From positions 62,001-126,000 of the forward strand of contig NZ_JAGHRE010000009.1 in NCBI RefSeq assembly GCF_017743935.1: a stretch of DNA of 64,000 nt. The letters run 5' to 3'. Under the pieces are notes generated by a model. The model was not told where the DNA came from and made no database searches. It was given only the letters and a program-made list of their open reading frames with translations. The position numbers and the translations under genes were made by a program. Shown here in pieces: positions 1 to 64,000 of this stretch. This DNA comes from Tropicibacter sp. R16_0. Its GTDB lineage: Bacteria > Pseudomonadota > Alphaproteobacteria > Rhodobacterales > Rhodobacteraceae. Within the stretch, counting starts at the first letter, position 1. Every line of letters starts with the position of its first letter.

Positions 1-83
1 AGGCGCAGCAGGTTTTTGGTAACGACGCCAATGCGGTGGCCCTTTTGCAAGCCGCCGCCCGTGCCGCAGGGATCGACGGATGA
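1..83 (+). CDS. 3' end of an unidentified gene (possibly CcmI)
   Basis: Only the last 26 codons lie in the window; the TGA at 81-83 overlaps the start of ruvX. The visible tail is alanine-rich and ends with AARAAGIDG, like the C-termini of tetratricopeptide-type CcmI cytochrome c biogenesis proteins of Rhodobacterales. The fragment is too short to prove this, so the identity is a guess. The overlapping stop/start shows translational coupling to ruvX. Confidence 0.4.
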   Translation, partial: AQQVFGNDANAVALLQAAARAAGIDG

Positions 84-547
84 TTTTTGACGCGTTCGAA
101 GACTTCGCCGCCGCCGTGCCCAAGATGTCGGCCCTCGCCGGGCTGGACCTGGGCGACAAGACCATTGGCGTCGCCGTGTCCGATCGGATGCTGACCGTGG
201 CCACCCCGCTGGAAACCATCCGGCGCAAGAAATTTGGTGTGGATGCGGAAAAGCTCCTCAAGATCGTGACCGACCGCGAGATTGGCGGCATCCTCTTGGG
301 CCTGCCCCGCAACATGGACGGCACCGAAGGTCCCCGATGCCAATCCACCCGCGCCTTTGCCCGCAACCTAAGCCGTTTGACCGAGCTCCCAATTGGGTTT
401 TGGGACGAGCGTTTGAGCACCGTTGCGGCAGAAAAAGCACTTCTTGAGGCGGATACGACACGAAAACGTCGCGCAGAGGTGATTGATCACGTCGCGGCCG
501 GGTATATCTTGCAAGGAGCGCTCGATCGGATGCGCTTTCTGACTTAG
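80..547 (+). CDS. ruvX: Holliday junction resolvase RuvX/YqgF (pre-16S rRNA nuclease)
   Basis: This 155-residue RNase H-fold nuclease belongs to the YqgF family, which matures the 5' end of 16S rRNA and has also been described as an anti-termination factor or Holliday junction resolvase. The N-terminal GLDLGDKTIGVAVSD segment holds the first catalytic Asp; ILLGLPRNMDGTEG and FWDERLST follow, the latter carrying the conserved Asp-Glu pair. A conserved Asp (IDHVAAGYIL) closes the site near the C-terminus. Length is slightly above the usual 140-150 because of a short N-terminal extension. The ATG overlaps the preceding stop. A start near MSALAGLDLG would also give a normal-length protein. Confidence 0.93.
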   Translation: MIFDAFEDFAAAVPKMSALAGLDLGDKTIGVAVSDRMLTVATPLETIRRKKFGVDAEKLLKIVTDREIGGILLGLPRNMDGTEGPRCQSTRAFARNLSRLTELPIGFWDERLSTVAAEKALLEADTTRKRRAEVIDHVAAGYILQGALDRMRFLT

Positions 548-571
548 CCCTTGCCGGAGCCCGACGCAGAT

Positions 572-802
572 ATGACGGACATGGTCTGGAAACGCGACGA
601 GATCGAGTCGCCCTGCATACAGATTTGCGTGGTGCACCCCACCGAACGCATCTGTACCGGTTGTTATCGCACCATCGACGAGATCACGCGCTGGTCCAAG
701 ATGGACAGCGACGAGCGCGCCGAGATCATGCAAGACTTGCCCGAACGCGCGCCGCGCCTGACCAAGCGTCGCGGTGGTCGTGCTGCTCGGGTGAAGCGCT
801 GA
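572..802 (+). CDS. DUF1289 family protein
   Basis: This small cysteine-containing protein has the DUF1289 signature: SPCIQICVVHPTERICTGCYR contains the conserved CxxxC and CxGC elements, followed by TIDEI and a WSKM segment. The family is found next to ruvX or fdx-like genes in alphaproteobacteria; its function is unknown and a metal- or Fe-S-binding role is only suspected from the cysteines. The ATG at 572 is preferred because related proteins begin just before the KRDE-SPC segment; an in-frame TTG at 551 lies three bases after the ruvX stop and would add seven residues. The C-terminus is basic (KRRGGRAARVKR). It is probably co-transcribed with ruvX. Confidence 0.85.
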   Translation: MTDMVWKRDEIESPCIQICVVHPTERICTGCYRTIDEITRWSKMDSDERAEIMQDLPERAPRLTKRRGGRAARVKR

Positions 803-928
803 TCAGGGCGCCTGCCCTCTAACAGGCTATCGAACTGACTGGTCCGAAACACGCGGCTCAAGCGTTGACATTTTCCGTGCCTTCGGAACGTTGGGGGCGT
901 CGAAACACCTAGGTCCGAAAACTGCTTC

Positions 929-1675
929 ATGCTCCGGATTGCCCTACACGCGTTTGTCGTTGTTGCCCTGACCCTGTTGACCCAGATCGGCGGTCTGGCC
1001 TGGATCGCCGCCCTGTTTTTCCGCTGGCGCTTGCTGGCCTTTACGCTGATCTATGTCACGCTCAGCGCTTTGACCGTGTGGATCGCCCCACAGTTCGGGC
1101 GCGTTGCCGTCAGTTGCCTTGATGACGGGCCGCTGCAGGTTCAAAGCTGGATGTTTTGCGCGCTCAACCGCACATATGTGACGCCTGAAATGGCGCAGGT
1201 GCTCAAGGACACGGCCAATGAGGTAAATGACCGTTTTCCCGGAACCACGACGCTGCTGCTTGATGGCAATTTCCCCTTTGTCACCGGCTTTCCGCTGTTG
1301 CCGCATCTGTCCCATGACGATGGGGAAAAGGCCGATCTGGCGTTCTATTACCGGGATGGGAAAGGAGGATACCTGCAGGGACGCACCCGCTCTCCCATCG
1401 GGTATTTCGCCTTTGAAGATGGCCCCACCCAATGTGAGCCGACCTGGCCGAGCCTGCGGTGGGATTTGAATGGCTTGCAGCCGCTGTGGCGCAGCTATGC
1501 TCTGGATGTGGAAAGGACGCGCTTTGCCGTCCAGACCCTGGCCCGTGACCCGCGCTTCGGCAAGATCTTTGTCGAACCACATCTGGTTGACCGCATGCAG
1601 CTGTCACACCCAAAGATCAGGTTTCAGGGCTGCCGGGCCGCGCGCCACGACGATCACATCCATTTCCAGCTGTAG
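929..1675 (+). CDS. Membrane-anchored LAS-type (MepA-like) metallopeptidase candidate
   Basis: The 248-residue protein starts with two hydrophobic membrane spans (about residues 4-30 and 34-54), and the rest would face the periplasm. It would ordinarily be called hypothetical. However, His129 and Asp136 (H-x6-D within SHDDGEKAD) and the C-terminal HDDHIH (His240, His243, His245) reproduce the spacing of the zinc ligands and catalytic histidine of MepA and other LAS-fold peptidases, where H-x6-D and a GHDDHFH motif near the C-terminus form the active site. A murein-hydrolase role is therefore inferred. Paired cysteines outside the motif may form disulfides. A TTGACA element at about 862 could be its -35 box. 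Confidence 0.65.
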   Translation: MLRIALHAFVVVALTLLTQIGGLAWIAALFFRWRLLAFTLIYVTLSALTVWIAPQFGRVAVSCLDDGPLQVQSWMFCALNRTYVTPEMAQVLKDTANEVNDRFPGTTTLLLDGNFPFVTGFPLLPHLSHDDGEKADLAFYYRDGKGGYLQGRTRSPIGYFAFEDGPTQCEPTWPSLRWDLNGLQPLWRSYALDVERTRFAVQTLARDPRFGKIFVEPHLVDRMQLSHPKIRFQGCRAARHDDHIHFQL

Positions 1676-1720
1676 GCAGGCAAGCACCGCAACGGTCAAA
1701 TCGCGGTGCTGCTTTACGAC

Positions 1721-2449
1721 TTACCCAGCGGCCAGCCAGGATTTTGCGTTGTCCATGTCTTCTTCGGGAAAATACTGGATGTCGGCCTTGATAAGCTGAT
1801 TGCCGATCCGCTGTGCCATGTGTTGCCACCCCTTGTTGCCAACGATCGCTGCGCGGTCCAGCAACGGCGCGTGGGTACGGCCCAGATGAAAATGGGCATC
1901 AAGCGCCGACAACCCCTGCCAGCCATCAAACTCGGTCAGGTCGATGAGCAGCCGGAACCCCTGCTTGCCCCGGATCATGGCATCCAGATCGCCAGTGGCC
2001 TGGGCATATTCGCCCGGGTCCACCTGCCCAAGCAGCCGCACCTGCACGCAAGGTCCACCCAGGTCGATCACATGGATCGCGCCCAACGACTCGCGCAGCC
2101 AGCGGCGCGCCTCTTCGATGCCTTCCAGCGAGAACACCTGCATCGGGCACGGCATCATCGGCGAGGCCAGCCGGGCGGATGTCTGCACCCAGCCCATGTC
2201 AGTGACCAGCGCGATCCGGTCAAAGCCGCGCCAGTGGCTGACACCCAGTTTCGTGTCAGCCCAAACGGCGGACATGTCAAAGCCTGAAAACTCCTCGCCC
2301 ACCAGGATCAACAGCCGGATCTGATCATGATCCGCCAGCGCCGCTTCGATGGCCGGAACCAGGGTGGTTTCATAATCGGAACTGGAAATCGTGCCCGAGG
2401 CGGTCACTTCCAGAATTGCGCCATCACTTTGAGTTTCTACGGAAATCAT
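1721..2449 (-). CDS. Tandem SpoIIAA/STAS-like protein
   Basis: This 242-residue protein appears to contain two copies of the SpoIIAA-like (Pfam SpoIIAA-like, formerly DUF3478) fold, roughly residues 1-118 and 122-242. Each half shows the same layout: a beta strand, a helix, a hydrophobic strand (IRLLILVGEE in the first, FRLLIDLTEFDGW in the second), a conserved His/Trp region, then RIALVTDMGW or RAAIVGNKGW, and a C-terminal segment ending in helix (IEEARRWL, MDNAKSWL). Single-domain relatives are common and of unknown function; some bind lipids or act near membranes. No signal peptide or membrane span is seen. It stands alone, convergent with the upstream peptidase gene. Confidence 0.75.
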   Translation of the reverse strand: MISVETQSDGAILEVTASGTISSSDYETTLVPAIEAALADHDQIRLLILVGEEFSGFDMSAVWADTKLGVSHWRGFDRIALVTDMGWVQTSARLASPMMPCPMQVFSLEGIEEARRWLRESLGAIHVIDLGGPCVQVRLLGQVDPGEYAQATGDLDAMIRGKQGFRLLIDLTEFDGWQGLSALDAHFHLGRTHAPLLDRAAIVGNKGWQHMAQRIGNQLIKADIQYFPEEDMDNAKSWLAAG

Positions 2450-2485
2450 CGAAAAATAAACCTCTCACACAATGATGCGACAAGG

Positions 2486-3271
2486 TTATGGGGATTCGAT
2501 CCATCCCGCCACACCGCTTTGCATGTCCGGGCGGAAGTAGGCAATCATCCGACCATCCGGCCCTGCCGTGGCATCATCTCCCCACGGCGCAACCCCGTGC
2601 AGGCAATGACGGTGGAGCAGGTATGCCTCGCCCGGCTGCGCATGCACCTCGATCCGGGGGCAGGTTTCGAACACTTCGCGGCGGGCGGCCTGATAGGCCT
2701 CGGTCACGTCCACCTGATGCATCACAGCGGGATCATGCCCCGCCAATGCCGTGCGAAAGGCATCTGCCATGATCTTGTGGCTCCCCTCCCACACGACCAT
2801 GGGGGCCGCCGTAGGACTGGCTTCGGTCAGGGGCAAGCCCAGGATCCAACTGTGTGGTTCATCAACATGGCGGCGGCGATCGGGGCCTGAGGGTTTCAGC
2901 CCATCCACGTGCGCCGCATCCCGGTTGCGGCGATAGCGCAACGCTGCCTCATTCTCTCCTCGGCGGGCCTTTGGGTAGCCCGGATAGATGACCGAGACCT
3001 GGCCACGGTGCAGCGGCTGCAACCCGTACTCCTGGTCGATGAAGTCGATGGCCGCACCCGCCAGCGGGGTCTGCCCGTCGACGCGGCCCGAAGGATCGTT
3101 CGGCAAGGCATCCACGCCAATAAACCAGGTGCCTTCACAATCCAGCCATTGCGCATGTGCCGGATCGGTCACGGATGCCCGAGCCGCCGGAAGAGCGCTC
3201 TGCACCCAGGCCAGAGTATTGGGGTCAACCGGAAACCGAACCCAGCCCCGTTCGTGAAAACCCGTTACCAC
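2486..3271 (-). CDS. Phytanoyl-CoA dioxygenase-like Fe(II)/2-oxoglutarate oxygenase
   Basis: The 261-residue protein has the iron-binding triad of the PhyH group: His121-x-Asp123 (AAHVDGLKP) and a distal His225 (HCLHGVAP), followed by GRMIAYFRP, whose Arg would hold 2-oxoglutarate. Such enzymes hydroxylate small molecules or lipids; the substrate cannot be read from sequence. The GTG start overlaps the stop of the TauE/SafE gene by 7 bases, so the two are translationally coupled. That suggests the oxygenase acts in the same pathway as an exported anion, for example a sulfonate or sulfur compound, but this is inference. Confidence 0.78.
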   Translation of the reverse strand: MVTGFHERGWVRFPVDPNTLAWVQSALPAARASVTDPAHAQWLDCEGTWFIGVDALPNDPSGRVDGQTPLAGAAIDFIDQEYGLQPLHRGQVSVIYPGYPKARRGENEAALRYRRNRDAAHVDGLKPSGPDRRRHVDEPHSWILGLPLTEASPTAAPMVVWEGSHKIMADAFRTALAGHDPAVMHQVDVTEAYQAARREVFETCPRIEVHAQPGEAYLLHRHCLHGVAPWGDDATAGPDGRMIAYFRPDMQSGVAGWIESP

Positions 3272-4089
3272 CCAAGCGCCTTTCGCAGCATGTTGAGGGC
3301 CACCAGCGTCAGGAACACCGCAAAGACCCGCTTGAGCGGCTTAGGGTCCATCGCATGGGCCAGCTTCACGCCCCAGGGCGTCGTGATCAGCGTCATGCAG
3401 ATAACGATACCAAAGGCCACCAGATTGACAGCACCTACGGTCAGAGGCGGGCGTTGACTGGGATCGATCTCAAGAAACAGGAACCCCAAAACACTGGGCA
3501 CCGCGATGATGACACCAAAACCCGCAGCGGTGGCCACCGCGCGGTGGATGGGTGTGTTGTAAAGGCTCATGAGCGGCACGCCAAAGCTGCCACCGCCGAT
3601 GCCCATCAGCACCGACAGGAACCCGACCATGGGCGAGAGCACCGCGCGACGCAAACCGCCCGGCATCGCCTGCCCCAGACGCCATTCGGCCTTGCCCAGC
3701 CCCAGGTAGGCGCCGATCACGATCCCCAACACGCCAAAGAGCGCCTGCAACGCCACCGACTTCAACGAGGCTGCCACCAGAACACCCAAGACTGCCCCAA
3801 CGGCGATCCCCGGCCCCCAGCCGCGCAGGATCGACCAATCCACCGCGCCCTTCTTGTTGTGGCTGAGCACCGAGCGCACCGAAGTCACGATGATCGTCGC
3901 CAACGAGGTCGCCAGACACATCTGCATCAATTGCGGACCGCCATATCCAAGCGTCTGAAACGCATAGAAAAACGCAGGCACCAGGACAATTCCGCCGCCT
4001 ACGCCCAACAACCCCGCCAAAACCCCGGCAAACCCGCCGATCACCAACAAAAGACCCAACATCTGCATCAGCAGCATCGTATCCGGCAT
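3265..4089 (-). CDS. TauE/SafE family sulfite/anion exporter
   Basis: This 274-residue integral membrane protein has about eight hydrophobic spans and the two family repeats, each with a glycine-rich motif (GLLGVGGGIVLVP near residue 30 and LMGIGGGSFGVP in the second half). TauE/SafE proteins export sulfite, sulfonates or other organic anions across the inner membrane. It is the first gene of a two-gene unit with the dioxygenase, whose start overlaps its stop. It lies 39 bases downstream of dusA on the same strand, so co-transcription with dusA is possible. Confidence 0.88.
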   Translation of the reverse strand: MPDTMLLMQMLGLLLVIGGFAGVLAGLLGVGGGIVLVPAFFYAFQTLGYGGPQLMQMCLATSLATIIVTSVRSVLSHNKKGAVDWSILRGWGPGIAVGAVLGVLVAASLKSVALQALFGVLGIVIGAYLGLGKAEWRLGQAMPGGLRRAVLSPMVGFLSVLMGIGGGSFGVPLMSLYNTPIHRAVATAAGFGVIIAVPSVLGFLFLEIDPSQRPPLTVGAVNLVAFGIVICMTLITTPWGVKLAHAMDPKPLKRVFAVFLTLVALNMLRKALGW

Positions 4090-4128
4090 GGACCTCTTCC
4101 CCTCGTCGTTTCGCCCTGCCTAGCCCGA

Positions 4129-5163
4129 TCAGCCCGCCTGCGCCAGAGGGGTCACGCTTGCCAGCGCCTGAAGGAGCACATCCGTCCCGGCATCCTTGCG
4201 CGCGGCCCCTTCAGACAGCGTCCGGCGCCACTGTCGTGCACCGGGGCGGCCCGCAAACAGGCCCAGCATGTGACGGGTGATCTGGTGCAAACGCCCCCCG
4301 TCGGCAAGATGCGCCTCGATATAGGGCACCATCTTGTGAACAATCTCGACCGGATCCGTTGCGGTGCCGGTGCCACAAATCTCGGGATCTGCGGCACACA
4401 GGATGTCCGACGGCTGGTGATAGGCCGAGCGCCCGATCATCACCCCATCCAGGCCCGCATCCAGATGCGCTTTGGCTTGGTCCAGCGACGTGATACCGCC
4501 GTTGATCGAGATGTGCATCTCGGGGAACCGCGCCTTCATCCGGTGGACCAGATCATAATCCAGCGGGGGAATGTCCCGGTTTTCCTTGGGGCTGAGCCCC
4601 TGGAGCCAGGCCTTGCGCGCGTGGATCGTTACGCGGTTGCAGCCCGCCTTGCCGATCTGTTCCAGAAAATCCGGCAACACAATCTCGGGGTCCTGATCAT
4701 CCACCCCGATACGACATTTGACAGTGACCTCCACATCCACCGCATCCCGCATCGCAGCAACACACTCGGCCACCAGCTGGGGGTGCTGCATGAGCACGGC
4801 ACCAAAGGTCCCGGATTGCACGCGGTCCGAAGGGCAGCCGCAGTTCAGGTTGATCTCGTCATAGCCCGCATCCGCGCCGAGCTTGGCCGCTTTGGCCAAC
4901 TCCACCGGGTCGGACCCGCCAAGTTGCAAGGCCAAAGGATGCTCTTCGGGGCTGAAGTCCAACAAATGCAAAGCCCCGCCGCGCACCAAAGCGGGCGCCG
5001 TGACCATCTCGGTATAAAGCAATGCCTCGCGGCTGAGCAGCCGATGCAGGTAACGACAGTGGCGGTCGGTCCAGTCCATCATCGGGGCCACGGACAGCCG
5101 CGCCGCGCGCCGCACGGCAGAAAACCCTGATTTTCCGTGGTTTTTCGAATCCACCATATTCAC
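4129..5163 (-). CDS. dusA: tRNA-dihydrouridine(20/20a) synthase DusA
   Basis: The 344-residue FMN enzyme reduces uridines 20 and 20a in the tRNA D-loop using NADPH. Visible hallmarks are LSVAPMMDWTDRH at the N-terminus (FMN-binding barrel start), LQLGGSDP, the active-site NLNCGCPSDRV with the catalytic Cys, CRIGVDD, TIHARKAWLQGLSPKENRDIPPL in the DusA-specific region, and ISINGGI and GVMIGRSAYHQP at the phosphate site. The LQGLSPKENR segment separates DusA from DusB and DusC. Length is normal. A start at 5157 is equally possible, removing the first two residues. Confidence 0.94.
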   Translation of the reverse strand: MNMVDSKNHGKSGFSAVRRAARLSVAPMMDWTDRHCRYLHRLLSREALLYTEMVTAPALVRGGALHLLDFSPEEHPLALQLGGSDPVELAKAAKLGADAGYDEINLNCGCPSDRVQSGTFGAVLMQHPQLVAECVAAMRDAVDVEVTVKCRIGVDDQDPEIVLPDFLEQIGKAGCNRVTIHARKAWLQGLSPKENRDIPPLDYDLVHRMKARFPEMHISINGGITSLDQAKAHLDAGLDGVMIGRSAYHQPSDILCAADPEICGTGTATDPVEIVHKMVPYIEAHLADGGRLHQITRHMLGLFAGRPGARQWRRTLSEGAARKDAGTDVLLQALASVTPLAQAG

Positions 5164-5700
5164 CGTTTTCCTTGCTTGTGCACGATTTGGCCCCCTTTAT
5201 GGGTGCAATGCATCAAAGTGTAGCGTCGACGGCGTCGTGTAGCACTTTTTTTGCCCCAAGTTCCAGCACTGCCGGGCTGCCGTCCTATCCCACCAGTTCT
5301 GCCCCCATTGGGCTCCATCGCTCCCGATGCGGCGGGCAAACCCAATTCCAAAACACTCGAACGATCAGATGTCCCTGTCATGGGAGATGTCGCTGATCGT
5401 CTCGAGACAAATGGCACGCCGCGTTTCCCGGTCAGCTTCGCAAGAAAGACCATCCTCGACCCGGTTGAAACTGTTGCCAAGGAGCAGACTGTACAAAACT
5501 GGTTGAAGCGTCGTGACGTCGGTGGCGCAGATACTCACTATTCGCCTATCGTCGCGGTACTTCTGCCTCTACACGACGTCTTGAAGATCAACCAACTGCG
5601 TATATCCCGCAGAAGCGCCAAGAACCAACCACAGCTGCGGATGGAGATCGGTCGAGATGTTCAGACAGGAGTTTTGCGAGACGGCAGATCCATAGCCCGA
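5164..5700. other. 537-bp stretch without a recognisable gene
   Basis: This lies between the end of the UgpC-type ATPase gene and dusA, both on the minus strand. It must hold the dusA promoter. The + strand stays open from 5251 into the following gene, and a minus-strand frame runs without stop from about 5571 to 5365 (68 codons, no ATG, possible GTG), but neither product resembles a family I know and neither has a good ribosome binding site. A poly-T run at 5243-5250 lacks a clear stem. The stretch may be decayed coding DNA. Confidence 0.5.
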
Positions 5701-6762
5701 CTAACGACACCGCTTTTCGGTCTGGGCATCAAAGAACATGCAATCGCGATCCTCAAAGCCCACGATGACAGCGCTTCCCTCGGGCAAGGTGTCCTCGTTG
5801 CGGTTCTCCACGATCAGTTTCTCGCCTGTTCCCGTGACCAGATAGTCGTAGGAAACACCCCCCAAACGCTCGCGCAAATCCAAGGTGGCCCCGCCGTCGC
5901 CCGCTTCGATGGTCAAATGCTGCGGGCGGATGCCGACCAGCACCCCCTGGCCCTCAGCAGGCAGCGCCACATCCGCAGAAATCATCCGATCGCCCAGCGC
6001 TGGGACACGCACGTGCCCACCCAGAACCACGCCGTTGAGAAAGTTCATGCTGGGTGATCCGATAAAGCCCGCGACAAATCGGTTGTCGGGATCGTTATAC
6101 AGATCCATTGGGCTGCCAACCTGTTCGACCACACCTGCGCGCAGGACCACAATCTTGTCGGCCAGTGTCATCGCCTCGACCTGATCATGGGTCACATAAA
6201 TCATCGTCGCGCCGATCTCTTTGTGCAGGCGGGCGATTTCGACGCGCATGTCGACGCGCAGCTCGGCGTCCAAATTGGACAGCGGCTCGTCAAACAGGAA
6301 CACTTCGGGCCCGCGCACGATGGCGCGTCCAATGGCCACCCTCTGTCGCTGGCCGCCAGACAGGGCTTTGGGTTTGCGTTTCAGATATTGATCCAGTTGA
6401 AGGATCCTGCTGGCTTCCGAGACCTTTTCGCGGATCTCAGCCTTGGGATGCCCGTTCATCTTCAGGCCAAAACCCATGTTTTCTTCGACGGTCATATGCG
6501 GATAGAGCGCGTAGGTCTGGAACACCATCGCCACCCCCCGTTCCGAGGCATCAATCCGTGTCACGTCCCGATCGCCTATGCGGATCTCGCCGCTTGTGGT
6601 TTCCTCCAGCCCGGCGATCATCCGCAACAGCGTGGACTTGCCACATCCCGACGGGCCAACAAAGACGCAGAATTCGCCATTGTCGATCTGCAGATCAATG
6701 TCGTGGATCACCTGTACGTCACCGTACTTCTTGACCGCATTTCTCAGCGTGACGCCGGACAT
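5701..6762 (-). CDS. ugpC: Sugar ABC transporter ATP-binding protein (UgpC/MalK type)
   Basis: The 353-residue ATPase energises a binding-protein-dependent sugar importer. It shows Walker A GPSGCGKST, the Q-loop FQTYALYPHMTV, signature LSGGQRQRVAIGRAI, Walker B VFLFDEPLSNLD and the His switch YVTHDQVEAM, followed by a C-terminal TOBE/OB extension of about 120 residues typical of the MalK/UgpC group. The nearest permeases and binding protein are the divergent galactoside genes at 7719-10797, which lack their own ATPase, so this is the likely partner. It is 22 bases downstream of the IclR regulator and probably co-transcribed with it. The symbol reflects family, not proven glycerol-phosphate transport. 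Confidence 0.9.
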   Translation of the reverse strand: MSGVTLRNAVKKYGDVQVIHDIDLQIDNGEFCVFVGPSGCGKSTLLRMIAGLEETTSGEIRIGDRDVTRIDASERGVAMVFQTYALYPHMTVEENMGFGLKMNGHPKAEIREKVSEASRILQLDQYLKRKPKALSGGQRQRVAIGRAIVRGPEVFLFDEPLSNLDAELRVDMRVEIARLHKEIGATMIYVTHDQVEAMTLADKIVVLRAGVVEQVGSPMDLYNDPDNRFVAGFIGSPSMNFLNGVVLGGHVRVPALGDRMISADVALPAEGQGVLVGIRPQHLTIEAGDGGATLDLRERLGGVSYDYLVTGTGEKLIVENRNEDTLPEGSAVIVGFEDRDCMFFDAQTEKRCR

Positions 6763-6784
6763 GGGCGCTCCTCCCCTTTTCGTG

Positions 6785-7576
6785 TCAGCTCGGGAACTGC
6801 CAGTTTTCGGCAGCCCCGGCGATGTTGTTGGCGCAGGCCTGCAGCATGGGCTCCAGCTGATCCAGATCCTTCAACGACTTGTGCTGCGTCGAAGTTGTGA
6901 TCGACAACGCGCCGATCATGCGCCCCCCTGGCAACAGGATCGGCGCGGCAATGCAAATGATCCCGACCTCATGTTCTTCGCGGTCATAGGCAATGCCGCG
7001 GCTGCGAATGGCGTCCAGCTCGGCGCGCAGGGCGTCCGGTGTGGTGAGCGTATGCTCGGTGTGGCGGAAATACGATTGATGCCGGATCGCATCTTCGCGC
7101 GCCTCGTCATTCAGAAAGGCCATCATCGCCTTGCCGACCCCGGTGCAATACCCCGGCCCCACTTTGCCCGCCTGCGAGAACATCTCGACCGGGGTGGCGG
7201 CGTTACGCTTGTCGACATAGAGCACCTGCCCCCGGTCCAGCTGGGCCAGGTGAATCGTCTCTTGCACTTGCGACGAGAGCGCATCCAGATGCGGGCGCGC
7301 AAGCGGTGCCAGCGAGCTTTGTCGCCAAGCCGAGTGGGCAAGCCGAACCAATCGGATGCCGGGTGCATAGGTGCCGCTGTCAGAATCAAAGCTCAGCATG
7401 CCCTGATTGGTCAGTGTCTGCAGCAAACGATACAGCGTCGCTTTTGGGTACGGGCTGTCGGACAGAATGTCGTTGAACCGCACCGGCCGCATATGCGCGG
7501 CGACCATGTCCAGCACGTGCAGCGCCTTGCCAACTGTGCCATCCGCGTTCTGCGGGCTCGTATCCATAGCGCCCAT
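6785..7576 (-). CDS. IclR family transcriptional regulator
   Basis: The 263-residue protein has an N-terminal winged helix-turn-helix (about residues 12-75, including YPKATLYRLLQTLTNQG) and a C-terminal IclR effector-binding domain with GPGYCTGVGKAMMAFL and a late ICIAAPILLPGGRMIGALSIT segment. IclR proteins bind small metabolites and usually repress adjacent catabolic operons. It is transcribed away from the galactoside operon and followed closely by the ATPase gene, so it is the obvious regulator of the island; a sugar acid or sugar is the likely effector. A TATA-poor purine-rich ribosome site (GGAGGAGGG) precedes the ATG. A second in-frame ATG lies three codons downstream. Confidence 0.9.
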   Translation of the reverse strand: MGAMDTSPQNADGTVGKALHVLDMVAAHMRPVRFNDILSDSPYPKATLYRLLQTLTNQGMLSFDSDSGTYAPGIRLVRLAHSAWRQSSLAPLARPHLDALSSQVQETIHLAQLDRGQVLYVDKRNAATPVEMFSQAGKVGPGYCTGVGKAMMAFLNDEAREDAIRHQSYFRHTEHTLTTPDALRAELDAIRSRGIAYDREEHEVGIICIAAPILLPGGRMIGALSITTSTQHKSLKDLDQLEPMLQACANNIAGAAENWQFPS

Positions 7577-7643
7577 CTGCCCTCCTCCTACTCCCTCGTG
7601 TTCGTGAGGAAACTATTGACAGCTGTAACCAAAGACGCTCATA

Positions 7644-7680
7644 GTTTCAATATCTGATATCAAGTTTCATTATTTGAAAC
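7644..7680. promoter_or_regulatory. Putative IclR operator region between regulator and galactoside operon
   Basis: The perfect dyad GTTTCA-N5-TGAAAC occupies 7664-7680. A second GTTTCA half-site begins at 7644 and faces an imperfect TGATATCAAG partner. Such TGAAAC/GTTTCA palindromes are the kind of sites bound by IclR-type regulators such as KdgR. The position, 39 bases before the binding-protein start and between the divergent genes, fits control of both directions. Confidence 0.55.
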
Positions 7681-7718
7681 CAACTAAAAGCAAATCGGCA
7701 TCATCTGGGAGGAACTTC

Positions 7719-8972
7719 ATGCTGAACACCTTGAAAGCGACCGTTGGGACGCTCGCGCTGAGCGCGGGCCTGACAACGATGGCGCTGGCCGAAGACCTGA
7801 GCGGCACCCTGCGCATCATTTCGGACATGTCGAACCCGGCGCCTCGCGCCGTGATGGAAGGCCTGGCCGCCGGTTTTGACGAGCAGCACCCCGCCCTGAC
7901 GGTCGAGCTGGAAGTCGTTGACCGCGAAGCCTGGAAAAGCCAGATCCGCAACGCGTTGACGGCCAACCCGCCTGATGTGGTGAACTGGTACGCCGCCAAC
8001 CGCATGGGCCCCTATGTGCGCGCGGGCCTGTTCGAAGACATCTCGGACATGTACGCCAGCGGCGATCTGCCAGGCCTGGACAGCGTCAAGGGCGCGATGA
8101 CCATGGACGGCAAGCAGTGGGGCGTGCCCTATACCTATTACCAGTGGGGCATCTACTACCGCGAGGACATCTTTAACGAGCTTGGGCTAAGCGAGCCGGC
8201 GACCTTTGAAGAAGAGATCGCTAACTGTCAGAAAATCATCGATTCAGGCCGCAAATGCTACACCATCGGGTCCAAGTTCCTGTGGACCGCCGGCGGCTGG
8301 TTCGACTACCTCAACATGCGCACCAACGGCTTTGATTTCCACATGCAGCTTGCCCGGGGCGAGGTGGAATGGACCGACGACCGCGTGCGTGAGACCTTTG
8401 CCAATTGGCGCAAGCTGATCGACATGGGCGCGTTCATCGACAACCACCAGACCTACAGCTGGCAAGAGGCGCTGCCCTTCATGCTCAAAGGCGAAGCTGC
8501 GGCTTACCTGATGGGCAACTTTGTGGTGCCGCATCTGCGCGAGGCGGGATTGGGCGATGATCAGATCGATTTCTACCAGTTCCCCAAGATCGCCGATGTC
8601 GCCATGGGCGAAGACGCCCCCACCGACACCTTCCACATTGCCGCCAATGCCCAGAACAAGGCAGCGGCGCGCGCCTTCCTGCAATACGTGACCTCGGCCG
8701 AGGTGCAGACCAAGATCAACGCAGCCGATGGCCTGGGGCAACTGCCGGTCAACGCCAACGCCTCTGTCGGCGATGACGAGTTCCTGCAACAGGGGTTCGA
8801 GATGCTGTCGACCAACGCCACCGGCGGGATCGCGCAGTTCTTTGACCGCGATTTCCCAGCCGAAATGGCCGCGCTGGCGATGGAAGGCCTGCAAGAGTTC
8901 ATGGTGTTCCCGGACAATCTGGATGACATCCTGAACCGGCTCGAGAGCGCGCGCGGGCGCATCTACAAGTAA
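7719..8972 (+). CDS. Extracellular sugar-binding protein of the galactoside ABC importer
   Basis: This 417-residue family 1 solute-binding protein captures oligosaccharides in the periplasm. The ATG at 7719 follows a clear GGGAGGA site and opens a signal peptide (MLNTLKATVGTLALSAG, cleavage after MALA). The mature part has the two-lobed fold with aromatic residues suited to sugar stacking (WYAANRMGPY, YTYYQWGIYY, WFDYLNMR). An upstream in-frame TTG at 7674 lies inside the operator and is not used here. A strong hairpin just after the stop probably keeps this product more abundant than the permeases. Alpha- and beta-galactosides, melibiose-like sugars or galactosylglycerols are the inferred ligands from the downstream enzymes. 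Confidence 0.9.
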   Translation: MLNTLKATVGTLALSAGLTTMALAEDLSGTLRIISDMSNPAPRAVMEGLAAGFDEQHPALTVELEVVDREAWKSQIRNALTANPPDVVNWYAANRMGPYVRAGLFEDISDMYASGDLPGLDSVKGAMTMDGKQWGVPYTYYQWGIYYREDIFNELGLSEPATFEEEIANCQKIIDSGRKCYTIGSKFLWTAGGWFDYLNMRTNGFDFHMQLARGEVEWTDDRVRETFANWRKLIDMGAFIDNHQTYSWQEALPFMLKGEAAAYLMGNFVVPHLREAGLGDDQIDFYQFPKIADVAMGEDAPTDTFHIAANAQNKAAARAFLQYVTSAEVQTKINAADGLGQLPVNANASVGDDEFLQQGFEMLSTNATGGIAQFFDRDFPAEMAALAMEGLQEFMVFPDNLDDILNRLESARGRIYK

Positions 8973-8982
8973 CCAAAACCGG

Positions 8983-9005
8983 CCCCGGCGGAAAAGCCGC
9001 CGGGG
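8983..9005 (+). promoter_or_regulatory. Intra-operon stem-loop after the binding-protein gene
   Basis: A perfect 9-bp GC stem (CCCCGGCGG / CCGCCGGGG) with a 5-nt loop lies 11 bases after the stop codon and before the permease ribosome site. No T-run follows, so it looks like a 3'-end stabiliser or partial terminator that sets the ratio of binding protein to permease. Confidence 0.7.
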
Positions 9006-9023
9006 TCACTCGGGGGGATACCA

Positions 9024-9935
9024 ATGGCCACTGCACATGACGACATGAGTTGGATCCGGCGCAATCGGATGACGCTGACGCCGCTGCTGTTTCTGGCGCC
9101 CGGCGTTCTGTTCTTTCTGGCCTATGTGATCATCCCGATCCTGCAAAGCTTCAACATCTCGCTGTATGACTGGGACGGGTTGGGGCAAGCCACTTATATT
9201 GGGCTGGACAATTATCGCGAACTGGCAACCGATCGCGCGTTCGAAATCTCGCTGTGGAACAACGTGAAATGGCTGGTGCTGTATCTGCTGGCAATCCCCG
9301 CAGGCCTGTTCATCGCCTTGTTCCTGAACCAGACGATTGTGGGCATTCGCCTCTACAAATCCTTGTTTTTCTTTCCCTTCGTGATCAGCCAAGTTGTCGT
9401 CGGCCTGGTGTTCAGCTGGTTCTACCTGCCGCGCGAGGGGCTGTTGAATGCCGTCCTGGGCGTCGTGGGACTTGGCCCGATCAACGTTCTGGGCGATCCG
9501 ACGCTGGCCACCTATGGGATCATCGCGGCGGGCCTTTGGCCGCAAACCGCTTATTGCATGATCTTGTACCTGACCGGCCTGAACGCTGTGGACCCCGAGC
9601 AGATCGAGGCCGGGCGTCTGGACGGAGCCAAGGGCTGGCGCATGCTCTGGCACGTGATCCTGCCGCAGCTGAAACCCGCCACCTTCATCGCCTTTGTCGT
9701 CACCATCATCGGCGCGTTGCGGTCCTTTGACCTGATCTCGATCATGACCAACGGCGGGCCTTTTGGCTCGACCCGGGTGCTGAGCTTTTACATGTTCGAA
9801 AAGGCGCTGTCGGAGTATGGCTTCCGCATGGGCTATGGCTCGGCCATCGCGGTGGTGCTGTTCCTGATCATGCTCGTCTTCATCGGCTACTTCCTGTGGT
9901 CGATGTACCAAGACGAAAAAGCCGCGCGGCATTGA
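9024..9935 (+). CDS. Sugar ABC transporter permease, MalF/UgpA type
   Basis: This 303-residue inner-membrane protein has six predicted spans and the EAA motif near the C-terminus (EAGRLDGAKGWRMLWHVILPQLKP) that docks on the ATPase. It forms the translocation pore with the second permease at 9949. The start ATG follows a CGGGGGGA ribosome site right after the hairpin. The cytoplasmic N-terminus is short, unlike MalF with its large periplasmic loop. The ATPase partner is probably the product of 5701-6762. Confidence 0.9.
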   Translation: MATAHDDMSWIRRNRMTLTPLLFLAPGVLFFLAYVIIPILQSFNISLYDWDGLGQATYIGLDNYRELATDRAFEISLWNNVKWLVLYLLAIPAGLFIALFLNQTIVGIRLYKSLFFFPFVISQVVVGLVFSWFYLPREGLLNAVLGVVGLGPINVLGDPTLATYGIIAAGLWPQTAYCMILYLTGLNAVDPEQIEAGRLDGAKGWRMLWHVILPQLKPATFIAFVVTIIGALRSFDLISIMTNGGPFGSTRVLSFYMFEKALSEYGFRMGYGSAIAVVLFLIMLVFIGYFLWSMYQDEKAARH

Positions 9936-9948
9936 GGAGGAGCCAGAC

Positions 9949-10797
9949 ATGTTCCCCACCCCCATCGAAAAACGCAGCCGCGGCGCGCAGATCACCTATC
10001 AGGCGCTGGTGCCGCTGGCGCTGATCATGTGGCTCTTGCCGCTCATCGCCGTGGCGCTGTTTTCCATCCGCCCGCTGGCGGATTTCACCAATGGCAACTA
10101 CTGGGGCTTGCCCTCGTCCTTCGAGTTCTTCAGCAACTACGGTAAGGTGTTCCTGGAATCGGATATGCCCCGCTACATGCTGAATTCGGTTCTGATCACT
10201 GTGCCGACGGTCATCGGTGCCGTGGCGCTGTCATGCATGACCGGTTTTGCCCTGGGCATCTATCGCTTCCGGGGCAACCTGTTGATTTTCTTCATGTTCA
10301 TCGCCGGGAACTTTGTGCCGTTTCAGATCCTGATGGTGCCTGTGCGCGACCTGACGGTTTCGGCTGGGCTCTATGACACCAAACTGGGGCTGGTTCTGTT
10401 TCACATCGCCTTTCAAACCGGGTTCTGCACGCTTTTCATGCGCAACTTCATCCGCGCGCTTCCTTTCGAGCTGATCGAGGCCGCCCGGGTCGAAGGCATC
10501 GCTGAGTGGCGCATTTTCTGGTACATCGTGCTGCCGCTGATGAAGCCCGCGATTGCGGCGCTGTCGGTGCTGATCTTCACCTTCATCTGGAACGACTATT
10601 TCTGGGCCATCGTGCTGACCCAAGGCCCGGATGCCCAGCCGGTGACCGCCGGGATCACCTCGTTCAACTCGCAATTCGTGGCGCAGTATCATCTGATGAG
10701 CGCGGGCAGCATCGTCGCCGCCCTGCCCCCGGTCGCCATGTTCTTCATGATGCAACGCCACTTTATCGCCGGTCTCACGCTTGGAGCTGTCAAATGA
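9949..10797 (+). CDS. Sugar ABC transporter permease, MalG/UgpE type
   Basis: The 282-residue second permease has six spans and its own EAA loop (FELIEAARVEGIAEWRIFWYIVLPLMKP). The start lies 14 bases after the first permease with a GAGGAGG ribosome site. Its TGA overlaps the ATG of the alpha-galactosidase gene (ATGA), tying transport to hydrolysis in one transcript. Confidence 0.9.
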   Translation: MFPTPIEKRSRGAQITYQALVPLALIMWLLPLIAVALFSIRPLADFTNGNYWGLPSSFEFFSNYGKVFLESDMPRYMLNSVLITVPTVIGAVALSCMTGFALGIYRFRGNLLIFFMFIAGNFVPFQILMVPVRDLTVSAGLYDTKLGLVLFHIAFQTGFCTLFMRNFIRALPFELIEAARVEGIAEWRIFWYIVLPLMKPAIAALSVLIFTFIWNDYFWAIVLTQGPDAQPVTAGITSFNSQFVAQYHLMSAGSIVAALPPVAMFFMMQRHFIAGLTLGAVK

Positions 10798-12137
10798 CCA
10801 AACTCACCTTTATCGGGGCTGGGTCCACCATTTTCATGCGCAACATCGTGGGCGACATGCTGCATTTCGAGGCGCTGCGCGACGCCACCATCGCCTTGAT
10901 GGACATCGATGCCGATCGTCTGGCCGAAAGCGCCGCAGTGGCGCGCAAGATGATCGCCACCATGGGCGCAGGCGCCCGGGTTGAGACCTACACCGACCAA
11001 CGCCGCGCGCTCGAGGGGGCGGATTTCGTTGCCACCGCCTTTCAGATCGGCGGATATGAGCCCTGCACCGTCACCGATTTTGAACTGCCCAAACGCTTTG
11101 GCCTGCGCCAGACGATTGCCGACACCCTTGGCGTCGGCGGCATCATGCGGGGGCTGCGCACCGTGCCGCACCTGTGGTCCGTCGCACAAGATATCGAGGC
11201 CGTCTGCCCCGACGCCCTGTTGATGCAATACGTCAACCCGATGGCGATCAACACCTGGGCCTTGGCCGAGCGGTTTCCGCACATCAAACAGGTGGGCCTG
11301 TGCCATTCGGTGCAAAACACCGTGCAAGAACTGGCCCATGATCTGGACCTGGCCGAGAGCGACATCCGCTACAAGGTCGCCGGTGTGAACCATGTGGCGT
11401 TCTTCCTGCGCCTCGAGGATGCGCAGGGCCGCGACCTCTATCCTGCGCTGCGCCGGGGATACCAGGGTGGCACCTTGCCCAAGCCACCCCTTTTGATGCC
11501 ACGCTGTGGCAACAAGGTGCGGTATGAGGTGATGGAGCATCTGGGGTATTTCTGCACCGAAAGCTCGGAGCATTTGGCCGAATATGTGCCCTGGTTCATC
11601 AAGGACGGGCGCGACGATCTGATCGAAGGTTTTGGTATTCCGCTGGATGAATACCCCAAACGCTGCGTCGAGCAGCGCGCCGAATGGGCGGCGCAGGCCA
11701 AGGCCCTGAATGCCGCCGCTGAAATCGACGTGCCCAAAAGCCACGAGTTTGCCGCCGAGATGATGAATGCCATCGTCACCGGCCAAGCTTATACTGCCTA
11801 TGGCAACCTGCCCAACACCGGGCAAATCCCGCAACTGCCCTTGGGCGCTGCTGTCGAAACCCCCTGTCTGGTGGATATGAACGGCGTCCAGCCCAGCGTT
11901 GTGACCGATATCCCGCCGCAGCTGATCGCGCTGATGCGCAGTCAGATCAATGTGCAGGAACTGACAGTACGCGCGCTTCTGGATGAAGAGCCCGAGCATC
12001 TTTATCACGCTGCGATGATGGACCCCCACACCGCCGCCGAGCTGGATCTGCGCCAGATCCGCTCGCTGATCACCGACATGCTGGTCGCGCATGGCGACTG
12101 GATCCCCGAATGGGCCCGCAAAAGGAAAGCCGCATGA
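10794..12137 (+). CDS. melA: GH4 alpha-galactosidase (MelA-like)
   Basis: The 447-residue enzyme belongs to glycoside hydrolase family 4, which uses NAD+ and Mn2+ in a redox-assisted hydrolysis of alpha-glycosides. It has the N-terminal nucleotide fold (FIGAGSTIFMRNIVGD), the conserved NPMAINTWA, the metal-binding Cys in GLCHSVQNT and His in GVNHVAFFLR. Length matches E. coli MelA (451). It is cytoplasmic, so intact alpha-galactosides must be imported by the preceding ABC system. Alpha-glucosidase or glucuronidase specificity cannot be excluded in GH4, but a MelA-type CHS motif and the galactonate genes downstream favour alpha-galactosidase. It is ATGA-coupled on both sides. Confidence 0.86.
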   Translation: MTKLTFIGAGSTIFMRNIVGDMLHFEALRDATIALMDIDADRLAESAAVARKMIATMGAGARVETYTDQRRALEGADFVATAFQIGGYEPCTVTDFELPKRFGLRQTIADTLGVGGIMRGLRTVPHLWSVAQDIEAVCPDALLMQYVNPMAINTWALAERFPHIKQVGLCHSVQNTVQELAHDLDLAESDIRYKVAGVNHVAFFLRLEDAQGRDLYPALRRGYQGGTLPKPPLLMPRCGNKVRYEVMEHLGYFCTESSEHLAEYVPWFIKDGRDDLIEGFGIPLDEYPKRCVEQRAEWAAQAKALNAAAEIDVPKSHEFAAEMMNAIVTGQAYTAYGNLPNTGQIPQLPLGAAVETPCLVDMNGVQPSVVTDIPPQLIALMRSQINVQELTVRALLDEEPEHLYHAAMMDPHTAAELDLRQIRSLITDMLVAHGDWIPEWARKRKAA

Positions 12138-13849
12138 CCAAGAAACGCCGAAGCGCCGATTGGTATGGAAAACTCGACAAAGATGGCTTCATCCACCGCT
12201 CGTGGATGAAGAACCAGGGCTACCCGGATCACGCCTTTGACGGGCGGCCCATTATCGGTATCTGCAACACCTGGTCGGAACTCACCCCCTGCAACTCGGG
12301 CCTGCGCGATCTGGCCGAGGGCGTCAAACGCGGCGTGTGGGAGGCCGGAGGGTTCCCGGTCGAATTCCCGGTCATGTCCCTGGGCGAGACCCAGATGAAA
12401 CCCACGGCCATGCTGTTTCGCAACCTTCTGTCGATGGATGTCGAGGAAAGCATTCGCGCCTACGGTATCGACGGGGTTGTCCTGTTGGGGGGCTGTGACA
12501 AGACCACGCCGGGGCAGCTGATGGGCGCGGCCTCGGTCGATCTCCCGGCCATCGTGGTCAGCTCGGGACCGATGCTGAACGGCAAATGGCAGGGCAAGGA
12601 CATCGGCTCGGGCACGGATGTGTGGAAGTTTTCCGAAGCGGTGCGCGCGGGCGACATGACGCTCAAGGATTTCATGGCCGCCGAATCCGGCATGAGCCGC
12701 TCCAAGGGCGTCTGCATGACCATGGGCACCGCCTCGACCATGGCTTCACTGGTCGAGGCCATGGGGATGAGCCTGCCGACGAACGCGGCGCTGCCGGCGG
12801 TCGACGCCCGCCGCATGGCGCTGGCGCACCTGACCGGCAATCGGATCGTCGAGATGGTGGACGAAGACCTCAAACCCTCCGACATCCTGACGCGCGAAGC
12901 CTTTGAGAACGCGATTCTCGCCAATGCCGCCGTGGGGGGATCGACCAATGCGGTGGTGCATTTGCTCGCACTTGCGGGCCGTGTGGGCGTGGATCTGAGC
13001 TTGAGCGATTTCGAACTGGGCAGCGACATTCCCCTGCTGGTGAACTGCATGCCCTCGGGTCAGTACCTGATGGAAGATTTCTGCTATGCGGGCGGCATGC
13101 CCGTGGTGCTCAACGAGCTGCTTGGCGCAGGCCATCTGCGCCCTGCCAAGACCGTGCTGAACGGCGATATCACGGCTTATGCCCAAGGGGCGGAATGTTT
13201 CAACGCGGACGTCATCCGCCCCTTTGACGATCCGGTCAAACCCGCCGCCGGGCTGCGGGTGCTGCGCGGAAACCTGGCGCCCGATGGGGCCATCGTAAAA
13301 CCTTCGGCCGCCACGGATCACCTGCTCGAGCACGAAGGCGAGGCCTATGTGTTTGACACCATCGAGGCGCTGAAAGAGCAGATCGACCGCGATGACCTGC
13401 CGGTGACGCCTGATACGATCCTTGTGCTCAAAGGGGCCGGGCCAAAGGGCTATCCCGGCATGCCAGAGGTGGGCAACATGCCGATCCCTGCGCGCCTGGT
13501 TCGTGAAGGCGTCCGCGACATGATCCGTGTCTCTGACGGACGCATGTCGGGCACCGCCTTTGGCACCGTGATCCTGCATGTCTCGCCCGAGGCGCAGGCA
13601 GGCGGCACGTTGGCCCTCGTCAAAACCGGCGACCGCATCAAGGTCAGCGCATCCCAGGGCATTCTGGAGCTTCTGGTGGATGACGCCGAACTGGCCCAGC
13701 GCCGCGCCGACTGGACCCCCGAGCCTGCGCATTACTCTCGCGGCTACGCCAAACTCTATGTCGATACGGTTCTTCAAGCTGATCAGGGCGCCGATCTGGA
13801 CTTTCTGGTGGGCAAAGACACCCGCCCCGTCACACGGGAGAGCCATTGA
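12134..13849 (+). CDS. IlvD/Edd family aldonate dehydratase (probable D-galactonate dehydratase)
   Basis: This 571-residue protein is closest in my memory to the L-arabinonate dehydratase of Rhizobium (579 residues): RSADWYG, HRSWMKNQGYP, NTWSELTPCN, GGCDKTTPG, MGTASTMASLVEAMG and GPKGYPGMPEVGNM are shared landmarks. The three cluster-binding cysteines are present in TPCN, GGCDK and GVCMT, implying a [2Fe-2S] enzyme with a Mg2+ site. It dehydrates an aldonate to a 2-keto-3-deoxy sugar acid. Because dgoK and dgoA follow in the operon, D-galactonate is the likely substrate, in place of the unrelated enolase-superfamily DgoD. The start at 12134 overlaps the melA stop; an upstream in-frame ATG at 12110 is inside melA. 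Confidence 0.82.
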   Translation: MTKKRRSADWYGKLDKDGFIHRSWMKNQGYPDHAFDGRPIIGICNTWSELTPCNSGLRDLAEGVKRGVWEAGGFPVEFPVMSLGETQMKPTAMLFRNLLSMDVEESIRAYGIDGVVLLGGCDKTTPGQLMGAASVDLPAIVVSSGPMLNGKWQGKDIGSGTDVWKFSEAVRAGDMTLKDFMAAESGMSRSKGVCMTMGTASTMASLVEAMGMSLPTNAALPAVDARRMALAHLTGNRIVEMVDEDLKPSDILTREAFENAILANAAVGGSTNAVVHLLALAGRVGVDLSLSDFELGSDIPLLVNCMPSGQYLMEDFCYAGGMPVVLNELLGAGHLRPAKTVLNGDITAYAQGAECFNADVIRPFDDPVKPAAGLRVLRGNLAPDGAIVKPSAATDHLLEHEGEAYVFDTIEALKEQIDRDDLPVTPDTILVLKGAGPKGYPGMPEVGNMPIPARLVREGVRDMIRVSDGRMSGTAFGTVILHVSPEAQAGGTLALVKTGDRIKVSASQGILELLVDDAELAQRRADWTPEPAHYSRGYAKLYVDTVLQADQGADLDFLVGKDTRPVTRESH

Positions 13850-14613
13850 TGAGCACGGTCTATGAGGATCTATCTGGTGCGTCCGTTTTCATCACAGGCG
13901 GCGGGTCCGGCATTGGCGCGGCCCTGACCGAGGGGTTCCTGCGGCAAGGGGCCAAGGTTGGTTTCGTTGGGCGATCCGGTGCCAGCGCGTTCGTCGATCA
14001 AATGGAGCGCGAGACCGGCAATCGCCCGCTTTTCGTGCAATGCGACATCACGGACATAGCCGCGCTTCAGGCCGCGATCGACACGTGCGCAACGGCGCAC
14101 GGACCAATCACCGTTCTGGTCAACAACGCGGCCAACGATCAACGCCATGCCACTTTGGACGTGGACGAAGCGTTCTGGGATTGGTCGCAAGCCGTGAACC
14201 TCAAGGCCTATTTCTTTGCCTGCCAGGCTGTGATCGCGGGCATGCGGTCCGCGGGCGGAGGGTCGATTATCAATTTCACCTCAATAAGTTACATGATGGG
14301 CAACGCGGGCTACCCGGCCTATACCACCGCCAATTCCGGCATCAACGGCATGACCCGCAGCCTTGCGCGCGAGTTTGGCCCGGACAACATCCGCGTCAAC
14401 GCGTTGGCGCCGGGATGGGTGCTGACGCAGAAACAGTTGGACATGTGGGCCGATCCCGACGCTCTGGCTGCGCATCTGGACCGGCAATGTCTGAAACAAC
14501 ATCTGGCGCCCGACGATATCGTCTCACCCACGCTGTTTCTCGCCTCGCAAGCAAGCCGCATGATGACGGGGCAATCGCTGGTGGTGGACGGCGGTGTTGT
14601 GGTGACCGGATGA
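13849..14613 (+). CDS. SDR family oxidoreductase, probable galactose dehydrogenase, with Lys-to-Asn active site
   Basis: The 254-residue short-chain dehydrogenase has TGGGSGIG (residues 17-24) for NAD(P), VNNAAND, Ser145 and Tyr158. The usual YxxxK is YTTAN here, so the catalytic Lys is Asn162 (AAT codon). In this operon it should oxidise galactose to galactonolactone, the one step otherwise missing between the galactosidases and the lactonase. The Lys change normally cripples SDR catalysis, so the activity is open. The ATG shares one base with the preceding stop (TGATG) behind a GGGAG site; an in-frame TTG lies one codon upstream. The C-terminal LVVDGGVVVTG is normal. Confidence 0.75.
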   Translation: MSTVYEDLSGASVFITGGGSGIGAALTEGFLRQGAKVGFVGRSGASAFVDQMERETGNRPLFVQCDITDIAALQAAIDTCATAHGPITVLVNNAANDQRHATLDVDEAFWDWSQAVNLKAYFFACQAVIAGMRSAGGGSIINFTSISYMMGNAGYPAYTTANSGINGMTRSLAREFGPDNIRVNALAPGWVLTQKQLDMWADPDALAAHLDRQCLKQHLAPDDIVSPTLFLASQASRMMTGQSLVVDGGVVVTG

Positions 14614-15521
14614 GCATGGACGCGACACATCCAGACTGGGTTGCCGTGGATTGGGGCACGACGCATGTGCGCGTCTGGCTCATGTCCCATGATGGTCAGG
14701 TTCTGGACCACCGCCACAGCGATCAGGGCATGGGACGGTTGGATCAGGATCAGTTCGAACCCGTGCTGACCGACCTGCTGGCAGGTGTTGCACCTTCCCC
14801 GACCCTGCCCGTTCTGATCTGTGGCATGGCCGGGTCCAGGCAAGGCTGGACCGAAGCGCCCTATGTCACTACCCCCTGCGCACCGCCCGGCATAGATCAG
14901 GCCACGCGCGCGCCGTGCAAAACCTGGGATGTACGCATTCTGCCGGGGGTGAAACAGGCCTCGCCGGCCGATGTCATGCGCGGCGAAGAAACACAGATCG
15001 CCGGTGTGCTTCTTGAAGAACCGACTTTTGAGGGGGTTCTCTGCCTGCCCGGAACGCACAACAAATGGGCGCGGATCGAACAGGGTCGGATCACTGCCTT
15101 TCAAACCTTCATGACGGGTGAATTGTTCGCCCTGCTCGAAGGGCAATCCGTGCTGCGCCATTCCGTTGCCACCCGTGGCTGGGACGCAGACGCCTTTGAC
15201 ATCGGTGTGTCCCAAGGGCTGGATCAACCGCATGCTCTGGCAGGCGCCCTGTTTTCCCTGCGCGCCGAAAGCTTGTTGAACGATCTTTCTGGCACCGCTG
15301 CGCGCGCGCGCCTATCCGGGCTGCTGATCGGAGCGGAACTGGCGGCCACGCGCGCTTTGTGGCGCGATCACAAGATTGCGGTTCTGGGCGGCAACGACGT
15401 GGCGCACTCTTACGAGGCAGCCTTGGCCGCACAGGGCGCGGTGCTGCACACTCTCGACCTCGATAACCCGACACTCAGCGGCCTACGTGCCGCCTATGCA
15501 CATTTGAAAGAGACCACCTGA
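14610..15521 (+). CDS. dgoK: 2-dehydro-3-deoxygalactonokinase DgoK
   Basis: This 303-residue kinase phosphorylates 2-keto-3-deoxygalactonate at O6 with ATP. The N-terminal VAVDWGTTHVRVWLMS is the DgoK phosphate-binding signature; CGMAGSRQGWTEAPYV, RGEETQIAG, LCLPGTHNKWA and FMTGELFALL are further family landmarks. The ATG at 14610 overlaps the SDR stop (ATGA). Length agrees with E. coli DgoK (292). Together with the following aldolase it defines the galactonate branch rather than gluconate or arabinonate degradation. Confidence 0.92.
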   Translation: MSMDATHPDWVAVDWGTTHVRVWLMSHDGQVLDHRHSDQGMGRLDQDQFEPVLTDLLAGVAPSPTLPVLICGMAGSRQGWTEAPYVTTPCAPPGIDQATRAPCKTWDVRILPGVKQASPADVMRGEETQIAGVLLEEPTFEGVLCLPGTHNKWARIEQGRITAFQTFMTGELFALLEGQSVLRHSVATRGWDADAFDIGVSQGLDQPHALAGALFSLRAESLLNDLSGTAARARLSGLLIGAELAATRALWRDHKIAVLGGNDVAHSYEAALAAQGAVLHTLDLDNPTLSGLRAAYAHLKETT

Positions 15522-16127
15522 ATGAGCCGCGAAATCATTGCCATCCTGCGTGGGATCAAACCCGATGAGGCTGAGCCGATCCTTGATGCGCTTATTGGCG
15601 CCGGGATCACCAAGATCGAAGTGCCACTGAATTCGCCCGCCCCATTTGACAGCATCGAACGCATGGTTCTGCGCGCAGGTGATCGCGCGACAGTTGGGGC
15701 CGGTACGGTTCTGGACGTCGCTTCAGTCGAGCGTCTGGCAGGGATCGGCGCGCAAATGGTTGTATCACCCGATGCCAACCCTGACGTCATAAAGGCCACA
15801 AAGGCGCATGGCATGTCATCATACCCCGGTGTTTTCACCCCGACCGAGGCCTTTGCCGCCTTGCGGGCCGGAGCTGACGGGCTGAAGTTCTTTCCAGCCT
15901 TCAAACTGGGCCTGGATGGGTTCCAGGCGCTGTCAGCTGTTCTGCCCACTGACACCAAATCCTATGCAGTTGGCGGCGTCGGTGCAGCCGATTTCGCAGA
16001 TTGGTTCAACGCTGGGATTACCGGCTTTGGCTTGGGGTCAAACATCTACAAACCCGGATACTCGGCCGATCAGGTCGCCGAACTCGCCACGCGTATCGTG
16101 GCCGCCTATGACGAGGCCAAACCGTGA
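15522..16127 (+). CDS. dgoA: 2-dehydro-3-deoxy-6-phosphogalactonate aldolase DgoA
   Basis: The 201-residue class I aldolase splits 2-keto-3-deoxy-6-phosphogalactonate to pyruvate and glyceraldehyde-3-phosphate. Visible active-site features are IAILRGI at the N-terminus, Glu33 in KIEVPLNSP, GAGTVL, and the Schiff-base Lys122 in GLKFFPAFKLG. The KIEVPLNSP form is typical of KDPGal rather than KDPG aldolases. The ATG follows the dgoK TGA immediately, and its own TGA overlaps the GTG of the lactonase. Confidence 0.92.
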   Translation: MSREIIAILRGIKPDEAEPILDALIGAGITKIEVPLNSPAPFDSIERMVLRAGDRATVGAGTVLDVASVERLAGIGAQMVVSPDANPDVIKATKAHGMSSYPGVFTPTEAFAALRAGADGLKFFPAFKLGLDGFQALSAVLPTDTKSYAVGGVGAADFADWFNAGITGFGLGSNIYKPGYSADQVAELATRIVAAYDEAKP

Positions 16128-16969
16128 CGGCCAACGTGATATCGCAGACAGCCTGCACTTTGGGTGAAGGGGCGTTCTGGCACCCCACACGAGAACAGTT
16201 CTTCTGGTTCGACATCCTTGGAAAACGTCTGCTTACCCTGACCGAGCAAGGTGAGCATCATTGGAACTTCGACGAGTGCGTTTCAGCTGCCGGATGGGTG
16301 GATTTAGACACTCTGATCATGGCCAGCGAAAGCGCCCTTTGGCGATTTGACATCGTGTCGGGACGCCGAGAAAAGCTCGTCCCGCTTGAAGCGGACAACA
16401 CGATCACGCGTTCGAATGACGGGCGCGCCGATCCGTACGGCGGGTTCTGGATCGGCACCATGGGGTTTCAGGCGGAACCGGGCGCCGGGGCGATCTATCG
16501 CTATTATCGCGGAGAACTGCGCCAGCTGTATGGCAATATCACGATCTCGAACGCGATCTGTTTTGCCCCCGATGGCACAACCGCCTATTTCACCGACACC
16601 ATCACGGGCAAGATCATGCGCCAAGCCCTAGACGATGACGGCTGGCCCAGGGGAGCGCCAGAGGTTCATCTGGTTCTGAGCGGCCAAGCCATCGGACCCG
16701 ACGGTGCCGTTGTCGATGCATTGGGGAACTTGTGGAACGCACAATGGGGTGCAAGTCGGGTTGCGTGCTATGCTCCGGATGGCGCATTGCTGGAAACCTA
16801 CCCCGTCCCCACCCCGCAAGCCTCATGCCCGGCATTTGGTGGGCCGGATCTGACGACACTCTATGTCACCACCGCGGCCGAGGGGCGCGCGGATGACAGT
16901 CTGGCAGGCAAGACCTTTGCCATCCAAACAACCACCAAAGGTCAACCCGAACATCGGGTCCTTCTCTGA
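16124..16969 (+). CDS. SMP-30/gluconolactonase family lactonase (probable galactonolactonase)
   Basis: This 281-residue beta-propeller enzyme would hydrolyse the aldonolactone made by the dehydrogenase. The metal-binding residues of the family are visible: Glu in LGEGAFWHP, Asn in RSNDGRADPYGGFWIGTMG, Asn in ISNAICF and Asp in IGPDGAVVD. The GTG start overlaps the dgoA stop (GTGA). Substrate assignment to D-galactono-lactone comes from context; L-arabino- or gluconolactone would be alternatives elsewhere. Confidence 0.88.
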   Translation: MTANVISQTACTLGEGAFWHPTREQFFWFDILGKRLLTLTEQGEHHWNFDECVSAAGWVDLDTLIMASESALWRFDIVSGRREKLVPLEADNTITRSNDGRADPYGGFWIGTMGFQAEPGAGAIYRYYRGELRQLYGNITISNAICFAPDGTTAYFTDTITGKIMRQALDDDGWPRGAPEVHLVLSGQAIGPDGAVVDALGNLWNAQWGASRVACYAPDGALLETYPVPTPQASCPAFGGPDLTTLYVTTAAEGRADDSLAGKTFAIQTTTKGQPEHRVLL

Positions 16970-16977
16970 GGCACGGA

Positions 16978-18879
16978 ATGAAACGCACCCTAGGCACCTG
17001 TTACTACCCCGAGCATTGGCCCGAGGAGATATGGCAAGACGATGCGCGCCGCATGGTTGCGGCCGGGCTAACCTGGGTTCGCATCGGTGAATTTGCGTGG
17101 TCGCGGCTGGAACCCTCCCCTGGTGAGATGAACTGGGGCTGGATGGATCGCGCCGTCGAAACCCTGGGCCAGGCCGGGCTCAAAGTCGTGCTGGGCACCC
17201 CAACCGCCACGCCGCCAAGGTGGATGCTGGATCGCCATCCCGACATGTTGGCAATTGATGCTCAAGGCAACCCACGCAAATTCGGCTCCCGCAGGCACTA
17301 TTGCTTCAGCCACGTTGGATATCTTGAGGAAAGCCGCCGCATCACGCATCTGCTGGCAGAGCGCTATGGCGCGTCTTCATATGTGGCGGCCTGGCAAACC
17401 GACAACGAATACGGCTGCCATGACACGACACTGTCCTACTCGGACGCGGCCCGAACCGGCTTCCGCTCCTGGTTGCGTTCGCAATATGCGGACATCGACG
17501 CGCTCAACACCGCGTGGGGCAATGTCTTTTGGTCGATGGAATACCGTAGCTTTGACGACATCGATCTGCCCAACATGACCGTGACCGAGGCGAACCCATC
17601 CCATACGATGGCCTTCCGCCGCTACTCCTCGGATATGGTGGTGCGCTTCAATCAGGCACAGGTCGAAGAAATCCGCCCCCACAGCAGCGCGCCCATTTCG
17701 CACAACTACATGGGGCGGATCACCGATTTCGACCATTTCGAGGTGGGCAAGGATCTGGAGATCGCAACATGGGACAGCTATCCGCTTGGCTTCCTTGAAG
17801 ACCGCGTCGGAGCCACCCCAGAGCATCAACGCATGTACGCGCAACAGGGCGATCCGGATTTTCAAGCGTTCCACCATGACCTGTACCGCGCCGTAGGACA
17901 TGGCCGCTGGTGGGTGATGGAACAACAACCCGGCCCGGTGAACTGGGCCCCCTACAACCCCGCCCCTCTGCCGGGGATGGTGCGCCTATGGACATGGGAG
18001 GCTTTTGCCCATGGGGCCGAAGCCGTGTGTTATTTCCGTTGGCGCCAGGCCCCATTCGCCCAAGAGCAGATGCACGCGGGCCTTCTGCGCCCTGATGGGC
18101 AGGACGCCCCAGCCATGCAAGAGGTCGCCGACGTGACCCGTGAGCTGGCCGATGCGCCAGAGGTCAAGCAGGGCACGGCACCGGTGGCCCTGATCTTTGA
18201 CTATGCATCCGAATGGGCCTGGTCGACGCAACCACACGGCGCGCACCTGAGCTATTTCGGGATCGTCTTCGACGTCTACCGCGCCCTGCGACGCGCCGGT
18301 CTTTCGGTTGATATTCTGCCCCCGACAGCGCTGGAGTATTCCGACTACAAGGTTGTCTTGGCCCCTGGCCTGATGACGCTTGGCTTGGAATTGAAGGCTG
18401 CGTTGGAAAGCGCACCCTGCACTGTTCTCTTGGGTCCCCGCACCAACGCGCGCACCCATGATTTTCGTATTCCCACCCCTTTGCCACCTGACTTTGCAGG
18501 CCTTGATGTGACCGTATCACGGGTCGAAAGTCTGCGGCCGGACATGCCGCGCCCACTGGCGGGCGGCGGTGCCGCGACCGGGTACATCGAAGACCTCGAG
18601 GGGGACGCGCCTGCGATCTTGGTCACGCAGCTTGGCCAACCCGTTGCCGTGGCGCAGGGAAATCGGATCTATTGCAGTGCGATCCTGGACGATACCGGTC
18701 TGGACCGCTTGATAATCGAGCTTTGCGCGCGCACTGATCTGTCATGTCGCGCGATGCCAGAGGGCGTGCGCACGCGCCGTTGTGGGTCAGAGGAATTCTG
18801 GTTCAACCATACGGACAAATCAGTGGAAACAGATGCGGGTACCCTGCCCCCCGCCTCTGTCCTCCGCCGGACCATCTGA
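16978..18879 (+). CDS. GH42 beta-galactosidase
   Basis: The 633-residue enzyme belongs to glycoside hydrolase family 42. It starts with YYPEHWPEEIW and has VRIGEFAWSRLEP in the barrel, acid/base Glu144 in WQTDNEYGCH and nucleophile Glu315 in VMEQQPGPVNW, matching Glu141 and Glu312 of the Thermus A4 enzyme. A trimerisation-like domain (residues about 395-560) and a short C-terminal beta domain follow. No signal peptide is seen, so it works in the cytoplasm on imported beta-galactosides. It is the last gene of the island, 8 bases after the lactonase stop. GH42 enzymes often prefer plant or algal galactosides over lactose. Confidence 0.93.
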   Translation: MKRTLGTCYYPEHWPEEIWQDDARRMVAAGLTWVRIGEFAWSRLEPSPGEMNWGWMDRAVETLGQAGLKVVLGTPTATPPRWMLDRHPDMLAIDAQGNPRKFGSRRHYCFSHVGYLEESRRITHLLAERYGASSYVAAWQTDNEYGCHDTTLSYSDAARTGFRSWLRSQYADIDALNTAWGNVFWSMEYRSFDDIDLPNMTVTEANPSHTMAFRRYSSDMVVRFNQAQVEEIRPHSSAPISHNYMGRITDFDHFEVGKDLEIATWDSYPLGFLEDRVGATPEHQRMYAQQGDPDFQAFHHDLYRAVGHGRWWVMEQQPGPVNWAPYNPAPLPGMVRLWTWEAFAHGAEAVCYFRWRQAPFAQEQMHAGLLRPDGQDAPAMQEVADVTRELADAPEVKQGTAPVALIFDYASEWAWSTQPHGAHLSYFGIVFDVYRALRRAGLSVDILPPTALEYSDYKVVLAPGLMTLGLELKAALESAPCTVLLGPRTNARTHDFRIPTPLPPDFAGLDVTVSRVESLRPDMPRPLAGGGAATGYIEDLEGDAPAILVTQLGQPVAVAQGNRIYCSAILDDTGLDRLIIELCARTDLSCRAMPEGVRTRRCGSEEFWFNHTDKSVETDAGTLPPASVLRRTI

Positions 18880-18959
18880 TGCAAGCAACCAAGTCCGGAA
18901 TTGCGGTTGATATGAACCACCCGCACTGTCGCTTTGTCCCACAGGCACTGTCAGGCCAA

Positions 18960-19060
18960 AGATAGGGCAGGATGCGGCGCACCGTGCGAATGCCGATGGC
19001 CTGGCGCGCATTAATCCCGCCCTCTGATTTTTTGCGCTTCCGCTGTATCGGTCGCAACAC
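18960..19060 (-). pseudogene. Possible remnant of an ABC exporter N-terminus (Atm1/ABCB type)
   Basis: A minus-strand frame opening with ATG at 19060 reads a basic leader, then NARQAIGIRTVRRILPYLWPDS. That pattern, an Arg-rich amphipathic start ending in LPYLWP, is how Atm1-type ABC exporters of this group begin. The similarity stops after about 40 codons and the frame continues into sequence antisense to the 3' end of the GH42 gene. No membrane or ATPase domain follows, so it would be a decayed fragment. Recognition is from memory of the family pattern only. Confidence 0.35.
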
Positions 19061-19086
19061 CTGTGATTTTGTTCTATTTCCCGGCT

Positions 19087-19725
19087 TCAGCCGAGATCAT
19101 TGATCAGTTTGCGAACAATGGCCTGCCACTGCGGTTGCGAGACTTCTACGATCTCGGTCGGGCCGATTGAGAGGCTGGTGATAATGACTTCGACATGCCG
19201 CTTGCCAAGCGTTTCCAAAGAGCGATGCAGGTCTTCTGTACTGCCGCCGTCGCCCGTGACGACAAGTGTCTTCCAGCTGCCACGGTCGAGATAGATCGCG
19301 TCGCCAACAAAGAGGTATGTCTCTCCGTGCGGTGACGCATAGAGATAGCAGACGTTGTTATCCGTATGACCCGGTGTATGGATCGCCTCGATACCGCCCG
19401 CGAGCGTCGCCGTTCCGTCAGTCTCGATCGCATGGTCGAGCGAGAAGTCCTCGGGAAAGAACTTGCGCATGTTCTGATGCCCGACAAGCTGCGCGTCGAG
19501 AGCAGAGGCCGCATTGGCAAGCCCTTCGGAAATCTCGTGATTATGGCTCATATACAAGTGCTGCACACCAAACGCCGTCTTGACCGTCGCCAGTGTCTCG
19601 GGCTCCTCGGCGACATAAATCATGTCGTGACCTGCGTTGTGTTCAAGGACATAGGCGTGGGACGTCAGCACGCCAAAGCGCAGCTCTTTCGGCGTCTGCC
19701 AGAGATCAGGATACAATTGCTTCAT
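19087..19725 (-). CDS. MBL-fold hydrolase with degenerate metal site
   Basis: This 212-residue protein has the metallo-beta-lactamase layout: MSHNHEISEG (His61, His63) where HxHxDH is expected, HTPGHTDNN in the middle and FVGDAIYLDRG later. Positions corresponding to the Asp and second His of HxHxDH are Ile65 and Ser66, and no C-terminal His (ITSLSIGP) is evident, so the second metal ion and perhaps classical hydrolase activity are missing. It overlaps the MFS gene by 20 bases and is the last gene of the SoxR-boxed operon. A role in detoxification, or in binding a redox-active compound, is inferred. Confidence 0.8.
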   Translation of the reverse strand: MKQLYPDLWQTPKELRFGVLTSHAYVLEHNAGHDMIYVAEEPETLATVKTAFGVQHLYMSHNHEISEGLANAASALDAQLVGHQNMRKFFPEDFSLDHAIETDGTATLAGGIEAIHTPGHTDNNVCYLYASPHGETYLFVGDAIYLDRGSWKTLVVTGDGGSTEDLHRSLETLGKRHVEVIITSLSIGPTEIVEVSQPQWQAIVRKLINDLG

Positions 19726-21184
19726 TGCGAGCCCCCTTGTGGCTTTTGATCAGTTGCCGCGCCACCAGTGCCGCAAGTACGGCCACGGCGCCAAAGGTCA
19801 CGAACAGCCAGATCGCGGAATTGGCGATACTGGCCAGATTGCCGTCGTCATTGAACCCCGTGAAGTTCCCGACCAGCCCTGCCAATGCCGTACCGAAGGC
19901 CACCGAGAACATCTGGACCGTAGACAGGGCCGAGGCCGCCATGTCGCGCTCATCATCATCGGTGAACTGCAAGATGAACGTGTTGAGATGCGGCCAGCCG
20001 ATGCCGATGCCGACACCCAGCCCGATCAGGGCGCCTGAAAGCACCAACGTCGCCACCAATCCGGCGCTGTCATATAGCGGCGTGACCGTGCCAAGCAGGA
20101 TGCAGGCGACCAGCATCAGGAGCGGGCCGGACAGCACCGCGCGGTGCATTTCTCGCCCGGTGAACCGCGCGGACCATACCTCTGACACGGCCCAGCCGAT
20201 CGAAACCAGCGCCGCGATGTATCCGGCCATCAGGGGGCTCATCGCGTGCAACTTCTGCAAGTAGAAGGGCATGAAGAACTCGGCGTTGATGCCAAAGATC
20301 AGCAGCGACATAACCGCGAGTGCCAGAAACAAGGGCGCCCCGGGGGTCGCTGCGCCGCGTGGGAAAAGGCGGCTGCGACCGGTGTGCTCGCGCCTGAGCA
20401 GTGTCACGATCATCAGGACCGACGCGGTCACCGCGACCAGGGCCCACAAGGGCGACGGCGCAATACTGCCCAGTGACACCGCCAGCACCGCCCCGGCCAA
20501 AAGCGCCAGTTGCCCAAAGGCAATCGGATCGGACGCGGCGTGGTCCCGTTTCGTCTTGGGCAGCAACCTCAGCGTCAGAACGACAAACAGCCCCGCCACA
20601 GGCAGCATGATGCCAAAGCCCAACCGCCACATGTCGAGCTCGGCAAAGATGCCGCCGACCGCAGGACCGAACAGCATGGTGATCCCCCATGTGCCCGATA
20701 GCAACGCCATTGCCCGTGACCAGAGCCATTCCGGGTAAACCACAACGATCATCGAATAGCACAGGGTGAACAGCATACCGCCGCCTGCGCCTTGCACCAC
20801 CCGGCCCACAATCAAAACCGGCATCGACAAAGCCAGCGCTGCCAACAAGCTCCCGGTCCCAAAGACCAAAGCGGCCAGCCCGAACCCCAGCCGGGCCCCT
20901 GTGCGCCTAAGCAGCCGCCCGGTGACCGCTGCGCTTAGGATTGCGGCCAGCGTTGGCAGCGTTGCGTTCCAGGCATACAGATCCTGTCCGCCAATCTCGG
21001 CCACGATGGACGGCAGCATGGTCGCCGATAGCGTGATGTTGATGGCATGCAGCGCAATGCCCGCCGCCAGCACGGCCGAAGCCGCCGCATATCGACCGCG
21101 CAGGATGTCGCGCCAACCGGCTGCGGTGGTGTGATCGTCATTTGTTGTCATGGGGTCGGTTCCTGGCCCAGCAGCTTCGGTCAT
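19706..21184 (-). CDS. MFS multidrug efflux transporter (DHA2/EmrB-like)
   Basis: The 492-residue protein has about 14 hydrophobic spans, as expected for drug:H+ antiporter family 2. Motif A-like RLLRRTGARLGFG follows TM2, and VGRVVQGAGGGMLFTL in TM4 is the characteristic motif. These pumps expel drugs, dyes or redox-cycling compounds. The start at 21184 overlaps the stop of the DUF1330 gene (ATGA), which favours it over the internal ATG at 21151. A SoxR-box promoter lies upstream of the operon, which suggests its substrates are redox-active. Confidence 0.9.
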   Translation of the reverse strand: MTEAAGPGTDPMTTNDDHTTAAGWRDILRGRYAAASAVLAAGIALHAINITLSATMLPSIVAEIGGQDLYAWNATLPTLAAILSAAVTGRLLRRTGARLGFGLAALVFGTGSLLAALALSMPVLIVGRVVQGAGGGMLFTLCYSMIVVVYPEWLWSRAMALLSGTWGITMLFGPAVGGIFAELDMWRLGFGIMLPVAGLFVVLTLRLLPKTKRDHAASDPIAFGQLALLAGAVLAVSLGSIAPSPLWALVAVTASVLMIVTLLRREHTGRSRLFPRGAATPGAPLFLALAVMSLLIFGINAEFFMPFYLQKLHAMSPLMAGYIAALVSIGWAVSEVWSARFTGREMHRAVLSGPLLMLVACILLGTVTPLYDSAGLVATLVLSGALIGLGVGIGIGWPHLNTFILQFTDDDERDMAASALSTVQMFSVAFGTALAGLVGNFTGFNDDGNLASIANSAIWLFVTFGAVAVLAALVARQLIKSHKGARNEAIVS

Positions 21185-21552
21185 TGCTTGTGATTATATA
21201 CGTGATCAGGGTTCTGTTCGGCCCATTCAGCAGGATCGAACCCTTCCACGGCAAAGGTGAAATTCGGTGCCAACACATCGGTCCGCAGGTGTTTGACTGC
21301 CTGGTATTCGTCGGACCGCCAAAAGCCCTGCAAGGCGTCCATCGACGGGAACCGGAACAGGGTAAACCGCGCATCCTCGCTCCAATTACCCTCGAAGTGA
21401 TCCATGAACTGCCCGGTTTCGCCTGCAATGATCAACTCTCCGCCCCATTTTTCCAACAAGGGATGCGTGGCCTCAGCATAGGCGTCGAGCGGTCCGTGAC
21501 CTTCGGGCATGAAGGAACTGGCGACCAGATAGGCGGGTTTGGGGGTTGGCAT
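21181..21552 (-). CDS. DUF1330 family protein
   Basis: This 123-residue dimeric alpha/beta-barrel-type (ferredoxin-like) protein shows the DUF1330 hallmarks: an N-terminal AYLVASSFMPEG strand, YAEATHPLLEKWGGELIIAGE, and FTLFRFPSMDALQGFWRSDEYQ. The family's biochemistry is unknown; some relatives are small-molecule-modifying or monooxygenase-like proteins. It is the first gene downstream of the SoxR-box promoter, so it should be the most strongly induced product. Its stop overlaps the MFS start. Confidence 0.85.
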   Translation of the reverse strand: MPTPKPAYLVASSFMPEGHGPLDAYAEATHPLLEKWGGELIIAGETGQFMDHFEGNWSEDARFTLFRFPSMDALQGFWRSDEYQAVKHLRTDVLAPNFTFAVEGFDPAEWAEQNPDHVYNHKQ

Positions 21553-21592
21553 GTTGGTCCTCCTGCGGAGTTGATTCGTGATTTCCCTTGCG

Positions 21593-21623
21593 TTGGTACT
21601 TCCTCAACTTAAGTTGAGGTCAA
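21593..21623 (-). promoter_or_regulatory. SoxR box in a 19-bp-spacer promoter
   Basis: A perfect 18-bp palindrome, CCTCAACTT/AAGTTGAGG, spans 21602-21619. It differs from the E. coli soxS operator only in the order of the central bases. On the minus strand a TTGACC -35 element (21618-21623) and a TACCAA -10 element (21593-21598) flank it with 19 bp between, the over-long spacer typical of MerR/SoxR-activated promoters. It drives the DUF1330-MFS-MBL genes; the divergent soxR gene starts 31 bp from the box. Confidence 0.92.
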
Positions 21624-21649
21624 GAGGACGCGGACAGGAGCACACGATC

Positions 21650-22099
21650 ATGAAACGCACGGGTGGCCTGACGGTCGGAGACGTGGCCGAGCGCAGCGGA
21701 ATCGCCGTATCTGCGGTACATTTCTATGAGCGTAAGGGGCTGATCACATCGGAACGCAACGAGGCCAACCACCGCCGCTATTCCGCGACGGTTCTGCGCA
21801 GGATCGCCATCATTCAGGTCGCACAACGAGTCGGCATTCCACTGCGCGAGATAGCCGACGCGATGGATTTCCTGCCTAGCGACACCAAGGTGACCGTCAA
21901 AGACTGGGAAAAACTATCGACCCGCTGGACCGCTGACCTGGACGACCGCATCGCCCGATTGCAACGTCTGCGAGACGGGATGGCCGGATGCATCGGCTGC
22001 GGCTGCCTGTCGATGGATAGCTGCCATCTGGTGAACCCCGGCGATCAGATCGGCGCCAACGGCCCGGGGCCACGATACCTGGAAGAAGATGCGCCGTAG
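21650..22099 (+). CDS. soxR: Redox-sensing transcriptional activator SoxR
   Basis: The 149-residue MerR-family protein has the N-terminal helix-turn-helix (LTVGDVAERSGIAVSAVHFYERKGLI), a dimerisation helix, and the C-terminal [2Fe-2S] motif CIGCGCLSMDSC with Cys114, Cys117, Cys119 and Cys125. Oxidation of the cluster by redox-cycling compounds or superoxide switches on the target promoter. The ATG at 21650 lies 31 bases from the perfect SoxR box. No soxS is visible, so, as in most non-enteric bacteria, it would control the adjacent operon directly. Confidence 0.96.
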   Translation: MKRTGGLTVGDVAERSGIAVSAVHFYERKGLITSERNEANHRRYSATVLRRIAIIQVAQRVGIPLREIADAMDFLPSDTKVTVKDWEKLSTRWTADLDDRIARLQRLRDGMAGCIGCGCLSMDSCHLVNPGDQIGANGPGPRYLEEDAP

Positions 22100-22126
22100 G
22101 TAAGTGCAGTAAGTTAGGTAAGTCTG
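22100..22126. repeat. Three GTAAGT repeats at 9-bp period
   Basis: GTAAGT occurs at 22100, 22109 and 22118, directly after the soxR stop codon. The rest of the 158-bp gap up to the LysR gene shows no gene. The repeats may be chance or a short tandem duplication. Confidence 0.45.
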
Positions 22127-22257
22127 TCAAAGCAACCGAGGAAACACTGGCTGGTCTCAATTTGCCACGTCTGACGCGCGGTCCGGGCTCCTGCCAAGCG
22201 CAATTATAAAGGTGCCCTGAACCGTTGTGCAGGGCCGTTTTCCACCCAATCCGCCGT

Positions 22258-23157
22258 TCAGCTGGCAACGACTGACCGTATGGCCTGTTTCAATGACGCG
22301 GCGGCGGAGGTATCCGCTTGGCCTGAGCGTGTCAGAAGCCCGATAGGACGCTGGATGTCAGGCAAATCCAATGCGCAAACCACGACCTGCGCCCGGCCGA
22401 TGGACGATTGCGGCACCATGGCGACGCCTTGGCCGTCAGCCACCATATCCAATGCGGTTGCTGTGCGCCCCACTTCGTAGGTCCAGACCGGGTGCACCCT
22501 TGCGCGGGCCATGGCCTCGTCGATCAAAAGGCGGTTGCCGGTGCCGCGCGCAGGCAGGATCAAGGGCACGTCCGACAGATCAGCGGCGCGGATTCCCGTC
22601 TTATGCGCCAACTCATGCCCCGGCGGCGCCACCAGGACGATGCGGTCATCGAACAAAGGCTCGAACATCGTTGTCCGCTCAAGCGCCGGAATTGAACACA
22701 GGCCGAAATCAGCATCCCCACCCGATACCGCTTCGGTGACCTCATTGGCGTCGGCGTCCAAGATGCGAATGCGTTCTGCATGTCCCGCCGCGCGAAAAGA
22801 CGCCACAGCAGGCGTGATCACCCGAGACACCACGGTCGGGATCGTGGCCACGGTCACGATCAGACTGCGCTGATGGGCGAAGGCCACGCTGTCATCGCGC
22901 ATGGCCCGTGCGGTGTCTTGCGCGTCTTCCAAAATGGCCTCGGCCCGCGCCTGCAACCGTTTGGCGGCCAACGTCGGCTTGACCGCGCGCGTGGTGCGCT
23001 CGAACAGGGTCGAGCCCAAGGCCCCTTCCAGCTTGCGCACCCGCCGGGTGACGGCGGGTTGAGACAGATTCAACCGCTCTGCAGCGGCATGGAACGAGCC
23101 GGTTTCCTTGACCGCCAGAAAGGCCTGCAGATCGCCAAAGTCGAAATTGATAAGCAT
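22258..23157 (-). CDS. tcuR: LysR family regulator of the tcu genes (TcuR-like)
   Basis: This 299-residue protein has the LysR N-terminal winged helix-turn-helix (DLQAFLAVKETGSFHAAAERLNLSQPAVTRRVRKLEGALG, in pieces) and a C-terminal periplasmic-binding-type effector domain. It is divergent from tcuA with an 80-bp gap, the same arrangement as tcuR with tcuABC in Salmonella, where tricarballylate is the co-inducer. The assignment to TcuR rests on this context. The dyad at 23182 is a candidate binding site. Confidence 0.85.
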   Translation of the reverse strand: MLINFDFGDLQAFLAVKETGSFHAAAERLNLSQPAVTRRVRKLEGALGSTLFERTTRAVKPTLAAKRLQARAEAILEDAQDTARAMRDDSVAFAHQRSLIVTVATIPTVVSRVITPAVASFRAAGHAERIRILDADANEVTEAVSGGDADFGLCSIPALERTTMFEPLFDDRIVLVAPPGHELAHKTGIRAADLSDVPLILPARGTGNRLLIDEAMARARVHPVWTYEVGRTATALDMVADGQGVAMVPQSSIGRAQVVVCALDLPDIQRPIGLLTRSGQADTSAAASLKQAIRSVVAS

Positions 23158-23181
23158 TACGCATTAATTGATGAAAAACCC

Positions 23182-23196
23182 TGATTGGTCAAATCA
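23182..23196. promoter_or_regulatory. Candidate LysR-type operator
   Basis: The dyad TGATT-N5-AATCA sits in the 80-bp divergent gap between the LysR gene and tcuA, where LysR-type regulators normally bind. A GGAAC-type ribosome site for tcuA follows at about 23226. Confidence 0.45.
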
Positions 23197-23237
23197 AACC
23201 ACGTGGCGTAGGTCCAAACCAGCAAGGAACATACGCC

Positions 23238-24620
23238 ATGAATGATTTTGACATCGCAGTGATCGGCGGCGGCAACGCAGCCTTATGTGCCGCCATGGTG
23301 GCTGCCCGCGCCGGTGCCCGGGTCCTGATCCTGGAAACTGCGCCAAAAGCCTATCGCGGTGGCAACTCGCGCCACACCCGCAACTTTCGCTGCATGCACG
23401 CTGGCCCTCTTGGTCCCCTGACCGACAGCTATGACGAAGAGGAGTATCTGGCGGACCTGCTCAAGGTCACGGGCGGCAAGACAGACGAGCAGCTGGCCCG
23501 GCTGGCGATCCGCACGTCCCAAGACTGCCTGCCCTGGATGGAAGAGCACGGTGTCCGCTTTCAACCCTCGCTGTCGGGCACGTTGTCCCTGGGCCGGACC
23601 AATGCCTTTTTCATGGGTGGGGGCAAATCGCTGGTGAACGCCTATTACCGCACAGCCCAGACGCTTGGGGTTACGGCGCTTTATGAGGCGCATGTGACCC
23701 ATCTGGAACTCAACGGCAATCGTGTCGAATGGGTCGATTACACCCATCAAGGACAGTCGCATCGGATCACACCCAAAGCGGTGATCGTGGCGTCGGGCGG
23801 GTTTCAGGCTGATACGGAATGGCTCACACGTGCCTGGGGGCCTGCGGCGCAGAACTTTCTGATCCGCGGAACCCCCTACAACCGTGGTGTGGTGCTGGCT
23901 GATCTGCTGGATCAGGGCATCGACAATGTCGGCGACCCGACCCAATGCCACGCCGTCGCCATCGACGGGCGTGCGCCCAAGTTTGACGGCGGCATCGTCA
24001 CTCGGCTGGACTGCGTGCCCTTTTCCATCGTGGTGAACAAAAACGCCGAACGGTTCTACGACGAGGGCGAGGATGTTTGGCCCAAACGTTATGCCATCTG
24101 GGGTCGTCTGGTGGCGGCACAGCCGGATCAAGTGGGCTATGCCATCATCGACGCCAAGGCGCGCGAGCTGTTTATGCCCTCGGTCTTTCCGCCACTGCAG
24201 GCCGACACGCTGGAGGGGTTGGCCGAGTTGATGGAGTTGCCGCCCGCGCAGCTGCGCGCCACGGTCGAAACGTTCAACGCGGCCTGTGGCGATACCTCGG
24301 GCTTTCACCCGACCGAGTTGGATGGGGTTGCCACTTCCGGCATTGAACCGGCCAAGACAAACTGGGCGCGCCCGATCTCTGATCCGCCCTTCTACGGCTA
24401 TTCGCTGCGCACCGGTGTGACCTTCACCTATCTCGGCCTCAAGGTCGACGAGCGGGCGCAATGCTCTGCGCAAGGCAACAAGATCGAAAACCTTTGGGCG
24501 GCGGGCGAGACCATGGCGGGCTCGATCCTGGGACAAGGGTATCTGGCCGGGTTCGGCATGACCATCGGCACCGTTTTTGGCCGCATCGCCGGACAGGAGG
24601 CGGCAGACTATGCAAACTGA
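23238..24620 (+). CDS. tcuA: FAD-dependent tricarballylate dehydrogenase TcuA
   Basis: The 460-residue flavoprotein belongs to the fumarate reductase/succinate dehydrogenase family. It has the FAD-binding VIGGGNAALCAAMVAARAG at residues 8-26, RGGNSRHTRN typical of TcuA, GFQADTEWL, and the C-terminal AAGETMAGSILGQGYLAG FAD signature. It oxidises tricarballylate to cis-aconitate, which enters the TCA cycle and relieves aconitase inhibition. It overlaps tcuB by 11 bases. No tcuC transporter is present here, so uptake must use another carrier. Confidence 0.9.
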   Translation: MNDFDIAVIGGGNAALCAAMVAARAGARVLILETAPKAYRGGNSRHTRNFRCMHAGPLGPLTDSYDEEEYLADLLKVTGGKTDEQLARLAIRTSQDCLPWMEEHGVRFQPSLSGTLSLGRTNAFFMGGGKSLVNAYYRTAQTLGVTALYEAHVTHLELNGNRVEWVDYTHQGQSHRITPKAVIVASGGFQADTEWLTRAWGPAAQNFLIRGTPYNRGVVLADLLDQGIDNVGDPTQCHAVAIDGRAPKFDGGIVTRLDCVPFSIVVNKNAERFYDEGEDVWPKRYAIWGRLVAAQPDQVGYAIIDAKARELFMPSVFPPLQADTLEGLAELMELPPAQLRATVETFNAACGDTSGFHPTELDGVATSGIEPAKTNWARPISDPPFYGYSLRTGVTFTYLGLKVDERAQCSAQGNKIENLWAAGETMAGSILGQGYLAGFGMTIGTVFGRIAGQEAADYAN

Positions 24621-25671
24621 ACTGATCGAAGAGGTACGGCGTCAGGCCACAATCTGTAACGCGTGTCGCTACTGCGAGGGCTATTGTTCGGTTTTTCCGG
24701 CGCTGCACGCCGAACGCGCCTTTGCCGAAGGCACAATCACGCAGCTGGCCAACCTCTGTCACAACTGCCGCGGGTGCTACTATGCCTGCCAATACACCGC
24801 CCCGCATGAATTCGACCTGAACCTGCCCAAAGCTCTTGCCGAAGTGCGGCGTGACAGTTGGGAAACATACGCCTGGCCCGCCCCGCTGGCGCGCCGGTTT
24901 CACACCGAGGGCGGTGCCATCGCGCTGGCGCTGGTTGCCGGGTTTGCGCTGCTGTTCTGGGCCATCCGCGCTCTTGGGTCGACCGGGGGCGACGGGTTTT
25001 ATGCGGTGCTGTCGCACAACGCGATGGTGGCGATCTTTCTGCCCACCTTTATGTTGCCGCTGGTCAGCCTGTCGGTGAGCCTGCGCCGCTATTGGCGTGC
25101 CGTTGGGGGATCGATGTTGCAGATCTCGGACGTCAAGGTGGCCCTCACCCGCGCGGCGCGGATGACCGACCTGGCTGCCGGACATGGCGAGGGGTGCAAT
25201 TTCGAAGACGAAGACCGCTTTTCCCAAGCCCGCCGCCACGTACATCAGGCGGTCATGTGGGGCTTCCTGCTGTGTTTTGGGGCCACCAGCGCCGGTACGG
25301 TCCTGCACTACGTCTTTGACGCGCCCGCCCCCTACCCGTTCTGGTCGCTGCCCAAACTTCTGGGCCTGTCCGGCGGCCTACTGCTGACATTGGGCTGCGG
25401 TGGGATGATCGCGCTGAAACTGCGCGCGGATCGTCAATTGGGCGATGTGGCCGCCTGGGGCGGCGAGATCGGGTTCATCGCGCTTTTGGGCTTTGTCGGT
25501 CTCAGTGGCCTGCTGCTCTATTGGCTGGGGACAACCCTCTTGATGCCAGCCCTGTTGGCCATTCACCTGGGCGCGGTGCTGAGCTTCTTTCTCCTGACGC
25601 CCTACACCAAGATGGCGCATGGGTTCTATCGGCTAGCCGCATTGCTGCGCGACGCACAGCGCAAGCGCTGA
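24610..25671 (+). CDS. tcuB: TcuB, iron-sulfur membrane protein reoxidising TcuA
   Basis: This 353-residue protein starts with two 4Fe-4S-type cysteine motifs (CNACRYCEGYCSVFP and CHNCRGCYYACQY) and continues as a membrane protein with about six hydrophobic spans; several histidines in the helices could bind haem. In Salmonella TcuB passes electrons from the reduced TcuA flavin to the quinone pool. The internal ATG at 24610 is preferred over one 33 bases upstream because it directly precedes the conserved EEVRRQATICNAC region. The gene overlaps tcuA. Confidence 0.9.
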   Translation: MQTELIEEVRRQATICNACRYCEGYCSVFPALHAERAFAEGTITQLANLCHNCRGCYYACQYTAPHEFDLNLPKALAEVRRDSWETYAWPAPLARRFHTEGGAIALALVAGFALLFWAIRALGSTGGDGFYAVLSHNAMVAIFLPTFMLPLVSLSVSLRRYWRAVGGSMLQISDVKVALTRAARMTDLAAGHGEGCNFEDEDRFSQARRHVHQAVMWGFLLCFGATSAGTVLHYVFDAPAPYPFWSLPKLLGLSGGLLLTLGCGGMIALKLRADRQLGDVAAWGGEIGFIALLGFVGLSGLLLYWLGTTLLMPALLAIHLGAVLSFFLLTPYTKMAHGFYRLAALLRDAQRKR

Positions 25672-25727
25672 CCTGCAACATCGATCCCTGCGCGGCCTTT
25701 CGGCCTTGCGTCCTGCGGACGGCAGGG

Positions 25728-25768
25728 GGGCCAGGCTCAGGCGGGCAAAGCCCGCATGAGCCTGGCCC
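25728..25768. terminator. Long hairpin between convergent tcuB and tonB
   Basis: A 12-bp arm (GGGCCAGGCTCA / TGAGCCTGGCCC), one mismatch and a further 6-bp GC arm close on a 3-nt AAA loop. There is no T-run. It lies in the 234-bp gap between convergent genes and probably serves as a bidirectional transcript end. A second small hairpin (GGCC TTTC GGCC) occurs at about 25694. Nothing else recognisable is in this gap. Confidence 0.65.
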
Positions 25769-25905
25769 AACGGGAGGAGATGTCCCGCAAGGGGCATCGA
25801 CGACGGTCGGGAGCTCCTCCGATTTACGAGCACGGCCTTTCGGTTCGAACAGGAGGAACATGCAATCTCAGCCTCCAAACTGCAGTCCAGTGCCGCAGCA
25901 AAAGG

Positions 25906-26988
25906 TCAGTTGCCCTTGATCTCGACCGAAAACTGGCGCCGCGCACCTGCAGGGGGTTTGGGAAACGGAGCTGCTGCCCGCACCTGCGCAAGCGCCACTT
26001 GATCCAAACGGTTGGAGCCTGAGCTGCGGCTGATTGAAACCGCCGCAAGCGCCCCACTGTCGGCGATGCGGAAACTCACCCGCGCCGTGCCGCGCACCTT
26101 GACCGACTTACGCCGGGCCCGGTGGATCTTGCGCTTGACCAACCCTGGATAGTTGCTGGCGGCCGCATTGCCTGCCGCGCCCGACGCGGAGGCTGACTTG
26201 CGGGAATTGGCCGAGCCCTTGGGCTTGGTTCCCGTCTCCGTCCCCTTTCTGGCGTTCTGCGTGCTGCTGCCTGCCTTGGCCGCAACCTGTGGTTTAGACT
26301 CTGTTTTCTTGGGTTTCTTCTTGGCAGGTTTTGTCTCGACGGGCCGCTCGGGCCGGGACACGGGCCGGATCGCGGCCAAACGCGGTTCCACCGGTGCCAC
26401 CTCTGGCTGAGGCTCTATGGCCTCGATCGGCTTTACTGGCTCAGGCACCGTTTCGACAACCGGCTCGGCCGCCTCTGTGGGTTTTGCAGCCTGAACCGGT
26501 TCGCTTTCCTGCGGCGGTATCTCGGCCCCTGCCGGGGTCACCATCGCCATTTCGAGCGGTTTCGCGGCCTCCTCTTTGCGGACCTGATCAGCAACAATCG
26601 GAACCAAGGGAGGAAGATCCTGCGGTTTCTGCTGGACCGGAGCCACTGCCGCGACCGGTTTGGCCACGGCGACGGGTTTCGACACCTCAACAGGTTTTGC
26701 CACCTCCACCGGCTTCTCTGGCGCGGCTTCTGGAGCGGGCGCGACCTGTTCGGCCTGTGTCTCTTCCGCCTCTTCCGGCGTTGGCTGCTCGACTTCATGG
26801 GCCTCGGCCGGGCTGATCGTTCCAGCGGTCATGTCTGCAAAGGAGGCGCCCAGGGCGGCCTCTTCGACGTCGCCGCCCCCCTCGATTTCAACGGTGTCCC
26901 GGCTGCCGAACCCGCCCAATCCGCCTGCATGCGCCCCAAAGGCCACAAGTACGGCAACAACAGCGACAAGTCTGGAATGGGGGATCAT
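25906..26988 (-). CDS. tonB: TonB family energy transducer
   Basis: The 360-residue protein spans the periplasm from inner membrane to receptor. It has an N-terminal hydrophobic anchor (residues 5-25), a long Pro/Glu/Lys-rich spacer with VEVAKPVEVSKPVAVAKP-type repeats, a basic Lys-rich stretch, and a C-terminal TonB domain (about 280-360) with YPGLVKRKIHRARR and a VSFRIADSGALAAVSISRSSG strand-turn. It transmits proton-motive force from ExbBD to the haem receptor. It overlaps the upstream exbD gene by 4 bases. Confidence 0.88.
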   Translation of the reverse strand: MIPHSRLVAVVAVLVAFGAHAGGLGGFGSRDTVEIEGGGDVEEAALGASFADMTAGTISPAEAHEVEQPTPEEAEETQAEQVAPAPEAAPEKPVEVAKPVEVSKPVAVAKPVAAVAPVQQKPQDLPPLVPIVADQVRKEEAAKPLEMAMVTPAGAEIPPQESEPVQAAKPTEAAEPVVETVPEPVKPIEAIEPQPEVAPVEPRLAAIRPVSRPERPVETKPAKKKPKKTESKPQVAAKAGSSTQNARKGTETGTKPKGSANSRKSASASGAAGNAAASNYPGLVKRKIHRARRKSVKVRGTARVSFRIADSGALAAVSISRSSGSNRLDQVALAQVRAAAPFPKPPAGARRQFSVEIKGN

Positions 26989-27377
26989 TGCAAGCGTCCT
27001 TCGGTCACGACAAACACACGGGTCGCCCCCAATGCGCGCAGCTCCGCACCAACCCGAACCAAATCGCGCGCAGGCAAGGCGCGGTCAGGCACGATCCGGA
27101 CCTCTTCAAGCGGGGCGGCGACACTGACGCGCTCAACATAGGCCGCAACCGAAGTCAGCGTTGCTCCGCGCATGGACAGCCGACCATCGGCGTGAATGAC
27201 CAGCGTATCCGGCGGTTCTCGCCCCTCAAGATCGCTGGTTTCCACCAGATCCAACGAGGCGTCGAGCGGCGGCGCCAAGGTGCCTGCGATCATGAAAAAC
27301 ACCAACATCAGAAAGACGATGTTGATCAGGGCAATCGTGGGCTCGCGGCCTGATTTTGGTCTCTTGGCCAGGTTCAT
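26985..27377 (-). CDS. exbD: ExbD-like protein with Asn at the proton-carrying position
   Basis: This 130-residue biopolymer transport protein has one N-terminal membrane span and a periplasmic ExbD/TolR domain. The transmembrane residue that is Asp in E. coli ExbD (Asp25) and TolR is Asn here: TIALINIVFLMLVFFM, codon AAC. It lies directly downstream of a second exbD that keeps Asp. Since the ExbB5-ExbD2 motor holds two ExbD copies, the pair could form an asymmetric heterodimer. The overlap with tonB and the one-base gap to the other exbD indicate one operon. Confidence 0.86.
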   Translation of the reverse strand: MNLAKRPKSGREPTIALINIVFLMLVFFMIAGTLAPPLDASLDLVETSDLEGREPPDTLVIHADGRLSMRGATLTSVAAYVERVSVAAPLEEVRIVPDRALPARDLVRVGAELRALGATRVFVVTEGRLQ

Positions 27378-27378
27378 C

Positions 27379-27753
27379 TCAGTTCAGCACCATCGTCTGC
27401 GTATTGGGCAAAGGCCGCAGGACGGCCAGCACGTCAATCAACTGCTGCGAGGATGTCTGGTCTGAAAACGCCAGCACCAGCATCTGCTCTGTTTCGGTCA
27501 CAAGCCGTTCGGCAATCGCCTCAATCGCGGTGTCCTCGCCATCAACCAACAGACGGTCACCATCCAGTTTGACAAAACGCGTCACGCGCTCGGATTGGCT
27601 GGGGGCACCCGGTGCGCCGCCGGTCAATTCGACCTCGCTGTAGCGCGAAAAGGTCGAGGTGAGCATGAAGAACAACAAAAGCAGAAAGATGACGTCGATC
27701 AACGACGTCATCGAAAGCCGCTTGCGGCGGCGCTTTGCAGTCTCAAGCGCCAT
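27379..27753 (-). CDS. exbD: ExbD with canonical Asp
   Basis: The 124-residue protein has a short cytoplasmic basic tail (KRRRKRLSMTS), a membrane span LIDVIFLLLLFFM with the conserved proton-carrying Asp, and a periplasmic domain. It works with ExbB to power TonB. The start at 27753 overlaps exbB by 11 bases; an upstream in-frame ATG at 27837 lies inside exbB and would give an unlikely cysteine/arginine-rich leader. Confidence 0.9.
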   Translation of the reverse strand: MALETAKRRRKRLSMTSLIDVIFLLLLFFMLTSTFSRYSEVELTGGAPGAPSQSERVTRFVKLDGDRLLVDGEDTAIEAIAERLVTETEQMLVLAFSDQTSSQQLIDVLAVLRPLPNTQTMVLN

Positions 27754-28405
27754 GGGCCACCGGTTGCATGACCGGAGACGCCTCGCGCAGAACCTCTTGG
27801 CCAGGGGCAAAGACGGTGCGCAGGGCGCGGTTGGCAAAGACGCGTTCGCGGTGCATGCGTGCCTCGAACCAGGTCAGGATCAGCGAGGTCGGCATCGCCA
27901 CGGCAAGACCGGCGGCGGTGGTTAAAAGCGCCACCCAAATGCCGCCCGCCAGAAGTGAGGGATCGACCGAGCTGCCAGCTGTTTGCAGCTTTTGAAACGC
28001 CTCGATCATGCCCAGAACGGTGCCGAACAAGCCCAACAACGGTGCCAGCTGCGCCACCATGTCCAACGCGCTGAGGCCACGCTCCAATTGGCTAAACCGC
28101 TCTTCGGCCTCGGCATCGGTGCGCTCTGACAGCTCACCCGGCCCACCATCTACGGCCATCTCGATCACCGGAGCCAGATAGCTGCGGCTTTTGGCCAGGT
28201 GGCGCAAGGCCAAAGTCTCGTCCCCCCGGTCCCAAGCCTCCAACGCATGAGACAGCTCGATGTGCCGTCCGACGCCCGCCGCACGGTATTGCCACAGCTT
28301 GTAGAGCACCAATGCCGCCGTCACGACCGAGGTCAGAAGAAGCACGACCACCACCGGTCCGCCAAGCTCAAGAACACCCATCAGCGCCTGTTCGATACGG
28401 TCCAT
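27743..28405 (-). CDS. exbB: ExbB/MotA/TolQ proton channel protein
   Basis: This 220-residue inner-membrane protein has three spans (about 15-35, 120-140 and 155-180) and the MotA/TolQ/ExbB domain: LSALDMVAQLAPLLGLFGTVLGMIEAFQ in the second and GGIWVALLTTAAGLAVAMPT in the third. It forms the pentameric channel around the ExbD dimer. It lacks the N-terminal signal extension seen in some alphaproteobacterial ExbB proteins. It is second to third in the haem receptor operon. Confidence 0.92.
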   Translation of the reverse strand: MDRIEQALMGVLELGGPVVVVLLLTSVVTAALVLYKLWQYRAAGVGRHIELSHALEAWDRGDETLALRHLAKSRSYLAPVIEMAVDGGPGELSERTDAEAEERFSQLERGLSALDMVAQLAPLLGLFGTVLGMIEAFQKLQTAGSSVDPSLLAGGIWVALLTTAAGLAVAMPTSLILTWFEARMHRERVFANRALRTVFAPGQEVLREASPVMQPVAHGA

Positions 28406-28408
28406 GGA

Positions 28409-28855
28409 TCACCCGATCAATTCAGTTTTGCTGCGTGTGCTCAGGTCCAGATCCCGCACACAGGCCTTGTCATCCAACCCCGGCGCCTCGCAGCGCTCGG
28501 CCCCGTTGATCAGCACCCGTGAGATCTGAGCGCAGGCCATGTCAGGGAAGTGAAACTGGCGCACGCGGGGGCGGTCCGCTGGCAACTCCTGAAAATCCAG
28601 AAGCGCCATGCGCACCACTTGCCCCTGCTCGCCAAACAGAACCGTTTCATAAACGGCGCTGGCAATGTCCGAGGGGTGGCGGTTCTGGATCAGGAAACTG
28701 ACCCGGCATCCCGCCCCCTCATCCTGGGTTGCACTCAGCTCGATGGCGACGCCGGGTGCGGGTTTGGCCTCTTGTGCCAAGGTGCTGCCTGCCCCAAAGG
28801 TCAGGGGCAGCGCCAGCAGGGCAAACATTATGTCTTTCAAAGCTTTATGTGCCAT
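28409..28855 (-). CDS. Secreted protein of the haem-uptake operon, unknown function
   Basis: This 148-residue protein has a signal peptide (MAHKALKDIMFALLALPLTFG, cleavage after LAQ) and a mature domain with four or five cysteines (GCRVSF, MACAQ, RCEAPG, KACVRD), suggesting disulfides. Roseobacters often carry a gene of this type between the haem receptor and exbB. No domain is recognised. The spacing of 3 bases to exbB and 22 bases from the receptor indicates one transcript. It may help the receptor or TonB complex. Confidence 0.8.
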   Translation of the reverse strand: MAHKALKDIMFALLALPLTFGAGSTLAQEAKPAPGVAIELSATQDEGAGCRVSFLIQNRHPSDIASAVYETVLFGEQGQVVRMALLDFQELPADRPRVRQFHFPDMACAQISRVLINGAERCEAPGLDDKACVRDLDLSTRSKTELIG

Positions 28856-28877
28856 CTTTGCCTTTTCTCCAGTTGCT

Positions 28878-30920
28878 TCAGAAGGTCTTTGCGACGGTCA
28901 GCTTGAAGTTGCGACCCGCAGCCGGACGGGTCGACAGCTGTGTCTGATACTGTTTGTTGAAGATGTTCTCGATCCCGACGCGAACTTCGGTTCCAGCAAA
29001 CACGCCGTTCTGCGGGCGATAAGTTGCACGCAGGTTGTTGACCGCATAGCCGCCCAGATAGCCCGAGCCGTTGATCGCATTTGTGCCTTCGGCCGCGACA
29101 ACCTCCCAGCTGACATCCAGGGCCTGGCTAAAGTTCTTGCCGACTGTCAAAGCCACGGATCCAACCGGAGCAAAGATCCAGTCGGTGGTGGTGCCGCCGG
29201 GTGCCGTTTGATCGCCGCTGGCCTTGGTGCCATTCAGATCGACGTAAAAGCCGCTGGCATGGGCATATGAGGCTTCGATCTCGACACCGCTGACGTCCAC
29301 TTGGGTCAAAACGTTGCCGGCCGCGCGGACATCTTTCAAAGCGGTGTCATAGTAGTTGAGCTTGAATGCCAAACGGTCGCCGGTCGAAAACAGATCGTCG
29401 CGCAGGTACGAGAAACCCGCCTCATACGTGGTGCCCTTCTCGGGGACCCAGACCGACGACGGCTTGTCCAGACGGTCGATGATCGGGAACACCTCGGTAT
29501 AGGCTGCGCTAGCGAACACGGCAAAACCGCTGTTGAATTCATAGCGTGCCGACAAACCACCCATCAAAGCGCTGTTGTCGAATTCTCCGTTGTAGGGGAG
29601 CGTCGCGCCGGGGGAAATCTCGTCGGTGCCCTTCACCTTTTGCGACTCATACCGCAAGGCCGGTGTCAGGGTCAGAGCATCGGTGACTTCGATGTCATCC
29701 ACTGCAAAGATGGCCCAACGACGGTCCGTCCCGCCCGGGGCCGAGTTGGCGTCAGCGCGCTCACGGTTGATGAATTCCACACCAAAACGCATGTCATGCG
29801 AGGCTGCGCCGGTCTGAAAGAAGCTGCTGTTTTTGACGGTCAGCTTGGTTGTCTTGTAGTTGTGATCGGCGTTCAACAGGTCCGACACCGCGCGGTCACA
29901 TCCGGGGAAACCGGCGCATGAGCCTGGAATATAGGTGCTGTCGATGTCCTGCTCGGCATAGGTCAGGGTTGCTTCGACGTTGACCAGATCATTGCCTGCT
30001 GGCGTGAACTCGTACCGCAAACCGGCGGTGCGGCTGTCGACAACCCGGTCTACGTTGCCGAAGTAGAACCCGCCGCCCGAAGACGCGCCAAGAATGTCGT
30101 AGGGCACATCCTTGTCATTCGAATGGGTCACGTTGTACCAGGCCGAAACGGCATGTTCCCGGTCAGTCCCGAAGGTGTACCGCCCCTTGGCCAGGAATGA
30201 GTAATCCTTGAAGTCTGTCCCGGCGATGGTGTTGCCGCGCGCGTCTTCGTACTGATCCTGATCCCGATAGGTATAGTTCAACAGGAATTCGGCATCCTCA
30301 GTCGGCTGGAAAGCCAGGATCGACGATGAAGCCCAGCCAGAGCCGTTGGATTGCGCCTCAAGCGTTTGACGGAAACGTGTGCCGATCTCGCCGCCGGTGA
30401 AGTCCGAGGCGTCCTTGGTTTCAAGTTGGACCACACCACCCACGACGCCTGAGCCGAACTCGAACGAGCCTACTGTGCCTCGAATGACCGACACCGACTT
30501 GTAAAGCGAGGGGTCGGTGAACAGCTGGTTGCCGATGCGATAGATTTCCTCGCCGCCGGTGGTCGCCCCATCGATGGTGATCAGAACACGTGGGTTGGTG
30601 CCATAGGTTCCGTCCGCACCAAAACCACGGATCGAGATGCCCGAAGACTGCGGGGTCGACCCGTTCACCAAGGTCACGCCGGGAACCGAGTCGATCAGCT
30701 CTGCGATGGTCGAGGCCTGGCGGTCATAGATCTCTTCCTGGTCGATGTTGGTGACCGGAACCGCAGTGTCAGTTTGGACTTCGCGTTTGCTTTCGCCCAA
30801 CTCGATGGTGCCCAGGAATTCGTCATCCTCATCGGTTTCCTGCGCAGCTGCCAGTCCGGCAACCAGGCTGAGGCAAGAGGCAGAGCCGATCAGAACGGCC
30901 CTCAGGTTACGTGCGCGCAT
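28878..30920 (-). CDS. TonB-dependent outer-membrane receptor, probably for haem
   Basis: The 680-residue precursor has a signal peptide ending AAAQ, a possible TonB box near FLGTIELGESKREV, a plug domain (about 50-160, with SIRGFGADGTYGTNPRVLITIDG), and a 22-strand barrel ending in aromatic-rich KLTVAKTF with terminal Phe. It imports its ligand across the outer membrane. Haem is inferred from the hmuSTUV operon opposite and the exb/tonB genes after it; siderophore transport cannot be excluded since the classic FRAP/NPDL haem motif is not obvious. Two cysteines in SCAGFPGCDRA may close an extracellular loop. Confidence 0.85.
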   Translation of the reverse strand: MRARNLRAVLIGSASCLSLVAGLAAAQETDEDDEFLGTIELGESKREVQTDTAVPVTNIDQEEIYDRQASTIAELIDSVPGVTLVNGSTPQSSGISIRGFGADGTYGTNPRVLITIDGATTGGEEIYRIGNQLFTDPSLYKSVSVIRGTVGSFEFGSGVVGGVVQLETKDASDFTGGEIGTRFRQTLEAQSNGSGWASSSILAFQPTEDAEFLLNYTYRDQDQYEDARGNTIAGTDFKDYSFLAKGRYTFGTDREHAVSAWYNVTHSNDKDVPYDILGASSGGGFYFGNVDRVVDSRTAGLRYEFTPAGNDLVNVEATLTYAEQDIDSTYIPGSCAGFPGCDRAVSDLLNADHNYKTTKLTVKNSSFFQTGAASHDMRFGVEFINRERADANSAPGGTDRRWAIFAVDDIEVTDALTLTPALRYESQKVKGTDEISPGATLPYNGEFDNSALMGGLSARYEFNSGFAVFASAAYTEVFPIIDRLDKPSSVWVPEKGTTYEAGFSYLRDDLFSTGDRLAFKLNYYDTALKDVRAAGNVLTQVDVSGVEIEASYAHASGFYVDLNGTKASGDQTAPGGTTTDWIFAPVGSVALTVGKNFSQALDVSWEVVAAEGTNAINGSGYLGGYAVNNLRATYRPQNGVFAGTEVRVGIENIFNKQYQTQLSTRPAAGRNFKLTVAKTF

Positions 30921-31017
30921 GTCTATCCCTTCGATGCATACGAAGACCGAATAGGGCTGGCACGTGCTGGCGTTTGGGTCTGTTTTTGATCTTTTTTGGA
31001 ATCGCGTTTTCAGCGAT

Positions 31018-31060
31018 CTTGCGCTCGGTATTAAACTTTACTAATTTAGTCAACATTGAT
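31018..31060. promoter_or_regulatory. Candidate iron-responsive promoter/operator region
   Basis: In the 225-bp divergent gap the AT-rich core ACTAA-T-TTAGT (31040-31050) is a dyad. On the minus strand it overlaps a TTGACT element (31047-31052). Iron-responsive operators (Irr, Fur or RirA type) are expected here. Which regulator binds is not decidable by eye. Confidence 0.45.
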
Positions 31061-31145
31061 CGTTACGATGTGAACGAAACGCCAGCCGCCCGTGTGTCGC
31101 GTGTGCCGCCAGCAGCCATCACTGCCAAACTGAACTGGAACACAC

Positions 31146-32225
31146 ATGACCGAACAAGCGTCATTGACCGCAGAGGTCGTCCCTGCCCTGTCCCCGCGCG
31201 ACATCCTGGCCGCGCGTCAGGAGAACCTCTCGCTGCGCGACCGCGATCTGGCCGAAAAGCTGGGAATCACCGAAGGCCAACTGGTTGCCGCCCACGTGGG
31301 GATCGATGTCACCCGTATCTCGGCTGACCTGAACGACATCTTCCCACGCTTGCAAGGACTGGGAGAGGTCATGGCCCTGACCCGCAACCGCTCTTGCGTG
31401 ATCGAAAAGGTGGGGCAGTACGAAAACTACCACGCGGGCAAACATGCCTCGATGGTTCTGACGGCAGATATCGACCTGCGCATGTTCCCCTCTCACTGGG
31501 TGTCGGCCTTTGCCGTCGAGCGCACGACTGACCGCACAATTCGCCGTTCGTTGCAGATCTTTGATGCAGCCGGCGACGCCGTGCACAAGATATTCCTGCG
31601 TGACGGCTCGGACCTGGCGCATTGGAACGCGCTTGTGCGTGATCTGCGCCTCGACGACCAGTCGCAAACCCTGGAGGTCGCCCCCCGCAAGCCCGTCGAG
31701 GCCCCCAAGGCCAACGCCGACAAGGCCGATATTCTGCGCGCTGAATGGGCCAAGATGACGGACACCCATCAGTTCATGCGCCTGACGTCAAAGCTCAAGA
31801 TGAACCGTCTGGGCGCCTATCGCATCGCGGGTGAGCCTCTGGCGCGTCTGATCGAACCCACCGAAGTCGACACCATGCTGGAAGCGGTGCGAGATCAGGG
31901 GATCGAAGTCATGGTCTTCGTTGGCAACCAGGGCTGCATCGAAATCCACGGTGGTCCCATCGAGACGCTGAAATCCATGGGACCCTGGCAGAACGTGCTG
32001 GACCCGCGGTTCAACCTGCACCTGCGCACCGATCACATCGCCGAGGTCTGGGCCGTCACCAAACCCACCCAACGCGGCCCCGCCGTATCGGTCGAGGCGT
32101 TTGACGCCGAAGGTGGATTGATCTTCCAGGTCTTTGGTCGCCGGACCGAGGCCCGCGACTGTCGCCCGGAATGGGGCACAATCGTCGAAGGGCTGAAATC
32201 GGCCCAGCAAAAGGAAACCGCCTGA
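31146..32225 (+). CDS. hmuS: Haem-degrading/haem-carrier protein HmuS
   Basis: The 359-residue protein is a tandem-repeat HemS/ChuS/HmuS family member. Two similar halves (about 1-175 and 190-355) carry matching motifs: LGEVMALTRNRSCVIEKVGQY against QGIEVMVFVGNQGCIEIHGG, and DIDLRMFPSHW against RFNLHLRTDHIAEVW. It receives haem from the inner-membrane importer in the cytoplasm and degrades or delivers it. It is the first gene of the hmuSTUV operon and shares one base with hmuT. Confidence 0.93.
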   Translation: MTEQASLTAEVVPALSPRDILAARQENLSLRDRDLAEKLGITEGQLVAAHVGIDVTRISADLNDIFPRLQGLGEVMALTRNRSCVIEKVGQYENYHAGKHASMVLTADIDLRMFPSHWVSAFAVERTTDRTIRRSLQIFDAAGDAVHKIFLRDGSDLAHWNALVRDLRLDDQSQTLEVAPRKPVEAPKANADKADILRAEWAKMTDTHQFMRLTSKLKMNRLGAYRIAGEPLARLIEPTEVDTMLEAVRDQGIEVMVFVGNQGCIEIHGGPIETLKSMGPWQNVLDPRFNLHLRTDHIAEVWAVTKPTQRGPAVSVEAFDAEGGLIFQVFGRRTEARDCRPEWGTIVEGLKSAQQKETA

Positions 32226-33079
32226 TGCGCAAGCTTTTGACAACGGCCGCATTTGTGTTGGCCGCAACCACCGTCGCCGCCGAAGACCAGGCCAGCCGGA
32301 TCATCTCAATCGGCGGTGCCGTGACCGAGATCGTCTATGCCCTGGGGCAAGAGGACCGTCTGGTCGGGCGCGACCGCACCTCGACCTATCCGGTGGCCGC
32401 AAATGAGCTGCCCGACATCGGCTATATGAGGGCACTGGCGCCCGAGGGCGTGCTGTCGGTCTCGCCTGATCTGATCATCTCGGTCGAAGGTTCCGGCCCG
32501 CCTGAAACCATCGAAGTGTTGCGCAATGCAGACGTTGAAATGGTTGAAATCGCCGAAGAATACACCCGCGATGGCATCGTTAGGAAAATCCGCGCTGTAG
32601 GGGCCGCTCTGGATCAAGAGGCCGCCGCAGATGAACTGGCAACACAGGTCGGGGCCGAGATCGACAAGGCCCACGCAGCCGCCATCGACGCTTCAATCTC
32701 TGACCCACAGCGGGTGTTGTTCATCCTGTCGACACGCGGCGGCAAGATCACCGCGTCCGGAACCGGCACCAGTGCAGACGGCATCATTCGTCTGGCGGGC
32801 GGCGTCAACGCCGTGACCGAGTTCGAAAGCTGGAAGGAAATGTCGCCCGAGGCAGTCAGCCTGGCCGCTCCGGATGTGATCCTGATGATGGCGCGCGGCG
32901 GTGATCATGGCGCGGCCATCGAAGAGCTGCTGTCGATGCCTGCCATCGCGCTGACACCGGCCGGTCAGAACCGCCGCATCGTGCGCATGGACGGGCTGCA
33001 CATGCTGGGCTTTGGCCCCCGCACGGCCAGCGCGATCACCGAACTGTCCCGGGCCCTGCAACAGGGAACAGACTCGTGA
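32225..33079 (+). CDS. hmuT: Haem ABC transporter substrate-binding protein HmuT
   Basis: This 284-residue periplasmic protein has a signal peptide (MRKLLTTAAFVLAATTVAA) and the TroA/FhuD-type two-lobe fold with long linking helix. RIISIGGAVTEIVYALGQ opens the N-lobe, and RTSTYPVAANELPDIGYMR contains Tyr residues of the kind that ligate haem in HmuT/ShuT. The ATG shares its first base with the last base of the hmuS TGA. Its TGA overlaps the hmuU GTG. Confidence 0.92.
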   Translation: MRKLLTTAAFVLAATTVAAEDQASRIISIGGAVTEIVYALGQEDRLVGRDRTSTYPVAANELPDIGYMRALAPEGVLSVSPDLIISVEGSGPPETIEVLRNADVEMVEIAEEYTRDGIVRKIRAVGAALDQEAAADELATQVGAEIDKAHAAAIDASISDPQRVLFILSTRGGKITASGTGTSADGIIRLAGGVNAVTEFESWKEMSPEAVSLAAPDVILMMARGGDHGAAIEELLSMPAIALTPAGQNRRIVRMDGLHMLGFGPRTASAITELSRALQQGTDS

Positions 33080-34146
33080 CAGCCCTGGCCGATCACACGG
33101 CCGTGGTCGAGGTTGACCGGCGGGACCTCGCCCGCCGGATGACTTGGGTTTTGGGTGCGCTGCTGATCGCGGTCAGCCTGTGTAGTCTTGCGGTCGGCGC
33201 CTCCGAGGCGTCGCTGTGGCGGGCGCTGTCAGATCTGGCGCAGGGTAACGCGTTCAGCACGCTGGATCGGGTGGTGCTGGTGGACATCCGCCTGCCCCGC
33301 ATGGTCATGGGCATAATGGTCGGCGGCGCGCTGGCGCTGTCTGGCGTGATGATGCAAGGCCTGTTTCGCAATCCGTTGGCCGATCCCGGCATCGTCGGTG
33401 TCAGCGCTGGTGCCGGCTTTGGCGCCATCGTCTCGATCGTGCTGGGCAGCATGCTTCCCGTGGCTGTGCTGGCTTGGGCGGGCAGTTGGCTGACCGCCAT
33501 CGCGGCGTTTCTGGGAAGCTGGATCTCGACACTGCTGCTCTATCGCGTGTCGACACGGCGCGGACAGACGTCGGTGGCGACCATGCTGCTGGCTGGCATC
33601 GCGCTTGGTGCGATGACCGGCGCTTTGGGCGGCATACTGGTGTTCATGGCCGACGATCAGCAATTGCGAGATCTGACCTTCTGGGGCATGGGCTCGTTGG
33701 CTGCGGCCACCTGGACCAAGATTGCCACCGCAGCCCCGATCATGGCTTTGGCCGGGGTCGCCTCGGTCTTTATCGCGCGCGGCCTTAACGGCCTATCGAT
33801 GGGAGAGGCGGTGGCCCACCACATCGGCATCAACGTGCAGCGCACCAAGAACATCGCCATTCTATCGGTGGCCGCAGCCACGGGGGCCGCTGTGGCGATT
33901 TCGGGCGGGATCGGGTTTGTCGGCATCGTGGTGCCACACCTGCTGCGCCTGTCGACCGGGCCGGATCACCACCGGCTTCTACCAAACGCGGCTCTTCTTG
34001 GGGCGAGCCTGTTGCTGGGGGCCGACATGATCAGCCGTGTCATCGTGGCTCCGGCGGAACTGCCCATCGGGATCGTCACCGCCATTCTGGGCGCGCCGGT
34101 CTTTCTGTGGATCCTGTTGCGCCGCTTTGGTCAGTTGGGGATGTAA
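33076..34146 (+). CDS. hmuU: Haem ABC transporter permease HmuU
   Basis: The 356-residue FecCD-family permease has about ten membrane spans. Landmarks are DIRLPRMVMGIMVGGALALSG and QGLFRNPLADPGIVGVSAGAGFGA early, and GFVGIVVPHLLRLSTGPDHHRLLP late. It forms the pore for haem import with HmuV. It starts with GTG overlapping hmuT (GTGA). Confidence 0.92.
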   Translation: MTALADHTAVVEVDRRDLARRMTWVLGALLIAVSLCSLAVGASEASLWRALSDLAQGNAFSTLDRVVLVDIRLPRMVMGIMVGGALALSGVMMQGLFRNPLADPGIVGVSAGAGFGAIVSIVLGSMLPVAVLAWAGSWLTAIAAFLGSWISTLLLYRVSTRRGQTSVATMLLAGIALGAMTGALGGILVFMADDQQLRDLTFWGMGSLAAATWTKIATAAPIMALAGVASVFIARGLNGLSMGEAVAHHIGINVQRTKNIAILSVAAATGAAVAISGGIGFVGIVVPHLLRLSTGPDHHRLLPNAALLGASLLLGADMISRVIVAPAELPIGIVTAILGAPVFLWILLRRFGQLGM

Positions 34147-34148
34147 AG

Positions 34149-34937
34149 ATGCAAGCCAAAGACATCCGCGTCAAAATCGGGCGCAAAGAAATCCTGCACG
34201 GCGTGAATTTTCGCGCCGAGCCGGGCAAGGTCACCGCAATCATCGGTCCCAACGGCTCGGGCAAGTCGACGCTGCTCAAGGCGATGACGGGCGAGCACGA
34301 CTACACCGGCGAGATCACCCTCAACGGTCAGGACGTGCGCGCGTTGAAGCCCTGGCAGCTGGCACCGCTGCGCGCGGTTCTGCCCCAGGCGGCGACGGTG
34401 GCTTTTCCCTATACCGTGACCGAGATTGTGCGCATGGGTCAAATGGGCGGTCTGTCCGTCGAGGACCCCACCCTGCCCGCGCGTGCCCTCGCCCGCGTTG
34501 ATCTGGCGGGCTTCGGGCCGCGGTTCTATTCCGATCTTTCGGGCGGTGAACAGCAGCGTGTGCAGCTTGCGCGCGTGCTGGCACAGGTCTGGGAACCGGC
34601 AGATGACGGGCAACCGCGCTGGCTGTTTCTGGATGAGCCTGTGGCCAGCCTGGACATCGCGCATCAGTTCACCGTGCTCGACGTGGCCCGCGACTTTGCC
34701 CTGGCGGGCGGTGGCGTCGTGGTGGTCATGCACGACCTGAACCTGACGGCGATGTTCGCCGACAAGGTCACAGCCATGCACCAGGGCCGCATCGCCGCCA
34801 GCGGTTCACCCGCAGACACCATCACCCGGGGTCTGCTGGAAGACGTCTATGGCTGTTCCATAGATGTCAGCCGCGCGCCTGGCAAAGGCGTCCCCTTCCT
34901 GCTGCCACAAATGCGCGGAGAGACGGGTGTGACCTGA
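34149..34937 (+). CDS. hmuV: Haem ABC transporter ATP-binding protein HmuV
   Basis: This 262-residue ATPase has Walker A GPNGSGKST, signature LSGGEQQRVQLARVL, Walker B WLFLDEPVASLD and the switch VVVMHDLNLTAMFAD. The LAQVWEPADDGQPR insert before Walker B is usual for HmuV. It powers haem import through HmuU. It follows hmuU after 2 bases. Its TGA abuts the convergent sheath gene without any gap. Confidence 0.93.
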   Translation: MQAKDIRVKIGRKEILHGVNFRAEPGKVTAIIGPNGSGKSTLLKAMTGEHDYTGEITLNGQDVRALKPWQLAPLRAVLPQAATVAFPYTVTEIVRMGQMGGLSVEDPTLPARALARVDLAGFGPRFYSDLSGGEQQRVQLARVLAQVWEPADDGQPRWLFLDEPVASLDIAHQFTVLDVARDFALAGGGVVVVMHDLNLTAMFADKVTAMHQGRIAASGSPADTITRGLLEDVYGCSIDVSRAPGKGVPFLLPQMRGETGVT

Positions 34938-36056
34938 TCACTTGGACGGCGCTTTCGGATCCGGGAGCGCCGTCTGAAACTCAATGCGCAGAATTGAAAA
35001 CTCGGCCGGGCGCAAGGTGCTGACGCCAACCTCACATACCAATCTGCCCTGATCCAAGTCGGACTGTGTCATCGTTTCAGTCCCGCAACGGACAAAGTAG
35101 GACTGTTCCACTGTCTCTCCCACAAGAGCTCCGCTGCGCCAGATCGCGGTCAGGAAAGCAGACACTTGCGCGCGAACGCGGGCCCAGGTGGGCGGCTCGT
35201 TCGGTTCCAAGGCGACCCATTCAATACCGCGCAAGAGCGACTGTTCCAACATGCTCATCAGACGGCGTTCGGACACATAGCGCATTTCGTGTCCCTTTGG
35301 CGCCCGGGTGCGCGCGCCCCAGATGCGAATGCCCCGTCCCTCGATCTGTCGCAGCGCATTGACGTTGACCGCATTCAACCCTTCCTGATCGGCATCCGTC
35401 AGATCTTGGGTGAGAACACAAGCATCAATCACCCGCTCGTTGGCAGGGGCTTTCCACACGCCACGTTCCTGAGCGACCCGCGCAAAGACCCCGCACACAT
35501 GCCCCGACGGCGGTGTCGGCTCTGTCAGGGCCTCTTTGGTTCCGGCCAGAAACCAGGGCAGATACATGGCTGCTTTCCCGGTACGCGCCAAAGGGATACC
35601 GGCGAAATCCGAGGCGTTCGAAATCTGAGCGGGTCCATCCAGAACGGCGAAACGGTTTTCATGCGCTTCGCAGTGGTCGATCAGGATTGCATGGCTTTGC
35701 GCATCCACGAAACCCGGCGCAGCAACCAGATGAATATCCAGGTTTCGGTCCAGACAATCCAAAAGCCCGGTTTTTATCTTGGTGTCACCCGAGGGCACGC
35801 CCAACACATAGAGGTCACGACCCCCGTTTTGGACAAACCCGTGAACCGCGCGCTTCAGCACACAATCCGGCCAGTCTGAATATTTCAGTTTCGAGCCGCC
35901 GTTCGAGAGCACAGGCAACAGGGTCTCGATCGGCAGATCAGACACCGGCAGATGACCGATCAACACAGTCACAGACGTCCCACACATAACAATGGACGGT
36001 GCGTCGCCTTGCAATTCTTCGACGTAAACACCTGGACCTGAAAATTCTGGCATCAA
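34938..36056 (-). CDS. Orphan contractile tail-sheath family protein
   Basis: The 372-residue protein resembles the sheath subunit of contractile phage tails and extracellular contractile injection systems. It begins MMPEFSGPGVYVEE, the usual sheath start. It has NRFAVLDGP in the core, and a C-terminal half with the highly typical GVWKAPANER, GRGIRIWGARTRAP, RYVSERRLMSMLEQSLLRG, WVALEPNE, VSAFLTAIWRSGALVGET, YFVRCG and RPAEFSILRI. It is close to the minimal size of injection-system sheaths and lacks large decoration domains. No tube, baseplate, tape-measure or ATPase gene is nearby, and its neighbours are haem import and a TRAP transporter, so it appears isolated. A transferred relic or a repurposed sheath are both possible. 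Confidence 0.87.
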   Translation of the reverse strand: MMPEFSGPGVYVEELQGDAPSIVMCGTSVTVLIGHLPVSDLPIETLLPVLSNGGSKLKYSDWPDCVLKRAVHGFVQNGGRDLYVLGVPSGDTKIKTGLLDCLDRNLDIHLVAAPGFVDAQSHAILIDHCEAHENRFAVLDGPAQISNASDFAGIPLARTGKAAMYLPWFLAGTKEALTEPTPPSGHVCGVFARVAQERGVWKAPANERVIDACVLTQDLTDADQEGLNAVNVNALRQIEGRGIRIWGARTRAPKGHEMRYVSERRLMSMLEQSLLRGIEWVALEPNEPPTWARVRAQVSAFLTAIWRSGALVGETVEQSYFVRCGTETMTQSDLDQGRLVCEVGVSTLRPAEFSILRIEFQTALPDPKAPSK

Positions 36057-36133
36057 ACAAACTCAAAACAACGGTAATTTTGAATGCATCCTAAGCGGGA
36101 ATGCCCAAATCAGGCAATCCCGTTACTTCGCCT

Positions 36134-37537
36134 CTATTGTGCCAAGGATGGCAAATAGAGGACAATTGCCGGGAACGCGACCAGCAGTGCAATCGTGATG
36201 GCATCGGCCACAAAAAACGGCATCACACCACGGAACACGTCCTGCACGCTCAGATCCGGGCGCACACCCGCCACCACAAAGCAGTTCAGGCCAATGGGCG
36301 GCGTGATCAGACAGAACTCGGCCATCTTGACCACCAGGATCCCAAACCAGATCGCGCACATCGTACCCGACATGCCAAAGGCGCTGTCAGCGGCGGCAAC
36401 GCTCTCGCCCCCGTTCAGGGCCATGACAGCCGGATAGACCACGGGCAGCGTCAACAGCAGCATGCCGATGGCGTCCATGAACATCCCCAGCACCGCATAG
36501 GCCAGCAGGATGCAGATCAGGATCAGCATGGGCGACATTTCAAGCGAGGTGATCCAGTCGGAAAAGGCCCCCGGCAGATCCGCGAAGCCAAGGAAACGCA
36601 CATAGATCAGAACGCCCCAGATGATGGTGAAGATCATCACCGTCAGCTTGGCGGTTTCCAGCAGCGCTGATTTGAACTCGGCCCATTTCATGCCACGGAA
36701 CACGGCCATGCAGAACACGACAAAAGCACCAAGCGCCCCACCCTCGGTCGGGGTGCCCCAGGCGTCGCCGCCAAAGGGATTGTAAACAAAGCAGATGATG
36801 ATCACGACCACAAAGACGATGGGCAGCGCACCGGGCAACGAAGCAAAACGTTCGCGCCAGGTAAAGCCGGTCACTGGCGGTCCAACGGTCTTGAAAATCA
36901 CCGCGATGCCCACGATCAGCAGACCATAGATGATCGCCGAGAACGCGCCAGGAATGAAGCCTGCAAGCAGCAGCTTGCCCACATCCTGTTCCACGATGAT
37001 GGCATAGATAACCAGAATGGCCGATGGCGGGATCAGCGAGGCCAGCGTACCCCCTGCCGCCACAACACCCGCGGCAAAGCGTTTGTTGTAGCCAATCGCC
37101 AGCATCTCGGGGATGGCGATGCGGGCAAAAACGGCGGAGGTGGCGACCGAGGCCCCCGACACGGCGGCGAAGCCCGCGGTTGCGAAAACCGTAGAAACGG
37201 CCAAGCCGCCGGGCAACCAGGCGATCCAGCGTTTGGCGGCCTCGAACAGCGCCTTGGTCAGGCCCGCGTAATAAGCCAGATAACCGATCAGGATGAAGGT
37301 CGGGATCAGGCTCAGCGCCTGGCTCGACACTTTGGAATGGGGCACCTGCCCCGCGATCTTGACCGAGACGGTCAGCGCCTTGCCGAACTTGTCGGGCGCA
37401 TAGCCGAACTTGGCCCAGAAGATCCAGATCAGGCCCACAAGGCCCGCCAGACCCGCAGCAAAGGCCACGCGCATGCCCAGAACAACCATCAGCAGCAGGC
37501 CGCCGGTGACCCAAAGGCCGATATCAATGCTATCCAT
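36134..37537 (-). CDS. dctM: TRAP transporter large permease DctM
   Basis: The 467-residue membrane protein has 12 or more spans and the DctM signature segments: SLIPTFILIGYLAYYAGLT, ASVATSAVFARIAIPEM, GGTLASLIPPSAILVIYAIIVEQ, and a C-terminal MFMDAIGMLLLTLPVVYPAV. It is the Na+-coupled channel subunit of a tripartite carboxylate importer. The ATG at 37537 overlaps dctQ by 8 bases; the frame runs open to 37588, but that extension lies inside dctQ. Confidence 0.93.
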   Translation of the reverse strand: MDSIDIGLWVTGGLLLMVVLGMRVAFAAGLAGLVGLIWIFWAKFGYAPDKFGKALTVSVKIAGQVPHSKVSSQALSLIPTFILIGYLAYYAGLTKALFEAAKRWIAWLPGGLAVSTVFATAGFAAVSGASVATSAVFARIAIPEMLAIGYNKRFAAGVVAAGGTLASLIPPSAILVIYAIIVEQDVGKLLLAGFIPGAFSAIIYGLLIVGIAVIFKTVGPPVTGFTWRERFASLPGALPIVFVVVIIICFVYNPFGGDAWGTPTEGGALGAFVVFCMAVFRGMKWAEFKSALLETAKLTVMIFTIIWGVLIYVRFLGFADLPGAFSDWITSLEMSPMLILICILLAYAVLGMFMDAIGMLLLTLPVVYPAVMALNGGESVAAADSAFGMSGTMCAIWFGILVVKMAEFCLITPPIGLNCFVVAGVRPDLSVQDVFRGVMPFFVADAITIALLVAFPAIVLYLPSLAQ

Positions 37538-38165
37538 TGTCGTGCCCCTCAAGCTGCTCGGCCTCGGCAGCGGCCTGTGCCGCCACATCCTGGATCAAGG
37601 GCACCGCGACGGGGCTTTCCAACCCCAAGACCAGCGCACGACCATAGCCCCAGATCTGCAAGACCAACCGCAGGCACAGCACGCCAAAGGCCACCGGCGC
37701 CAGCAGTTTTGCAGGCCAGATCGGGATGCCAATGTCGATAGAGCTGTCACGGCTCCATAGTGGCGCGTTGAAATCAAAGGCGCGCAGGAAATGTTCCCAA
37801 CTGCCCCAGACAAGCGCCATCATCAAAAACAGGATCAAGATCACCGACAACAGCTCAAAAAACCACAGCGCCCGCCCCGACAGCTTGCTGACCACCAGGT
37901 CCATACGAATGTGGCCGCCGTCACGCTGAACATAAGCGATACCCATGAAAGCAATCAGCGGCATCGCCTGTTCGATCCAGTCCACATAGCCCGGCAGCGG
38001 GGCGTTGAATGCGTTACGTCCCCCCACCGACACCACCGCCAGCAGCATCAGGCCAAAGACGGCCAATCCGCTGAGCAGCGCCAGAAACTTTTCGATCACC
38101 AAAAGCGACCGGTCCACCCTGCTGAGCAGGCTGTGATCCTCTAATACCGAGGCTTGTCCTGCCAT
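37530..38165 (-). CDS. dctQ: TRAP transporter small permease DctQ
   Basis: This 211-residue protein has four membrane spans with the family's FMGIAYVQRDGGHIRMDLVVSKLSG segment near the middle. It pairs with DctM. The C-terminal 40 residues are hydrophilic and acidic. It is separated from dctP by an intrinsic-type hairpin, so the permeases are probably made in smaller amounts than the binding protein. Confidence 0.92.
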   Translation of the reverse strand: MAGQASVLEDHSLLSRVDRSLLVIEKFLALLSGLAVFGLMLLAVVSVGGRNAFNAPLPGYVDWIEQAMPLIAFMGIAYVQRDGGHIRMDLVVSKLSGRALWFFELLSVILILFLMMALVWGSWEHFLRAFDFNAPLWSRDSSIDIGIPIWPAKLLAPVAFGVLCLRLVLQIWGYGRALVLGLESPVAVPLIQDVAAQAAAEAEQLEGHDNG

Positions 38166-38202
38166 GGCAGAACTCCTTTTTGTCGGTGGGGAGTATTTCA
38201 GG

Positions 38203-38232
38203 AAAAAGGCCGGGCGTACCTGCCGCCCGGCC
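38203..38232 (-). terminator. Terminator/attenuator between dctP and dctQ
   Basis: Read on the minus strand, a 9-bp stem GGCCGGGCG/CGCCCGGCC with a 7-nt loop is followed at once by TTTTT. It lies just after the dctP stop and before dctQ and should partly terminate transcription, giving extra binding protein. Confidence 0.82.
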
Positions 38233-38240
38233 TGATGGGT

Positions 38241-39257
38241 TTAGTTGCCGCCGCGCTCTGCCTTAAGCGTTGCCATGACCAGATCATAAAGATCCTGCGC
38301 AGGCAGGCCCTGGGCGGTCATGTCGGCAATCCACTTTTCGCGGATCGGATCAGCCGCAGCCTTGCGGAAGGCATCCAGCTCGCTCTCGGCCAGTTCGACC
38401 TTGGTCACGTTCTTTTCGGCCAGAACGCTGTCCCACTTTTCAAGCAGGGCGCCATAGTTGGCCAGATAGTGACCGATGGCTTCATCAATCGAGCTGTCCA
38501 GTGCTTCGCGGTGCTCGGGGCTCAGCGCCTCATAGGCGTCGATGTTCACCACCACCGGGCAGTTCACGGTGCCGGGGTTCAGGTTTGCGGTCCACCAATC
38601 GGCGCGGTTGATGGTGCCAAAGGCCAGATGCGCGTGCTGGGCAAAGGCCACTGTATCGACAACACCCGATTCCATTGCGTTATAGGCTTCGGTCGCGGTC
38701 ACCGAGGTCGGCACGCCGCCAACGGCCGAGAACGCCTGACCGATGCCGCCGGTTGCGCGGACACGCATGTCTTTGAACTCTGCCAGCTGGTCGCGTGGCT
38801 CGCCGGTGCCAACCAGGTTGTACTGCGGCATGGGCGAGGTCATGATAATGCGCGCGTTCCACTGCGCCATCTCTTCCTTGACCGCCGGGTGATCATAGAC
38901 CGCGTGGCTGACGGCCACTTCTTCTTCCAGTGTGTTCACACCCAGGAATGGCAGCTCCAGCACGGTGATCGCACGGTTCTTGTCGCGGTGGTAACCCGCG
39001 CAGAACTGCGCCATCTCAAAGGCACCGATGGAGATGCCGTCCAGATTTTCCTTGTTCTTGGACAGGCCACCATAGCTGATGTTCAGCGTGAATTCGCCAC
39101 CGGTCTTTTCGTCAACCAGTTCGGCCAGTTTCTCGACATGTTCGGTAAAGGCGCGGCGCTTGCCCCAGAGCGACACGTTCCATTCGGTCGCCATGGCTTC
39201 GGACACAAAAGCAAAGCTGGCAGCAGCGGCCACTGCACCCGTCAACATCTTGTTCAT
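38241..39257 (-). CDS. dctP: TRAP transporter substrate-binding protein DctP
   Basis: The 338-residue periplasmic receptor has a signal peptide cleaved after AMA and the DctP fold. Key spots are DMRVRATGGIGQAF (the conserved Arg that salt-bridges the ligand carboxylate), GGVPTSVTATEAYNAMESGVVDTVAF and the late helical segment AIGHYLANYGALLEKW. The ligand is an unidentified organic acid. A leader hairpin (39277-39298, GCGCCC...GGGCGC type) precedes the ribosome site. Confidence 0.92.
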   Translation of the reverse strand: MNKMLTGAVAAAASFAFVSEAMATEWNVSLWGKRRAFTEHVEKLAELVDEKTGGEFTLNISYGGLSKNKENLDGISIGAFEMAQFCAGYHRDKNRAITVLELPFLGVNTLEEEVAVSHAVYDHPAVKEEMAQWNARIIMTSPMPQYNLVGTGEPRDQLAEFKDMRVRATGGIGQAFSAVGGVPTSVTATEAYNAMESGVVDTVAFAQHAHLAFGTINRADWWTANLNPGTVNCPVVVNIDAYEALSPEHREALDSSIDEAIGHYLANYGALLEKWDSVLAEKNVTKVELAESELDAFRKAAADPIREKWIADMTAQGLPAQDLYDLVMATLKAERGGN

Positions 39258-39736
39258 AAAAGTCTCTCCCTTTCATGCGCCCCCTCGTCGGAGGGCGCTT
39301 GGGCTAAAGCTAGCGCCAACACGGCGACCTGCCAAGTCCTCAACCAAAGCCAGTCGAATCCGAGTCGATCCAAGGATGCACGCGCAGCAATTGTACGTTC
39401 AGACAGGGCGTACCGAAACAAAATGTCACACCGGAATCGAGAGCTAGGTGACCCAACGTCGCTTGATGAACGTCTGGCACATCAGGAAATCGGTTAAATC
39501 CAGTTAACACGGAAGAGTTTGAAAAAAAACTGTTTTCACCGATAGGATGTCATCAAATTTACAAACCACTGACACATTCAAGAAACCACTTTACAAGCTA
39601 ATCGTTAGATTACGGTAAGTTATTCCCTTATTTTCAGCTCTGACTATTATTTACGCAGGGATGGAACCAGATCGACAAAACCTGCACTTCGGGTGAAAAC
39701 GGTCTCTGAACAGTTAAGTCGAGGGAGGAGCCTCAT
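39258..39736. other. 479-bp divergent gap between dctP and acs
   Basis: No gene is seen. The left end holds a GC-rich hairpin (39277-39298) in the dctP leader. A dyad GTTAA-N6-TTAAC lies at 39493-39508. The stretch 39480-39660 is unusually AT-rich for this genome and probably contains the acs promoter. A GAGGGAGGAG ribosome site precedes the acs ATG. Confidence 0.6.
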
Positions 39737-41701
39737 ATGACAACCGCAGCCCAGACCGAAGCAACGGTCTTTCCCCCATCTGCAGAAACCGTTGCGCGGG
39801 CCCATGTGGACGCCGCAAAATATGACGAGATGTATGCTGCCTCGATCGCCGATCCCGAAGGGTTTTGGGCTGAGCAAGGCAAGCGTGTCGACTGGATCAA
39901 GCCGTTTTCCCAGGTCAAGGACGTCAACTACAACTTTGGCGAGGTTTCGATCAACTGGTTTGCCGATGGCGCGCTGAACGTTTCGGCCAACTGTATCGAC
40001 CGTCACATGGAAACCCGCGGCGATCAGACCGCGATCATCTGGGAACCCGACGAGCCGACCGATCCCGCGAAACATATCACTTATAAAGAGCTGCACCGCG
40101 ACGTGTGCCGTATGGCCAACGTTCTTGAAGAACTGGGCGTGCGCAAAGGCGACCGGGTTGTCATCTACCTCCCGATGATCCCGGAAGCCGCCTATGCCAT
40201 GCTGGCCTGTGCCCGCATCGGTGCCATCCATTCCATCGTCTTTGCCGGCTTCTCCCCCGATGCTCTGGCGGCCCGTGTGAACGGCTGCGACGCCAAGGTT
40301 GTGATCACCGCGGACGAGGCGCCGCGCGGTGGCCGCAAGACACCGCTGAAGTCGAACGCCGATGCCGCCCTGCTGCACTGCAAGGACAGCGTGAAATGCC
40401 TGGTGGTCAAGCGCACTGGTGGTCAGACCACCTGGATCGACGGCCGCGATTTCGACTACAACGAAATGGCTCTGGAAGCGTCGGATTACTGCGCCCCGGC
40501 CGAGATGAACGCCGAAGATCCGCTGTTCATCCTCTATACCTCTGGCTCGACCGGTCAGCCCAAGGGCGTGGTGCACACCACCGGCGGCTATCTGGTCTAT
40601 GCCGCAATGACCCATGAGGTCACATTCGACTATCACGACGGCGACATCTACTGGTGTACCGCTGACGTGGGTTGGGTCACCGGCCACAGCTACATCGTCT
40701 ATGGCCCGCTGGCCAACGGCGCGACCACGGTGATGTTCGAAGGCGTGCCCACCTACCCCGACGCCAGCCGCTTTTGGCAGGTGTGCGAAAAGCACAAGGT
40801 GAACCAATTCTACACCGCCCCCACCGCTCTGCGCGCGCTGATGGGTCAGGGCAACGAATGGGTCGAGAAATGCGATCTGAGCGATCTGCGCACCCTGGGC
40901 ACCGTGGGTGAGCCGATCAACCCCGAGGCCTGGAACTGGTACAACGAGGTTGTTGGCGGCGGTCGCTGTCCAATCGTTGACACCTGGTGGCAGACCGAAA
41001 CCGGCGGTCACTTGATGACTCCCCTGCCCGGCGCCCACGCGATGAAGCCCGGCTCGGCGATGAAGCCCTTCTTTGGCATTCAGCCCGTGGTGCTGGACCC
41101 GCAGTCGGGTGTCGAGATCGAAGGCAACGATGTCGAAGGCGTGCTCTGCATCAAGGACAGCTGGCCCGGTCAGATGCGCACCGTCTGGGGCGATCACGAG
41201 CGGTTCCAGAAGACGTATTTCGCCGACTACAAGGGCTATTACTTCACCGGTGACGGCTGTAAGCGCGATGCAGATGGCGACTATTGGATCACCGGTCGCG
41301 TCGATGACGTGATCAACGTCTCGGGCCACCGGATGGGCACGGCTGAGGTCGAAAGCGCGCTGGTGGCGCATGCCGCCGTGGCCGAGGCCGCCGTGGTTGG
41401 CTATCCGCATGAGATCAAGGGGCAAGGCATCTACTGCTATGTCACCCTGATGAACGACCGCGATCCGTCGGATGAGCTGCTGAAAGAGCTGCGCACCTGG
41501 GTTCGGACCGAGATTGGCCCGATTGCAAGCCCGGACGTCATCCAGTGGGCCCCCGGTCTGCCGAAAACCCGCTCGGGCAAAATCATGCGCCGCATCCTGC
41601 GCAAGATTGCCGAAAACGACTTTGGTTCGCTTGGCGACACCTCGACCCTGGCCGATCCGTCCGTGGTGGACGATCTGATCGCCAACCGCGCCAACAAGTG
41701 A
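39737..41701 (+). CDS. acs: Acetyl-CoA synthetase (AMP-forming)
   Basis: The 654-residue enzyme activates acetate to acetyl-AMP and then acetyl-CoA. It has the ATP-binding [15 protein letters not shown], the acetyl pocket region [19 protein letters not shown]-like segment (as [18 protein letters not shown]), [44 protein letters not shown], and the C-terminal [17 protein letters not shown] with the Lys that is regulated by acetylation in this family. Length matches E. coli Acs (652). It heads a run of genes for acetate uptake and AMP recycling. Confidence 0.96.
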
Positions 41702-41711
41702 GGGTAAGTTG

Positions 41712-42326
41712 ATGACAACCGATACCCTTACTCGAACGGCCAATGTCATCCTTCTCGGCCCCCCCGGGGTCGGCAAGGGCACGCAGGCACAGATCCTGGT
41801 CGAAAACCGCGGCATGGTGCAGCTGAGCACCGGCGACATGCTGCGCGAGGCCAAGGACAGCGGCTCGGAGATGGGCAAGCGCGTGGCTGAGGTGATGGCG
41901 CGCGGTGATCTGGTGACGGACGAGATCGTCATCGGCCTCATCGAAGAAAAACTGACAGGATCAGATGCCGCCGGTTTCATCTTTGATGGCTTCCCACGGA
42001 CGTTAGCTCAGGCCGACGCGCTCGAGGCGCTGCTGAAGAAAACCGGCCAGAGCCTGGACGCCGTGATCGAGCTGCAGGTGGATGACGAAATCCTTGTCGA
42101 CCGCATCGTTGGTCGGGCGGAGCAGGCAAAGGCCGCAGGTCAGCCCGTGCGCGCCGATGACAACGCCGAAAGCCTGAAAATCCGGCTGATGGAATACTAC
42201 AAAAAGACCTCACCGCTGATCGGATACTACCACGCCAAAGGTGCGTTGCAGTCCGTGAACGGCATGGGCGACATTGACGAGATCGCCCAGGGTTTGAACG
42301 ACATTGTTGCGTCAGCGATGACGTAA
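41712..42326 (+). CDS. adk: Adenylate kinase adjacent to Acs
   Basis: The 204-residue enzyme interconverts ATP + AMP with 2 ADP. It shows P-loop [24 protein letters not shown]-type LID start, [11 protein letters not shown], and a short LID ([19 protein letters not shown]) without zinc cysteines. It begins 10 bases after acs, so the AMP released by acetate activation would be recycled by a co-produced kinase. The preferred ATG at 41712 follows a weak GGGTAAG site; a TTG lies one codon upstream. Compared with housekeeping Adk it carries a short N-terminal extension ([11 protein letters not shown]). Whether another adk exists in the genome is not visible here. Confidence 0.92.
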
Positions 42327-42332
42327 CCGGAC

Positions 42333-42379
42333 CCCAAGGCCCCCCGCTCCCCCCTATCCCTTAAGGGGGCCTTGGGTTT
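42333..42379 (+). terminator. Intrinsic terminator after adk
   Basis: A 12-bp stem CCCAAGGCCCCC (42333-42344) / GGGGGCCTTGGG (42365-42376) closes a 20-nt C-rich loop and is followed by TTT. The remaining 144 bases up to the DUF4212 gene are a leader with no gene. Confidence 0.8.
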
Positions 42380-42523
42380 CCAAAACCAGCAAGACCCGAT
42401 GGACCCGCCCTGGCGGACCGGAGGAGGCATGCCCGCGTTTCAAACCGACGCGCGGGTAAACAGAGAAGGTTTGTCCGCTCCGCAATCGGGCAGACCAGGA
42501 GGAAACCAAGGAGGACCGCAGCA

Positions 42524-42805
42524 ATGGCGGATCAAACAACAACCTCCGCACAGACTGCTGAAAGCGACAAGGGCTATTGGCAGGCCAACGTGCGGATCAT
42601 CCTCGTCAGCCTGGTAATCTGGGCTGTCGTCTCGTTCGGGTTCGGCATCCTGCTGCGCCCCATGCTCTCAGGCATCAGCGTCGGTGGCACCGATCTTGGC
42701 TTCTGGTTCGCCCAGCAAGGCTCGATCCTGGTGTTCCTGGCCCTGATCTTTTTCTACGCCTGGCGCATGAACAAACTCGACAAAGAATTTGGCGTTGAGG
42801 AATAA
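42524..42805 (+). CDS. DUF4212 small subunit of sodium:solute symporter
   Basis: This 93-residue protein has two membrane spans (about 24-45 and 60-80) and the DUF4212 hallmarks: YWQANVRIILVSLVIWAVVSFGFG and GFWFAQQGSILVFLALIFFYAWRMNKLDKEFG. It is always paired with VC_2705-type symporters, presumably as an accessory subunit. An AGGAGGACC ribosome site precedes the ATG. The symporter starts 5 bases after its stop. Confidence 0.93.
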   Translation: MADQTTTSAQTAESDKGYWQANVRIILVSLVIWAVVSFGFGILLRPMLSGISVGGTDLGFWFAQQGSILVFLALIFFYAWRMNKLDKEFGVEE

Positions 42806-42810
42806 GGCAG

Positions 42811-44595
42811 ATGGATCAGTTTACCATTAACCTGCTGTTTGTGGGCGCGTCCTTTGCGCTTTACATCGGCATCGCGATCTGGGCCCGGGCGGGTTCCACA
42901 TCAGAGTTCTACGCCGCCGGTCGCGGCGTTCACCCGGTCACCAACGGTATGGCGACAGCGGCTGACTGGATGTCGGCGGCTTCGTTCATTTCGATGGCGG
43001 GCCTCATCGCCTTTACCGGCTACGACAACTCCTCGTTCCTGATGGGTTGGACCGGTGGCTACGTGCTGCTGGCGCTGCTGCTTGCACCTTATCTGCGCAA
43101 GTTCGGCAAGTTCACCGTGTCGGAATTCATCGGCGACCGTTTCTACAGCCAGACCGCCCGCATCGTGGCCGTGATCTGTCTGATCGTTGCTTCGACCACC
43201 TATGTTATCGGTCAGATGACAGGCGTGGGCGTGGCCTTTGGTCGTTTCCTTGAGGTGTCGAACACCGCTGGTCTGCTGATCGGTGCCTGTGTCGTGTTTG
43301 CCTATGCCGTGTTCGGCGGCATGAAGGGTGTGACTTACACGCAGGTTGCTCAGTACTGCGTTCTGATCACCGCCTACACCATCCCGGCGATCTTCATCTC
43401 GCTGCAGCTGACCGGCAACCCGATCCCGGCCCTGGGCCTGTTCGGTGAGCATGCTGCGTCTGGTGAGCCGCTTCTGGCCAAGCTGGATGCCATCGTGGGT
43501 GAGTTGGGCTTCAAGGAATACACCGCACATCACGCCGACACGTTCAACATGGTGCTCTTCACCCTGTCGCTGATGATCGGTACTGCGGGTCTGCCCCACG
43601 TGATCATGCGCTTCTTTACCGTGCCGCGCGTTGCTGACGCCCGTTGGTCGGCTGGCTGGACCCTGGTGTTCATCGCCCTGCTGTATCTGACCGCGCCTGC
43701 GGTGGGTGCCATGGCACGCCTGAACATCACCGACATGATGTGGCCCAATGGTACGGACGGTGAGGCTGTTTCGGTCGAAATGATCGAGACCGACCCGCGC
43801 TATGACTGGATGGCGACCTGGCAGAAAACCGGTCTGCTGGACTGGGAAGACAAGAACGGCGACGGCAAGATTCAGTACTACAACGACAAAGCTGAATCGA
43901 TGCAGGCCAAAGCGGCTGAGAACGGCTGGGAAGGCAACGAGCTGACCAAGTTCAACCGTGACATCCTGGTTCTGGCCAACCCCGAGATTGCCAACCTGCC
44001 GGGTTGGGTGATCGGTCTGGTCGCGGCTGGTGGTCTTGCGGCTGCTCTGTCGACCGCTGCGGGCCTTCTCCTGGCGATCTCGTCGGCGGTGTCCCACGAC
44101 CTGATCAAGGGTGCAATCAACCCGAGCATCAGTGAAAAAGGCGAGCTGATGTCGGCCCGTGTCGCTATGGCCGTGGCCATCGCGGTGGCAACCTATCTGG
44201 GTCTGAACCCTCCGGGCTTTGCCGCGCAAACGGTTGCTCTGGCGTTCGGTCTGGCTGCTGCCTCGATCTTCCCGGCGTTGATGATGGGGATCTTCTCGAC
44301 CCGCGTTAACAACACCGGCGCCGTGGCTGGCATGCTGGCCGGTCTGATCGTCACACTGGTTTACATCTTCCTGCACAAGGGCTGGCTGTTCATTCCGGGC
44401 ACCAACTCCTTCACCGATGCGGACCCGCTGTTGGGCACCGTCAAGTCGACCTCGTTCGGCGCAATTGGTGCAGCGGTGAACTTTGCGGTCGCCTATGTCG
44501 TCTCCGGCATGACCAAAGAGACCCCGCAGGAGATCAAAGACCTGGTCGAAAGCGTCCGCATTCCCCGTGGCGCAGGCGCAGCTCAGGATCACTGA
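42811..44595 (+). CDS. Sodium:solute symporter, VC_2705 subfamily (probable acetate/short-chain acid uptake)
   Basis: The 594-residue carrier has about 13 spans and the SSS family core (SEFYAAGRGVHPVTNGMATAADWMSAASF; GLPHVIMRFFTVP; LSTAAGLLLAISSAVSHDL, in pieces). A subfamily-specific soluble insert, about residues 310-385, contains an EF-hand-like loop DKNGDGKI beginning at Asp347. Location between acs/adk and the DUF294 gene suggests acetate, propionate or a similar acid as substrate, by analogy with ActP. The DUF4212 gene immediately before encodes its partner. Confidence 0.92.
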   Translation: MDQFTINLLFVGASFALYIGIAIWARAGSTSEFYAAGRGVHPVTNGMATAADWMSAASFISMAGLIAFTGYDNSSFLMGWTGGYVLLALLLAPYLRKFGKFTVSEFIGDRFYSQTARIVAVICLIVASTTYVIGQMTGVGVAFGRFLEVSNTAGLLIGACVVFAYAVFGGMKGVTYTQVAQYCVLITAYTIPAIFISLQLTGNPIPALGLFGEHAASGEPLLAKLDAIVGELGFKEYTAHHADTFNMVLFTLSLMIGTAGLPHVIMRFFTVPRVADARWSAGWTLVFIALLYLTAPAVGAMARLNITDMMWPNGTDGEAVSVEMIETDPRYDWMATWQKTGLLDWEDKNGDGKIQYYNDKAESMQAKAAENGWEGNELTKFNRDILVLANPEIANLPGWVIGLVAAGGLAAALSTAAGLLLAISSAVSHDLIKGAINPSISEKGELMSARVAMAVAIAVATYLGLNPPGFAAQTVALAFGLAAASIFPALMMGIFSTRVNNTGAVAGMLAGLIVTLVYIFLHKGWLFIPGTNSFTDADPLLGTVKSTSFGAIGAAVNFAVAYVVSGMTKETPQEIKDLVESVRIPRGAGAAQDH

Positions 44596-44651
44596 TATGT
44601 GCCGCAGACCCTGTTCCCTCCCGATTGGGGTCTGCTTCAACTGACCATGGT

Positions 44652-44684
44652 CCCGCCCGGCGTTTTACCGGGCGGGGCTTTTTT
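44652..44684 (+). terminator. Intrinsic terminator after the symporter
   Basis: A 9-bp stem CCCGCCCGG/CCGGGCGGG with a 7-nt loop is followed by GC and six T. It ends the DUF4212-symporter transcript before the DUF294 gene; some read-through is likely because the next gene starts 25 bases later. Confidence 0.92.
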
Positions 44685-44708
44685 CCTTTTATCGCAGGCT
44701 GATGTCCC

Positions 44709-46532
44709 ATGCCCCTGACTCATGCGCAGATCACCCGTTTCCTGAAATCCGTGCACCCATATGATGCGCTGCCGGTTGCCGAGCTCGACACCATCGCGCC
44801 GCAGCTGGACGTTTGGGAGGTCGAGCGCGACTTTGCCGTCTATGACCTGGGCGAAGCGCTGCCGGGCCTCTTCATCGTCTACGAGGGCCAGATCGAGGTC
44901 ACGGATGAAAACGGCGTCGTGGTCTCGCACCTGGGGCTGCGAAATTCCTTTGGCGAACGGGGGTTGCTGCGCGACGGCAAGGCCGTCACCAGCGCCCGCG
45001 CCGACGCCCATTCCGTGCTGCTGGTTCTGCCACCTGCGCTCTTTTCCGATCTGATCGCCCGGCATGAGGTGGTCGCGAAATTCTTCAACCGCGCCCGCGC
45101 GCCCCGCACCCAACAAGAGACGCTGGCGACCAGCTCGGTTGACACGCTGATGGCCCATGACCCGGCCACCTGTTCGCCGGACGACACCGTTCAGGCCGCC
45201 GCGCAGCTGATGCGCGAGCGCCGGATTTCCTCGCTCTGCGTAACGCAAGATGGCGCGTTGCGCGGTATCCTGACCACCCGAGATCTGTCGGGCAAAGTGG
45301 TGGCACAGGCCCTGCCCGCGACGACCCCGGTGGCGCAGATCATGACCGCTGATCCCCTGACACTCTCGCCTTCGGCCATCGGCTCAGACGTGCTGCACGC
45401 GATGATGGAGCATCACATCGGCCATATCCCGATCACCCAAGGCGACTGCGTTGTGGGTATCGTCACCCAAACCGACCTGACCCGCTATCAGGCGGTGAGT
45501 TCTGCCGAACTGGTCAGCCAGATCGCCAAGGCGACCACGGCAGACGAGATGGCCAAGGTCACCGCAGAAATTCCGCAGCTGCTGGTGCAGTTGGTGGCCA
45601 GCGGCAACCGGCATGAAGTTGTGACGCGGCTGATCACCGACATCGCCGACACTGCCACCCGCCGCCTGCTGGCGCTGGCCGAGGCCAAGCTGGGTCCTGC
45701 CCCGGTCCCCTATCTGTGGCTGGCCTGTGGCAGCCAAGGGCGGCAGGAGCAGACAGGCGTGAGCGATCAGGACAATTGCCTGATGCTGGACGATGCGGTG
45801 ACGGACGCTGACATGGCCTATTTCGCAGAGCTGGCGAAGTTCGTCAGCGATGGCCTTGATACCTGTGGCTATTTCTACTGCCCCGGCGACATGATGGCCA
45901 CGAACCCGCGCTGGTGTCAGCCGGTCCGCGTCTGGCGCGAGTACTTCGAAGGCTGGATCGCCAAACCCAACCCCGAGGCGCAGATGCTGGCCAGTGTCAT
46001 GTTTGACCTGCGCCCGATCGGGGGCAGCTTTGACCTGTTTGCCGATCTGCAAGACAAGACGCTCAAGGCCGCCAGTTCGAATTCGATCTTTGTGGCCCAC
46101 ATGATCTCAAACTCTCTGAAGCACACGCCGCCCTTGGGTCTGCTGCGCGGGTTCGCCACTATCCGCTCGGGCGAGCACCGCAATACGCTGGATTTGAAGC
46201 ACAATGGCGTGGTGCCGGTCGTTGATTTAGGGCGCATCTACGCGTTGCAGGGGCAACTGACAGTGGCAGGCACCCGCGCGCGACTTCAAGCGGCACAAGA
46301 GACTGGTGTGCTCAGCCCGTCAGGTGCACGCGATCTGCTCGATGCCTATGATCTGATCGCCGAGACGCGGTTAGAGCATCAGGTGACGCGGATCAAAGCG
46401 GGGCTCGCCCCCGACAACTATCTTGCCCCCACAGATTTGTCGGACTTTGAGCGAAGTCATCTGCGCGACGCCTTTGTCGTGGTAAAGACGATGCAATCGG
46501 CGGTGGGGCATGGCAAGGGCATGCTGGGCTGA
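44709..46532 (+). CDS. cNMP-binding/CBS/DUF294 nucleotidyltransferase-like protein
   Basis: The 607-residue protein has four parts: a cyclic-nucleotide-binding-like domain (about 1-125), two CBS domains (about 140-262), a DUF294 nucleotidyltransferase-like domain with CGSQGRQEQTGVSDQDN (Gly341-Asn356, the G-S-x-G-R...D-x-D pattern of GlnD) and a C-terminal DUF294-associated helical domain. It is probably a cytosolic nucleotide sensor that modifies or regulates a partner. The same neighbour set (symporter, DUF294, exonuclease) recurs in gammaproteobacteria near acs. The modified target is unknown. Confidence 0.9.
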   Translation: MPLTHAQITRFLKSVHPYDALPVAELDTIAPQLDVWEVERDFAVYDLGEALPGLFIVYEGQIEVTDENGVVVSHLGLRNSFGERGLLRDGKAVTSARADAHSVLLVLPPALFSDLIARHEVVAKFFNRARAPRTQQETLATSSVDTLMAHDPATCSPDDTVQAAAQLMRERRISSLCVTQDGALRGILTTRDLSGKVVAQALPATTPVAQIMTADPLTLSPSAIGSDVLHAMMEHHIGHIPITQGDCVVGIVTQTDLTRYQAVSSAELVSQIAKATTADEMAKVTAEIPQLLVQLVASGNRHEVVTRLITDIADTATRRLLALAEAKLGPAPVPYLWLACGSQGRQEQTGVSDQDNCLMLDDAVTDADMAYFAELAKFVSDGLDTCGYFYCPGDMMATNPRWCQPVRVWREYFEGWIAKPNPEAQMLASVMFDLRPIGGSFDLFADLQDKTLKAASSNSIFVAHMISNSLKHTPPLGLLRGFATIRSGEHRNTLDLKHNGVVPVVDLGRIYALQGQLTVAGTRARLQAAQETGVLSPSGARDLLDAYDLIAETRLEHQVTRIKAGLAPDNYLAPTDLSDFERSHLRDAFVVVKTMQSAVGHGKGMLG

Positions 46533-46542
46533 AAGTGCGGGA

Positions 46543-46575
46543 GCCTCCGGCGGGAGTATTTGGGAAAAGATGAAG
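46543..46575. repeat. Roseobacter-type intergenic motif
   Basis: GCCTCCGGCGGGAGTATTT followed by GGGAAAAGATGAAG lies in the 65-bp gap after the DUF294 gene. A looser copy (GGTGGGGAGTATTTCAGGAAAAA) is at 38185-38207, next to the dctP terminator. I recall this motif as frequent between genes of this bacterial group. Its function is unknown. Confidence 0.5.
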
Positions 46576-46597
46576 ACCAAGGGTTGGAGATAGAGGC

Positions 46598-47116
46598 ATG
46601 TTTCTGGAATTGATCGCAACCGTGTTTGCCGGGCTCGCTGCTGCGGGCGTGATGATGTTGGTCGGGCGTTGGGTTCCTGGTCTGCCCCGATGGTTGACGC
46701 CAGTGGCCGCTGGTGGCGCGATGATTGCCGTCACGATCGCCAGCGAATATGGCTGGTACCAGCGCACGCGCGCCTCATTGCCAGCCGAATTCATGGTCAT
46801 TGAGACGGTTGAAAACCAGGCCATGTATCGCCCCTGGACCTATGTCGTGCCTTTTGTCGATCGCTTTGCCGCTGTCGACACGGCCTCGGTCCAGACCCAC
46901 AGCACACGGCCTGATCAGCGCTTGGCCGAGCTGTATTTCATGGGCCGGTGGGCACCTGTGTCCAAGCTGCCCGTGGCCGTCGATTGCGCCGGTTCGCGGC
47001 GCGCCAATCTGGCTGACGGGGTAGAGTTTGACGCCGACGGAAACGTCAGTGGCGCGTCCTGGATTTCGGTGGCCCCTGACGACAGTGTTGTTGCGGCGGT
47101 TTGCGGGGTATCGTGA
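46598..47116 (+). CDS. Small membrane protein of the acetate module, unknown function
   Basis: This 172-residue protein has two N-terminal spans (about 3-25 and 35-50) followed by a periplasmic domain with two cysteines (VDCAGSRR and AAVCGVS). No known family is recognised. Its TGA overlaps the ATG of the exonuclease gene by one base, so the two are coupled. The periplasmic part may contact the symporter or the membrane-bound exonuclease; this is inference. Confidence 0.8.
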   Translation: MFLELIATVFAGLAAAGVMMLVGRWVPGLPRWLTPVAAGGAMIAVTIASEYGWYQRTRASLPAEFMVIETVENQAMYRPWTYVVPFVDRFAAVDTASVQTHSTRPDQRLAELYFMGRWAPVSKLPVAVDCAGSRRANLADGVEFDADGNVSGASWISVAPDDSVVAAVCGVS

Positions 47117-48528
47117 TGCTTGCCAATCTGAGCCTGCGCCTGCGTATCTTCCTGTTTTTCTGCCTGATCGCCCTTGGCGGCGTGACGGTGGTGCTTGTCT
47201 CGCTCTATCTGGGCCTGCAACGCAGCGTCGACGCCGGGCTGGCTGGCGGGTTCACCTTTGCCGCAATCCTGGCGAGCTTTGGCCTGTTGGCCTTGAGCGC
47301 GGGCATCTGGTTGCTTTTTGACGAAAACGTCGCGAAACCCATTGAAAAAGTAGCCGCGCTCATGCGGGTGCGCGCCCATTCGGATGCCGAAACGGACATC
47401 GATCCCGAGTTGGCCCGCTACCTTGGCGATCTGGCACCGGCTGCTGCGGGTCTTGCGGATCGTGCTGGCAACGCGGCACAGGATCTGGCCGCGAACCTTG
47501 CCGATCACACGGCGCAGCTGGCGGCGGAACGGGATCAGCTGACGGCGCTGCTGACGGATATCCCCGTGGCGATGACCGTGCTGAGCGCCGATCTGAACAT
47601 CGTGCTTTATGACGGGCAATCGGCGGACCTGTTGGCACGGATCGCACAGCCGCGACTGAATGCGCCCCTGACCGACTATTTTGAACCAGAGGCCCTGGAC
47701 AAGGCGCGCGCGCAGGTAAACCGCAGCGGATTGCCAGTTCGATGTGTCCTGACCAGCCTCCATGGCGGGTTGAGCTGCCCGGCCCTGATGCGGCCACTGG
47801 ACGGTGCGCCGGGGTATCTGCTGTCCTTTGAAGCGACCGAGCCCCAACTCTCTACCGAGCAGCCCCGCCCGCTGGTCTATGACTTCAACCTTTTGGAAAC
47901 CGCAGGCCAGGCCCGGACCGAGGACACGCCCCTGTCGGAACTGACCTTTGCGGTTTTTGACACCGAGACCACCGGGCTGTTGCCGCACAAGGATGACATC
48001 GTGCAAATCGGGGCCCTGCGGATGGTGCGCGGCAAGATTGTCGAGGGTGAAGCCTTTGACACGCTGGTTGACCCCAAACGCCCGATCCCCGCGACCTCAA
48101 GCGCGGTGCACGGCATCACGGATGCGATGGTTGCCGGTGCGCCGGATGTGATCCAGGCGGCGCGCGGGTTCCACGGCTTTGCCAGCGGCGCGGTTCTGGT
48201 CGCTCACAATGCGCCCTTTGACCTGGCCTTTCTGCGCAGGCAGGCCGAGGCCTGTGGCGTGACATGGGATCACCCGGTTCTGGATACGGTTCTGTTGTCC
48301 GCCGTGCTGTTTGGCGCCAGCGAAACCCACACCCTGGATGCGATCTGTGATCGGCTGGGCATCGTGATCGAAGACCGTGACCGGCATACGGCCCTGGGGG
48401 ACGCCCGCGCCACGGCACAGGTGCTGGCCTGCATGATCCCCATGCTCGAGGCGCGCGGGGTGCGCACCTTTGGAGAAGTTGTGACTGAAACCAAAAAACA
48501 TGGTCGCCTGCTGCAGGACTTGAACTAA
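47116..48528 (+). CDS. Membrane-anchored PAS-like and DEDDh exonuclease protein
   Basis: The 470-residue protein carries two membrane spans (about 9-35 and 45-67), a HAMP/coiled-coil-like linker (70-145), a PAS-like domain (about 145-240), and a C-terminal DnaQ-type 3'-5' exonuclease domain (276-450). Catalytic residues of the DEDDh group are visible: Asp282 and Glu284 (FDTETTG), Asp369 (HNAPFDLAF), His424 and Asp429 (RHTALGDA). This ties a sensor-like membrane module to nuclease activity; DNA polymerase epsilon function is unlikely. The start at 47116 overlaps the preceding stop; a TTG 15 bases upstream is less likely. Confidence 0.88.
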   Translation: MLANLSLRLRIFLFFCLIALGGVTVVLVSLYLGLQRSVDAGLAGGFTFAAILASFGLLALSAGIWLLFDENVAKPIEKVAALMRVRAHSDAETDIDPELARYLGDLAPAAAGLADRAGNAAQDLAANLADHTAQLAAERDQLTALLTDIPVAMTVLSADLNIVLYDGQSADLLARIAQPRLNAPLTDYFEPEALDKARAQVNRSGLPVRCVLTSLHGGLSCPALMRPLDGAPGYLLSFEATEPQLSTEQPRPLVYDFNLLETAGQARTEDTPLSELTFAVFDTETTGLLPHKDDIVQIGALRMVRGKIVEGEAFDTLVDPKRPIPATSSAVHGITDAMVAGAPDVIQAARGFHGFASGAVLVAHNAPFDLAFLRRQAEACGVTWDHPVLDTVLLSAVLFGASETHTLDAICDRLGIVIEDRDRHTALGDARATAQVLACMIPMLEARGVRTFGEVVTETKKHGRLLQDLN

Positions 48529-48588
48529 ACCGTGGACAAGGCGCGCGGCCCGTGGCACGTGGGCCAAGACCATCAGGACAGGCGCGCG

Positions 48589-49089
48589 ATGACCGAAACC
48601 CATTTCACCCCCGGCCCGGACACCACCCTTGCCTTTCGCGAGGCACTTGGTTGCTTCGGCACCGGTGTGACCGTTGTGACCACCATGACGCCGCAAGGGC
48701 CGATGGCGATCACGGTCAATTCCTTTACCTCAGTGTCGCTGGATCCTGCTTTGGTGTTGTGGTGCCCGGCCAAGACCTCAGCCCGGTACGCCGAATTCAT
48801 GGCCGCCCAGCATTACGTCATCCATGTCATGGCCGAGGATCAGCACAGCGTCGCCAAGGGTTTTGCCATGGATGGTGCGGATTTCTCGGTCGCAGACTGG
48901 ACACCTAGCCAAACCGGCGCCCCTTTGCTGAGCGGGTGCCTGGCGCGGTTCGAGTGCAGCCAGCACGCGGTGCATGATGCGGGCGATCATTCGATCATCG
49001 TGGGTCAGGTGAATGCAGCGATGCATCGCCCCGGTCGCGGATTGATCTTCAAACGCGGGCAATACGGGGACTTTGCGCCGCGCGGCTGA
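48589..49089 (+). CDS. Flavin reductase-like FMN-binding protein
   Basis: This 166-residue protein has the split-barrel flavin reductase fold: LGCFGTGVTVVTTMTPQGP, AITVNSFTSVSLDPALVLWCP and a C-terminal HSIIVGQVNAAMHRPGRGLIFKRGQYG. Such enzymes supply reduced FMN to a monooxygenase or act alone on small substrates. No partner oxygenase is adjacent. The ATG at 48589 gives the standard N-terminus; a GTG at 48532 would add 19 residues without similarity. Confidence 0.88.
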   Translation: MTETHFTPGPDTTLAFREALGCFGTGVTVVTTMTPQGPMAITVNSFTSVSLDPALVLWCPAKTSARYAEFMAAQHYVIHVMAEDQHSVAKGFAMDGADFSVADWTPSQTGAPLLSGCLARFECSQHAVHDAGDHSIIVGQVNAAMHRPGRGLIFKRGQYGDFAPRG

Positions 49090-49566
49090 CTAGTCGTCGG
49101 TGACGTGCACCGCCAGCAAGTCGAGTTCTGCCTCTTGCGGTTCGATCACCCGATACGCCTCGCGCACGCCACCCTCGGCCAACTCTCGCGCCACAGTCAG
49201 CAAGGTGTTGGCGTCATGTTCGTCACACAGATCAACCATCTGATCGATCTCTTCTTGCGCCACTGACAGGGCCGCCTCGACCGACGGTGCGCCGTAAAGA
49301 TCCACGAAATGCTGTGCCAGCGCTTGCTCTGCCGCCTCGCGTTCTGCCGGTTCGATCTGCGTCACGGCCACAAATGTCACCCGGCCAAAGGTTTCCAGGC
49401 CCAGCCAGCCGTTTGAAAACGCCTGCCGGGCTTTTCCTTCCAGATCGCCCTCGGACCAGTTCGAGAACTCGAAGCCCCCGGAAATGCACAGCTCGCCGGT
49501 GCGGGCTGGCGAGTGAAACACGTTTCTGTCGCTGTCGTCGAAATGGATGGCCCGGGCCAGTTTCAT
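49090..49566 (-). CDS. DUF6505-like conserved protein
   Basis: This 158-residue acidic protein is conserved in this group as I recall it under DUF6505; function unknown. Features are KLARAIHFDDSDRNVFHSPARTGELCISGGFEF at the N-terminus and a long acidic helical C-terminal region. It overlaps the upstream BirA-like gene by 4 bases and forms an operon with it, mrp and the DUF6494-like gene, so a link with cofactor or Fe-S handling is possible. Confidence 0.7.
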   Translation of the reverse strand: MKLARAIHFDDSDRNVFHSPARTGELCISGGFEFSNWSEGDLEGKARQAFSNGWLGLETFGRVTFVAVTQIEPAEREAAEQALAQHFVDLYGAPSVEAALSVAQEEIDQMVDLCDEHDANTLLTVARELAEGGVREAYRVIEPQEAELDLLAVHVTDD

Positions 49567-50270
49567 GTCTCATCCTCCAACAGCGTGCTCAACGGGACAA
49601 GCGACGTCGCCTCACCCTCGCGCACCAGCATTCCGAAATCTTCGTCCACGCCCAAAAAGGTGCCCTCGTGCCCGGCGCGTTGCACGGGCTCGCCCACACC
49701 CTGCACCAGCCCCATCCACTCGGCGTGCAGCGGCGCATTGCCTTCGGCGTCCCAGCGGTTGATCCAGACCAGCGTGTGCCGCGCCCAGCTTTCCAGCAAG
49801 GCCAGCGGCTCCACCTCGGCGCAACCCTCATCATAAAGCGCGGTGATATCGGGATTTGCGCCAGGATCCTCCCCGGTTTGCAAAATGGTGATGTCGATCC
49901 CGACGACCAGCCAATCAGGCACCTGATCTGGCGCTTGGGTCGATGCCGCAACCCGCAACCGCCCGCAGCGTGCGCCGTTGACACGGATCACGCCATCCCA
50001 ACCTAGATGTACCGCAACCTCGGGCGGGGCCAAAGCACCCAGGGCGTTCTGGAACCCCACAGCGCAGAGCGGCAGCATCACCATCGCCTGTTCCAACGCC
50101 ACTTCGGGGGCAAAGACCAGCGCAGCGCGCAGACGATCGGCCTGCACCGAATGCACGACGCTGCCGCCATCGCAGCCCAGCGCCGCAAGCGCCTGCGCCT
50201 TGTCGAAAGGATCCTCTCCGCCACTTGCGGGATGTCCCTGCATCAGTGGCGGAAAGGTGGGTGTCATCAA
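49563..50270 (-). CDS. Biotin/lipoate-protein-ligase-like protein with DUF4444 tail
   Basis: The 235-residue protein has a BirA/LplA-like fold: ALVFAPEVALEQAMVMLPLCAVGFQNALGALAPPEVAVHLGWDGVIRVNG (in pieces) and a later GRLRVAAST. The C-terminal 60 residues (GTFLGVDEDFGMLVREGE) form the SH3-like DUF4444 module of BirA-like proteins. The canonical GRGR biotin-adenylate loop is not seen, so ligase activity is uncertain. It overlaps mrp by 4 bases. Confidence 0.82.
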   Translation of the reverse strand: MMTPTFPPLMQGHPASGGEDPFDKAQALAALGCDGGSVVHSVQADRLRAALVFAPEVALEQAMVMLPLCAVGFQNALGALAPPEVAVHLGWDGVIRVNGARCGRLRVAASTQAPDQVPDWLVVGIDITILQTGEDPGANPDITALYDEGCAEVEPLALLESWARHTLVWINRWDAEGNAPLHAEWMGLVQGVGEPVQRAGHEGTFLGVDEDFGMLVREGEATSLVPLSTLLEDET

Positions 50271-51328
50271 GCCTGCCCCTTGGCGATCATGTCACGGGCA
50301 ATGGCACGGAACTTTTCGGCCTGCGGGCTGTCAGGCTTGCTGACCACAATCGGCGCGCCCCCATCGGCTGCCAGGCGCACGTCCAGATGCAAGGGGATCT
50401 CACCCATCAGCGGCACACCAAGCTTTTCAGCCTCGGCCGCGACGCCACCATGACCAAAGATGTGCTCTTCATGGCCGCAGTTCGAGCAGATGTGCGTCGA
50501 CATGTTCTCGATCATGCCCAGGATCGGCGTCTTGGTCTGGCGGAACATGTCGATGCCCTTGCGCGCGTCGATCAGAGCCACGTCCTGCGGGGTCGAAACC
50601 ACGATGGCGCCGTCCAGGGCGAACTTCTGCGTGAGGGTCAACTGCACGTCCCCGGTGCCAGGCGGCAGATCGACGATCAGCACATCCAATGCGCCCCACT
50701 GCACCTGGTTCATCATCTGCTGCAACGCGCCCATCAGCATCGGACCACGCCAGACAACCGCCTGCCCTTCGTTGGTCATCAGGCCCATGGACATCATGGT
50801 CACGCCATGGTTGCGCAGCGGCAGGATGGTCTTGCCATCCGGGCTGGCCGGACGGCCCGAAACACCCAACATCCGCGGTTGCGAGGGGCCATAGACGTCC
50901 GCGTCGAGCAATCCCACCCGGCGGCCTTCGGCGGCAAGCGCACAGGCCAGGTTGGCAGAGACGGTGGATTTGCCCACCCCGCCCTTGCCGCTTGCAATCG
51001 CCACGATGCGATCCACGCCCGCAACAGGCGCCGGACCGGTTTGCGAGGGTTTGGGCTTGGGTTTCAGATCCGGTGGAGCCTTTTCCGAATGCGCGGTCAT
51101 CATCGCGGTGACCTTGGCCACGCCATCGACCATTTGCGCCGCCTGCTCGGCCGCCGCGCGCACCGGCTCCATCCGCTCGGCCATCTTGGGGTCGACCTCG
51201 ATGACAAAGCGCACGGTGTCACCTTCGACGTTCAGCGCACGCACCACGCCAGCGCTCACAATGTCCTGCCCGCTGACCGGGTCAGTGATCTTCTTCAGGT
51301 TCGCCAGAACCGCATCGCGCAGGCTCAT
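50267..51328 (-). CDS. mrp: Mrp/NBP35/ApbC-type iron-sulfur carrier ATPase
   Basis: This 353-residue P-loop ATPase has an N-terminal MIP18/DUF59-like domain (about 1-85), deviant Walker A SGKGGVGKST, LLDADVYGPSQPRMLG, LIVDLPPGTGDVQLTL and the CxxC pair in HICSNCGHEEHIFG that holds a bridging [4Fe-4S] cluster. It assembles or transfers clusters to apo-proteins, possibly to the formate dehydrogenase region nearby, though that link is only positional. It overlaps the DUF6494-like gene by 4 bases. Confidence 0.93.
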   Translation of the reverse strand: MSLRDAVLANLKKITDPVSGQDIVSAGVVRALNVEGDTVRFVIEVDPKMAERMEPVRAAAEQAAQMVDGVAKVTAMMTAHSEKAPPDLKPKPKPSQTGPAPVAGVDRIVAIASGKGGVGKSTVSANLACALAAEGRRVGLLDADVYGPSQPRMLGVSGRPASPDGKTILPLRNHGVTMMSMGLMTNEGQAVVWRGPMLMGALQQMMNQVQWGALDVLIVDLPPGTGDVQLTLTQKFALDGAIVVSTPQDVALIDARKGIDMFRQTKTPILGMIENMSTHICSNCGHEEHIFGHGGVAAEAEKLGVPLMGEIPLHLDVRLAADGGAPIVVSKPDSPQAEKFRAIARDMIAKGQA

Positions 51329-51522
51329 GCGTCGCCATCCTTGATCTGACCTGTGACCACATGCTCGACCTCAAGCCCATCGATGGTCAGCACCACCTTG
51401 GCCTCAAAGCTGCCGCCGCTCGGCGCGCCCGCCTTGCGCAGCCCCTCTTCGATGGCCTGCTGGCTGGTCACGCCAACCTGTTTCAGGAACTTGCGCATGG
51501 ACATGTTGTAATCGCCGCTCAT
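51325..51522 (-). CDS. DUF6494-like small protein
   Basis: This 65-residue protein has MSMRKFLKQVGVTSQQAIEEGLRKA and FEAKVVLTIDGLEVEHVVTG, as I recall for DUF6494 proteins next to mrp. The helix-then-strands layout suggests a small alpha/beta domain. Function unknown. It is the first gene of the mrp operon. Confidence 0.75.
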   Translation of the reverse strand: MSGDYNMSMRKFLKQVGVTSQQAIEEGLRKAGAPSGGSFEAKVVLTIDGLEVEHVVTGQIKDGDA

Positions 51523-51590
51523 CGCATGGGTCTCCGTTCATTCATTTCCTGTATTTGACGCACCATACCTTGCCGCCCTAGGCTTGTACC

Positions 51591-52322
51591 ATGCGTTTTG
51601 CCCTTTTGTGCCTGAGCATTGTCCTGACCGCCAGCCCCTCTTGGAGCCAAGAGGCGCTTGGACTGACTGCGCCGGACAAAGTGGCACGATCTGGTTTGCT
51701 GAAACATATCCTTCCGCGCTTCTCTCTCAAGACCGGAGTGCGCGTTCAGGTGGCGGAAAGTGACGGAGTGCTGCAAATCACCGACAGCGCGCCCGGGGAT
51801 CCGGTGTTTCAATTCGAAGAGGTCACCTATTTCCTGCGTGCCCCTGACGAGCCCAAGCCGCAGCGCTTTCGCGACTGGATGCTGTCGGATATCGGCAAAC
51901 GAACCATCGAGAGCTTTCAGATCGACGGGGCCAATCCGTTTGTCGCCAATTTCGAAATCGTCGAGGTTGAAGAGGCCCCCGATTTTGATGGCGACGCATC
52001 CCTTGGCGCGGATCTTGCGCTGACCCATTGTGGGCGCTGCCATGTGGTGGGCCCCCGCAACCGGATGAGTGGCTTGGGTTCGACGCCATCCTTTGCGGTG
52101 TTGCGTGCCTTTCCGGACTGGTCCGACCGCTTTCAACAGTTCTATGTCCTGAAGCCCCACGGCGCGTTCACCCAAATCGAAGACGTAACCGAACCCTTCA
52201 GCCCCGAACGTCCGCCCCCCATCGTGCCGGTGGAAATGACGCTGGACGATCTGGACGCAATCTTGGCCTTTGTGGCCGCCGTGCCTGCGGCCGATCTTGG
52301 GGCACCGCTGCAACTTCAGTGA
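51591..52322 (+). CDS. Short TupA/ModA-like domain fused to cytochrome c
   Basis: The 243-residue protein has a signal peptide (cleaved near SWSQ). Residues 23-57 read like the start of a tungstate/molybdate-binding protein (LTAPDKVARSGLLKHILPRFSLKTGVRV), and residues 80-118 like its end (RFRDWMLSDIGKRTIESFQIDGANPF), but the roughly 150-170 residues that normally lie between are reduced to about 30. Residues 130-240 are a monohaem c-type domain with CGRCH (Cys147, Cys150, His151). It lies beside the molybdenum/tungsten formate dehydrogenase genes and converges with the iron-sulfur gene with a 7-base overlap. Electron transfer is inferred; metal oxyanion binding in so reduced a domain is doubtful. 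Confidence 0.8.
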   Translation: MRFALLCLSIVLTASPSWSQEALGLTAPDKVARSGLLKHILPRFSLKTGVRVQVAESDGVLQITDSAPGDPVFQFEEVTYFLRAPDEPKPQRFRDWMLSDIGKRTIESFQIDGANPFVANFEIVEVEEAPDFDGDASLGADLALTHCGRCHVVGPRNRMSGLGSTPSFAVLRAFPDWSDRFQQFYVLKPHGAFTQIEDVTEPFSPERPPPIVPVEMTLDDLDAILAFVAAVPAADLGAPLQLQ

Positions 52323-54262
52323 TCCTTGCGCTTGCTAAAGTAATCCTCGGTTCGCACGACACGTGGCTTAGGTGCAGCCTGGAAGGGATTGTTTTCACTG
52401 TGAAACTGCGCCTTAACCCGGCAGTCATCACACATCCGCATCAACTTCGCCTGATCTGACGTGGCAAACATCGGATTGACGCCCACCAGCTTGTCCATCA
52501 CCCGCTCGATCGTGGATTTCACCCCAAAGAGCGCCCCGCATTCAACGCAGGCAAACGGCTCTTCCTCGTTCAGCACCCGCTGGCTGAGGGCGCCGTCGCT
52601 CAGGTCAAGTTGCGGCACCAGAGTGATCGCCTGCTCGGGGCAGATCGTCAGGCACATCCCGCATTGCAGGCAGGCGTCCTCTTGAAAGTTCAGCTGCGGC
52701 ATATCCGGGTTGTCGATCAAGGCCCCGGACGGGCACAGCGACACACAACTCAGGCACAGCGTACAGCTGTCGGTGTTCACCTCAACCGCACCATATGGCG
52801 CGCCGTCAGGCAACGGCAGCGTGGACCCGCCCGGGTTCAGCGCCTGCGCCGCGAGCCGCGCGATCTGACGTCGGTTGCCCATGGGCAGAACGGGATCGGC
52901 CAACGATTCAGGCACGTCGGCCCCATAGAGCACATCGGACAATGCATCAGGGTCGGTCACATCGATCAGCCCCAGCTTGCCCATCCCCCCGATTGCTTCG
53001 GCCAGACCCAATTCGCGATCCAAGGCATCGCGCTCGGTCGTCGGGGCAAGCACCACTTGAACCTGCGCAAACCCGTGCGCCAGACCGGCCAGCATCTCGG
53101 CATGGCCAAAACCGGAAATCACCTGCAATTCCATCGGGATAACATCCGCAGGTAATCCACGACCAAATCGGGCAGCCAAGCGGATCATCTCGGCCCCATG
53201 CGCGTCATGCACCAACAGGCGCGGCGCGATTCCGCCCGCCTTGCGATAGCTCCGCGCCAACATCTGCATCCGTGCCAGAACAAAGCTGACGGCCGGGTCC
53301 TGATAGGTGATCGCAGTAGACGGGCATAGTGCTGCGCAAGCCCCACATCCGGCGCAGACCATCGGGTCAATTTCGACATGATCCCCTGCAGGCGTGATCG
53401 CCCCGGTCGGGCAGATGTCCAGACAGTTGGAACATCCCACCTGCTCGGCCCGCGAATGGGCGCAAAGCGTTTCCTCTACCTGAACATAGAGCGGTTTTTC
53501 AAAGGTGCCGGTTAGTTGCACCGCCTCGAACGCCAGGTCGGCCACAGCCACCGGATCACGCGGATCAGCGCGCAAATACCCTTCGCGCTTTTCAGGCGCT
53601 GGCACAAAGGGCGCCCCGCCAGTCAGGTCAACCACGATGTCACAGGCCGAGCGCGCACCGTCCTTGGCGTCGGACCAAAGCTGCGCCCCACGCCCCGCTG
53701 GTTCCAGCATCTGAAGGCGGTCAATGCGAACCTCGAAGCCGCCCAAAGCGCCTTGGACCTGCCGCACCTGCCCGCGGATCACGTCAAACCCTTCAGAGGG
53801 CATCACCTCGACCTCATCCGTGATCAAAGCCGTCACGGCAAGGACAGACCCCAGCTTGGCTGCCAGCGGTTCGACCACCTCACCTGGTCCAATGACGAAA
53901 CACACACCTTCGCTGGTCACATCCACGGCAGGTGTTTCCGGGGTCGGCAACAACGCTTCTGCCGCCAGCGCCGCCATCTTGGGGCCAGCGTCCCCCTCGC
54001 CCCATCCGGCACGGTCTCGCAGATCGACAAACCCAGGCAGGTCTACTTCCATGTCCTCCGCCAGGGCCTCGAACGTCGCCCGCTCTTGCTGGCAGGCGAT
54101 CAGCACTTCGCCGTCGCGCAAAGCGGCCTCGGCCGCGGACAATTCTGTCGTACACAGAGATGTGTGAACCTTGCTGCAACGCAGCTCGCACCCTGCCTCG
54201 ATCGCCGATACGTCCAGATGCTGCGACCCGGCACAATCGCATAAAATCAATGACTTGACCAT
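52316..54262 (-). CDS. Multi-cluster iron-sulfur protein of the formate dehydrogenase region
   Basis: The 648-residue protein has a variable Cys-rich N-terminus (CDCAGSQ, CELRCSK), a dinucleotide-like stretch (about 120-210), a two-cluster ferredoxin domain at about 267-317 (CSNCLDICPTGA; CAGCGACAALCPS) and a second at about 500-541 (CTLCLSCVSLCPSGA; CLQCGMCLTICPE). A further CVECG...CDDC pair lies near the C-terminus. It is soluble, with no signal or membrane span, and resembles HdrA-type electron carriers. It is divergent from the DUF3305 gene. Its role may be electron delivery during Fdh maturation or a linked quinone/ferredoxin path. The ATG at 54262 is taken; an upstream frame extension to 54427 is unlikely. 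Confidence 0.86.
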   Translation of the reverse strand: MVKSLILCDCAGSQHLDVSAIEAGCELRCSKVHTSLCTTELSAAEAALRDGEVLIACQQERATFEALAEDMEVDLPGFVDLRDRAGWGEGDAGPKMAALAAEALLPTPETPAVDVTSEGVCFVIGPGEVVEPLAAKLGSVLAVTALITDEVEVMPSEGFDVIRGQVRQVQGALGGFEVRIDRLQMLEPAGRGAQLWSDAKDGARSACDIVVDLTGGAPFVPAPEKREGYLRADPRDPVAVADLAFEAVQLTGTFEKPLYVQVEETLCAHSRAEQVGCSNCLDICPTGAITPAGDHVEIDPMVCAGCGACAALCPSTAITYQDPAVSFVLARMQMLARSYRKAGGIAPRLLVHDAHGAEMIRLAARFGRGLPADVIPMELQVISGFGHAEMLAGLAHGFAQVQVVLAPTTERDALDRELGLAEAIGGMGKLGLIDVTDPDALSDVLYGADVPESLADPVLPMGNRRQIARLAAQALNPGGSTLPLPDGAPYGAVEVNTDSCTLCLSCVSLCPSGALIDNPDMPQLNFQEDACLQCGMCLTICPEQAITLVPQLDLSDGALSQRVLNEEEPFACVECGALFGVKSTIERVMDKLVGVNPMFATSDQAKLMRMCDDCRVKAQFHSENNPFQAAPKPRVVRTEDYFSKRKDH

Positions 54263-54555
54263 ATTCTCCCTTCGGACTGCCCTGGGCGGCCCGCTTCTCT
54301 CCTGAGAACAACCTAGGCGCAGGACGGTCGCTGGGTAAACCCCGTGGCACAACTGGATCACGTTTTTGCGCCCTGCCTTTCCCTGCACGCCACACGCCCT
54401 AGTTCTTGGCGTTAGGCGATACAGCAATCCGCCATTGCTCCAAAAAATGTAACAACTAAATGAACAGTTTGCCCGCCGCAGGGCTTGGCAGACTGCGTGT
54501 TCCGTTTATAGTTCCCCGTACGGAAGGAAGGGGAGAGCCTTTCGGGGAGGAGATC
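54263..54555. promoter_or_regulatory. Divergent promoter region of the fdh locus
   Basis: These 293 bases separate the iron-sulfur gene from the DUF3305 gene and should carry promoters for both directions. Although the + strand is open from 54460, the strong GGGGAGGAG ribosome site at 54544 points to the GTG at 54556. No clear dyad operator is recognised. Confidence 0.5.
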
Positions 54556-55110
54556 GTGGCGCAGGCCGCTATTCACATAGAAATGCCTCTGGGCGTGGTC
54601 GTCCGGAAATCACCCGGCGTGACCCGCTGGGCCAAATGGACGTGGAAGGCTGTTGCGGTGCTTCCAGGTGCAGGCCCTGCGGATTGGGCCGAGGTGCGCC
54701 GCGAGGGGGCGGTCGTGGACTATCACGCCGCCACCCTTCCTCTTGTTCTCTGGGCGGCCGAGGCCGAAGCTTACGTCACCAATCTGGCAGACAGCCAGCC
54801 CTCTATCTATCTGGTCCTGCGCGAAGAGCGCGATGGCGACCCGCCGCTCGAGGCCGTCCTGGTGACTGCCTCTCCGTTCGAAGGTCAGGATTATGCCGAC
54901 ACCGGCGAGGACATCGTCGAGAAGATCCCCATGACACCGGGGCTGATCGCCTGGGTCCGGGATTTCACCCAAGAACATTTCCAACCCGAACACTTCGTCA
55001 AACGCCGCCGCGACAAGTCCCGCGTTGATTTGACCGAAGATGGCAAGGGCGATCCAAGGATCCGGCAGACATCAGATGTCTACAGGGCACCAAGGAGGGT
55101 CTTGCAATGA
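54556..55110 (+). CDS. DUF3305 protein of the formate dehydrogenase locus
   Basis: This 184-residue protein has the DUF3305 pattern MPLGVVVRKSPGVTRWAKWTWKAVAVLPGA followed by an all-beta domain. The family is nearly always next to DUF3306 and tat-type formate dehydrogenase genes; the function is unknown but maturation of FdhA is likely. The GTG start is chosen for its GGGGAGGAG site; an ATG at 54460 would add 32 residues. The stop overlaps the DUF3306 start. Confidence 0.88.
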   Translation: MAQAAIHIEMPLGVVVRKSPGVTRWAKWTWKAVAVLPGAGPADWAEVRREGAVVDYHAATLPLVLWAAEAEAYVTNLADSQPSIYLVLREERDGDPPLEAVLVTASPFEGQDYADTGEDIVEKIPMTPGLIAWVRDFTQEHFQPEHFVKRRRDKSRVDLTEDGKGDPRIRQTSDVYRAPRRVLQ

Positions 55111-55745
55111 CCCAAGCCCGCGATTTCTGGAGCAAGCGCAAGGCGGCCGTTCAGGCCGAGGCAGAGGCGGAAGAGGCCGCCCTGGCCCTTCAACAGGAAG
55201 ACGCGGAACTAGATGCGGACGAACGCAGCGATGCTGAGATCCTGACCGAACTGAACCTCCCCGATCCCGATACCCTGAAGATGGGTGACGATGTCACGGG
55301 CTTCATGGCAAAGGCCGTGCCGGACCGCCTTCGCCGTCGCGCGCTGCGCAGGCTTTGGCGGCTCAACCCGGTGCTGGCCAATGTCGACGGGCTCGTGGAC
55401 TATGGTGAGGATTATACCGACGCGGCCTGCGTTGTCGAAAACCTGCAAACCGCCTATCAGGTCGGCAAGGGCATGCTGGCCCATGTCGAGGCGCTGGCCA
55501 AAGCAGACGAAGACCCCGAGGACCAAGAGCCCACCGTCGAAGATCTCGACGTGGACACCGCCCCCAGCCTCCCCGACCCGGACGAGCCAGAACCGCTGGC
55601 GGCACTGAAAGAGGATGCGCCAGCATCCGACGCGGGCGATGAGGTGACCCCGTCAGGGGTCGGCGAAGAGCCCGCACCTACCGTGCACGACCCCGCCCTG
55701 CACTCTCCCACGCCGCGCCGCATGCGGTTCGAATTCGAAGGATAA
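55107..55745 (+). CDS. DUF3306 protein of the formate dehydrogenase locus
   Basis: The 212-residue acidic protein begins ARDFWSKRKAAVQAEAEAEE, the DUF3306 start, and holds the conserved RALRRLWRLNPVLANVDGLVDYGEDYTDAA in the middle. The C-terminal third is low-complexity Asp/Glu/Pro. It is a probable cytoplasmic maturation factor for FdhA. It overlaps DUF3305 by 4 bases and precedes torD by 3. Confidence 0.9.
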   Translation: MTQARDFWSKRKAAVQAEAEAEEAALALQQEDAELDADERSDAEILTELNLPDPDTLKMGDDVTGFMAKAVPDRLRRRALRRLWRLNPVLANVDGLVDYGEDYTDAACVVENLQTAYQVGKGMLAHVEALAKADEDPEDQEPTVEDLDVDTAPSLPDPDEPEPLAALKEDAPASDAGDEVTPSGVGEEPAPTVHDPALHSPTPRRMRFEFEG

Positions 55746-55748
55746 CCC

Positions 55749-56360
55749 ATGGTCACAGCCCAGCAGCCAGATACCACAGTCACCGAGGAAGACCGGCTGC
55801 GTGCCGATTTCTACAATTTCCTCGGGCTGATCCTGGCCGGTCCACCGGATCAGATGCTGCTGGACCAGATCGCGGGTCTGACAGGGGACAACACCGACCT
55901 CGGACAGGCGATCACTGCACTGTCCCGTGTGGCCCACGTCACCAAACCCGCCGCCGCAGAACGCGAATTCAACGCGCTGTTCATTGGCTTGGGACGTGGT
56001 GAACTGCTGCCCTATGCCAGTTACTATCTCACCGGATTTCTCAATGAAAAGCCTCTGGCGCAGCTCCGCAACGACATGGCCGTTCGCGCAATCACCCGCG
56101 CGCCCAACGTCTATGAGCCCGAAGACAACATCGCCTCTCTGATGGAGATGATGGCCGGGCTCATCGTCGGCCGCTTTGGCACACCTGCCTCGATCGAGGA
56201 TCAAAAAGCGTTCTACAACAAACACATCGGCCCCTGGGCCGGACATTTCTATTCGGATCTCGAAGCCGCCGAACAATCGGTACTCTACGCCTCGGTCGGT
56301 GCTGCCGGCCGGGTGTTCATGGAGATCGAGCGCGACGGCTTTCGGATGACGGCGGACTGA
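55749..56360 (+). CDS. TorD/DmsD family chaperone for formate dehydrogenase
   Basis: This 203-residue all-helical chaperone binds the Tat leader of the molybdoenzyme until the cofactor is loaded. RADFYNFLGLILAGPPD, EREFNALFIGLGRGELLPYASYYLTGFLNEKPL and EPEDNIASLMEMMAGLI are the TorD-family landmarks. Its place between DUF3306 and the Fdh Tat peptide fits a dedicated FdhA chaperone. Confidence 0.92.
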   Translation: MVTAQQPDTTVTEEDRLRADFYNFLGLILAGPPDQMLLDQIAGLTGDNTDLGQAITALSRVAHVTKPAAAEREFNALFIGLGRGELLPYASYYLTGFLNEKPLAQLRNDMAVRAITRAPNVYEPEDNIASLMEMMAGLIVGRFGTPASIEDQKAFYNKHIGPWAGHFYSDLEAAEQSVLYASVGAAGRVFMEIERDGFRMTAD

Positions 56361-56418
56361 CCCGCCACCCACCGGCACCCCAACAGGTGCCATAACTGCC
56401 AAGGGAGAGGAGAATCCC

Positions 56419-56607
56419 ATGAGCAAACCAAAGGAAGAAGGCGCAACCCGCCGCGACTTCCTGAAACTGGCCGGTACCGCAGCCCCTGCTGCCATTGCCG
56501 CCGCCACCATAAGTGGCAAGGCCGAAGCAGCCGAGCCGCCGGTGAACGAAACCCGCATTCAGGATACCGCACACACCCGCGCGTATCTCGACAGCGCGCG
56601 CTTCTGA
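56419..56607 (+). CDS. Small twin-arginine-signal protein of the fdh locus
   Basis: The 62-residue protein is almost entirely a Tat leader: TRRDFLKLAGTAAPAAIAAATISGKAEA, then about 30 residues (RIQDTAHTRAYLDSARF). This matches the formate-dehydrogenase-region Tat-target family (TIGR02811 type). It could be a small periplasmic subunit of the complex. A GGGAGAGGAG site precedes the ATG. Confidence 0.9.
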   Translation: MSKPKEEGATRRDFLKLAGTAAPAAIAAATISGKAEAAEPPVNETRIQDTAHTRAYLDSARF

Positions 56608-56766
56608 CACCCGACGCGCCTGAGCTGCGCACACGAGAAGACGCCGCCCGGAACCACCGGACGCCTGTCACCCCGGAGAGATAGGTAGCGAGAGGCCCTT
56701 GATCCCCGGCCTAAGGGAGAGAGTACCAAGCCAGCCACATCACGTGGCCAGCAAGGGAGGAAAGAA

Positions 56767-59661
56767 ATGTTAAGGAAAAAGACCAACGGGGTTGCGAGAC
56801 GCCCCCAGCGGACAAGTATCCTGTCCCAGGTTGGCGAAAAAACCGTCGACCGCCGCGCATTCCTGCGTGGTTCGGGCCTGGCGATCGGCGGTTTGGCCGC
56901 GATCAGTGCCACGGGTGGAACCGTGACACAGGCCAACGCCCAGACAGCGGCGGGCACCGCCGTTGATACAGTGAAATCCGTTTGTACCCATTGTTCCGTC
57001 GGCTGCACCGTGGTGGCCGAGGTCTCCAGCGGGGTCTGGATCGGGCAAGAGCCCGGTTGGGACAGCCCCTTCAACCTGGGCGCCCATTGCGCCAAGGGCG
57101 CATCCGTGCGCGAGCACGCGCATGGCGAACGCCGCCTCAAGTACCCGATGAAGAAAGAGGGTGGCGAGTGGAAGCGCATCAGCTGGGATGAGGCGATCAA
57201 CGAGATCGGCGACGGCATGATGAAGATCCGCGACGAGAGCGGACCTGACAGCGTGTACTGGCTGGGATCGGCCAAACACAACAATGAACAGGCCTATCTG
57301 TTCCGCAAGTTCGCCGCCTATTGGGGCACGAACAACGTGGATCACCAGGCCCGGATCTGTCACTCGACCACTGTTGCGGGTGTGGCGAACACATGGGGCT
57401 ACGGCGCCATGACCAACAGCTACAACGACATCCACAATTCCAAGGCCATCTTCATCATCGGCGGCAACCCGGCCGAGGCGCACCCCGTCTCGCTGTTGCA
57501 TGTTCTGCGCGCGAAAGAGCAGAACAACGCACCGCTCATCGTCTGCGACCCGCGGTTCACCCGCACCGCAGCCCATGCCGATGAATATGTCCGCTTCCGT
57601 CCGGGTACGGACGTTGCCCTGATCTGGGGCATCCTGTGGCACATCTTTGAAAACAGCTGGGAGGACAAGGAGTTCATCCGCACCCGTGTCTGGGGCATGG
57701 ATCAGATCCGCGATGAAGTCCGCAAGTGGACCCCAGAAGAGGTCGAACGCGTCACCGGCACCCCCGGTGAGCAGCTGCGCCGCGTGGCCCGCACCATGGC
57801 CAACAACCGTCCCGGTACGGTGATCTGGTGCATGGGTGGCACGCAGCACACCAACGGCAACAACAACACGCGCGCATACTGCGTGTTGCAGCTGGCTCTT
57901 GGCAACATGGGCACCAGCGGCGGCGGCACCAACATCTTCCGCGGCCACGACAACGTGCAAGGTGCAACCGACCTTGGCGTGTTGTCCCACACCCTGCCCG
58001 GCTACTATGGCCTGTCCAAAGGCGCATGGGGCCACTGGGCACGTGTCTGGGAAGAAGAGCCCGAATGGCTTGCCGGTCAGTTCGATTCCATCAAGGACAA
58101 GGACGGCAAGGACAAGTCGCTCCAGAATGAGCGGGGTATCCCGGTCAGCCGCTGGATCGACGGGGTTCTTGAGGACGCCGACAACATGGACCAGCCGAAC
58201 AAGGTTCGGGCCATGGTCCTTTGGGGTCACGCGCCGAACTCGCAAACACGCGGGCCTGAGATGAAGACGGCGATGGAGCAGCTGGACATGCTGGTGGTGG
58301 TTGACCCCTACCCGACTGTCTCAGCCGTTCTGCATGATCGCACCGACGGGGTCTATCTGCTGCCAGCGTGTACGCAGTTCGAAACCCGTGGTTCTGTCAC
58401 AGCGTCCAACCGCTCGTTCCAGTGGCGCGACAAGGTTGTCGATCCCCTGTTCGAGAGCTTGCCGGATGAGGTCATTATGGCCAAGTTCGCCAACAAGTTC
58501 GGCTGGGCAGATCGCCTGTTCCGCAACATCGAGATGGACGATCCGGAAACGCCAAACGTTGAAAGCATCACGCGAGAGTTCAACCGGGGTCTCTGGACCA
58601 TCGGGTACACCGGGCAGGATCCGGACCGGCTCAAGCTGCATATGGCGAACCAGCACACCTTTGACCGCACCACGCTGCGCGCCAACGGTGGACCGGCAGA
58701 TGGCGACTATTACGGTCTGCCATGGCCATGTTGGGGTACGGCCGAGATGAAACATCCTGGCACGCCGAACCTTTATGACATGTCCAAACCGGTGGCCGAA
58801 GGTGGCCTGACATTCCGCGCCCGCTTTGGCGTGGAACGTGATGGCGACAACCTGCTGGCCGAAGGGGTCTATTCAGCGGGCTCGGAAATTCAGGATGGAT
58901 ACCCTGAGTTCACGATGCAGATGCTGATGGATCTTGGCTGGGATGGTGATCTGACCGACGACGAACGCGCCGCAATCGACGCGGTTGCCGGTCCCAAGAC
59001 CAACTGGAAGACCGACCTGTCGGGCGGCATCCAGCGGGTTGCGATCGCCCATGGCTGCGCGCCCTTTGGCAACGCCAAGGCACGTGCCGTGGTCTGGACC
59101 TTCCCGGATCCGATCCCGCTGCACCGCGAGCCGCTCTATACGCCGCGGCGCGACCTGGTGGCCGACTATCCCACCTACGAGGACCGTCAGAGCTATCGCC
59201 TGCCGACCCTCTATGCGTCGATCCAAAAGAACGACTTTTCAAAGGATTACCCGATAATCCTGACGTCAGGTCGTCTGGTGGAATACGAAGGTGGCGGCGA
59301 CGAGACCCGGTCGAACCCCTGGCTTGCTGAGCTTCAGCAGGACATGTTCGTCGAGATCAATCCACGCGATGCCAACAACCTTGGCATTCGGGACGGATCG
59401 CAAGTCTGGGTCGAAGGCCCCGAGGGCGGCAAAGTCAAAGTGATGGCGATGCTGACTGAAAGGGTCGGAGCCGGAGTGGCGTTTATGCCATTCCATTTCG
59501 GTGGCCATTTCCAAGGTGATGACCTGAGGCACAAATACCCCTCGGGCGCGGATCCTTATGTGCTGGGCGAAAGCTCGAACACGGCACAGACCTATGGCTA
59601 TGATTCAGTGACCCAGATGCAAGAGACCAAGACAACTCTCTGCAAGATCTGGGCAGCGTAA
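56767..59661 (+). CDS. fdhA: Formate dehydrogenase catalytic subunit FdhA (molybdopterin, Tat-exported)
   Basis: The 964-residue protein has a Tat signal (DRRAFLRGSGLAIGGLAA), a [4Fe-4S] binding pattern CTHCSVGC plus Cys108 (Cys73, Cys76, Cys80, Cys108), and molybdopterin guanine dinucleotide domains. The metal ligand is Cys199 followed by His200 in QARICHSTTVAG, so it is a cysteine, not selenocysteine, enzyme. VIWCMGGTQHTNGNNNTRAYCVLQLALGNMG (in pieces) and a late HVFEINPRDA-like segment (FVEINPRDANNLGI) match FDH alpha subunits. It oxidises formate to CO2 in the periplasm and passes electrons to FdhB. A long 159-base leader precedes it. Confidence 0.95.
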   Translation: MLRKKTNGVARRPQRTSILSQVGEKTVDRRAFLRGSGLAIGGLAAISATGGTVTQANAQTAAGTAVDTVKSVCTHCSVGCTVVAEVSSGVWIGQEPGWDSPFNLGAHCAKGASVREHAHGERRLKYPMKKEGGEWKRISWDEAINEIGDGMMKIRDESGPDSVYWLGSAKHNNEQAYLFRKFAAYWGTNNVDHQARICHSTTVAGVANTWGYGAMTNSYNDIHNSKAIFIIGGNPAEAHPVSLLHVLRAKEQNNAPLIVCDPRFTRTAAHADEYVRFRPGTDVALIWGILWHIFENSWEDKEFIRTRVWGMDQIRDEVRKWTPEEVERVTGTPGEQLRRVARTMANNRPGTVIWCMGGTQHTNGNNNTRAYCVLQLALGNMGTSGGGTNIFRGHDNVQGATDLGVLSHTLPGYYGLSKGAWGHWARVWEEEPEWLAGQFDSIKDKDGKDKSLQNERGIPVSRWIDGVLEDADNMDQPNKVRAMVLWGHAPNSQTRGPEMKTAMEQLDMLVVVDPYPTVSAVLHDRTDGVYLLPACTQFETRGSVTASNRSFQWRDKVVDPLFESLPDEVIMAKFANKFGWADRLFRNIEMDDPETPNVESITREFNRGLWTIGYTGQDPDRLKLHMANQHTFDRTTLRANGGPADGDYYGLPWPCWGTAEMKHPGTPNLYDMSKPVAEGGLTFRARFGVERDGDNLLAEGVYSAGSEIQDGYPEFTMQMLMDLGWDGDLTDDERAAIDAVAGPKTNWKTDLSGGIQRVAIAHGCAPFGNAKARAVVWTFPDPIPLHREPLYTPRRDLVADYPTYEDRQSYRLPTLYASIQKNDFSKDYPIILTSGRLVEYEGGGDETRSNPWLAELQQDMFVEINPRDANNLGIRDGSQVWVEGPEGGKVKVMAMLTERVGAGVAFMPFHFGGHFQGDDLRHKYPSGADPYVLGESSNTAQTYGYDSVTQMQETKTTLCKIWAA

Positions 59662-59673
59662 GGAGAACCCGAT

Positions 59674-60267
59674 ATGGCAAGAGCAAAGTTTCTCTGTGAC
59701 TCTGAACGCTGCATCGAATGCAATGCCTGTGTAACGGCCTGTAAGAACGAGCATGAAGTGCCTTGGGGCATCAACCGCCGCCGGGTGGTGACCATCAACG
59801 ATGGTAAACCCGGTGAACGGTCGATTTCAGTGGCCTGCATGCATTGTTCCGACGCGCCCTGCATGGCGGTGTGTCCGGTGGATTGTTTCTACCAGAACGA
59901 GGAAGGCGTGGTTCTGCACTCCAAGGACCTGTGCATCGGTTGCGGCTATTGCTTCTACGCGTGCCCCTTTGGCGCGCCGCAGTATCCGCAGGCGGGCAAC
60001 TTCGGCTCACGCGGCAAGATGGACAAATGTACCTTCTGCGCTGGTGGCCCCGAAGAGAACCACTCCACCGCCGAGTTCGCCAAATATGGCCGCAACCGGA
60101 TCGCCGAGGGCAAGCTGCCCCTTTGCGCCGAGATGTGTGCGACCAAGGCCCTGCTGGCCGGTGACGGCGACGTTGTGTCGGCCATCTACCGCGAACGCGT
60201 CGTGGCGCGCGGTTTTGGCACCGGCGCCTGGGGCTGGGGAACCGCCTATGAACAGAAAGGCGGCTGA
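59674..60267 (+). CDS. fdhB: Formate dehydrogenase iron-sulfur subunit FdhB
   Basis: This 197-residue ferredoxin-like subunit carries four cysteine motifs for [4Fe-4S] clusters: CIECNACVTACKNEH, CMHCSDAPCMAVCPV, CIGCGYCFYACPFG, and CTFC...CAEMCATKAL. It forms the electron wire from FdhA to the cytochrome b subunit. It starts 12 bases after fdhA. Confidence 0.94.
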   Translation: MARAKFLCDSERCIECNACVTACKNEHEVPWGINRRRVVTINDGKPGERSISVACMHCSDAPCMAVCPVDCFYQNEEGVVLHSKDLCIGCGYCFYACPFGAPQYPQAGNFGSRGKMDKCTFCAGGPEENHSTAEFAKYGRNRIAEGKLPLCAEMCATKALLAGDGDVVSAIYRERVVARGFGTGAWGWGTAYEQKGG

Positions 60268-60275
60268 TGCCGCTG

Positions 60276-60331
60276 GGGCCGCCTTTGTGCGGCCCTGCTC
60301 TGATCCTTGGGATGGCCCGCCCCGGCGGGCC
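60276..60331 (+). promoter_or_regulatory. Two hairpins between fdhB and fdhC
   Basis: GGGCCGC-N6-GCGGCCC (60276-60295) and GGCCCGC-N4-GCGGGCC (60314-60331) lie in the 97-bp gap. Neither is followed by a T-run, so they may stabilise the upstream mRNA rather than stop transcription. Confidence 0.65.
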
Positions 60332-60364
60332 GTTCCCTGACGCATAGACAACAGGACTGCCGAC

Positions 60365-61561
60365 ATGTTCCGTTTCATTGCCGCCCTTATCCTTGCCTGT
60401 TTCGTGACGGCCCTGCCCGTTGCTGCACAAGAGGCCGCCCCAGAGGCGCCACGTGCCGAGACCGGAGGCGCCACCACGCTCGAGGACATCATGGCCCGCC
60501 AGCGCGGAGAGCAGGTCGACGACAGCTATCGCTCGTCAAATACCGGCGCGGGCAACACCGAGGCGTTGATCGGGCAGCTTGGCACACGCGGCGTGGCCTC
60601 GGACAGCGACCTGTACCGCGCGCTGCGCTATGGCTCGGCCGATATCACCGTGTCCTCGCGTGGCCCGGCGGCTGACGTGATCATCCAGGATGGCGGCATG
60701 TGGTGGCTCACCTTCCGCACCGGCCCCCTGCGCACCTATGGCACCTACATTCTGGGTGGCATGCTGGGTGTGCTGGTCCTGTTCTTCATCCTGCGCGGCA
60801 AGATCCGTATCGAAGGCGAACGCACCGGCCGCCGCATCCTGCGCTTCAACGGGTTCGAGCGCTTTGGCCATTGGCTTTTTGGTGGGTCGTTCCTGATCCT
60901 GGGCGCCACCGGCTTGATCACGCTCTATGGCCGCGACTTCCTGATCCCGCTTATTGGACGCGATGGATTTGCCGTGATCGCGCAGGGGTGCAAATGGCTG
61001 CACAACAACATCGCCTGGGCGTTCATGCTGGGGCTGGTGATCATCACAGTGAACTGGGTCGCCCACAACATTCCAAACCGGCATGACCTGAAATGGCTGG
61101 CTGCTGGCGGGGGGTTGTTCACCAAGGGCTCGCACCCACCCGCACGCAAGTTCAACGCCGGACAAAAGATCATCTTCTGGGCCTGCGTCGTCCTGGGTGT
61201 CTCGATCAGCCTGTCGGGCCTATCGCTGCTGTTTCCCTTTGAAATGCCAATGTTTGCAAAGACCTTTGTCATCGCCAATGCCACCGGTCTGCCTGAACTG
61301 ATGGGCCTGAACCTGCCCGAGCAGATGTCGCCCCATGAAGAGATGCAATATGCCCAAGTCTGGCACGTTATGGTCGCCTATGGGTTCCTCGCCATCATCT
61401 TTGCCCACATCTATCTGGGCTCGGTCGGCATGGAAGGCGCGTTCGACGCCATGAGCACCGGCGAAGTCGAAGAACAATGGGCGCGCGAACATCACCCCAA
61501 TTGGCTGGAAGAGGTCCAAGACGCCGAACCCAAAGGCGGCGCGGCCTCCCCCGCCGAATAA
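60365..61561 (+). CDS. fdhC: Formate dehydrogenase cytochrome b subunit FdhC
   Basis: The 398-residue protein has a signal peptide (cleaved near VAA), a periplasmic segment of about 100 residues, and then five spans (first at about 126-144) with FNGFERFGHWLFGGSF and MVAYGFLAIIFAHIYLG carrying haem-ligand histidines. It reduces quinone with electrons from FdhB. The N-terminal periplasmic extension is longer than in E. coli FdnI and is usual for this alphaproteobacterial type. The next gene starts immediately at its stop. Confidence 0.93.
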   Translation: MFRFIAALILACFVTALPVAAQEAAPEAPRAETGGATTLEDIMARQRGEQVDDSYRSSNTGAGNTEALIGQLGTRGVASDSDLYRALRYGSADITVSSRGPAADVIIQDGGMWWLTFRTGPLRTYGTYILGGMLGVLVLFFILRGKIRIEGERTGRRILRFNGFERFGHWLFGGSFLILGATGLITLYGRDFLIPLIGRDGFAVIAQGCKWLHNNIAWAFMLGLVIITVNWVAHNIPNRHDLKWLAAGGGLFTKGSHPPARKFNAGQKIIFWACVVLGVSISLSGLSLLFPFEMPMFAKTFVIANATGLPELMGLNLPEQMSPHEEMQYAQVWHVMVAYGFLAIIFAHIYLGSVGMEGAFDAMSTGEVEEQWAREHHPNWLEEVQDAEPKGGAASPAE

Positions 61562-62836
61562 ATGCGCGCGCTGCTGGCCGCGCTTTTGTTGCTGCCGCCT
61601 GCTACGGCGGTGGCGGATTTTTACACCCTCAAAGGCCACGGCGGCCCGATTATGGGCATCGCCAGCGCCCCTGACGGGCGCATCGCCACCGCAAGTTTCG
61701 ACAATACTGTGGGGCTTTGGACCGATGGTGCACCCCAATGGCTTGAAGGGCACGAGGCGGCCGTAAATGTCGTGCTGTTCAATGGCACCGGAGTTTATTC
61801 CGCAGGCGATGATTTCACCCTGCGCCATTGGCCCGGAGGCGAGATCCTTGGCCGCCACAAAGGCAAGATCGTCGATCTTGCCGCCAGCAAGACGCATGTC
61901 GCAAGCGCCAGCTGGGACGGTACCATCGGGATCTGGCCGCTGGATGGCAGCCAGCCGCAGATGCTGCCCGTGGGCAGTGGCGGCATCAATTCGGTGGCTT
62001 TTTCGCCAGACGGATCACAGCTCTATTCCGCTGGAACCGACGGCACCCTGCGCTTGTGGGATGTGGCAACAGGCGAAGAACGCCAACAACTGCTGCGTCA
62101 CGGGTTCGGCCTCAACGAGTTGCTGATCAACCCGGATGACGGCTGGCTGGCCTATGGTGCTGTCGATGGCGGCACCCGTATTCTGGACCTGCAAAGTGGT
62201 GAGGAGCTGCACGATTTCACCCTGGACCGTCGGCCCATCCTGGCGCTCGCACTCAGCCCAGATCGCCGCCACCTCGCCGTGGGGGATGGTGAGGGCTATA
62301 TCATGGTGATCGACACCCAAAGCTGGCGCATCGCACGCGACTTTCGCGCCACCCTGCGCGGCCCCATCTGGGCGCTGGCGTTTTCGGCAGACGGTCAGAA
62401 CATCCATGCAGGCGGCATTGATGACGCCATGTACAGCTGGCCGCTTGCCTCGCTCAGCGAACATGGGCAGATGGCGCAAGACGCCCGCAGCTTTCTGAAA
62501 GACCCCGATGAGATGGATAATGGCGAGAGGCAGTTTGCCCGCAAGTGTTCAATCTGCCACACGTTGACACCAGATGGAAAGCGGCGCGCCGGCCCCACAC
62601 TTCACGGAGTTTTTGGCAGACCAGCGGGCACCGTACCCGGGTATCTGTATTCCCGGACATTGACGGGATCGGGCATAATCTGGTCTGATGAAACGATAAA
62701 TCAGCTTTTCGATCTGGGCCCGGACCATTACATTCCTGGATCAAAGATGCCGATGCAACGGATCACGGGCGCGCAGGACCGCGCTGATCTGATCGCTTAC
62801 TTGCGTCGCGCCACAGCATCGGAGGACACGAAATGA
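61562..62836 (+). CDS. WD40-repeat/cytochrome c fusion protein
   Basis: This 424-residue secreted protein has a signal peptide (cleaved after AVA), six or seven WD40-type blades (about 20-300; for example FDNTVGLW, ASWDGTIGIW, AGTDGTLRLWDVATGE), and a C-terminal monohaem cytochrome c (about 315-415) with Cys329-x2-Cys332-His333 (CSICH) and axial Met396 in GSKMP. It lies directly after fdhC, so a periplasmic electron-transfer or assembly role with formate dehydrogenase is likely. The start codon abuts the fdhC TAA. Its TGA overlaps the next small gene. Confidence 0.9.
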   Translation: MRALLAALLLLPPATAVADFYTLKGHGGPIMGIASAPDGRIATASFDNTVGLWTDGAPQWLEGHEAAVNVVLFNGTGVYSAGDDFTLRHWPGGEILGRHKGKIVDLAASKTHVASASWDGTIGIWPLDGSQPQMLPVGSGGINSVAFSPDGSQLYSAGTDGTLRLWDVATGEERQQLLRHGFGLNELLINPDDGWLAYGAVDGGTRILDLQSGEELHDFTLDRRPILALALSPDRRHLAVGDGEGYIMVIDTQSWRIARDFRATLRGPIWALAFSADGQNIHAGGIDDAMYSWPLASLSEHGQMAQDARSFLKDPDEMDNGERQFARKCSICHTLTPDGKRRAGPTLHGVFGRPAGTVPGYLYSRTLTGSGIIWSDETINQLFDLGPDHYIPGSKMPMQRITGAQDRADLIAYLRRATASEDTK

Positions 62837-62958
62837 AAGCCTTTCTTGCCGCTCTTGCCGCGATGGCCGTGATCACCGTTGCTGCCCCTTTTGCGTTAGA
62901 TGCCGTGGGGTTCACCGCAGCCGACAGCACCACCAGCTCGTCGGTACGCCTCGACTGA
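62833..62958 (+). CDS. 41-residue secreted or membrane peptide
   Basis: The short gene opens with ATG overlapping the WD40-cytochrome TGA (ATGA) and encodes a hydrophobic N-terminal segment, MKAFLAALAAMAVITVAAPFA, then 20 polar residues. It may be a membrane-anchored subunit or a cleaved export peptide. Coupling to the fdh operon supports it being translated. Confidence 0.72.
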   Translation: MKAFLAALAAMAVITVAAPFALDAVGFTAADSTTSSSVRLD

Positions 62959-63060
62959 TCCCACTCCTGCGGCCTTGGGCCCGCACCGCGTGCCTCGACA
63001 TTCTGGCGCTGGTGGTATCTGGTGGAAACCCAGCCTGTTATCAAACGTAGCCAAACCTAG

Positions 63061-63933
63061 ATGTCCGACTATCTGACCACCCGCGAATTGGCCGAATTGC
63101 TGCGCCTGGGCGAACGCAAGGTCTATGACCTGGCCTCGTCAGGGGAGATCCCTTGCGTGCGCGCCACTGGCAAGCTGCTCTTTCCCCGGGCCGAGATCAC
63201 CGCCTGGCTGGCCTCGTCGCGTACAGGCCCACAAGTGGCTGAACCGCCACTGCCCGCGATCGTTGCTGGCAGTCACGACCCGTTGCTGGACTGGGCGATC
63301 CGTGAAAGTGGCTCGGGGCTGGCAACCTACTATGACGGGTCTTTCGACGGGCTGGCACGGCTGGCCGATCGCTCGGCCCAGGCTGCTTCGCTGCACATCC
63401 ATGAAGAGGACGGGTTCAACACCGGTTCCCTGCGCGACCGCCTGGGCGAGGCACCGGTTGTGTTGATCGAAGTGGCCCGCCGCCAACGCGGGTTGCTGTT
63501 GGCCCCAGGCGTTGCGGACATCGAGGGTTTTGGCGATTTGGCAGGACGCCGCGTTGTCCTGCGCCAATCAACGGCCGCGAGCCAACATCTGTTCCTGTCC
63601 GAACTGGCCGCTCATGATCTGTCCCCAGAGGATCTGCAAACCCCTGCCCCCTGCGCCCGCACCGAAGAGGACATGGCCATTGCTCTACAAGGCGGCAAGG
63701 GAGAGGTCGGGTTCGGACTGGGCGCAATGGCGCGGCTCTACCGGCTGGGATTTGTCCCCACTCACAGCGAGCGCGTCGATCTGGCCATCTGGCGCCGCGC
63801 GGCTTTTGACGTGCCGATGCAGGCGCTTTTGTCGTTCCTGCGGTCGGACCGTTTCGCCGCCCGAGCAGATGAGATGGGCGGATACGACCTGACCCACGCG
63901 GGCCAGATCCATCACAACGGCGCCAGCGGCTAA
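63061..63933 (+). CDS. HTH regulator with periplasmic-binding-protein-like sensor domain
   Basis: This 290-residue protein has an excisionase/MerR-like HTH at the N-terminus (LTTRELAELLRLGERKVYDLASSGEIPC and FPRAEITAWL) and a PBP-like domain from about 65 to 285 (PAIVAGSHDPLLDWAIRESG; LIEVARRQRGLLLAPGV; GEVGFGLGAMARLYRLGF). It resembles one-component regulators with a ModA/PBP-like (PF12727 type) sensor that respond to molybdate, tungstate or cofactor precursors. Its place at the end of the fdh cluster suggests control of fdh or Mo/W genes. An own promoter is possible in the 102-base gap before it. Confidence 0.84.
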   Translation: MSDYLTTRELAELLRLGERKVYDLASSGEIPCVRATGKLLFPRAEITAWLASSRTGPQVAEPPLPAIVAGSHDPLLDWAIRESGSGLATYYDGSFDGLARLADRSAQAASLHIHEEDGFNTGSLRDRLGEAPVVLIEVARRQRGLLLAPGVADIEGFGDLAGRRVVLRQSTAASQHLFLSELAAHDLSPEDLQTPAPCARTEEDMAIALQGGKGEVGFGLGAMARLYRLGFVPTHSERVDLAIWRRAAFDVPMQALLSFLRSDRFAARADEMGGYDLTHAGQIHHNGASG

Positions 63934-64000
63934 CCTGTCCGTTTTCTTCTTGTTCCAAAACACGGTCGCCGAAGGCTTTGGCCGCGGGCCAAATCGACAG

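Follow-up and report, generated by a model that had tools for sequence, protein, structure and literature searches.

Contractile sheaths of the eCIS type work together with a tube, a baseplate, a spike and an ATPase. In one survey, Afp8 and Afp11 are named as core genes and are reported in 98.7% of its loci (PMC8213781). In a metagenome survey of contractile injection systems, candidates without baseplate, tube or sheath-initiator genes were excluded (PMC12210884); given the exclusion criteria that it reports, minimal loci holding only a sheath gene, or a sheath gene and a tube gene, fall outside it, and they probably fall outside the former survey as well. For a sheath produced alone, gp053 of phage FV3 provides an example: the recombinant protein is reported to form polysheaths without other viral proteins (PMC6357053). 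A search of the open-access literature, with subscription papers outside its scope, found no account of lone-sheath or sheath + tube loci.

The window, i.e. the whole 64,000-nucleotide stretch of Tropicibacter sp. R16_0 DNA that was analysed, carries a sheath gene that an earlier note had described as an orphan. Four genomes of the genus (completeness 99-100) were compared: the window's own (G000), G073, G394, which is very likely Falsiruegeria mediterranea M17 CECT 7615, and G395, very likely Tropicibacter sp. Alg240-R139. The gene and its neighbours are listed below; the names given to the haem import and TRAP neighbours are putative.

34149..34937, plus strand: haem ABC transporter ATPase (hmuV-like), convergent, its stop abutting the sheath stop; not beside the sheath in G395
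34938..36053, minus strand: orphan eCIS-type contractile sheath gene, 371 aa, ATG start
36054..36133, minus strand: gap of 80 bases from the dctM stop to the sheath start, with an inverted repeat and then the TAGGATGC block
36134..37537, minus strand: TRAP transporter large permease (dctM), directly upstream; the sheath lies behind dctM in 4/4 genus genomes
37530..38165, minus strand: TRAP small permease (dctQ), a neighbour, not in the sheath unit as far as shown
38241..39257, minus strand: TRAP solute-binding protein (dctP), a neighbour

The sheath frame on the minus strand spans 34938-36056 when read from a TTG and 34938-36053 when read from the ATG at 36053; the MPEF.. start given by the ATG lines up with other sheaths. 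The product has 371 residues with the N-terminus MPEFSGPGVYVEE, and the plus strand of the same stretch holds 3 stops in frame 1. Both sheath domains scored above the curated Pfam cut-offs (PF04984, 53.1 bits against 31.4; PF17482, 46.2 bits against 26.9), and the PHROGs sheath families phrog_17610 (E 1.2e-50) and phrog_23 (E 3.3e-38) were matched. By sequence, the best solved relatives in the PDB were CIS sheaths (9ezm_A, E 6.2e-68; 8bky_A, E 1.3e-64), and Pvc2 (355 aa) matched positions 6-358 of the query, nearly its full length (E 1.1e-44). An AlphaFold2 model built on a 20-sequence alignment reached pLDDT 80.7 and pTM 0.75, and Foldseek returned the contracted sheath of the Streptomyces coelicolor CIS as its top PDB match (8bky_A, E 2.4e-26, TMq 0.70, rmsd 8.2). 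The first 15 residues of the model have low confidence, as might be expected of an arm that is ordered in the lattice only. The arm motifs P7-G8 and P349-A350-E351-F352 were invariant in 20/20 aligned sheaths, and residues 321-360, in the C-terminal domain, were among the best-kept stretches across the congeners. Searches of NCBIfam and PADLOC with the sheath gave no family, and a promoter scan gave 0 sites. The gene is full-length, intact and of the eCIS type, and its identification as a sheath in the earlier note holds on the two Pfam domains, the CIS sheaths of the PDB and the Foldseek match to 8bky_A alike.

Like the eCIS sheaths (Pvc2/Afp2, the Streptomyces CIS 8bky/8bl4 and H. borinquense 9ezm), the protein has both Pfam domains, the same fold and the arm motifs, and it is a short sheath without the insertion domain (371 aa here, 354-355 aa in Pvc2/Afp2); unlike them, it is encoded in a genome without tube, baseplate J or gp25. 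We propose, with a probability of roughly 0.55, that it derives from an eCIS and now stands alone as a reduced, polymer-forming protein whose function does not involve injection.

The host genome comprises 5,238,434 bases (5.24 Mb) in 37 contigs with completeness 100, and the sheath is its sole PF04984 match. Tube (PF06841), baseplate J (PF04865) and gp25 (PF04965) were each found in 0/4 genomes of the genus. The same searches were positive in 6/6 other genomes for the tube, 5/6 for baseplate J and 6/6 for gp25, the sixth genome in the baseplate J search being G300, which carries a sheath + tube pair; the eCIS-bearing family genomes G077, G280 and G221 were positive in the searches for all three. 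The PF04965 model, which we take to find the gp25-like TssE of T6SS as well, had no match in 4/4 congeners. Our own HMMs for tube, gp25, VgrG-like, baseplate J and Pvc16 (the last built from 2 sequences) matched nothing in the 64-kb window (E<=1e-4) and nothing within 20 kb around the sheath in the three congeners, the VgrG-like spike being among the components looked for in both places. As judged by tube, baseplate J and gp25, the sheath locus is very unlikely to be part of an eCIS, and the earlier statement that no other tail gene accompanies the sheath is upheld by the single sheath in the genome, by the missing partners and by the empty HMM search of the window. A prophage origin was considered and rejected on the one PF04984 match in the genome and the lack of a near phage sheath (159 records, all <60% identity); the neighbours of the sheath read as transporters and metabolism, not as phage genes.

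The gene was found in 4/4 genus genomes, with an open frame in all, and each time directly behind the dctPQM TRAP operon, so the conserved synteny that the earlier note had proposed to look for is present. Haem genes lie on its other side in three of these genomes, and other genes in G395. A DctM search of 198 family genomes gave 103 matches at E<=1e-150 (101 other genomes), and loci were taken from 30, of which 28 were in other genera. None of these 28 loci had a sheath within 1.5 kb downstream of dctM; one gave a sheath match at E 1.1, taken as chance. With 4/4 in the genus and 0/28 in the loci from other genera, the sheath either took up this position in the ancestor of the genus or reached its members by later spread among them. 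Operon membership could tie it, as an accessory protein, to the TRAP transporter or to haem uptake, a reading that draws on the mere 80 bases separating it from dctM, with both genes on one strand, and on its place behind dctM in 4/4 congeners. The 0/28 count in other genera, the different addresses of its nearest kin and the haem side that is not conserved in G395 make this quite improbable.

Within the 80-base gap, the inverted repeat and the TAGGATGC block are little changed in the genus, the repeat being weaker in G395, and 2/200 shuffles folded as well as the repeat. The gap motif was matched in 0/28 other-genus dctM loci, several of which have other palindromes there, as judged by eye. 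On account of these palindromes the repeat may be a dctM terminator rather than a sheath signal; the element as a whole may be a dctM terminator, a sheath operator/promoter, or both.

A sheath match of any kind was obtained in 52/394 family genomes (nearly all one per genus). Outside the genus, near full-length, high-score sheaths came from four genomes. In three of them (G077, G280 and G221), short sheaths stand in clusters with tube, VgrG-like, gp25 and baseplate J genes. The fourth, G300, very likely Oceanicola sp. m2, has only a sheath and a tube at the locus, flanked by what we take to be a sugar-binding protein gene and an acyl-CoA synthetase gene. The pair occupies the same site in 3/7 genomes of its genus, g300 (G300, G398 and G399), and a pattern scan of GTDB species found a sheath + tube pair in Mameliella alba as well (L053, genome G553). 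The tube lies directly downstream of the pair sheaths, recognised by PF06841 in G300 and Mameliella and by the tube HMM in G398 and G399. Baseplate J was found in 0/4 of the pair genomes (G300, G398, G399 and G553), while G397 and G077 were positive in the same search; G300 and G399 are single-contig genomes. In the three g300 genomes that carry the pair, a gp25-like sequence was matched weakly (41-42 bits) some 102-139 kb away from it, perhaps a T6SS TssE. Across the minimal loci there is no fixed partner gene to hint at a task.

A further member of the genus of the pairs, G397, carries a fuller eCIS cluster (L137, G397:C110) with tubes, VgrG-like, gp25 and a baseplate J match. Its eCIS sheath is 39% identical to that of the pair, and no pair-type sheath was found in that genome. 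The sheath also matched 125 plasmid records, of which two from Rhodobacterales were inspected; those of Paracoccus sp. MC1862 and Rhodovulum sulfidophilum both proved to hold fuller eCIS clusters (tube, baseplate V, gp25, baseplate J) and no minimal locus.

These results bear on the suggestions, made in the earlier note, that the sheath might be a remote component of an injection system or that tail genes might lie past an assembly gap. A working injector with its other parts elsewhere in the genome or in a gap would be compatible with a draft assembly of 37 contigs, and with a genome-wide search that covered three partner families and one sheath family. Against it stand the 0/4 counts for tube, baseplate J and gp25 at completeness 99-100, with G077, G280 and G221 positive in the same searches, and the pair lineage, which is also without baseplate J, including in the single-contig G300 and G399. 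The sheath occupies positions 96941-98056 of a 267,658-base contig, about 97 kb in, so there is no assembly gap near it. The locus is uncommon and conserved in the four genus genomes, and a role in an injector is very unlikely.

The dN/dS of the sheath (NG86) was 0.153 between G000 and G394 (bootstrap 95% 0.098-0.237; 92% aa identity) and 0.16-0.22 in the other five genus pairs. In a neutral simulation, in which the observed difference counts were placed at random, the frame was open in 83/2000 runs at the G394 divergence and in 0/2000 at each of the G073 and G395 divergences. The sheath is under purifying selection; a dN/dS below 1 denotes constraint and says nothing on which function is constrained. 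Among the neighbours compared, dN/dS was 0.01-0.10, save for a TonB receptor at up to 0.22, so the sheath is less constrained than most. In the g300 pairs the values were 0.31-0.38 for the sheath and 0.31-0.68 for the tube, a weaker constraint that could mark the start of decay there.

A slowly decaying eCIS relic, open by chance, had been among the possibilities named in the earlier note. It would agree with the presence in the family of other genera whose eCIS are complete and have short sheaths (G077, G280 and G221), with a stepwise reduction, which fits loss, with a GC3 that is the lowest of 12 genes, and with the higher dN/dS in the pair lineage. The dN/dS of 0.15, however, argues against simple decay, and with a genus range of 0.15-0.22, no open frame in 2000 simulations at either deeper divergence, and a frame that is open and at a fixed address in 4/4 species, a relic is unlikely. 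Decay of the gene in all relatives, which the note had envisaged, was not seen in the genus.

The amino acid identity of the sheath from G000 to G073 and G395 is 58-61%, whereas that of the TRAP neighbours is 94-99%. Sheath dS was 1.5-2.0 in the five deep pairs, compared with 0.32-0.93 in the dctP, dctM and acs pairs, and a dS of about 2 is close to saturation and therefore tells only that the divergence is deep; for G000-G394 it was 0.285, as in the neighbours. The sheath GC3 of 0.642 was the lowest of 12 genes compared (others 0.724-0.798), a value that would suit a gene of low expression or of foreign origin, and the weak codon bias may add to the high dS. Either exchange of alleles or fast evolution of the gene would account for the deep divergence.

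The TonB-dependent receptor gene by the haem genes (window 28878-30920, minus strand) is a second fast or exchanged gene in the stretch; its product is 64% identical to that of G073 (dS 1.4) and 97% identical to that of G394. The adenylate kinase gene by acs (window 41709-42326, plus strand; compared with L035-L037) is 97-98% identical in G073/G394 and 50% identical in G395.

A special case of repurposing would be an interference protein, in which the lone sheath acts against the contractile tails or injectors of others (phages, tailocins or eCIS), for example by capping a foreign sheath or co-polymerising with it. A sheath this divergent at one fixed site beside well-kept TRAP genes, with the high dS of the deep pairs, as for swapped or diversifying alleles, would suit such a role. 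The TonB receptor nearby shows such divergence to G073, and the g300 pair shows it too, in which G300 and G399 share 66% identity in the sheath, 50% in the tube and 92-97% in the flanking genes. However, the 159 phage records that matched were all <60% identical, at 24-29% among the 15 matches listed, and mixed polymers with phage sheaths so distant are unlikely. No PADLOC family matched, the G000-G394 pair has no excess divergence, and the high dS may partly reflect codon bias; on balance we hold interference to be unlikely.

The main sheath tree had 62 rows; it was built without duplicates of G-handles (L050-L052, L093), without sheaths whose start the pattern missed, and without 26/88 rows of a distant branch or second type (mostly Bacteroidota, also Nitrospirota, an Alteromonadaceae and others). 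A 63-row tree added the lone sheath of G439. In both, the eight minimal loci (four sheath-only, four sheath + tube) lie on one side of a branch with support 100/99, a wording chosen because the trees are midpoint-rooted, and the complete-eCIS sheaths sampled lie outside this group. The four sheath-only rows are supported at 100/100 and the three g300 pairs at 99/92. The sheath-only rows joined the g300 pairs at 97/75 with 62 rows and at 87/46 with 63; given this drop, and the long branch of the sheath-only rows (~1 change per column), a succession of pair first and tube then lost is not firm. The nearest others to the minimal group are short sheaths, including those of the complete clusters of G077, G280, Paracoccus and Rhodovulum (14-row set, 98/95).

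Among the columns conserved in 50 other sheaths, 35 differ in every one of the 4 sheath-only rows, 24 of them at the level of the residue and 11 at that of the class; examples are V24 to C, R80 to D, hydrophobic 250 to R, V262 to E, D324 to G and V353 to S. The 50 were taken as tube-bearing, not checked row by row, and no conclusion on tube contact is drawn, as four related long-branch rows give such lists anyway. An Arg at position 295 failed as a mark of tube contact, being present in 24/50 sheaths.

A wider scan kept 80/343 loci and used two peptide patterns, and so is no census. Sheaths without a core eCIS HMM nearby were seen in L047, L048, L061, L072, L083 (a 5.6-kb contig), L088, L105, L111, L126 and G439. 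The short, lone-looking ones in the tree (L072, L088 and G439) fall outside the group of sheath-only loci and pairs, and the L072 genome has baseplate J elsewhere. L088:8989-10119, from an Ectothiorhodospiraceae MAG, is a lone 377-aa sheath beside what we take to be xdhC/mocA-like genes; its surroundings gave no match to a core eCIS HMM, and baseplate J is missing from the genome. The G439 sheath, from an alphaproteobacterium of another family, is a lone short frame of 386 aa (L176:9124-10284, minus strand), and the core eCIS HMMs matched nothing in its 20 kb. These two fall in one group with two tube-bearing sheaths (L108, L124; support 100/100), in which they pair at 97/53, G439 being on a long branch (1.62); with this group standing apart, lone sheaths probably arose more than once. 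In L105:7358-9834, from a Pelomonas MAG, a Pvc16_N protein (PF14065) adjoins a sheath-like frame; the surroundings gave no further match to the core eCIS HMMs, and baseplate J was not found in the genome.

The partners of the searched families are absent, the sheath groups with the pairs, and selection maintains it. In the simplest history for the eCIS-derived, stand-alone reading, a complete eCIS would have been reduced to a sheath + tube pair without baseplate, and then to the sheath alone in this genus, an order of losses that is weakly supported. The protein has retained the sheath fold and the motifs of both arms, which lace subunits into the helical lattice, and its working form is most likely a homopolymer, either a short cytoplasmic tubule of the polysheath type or rings. 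Polymerisation is what we infer from other sheaths: a homopolymer is likely since the arm motifs are kept and a recombinant phage sheath alone forms tubes. Having no tube or baseplate, the sheath would be unable to inject. The polymer may serve as a scaffold, form a filament linked to stress, or interfere with the contractile tails of others. Tentatively, the baseplate-less contractile modules of Roseobacteraceae, sheath + tube and sheath alone, might be a lineage freed from injection and maintained because the protein assembles itself into a cytoplasmic polymer with a task in the cell, a natural polysheath. Of the possibilities in the earlier note, injector, relic and assembly gap are unlikely, and the repurposed self-assembling filament is the one that remains; repurposing fits best, and self-assembly of this protein would be expected from other sheaths.

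Should selection maintain a sheath on its own, the contractile polymer would have a use beyond injection. The polysheaths of gp053 likewise consist of a sheath without partners, there as the experimental product of a normal phage gene (PMC6357053); here the partnerless state is natural and belongs to a chromosomal gene. The Mameliella alba and g300 pairs resemble the present locus in having no baseplate J in the genome and are its nearest neighbours in the tree, those of g300 also having a fixed site, but differ from it in the tube gene directly downstream. With complete eCIS, pair and single gene forming a series in one bacterial family, a non-injection use becomes directly testable.
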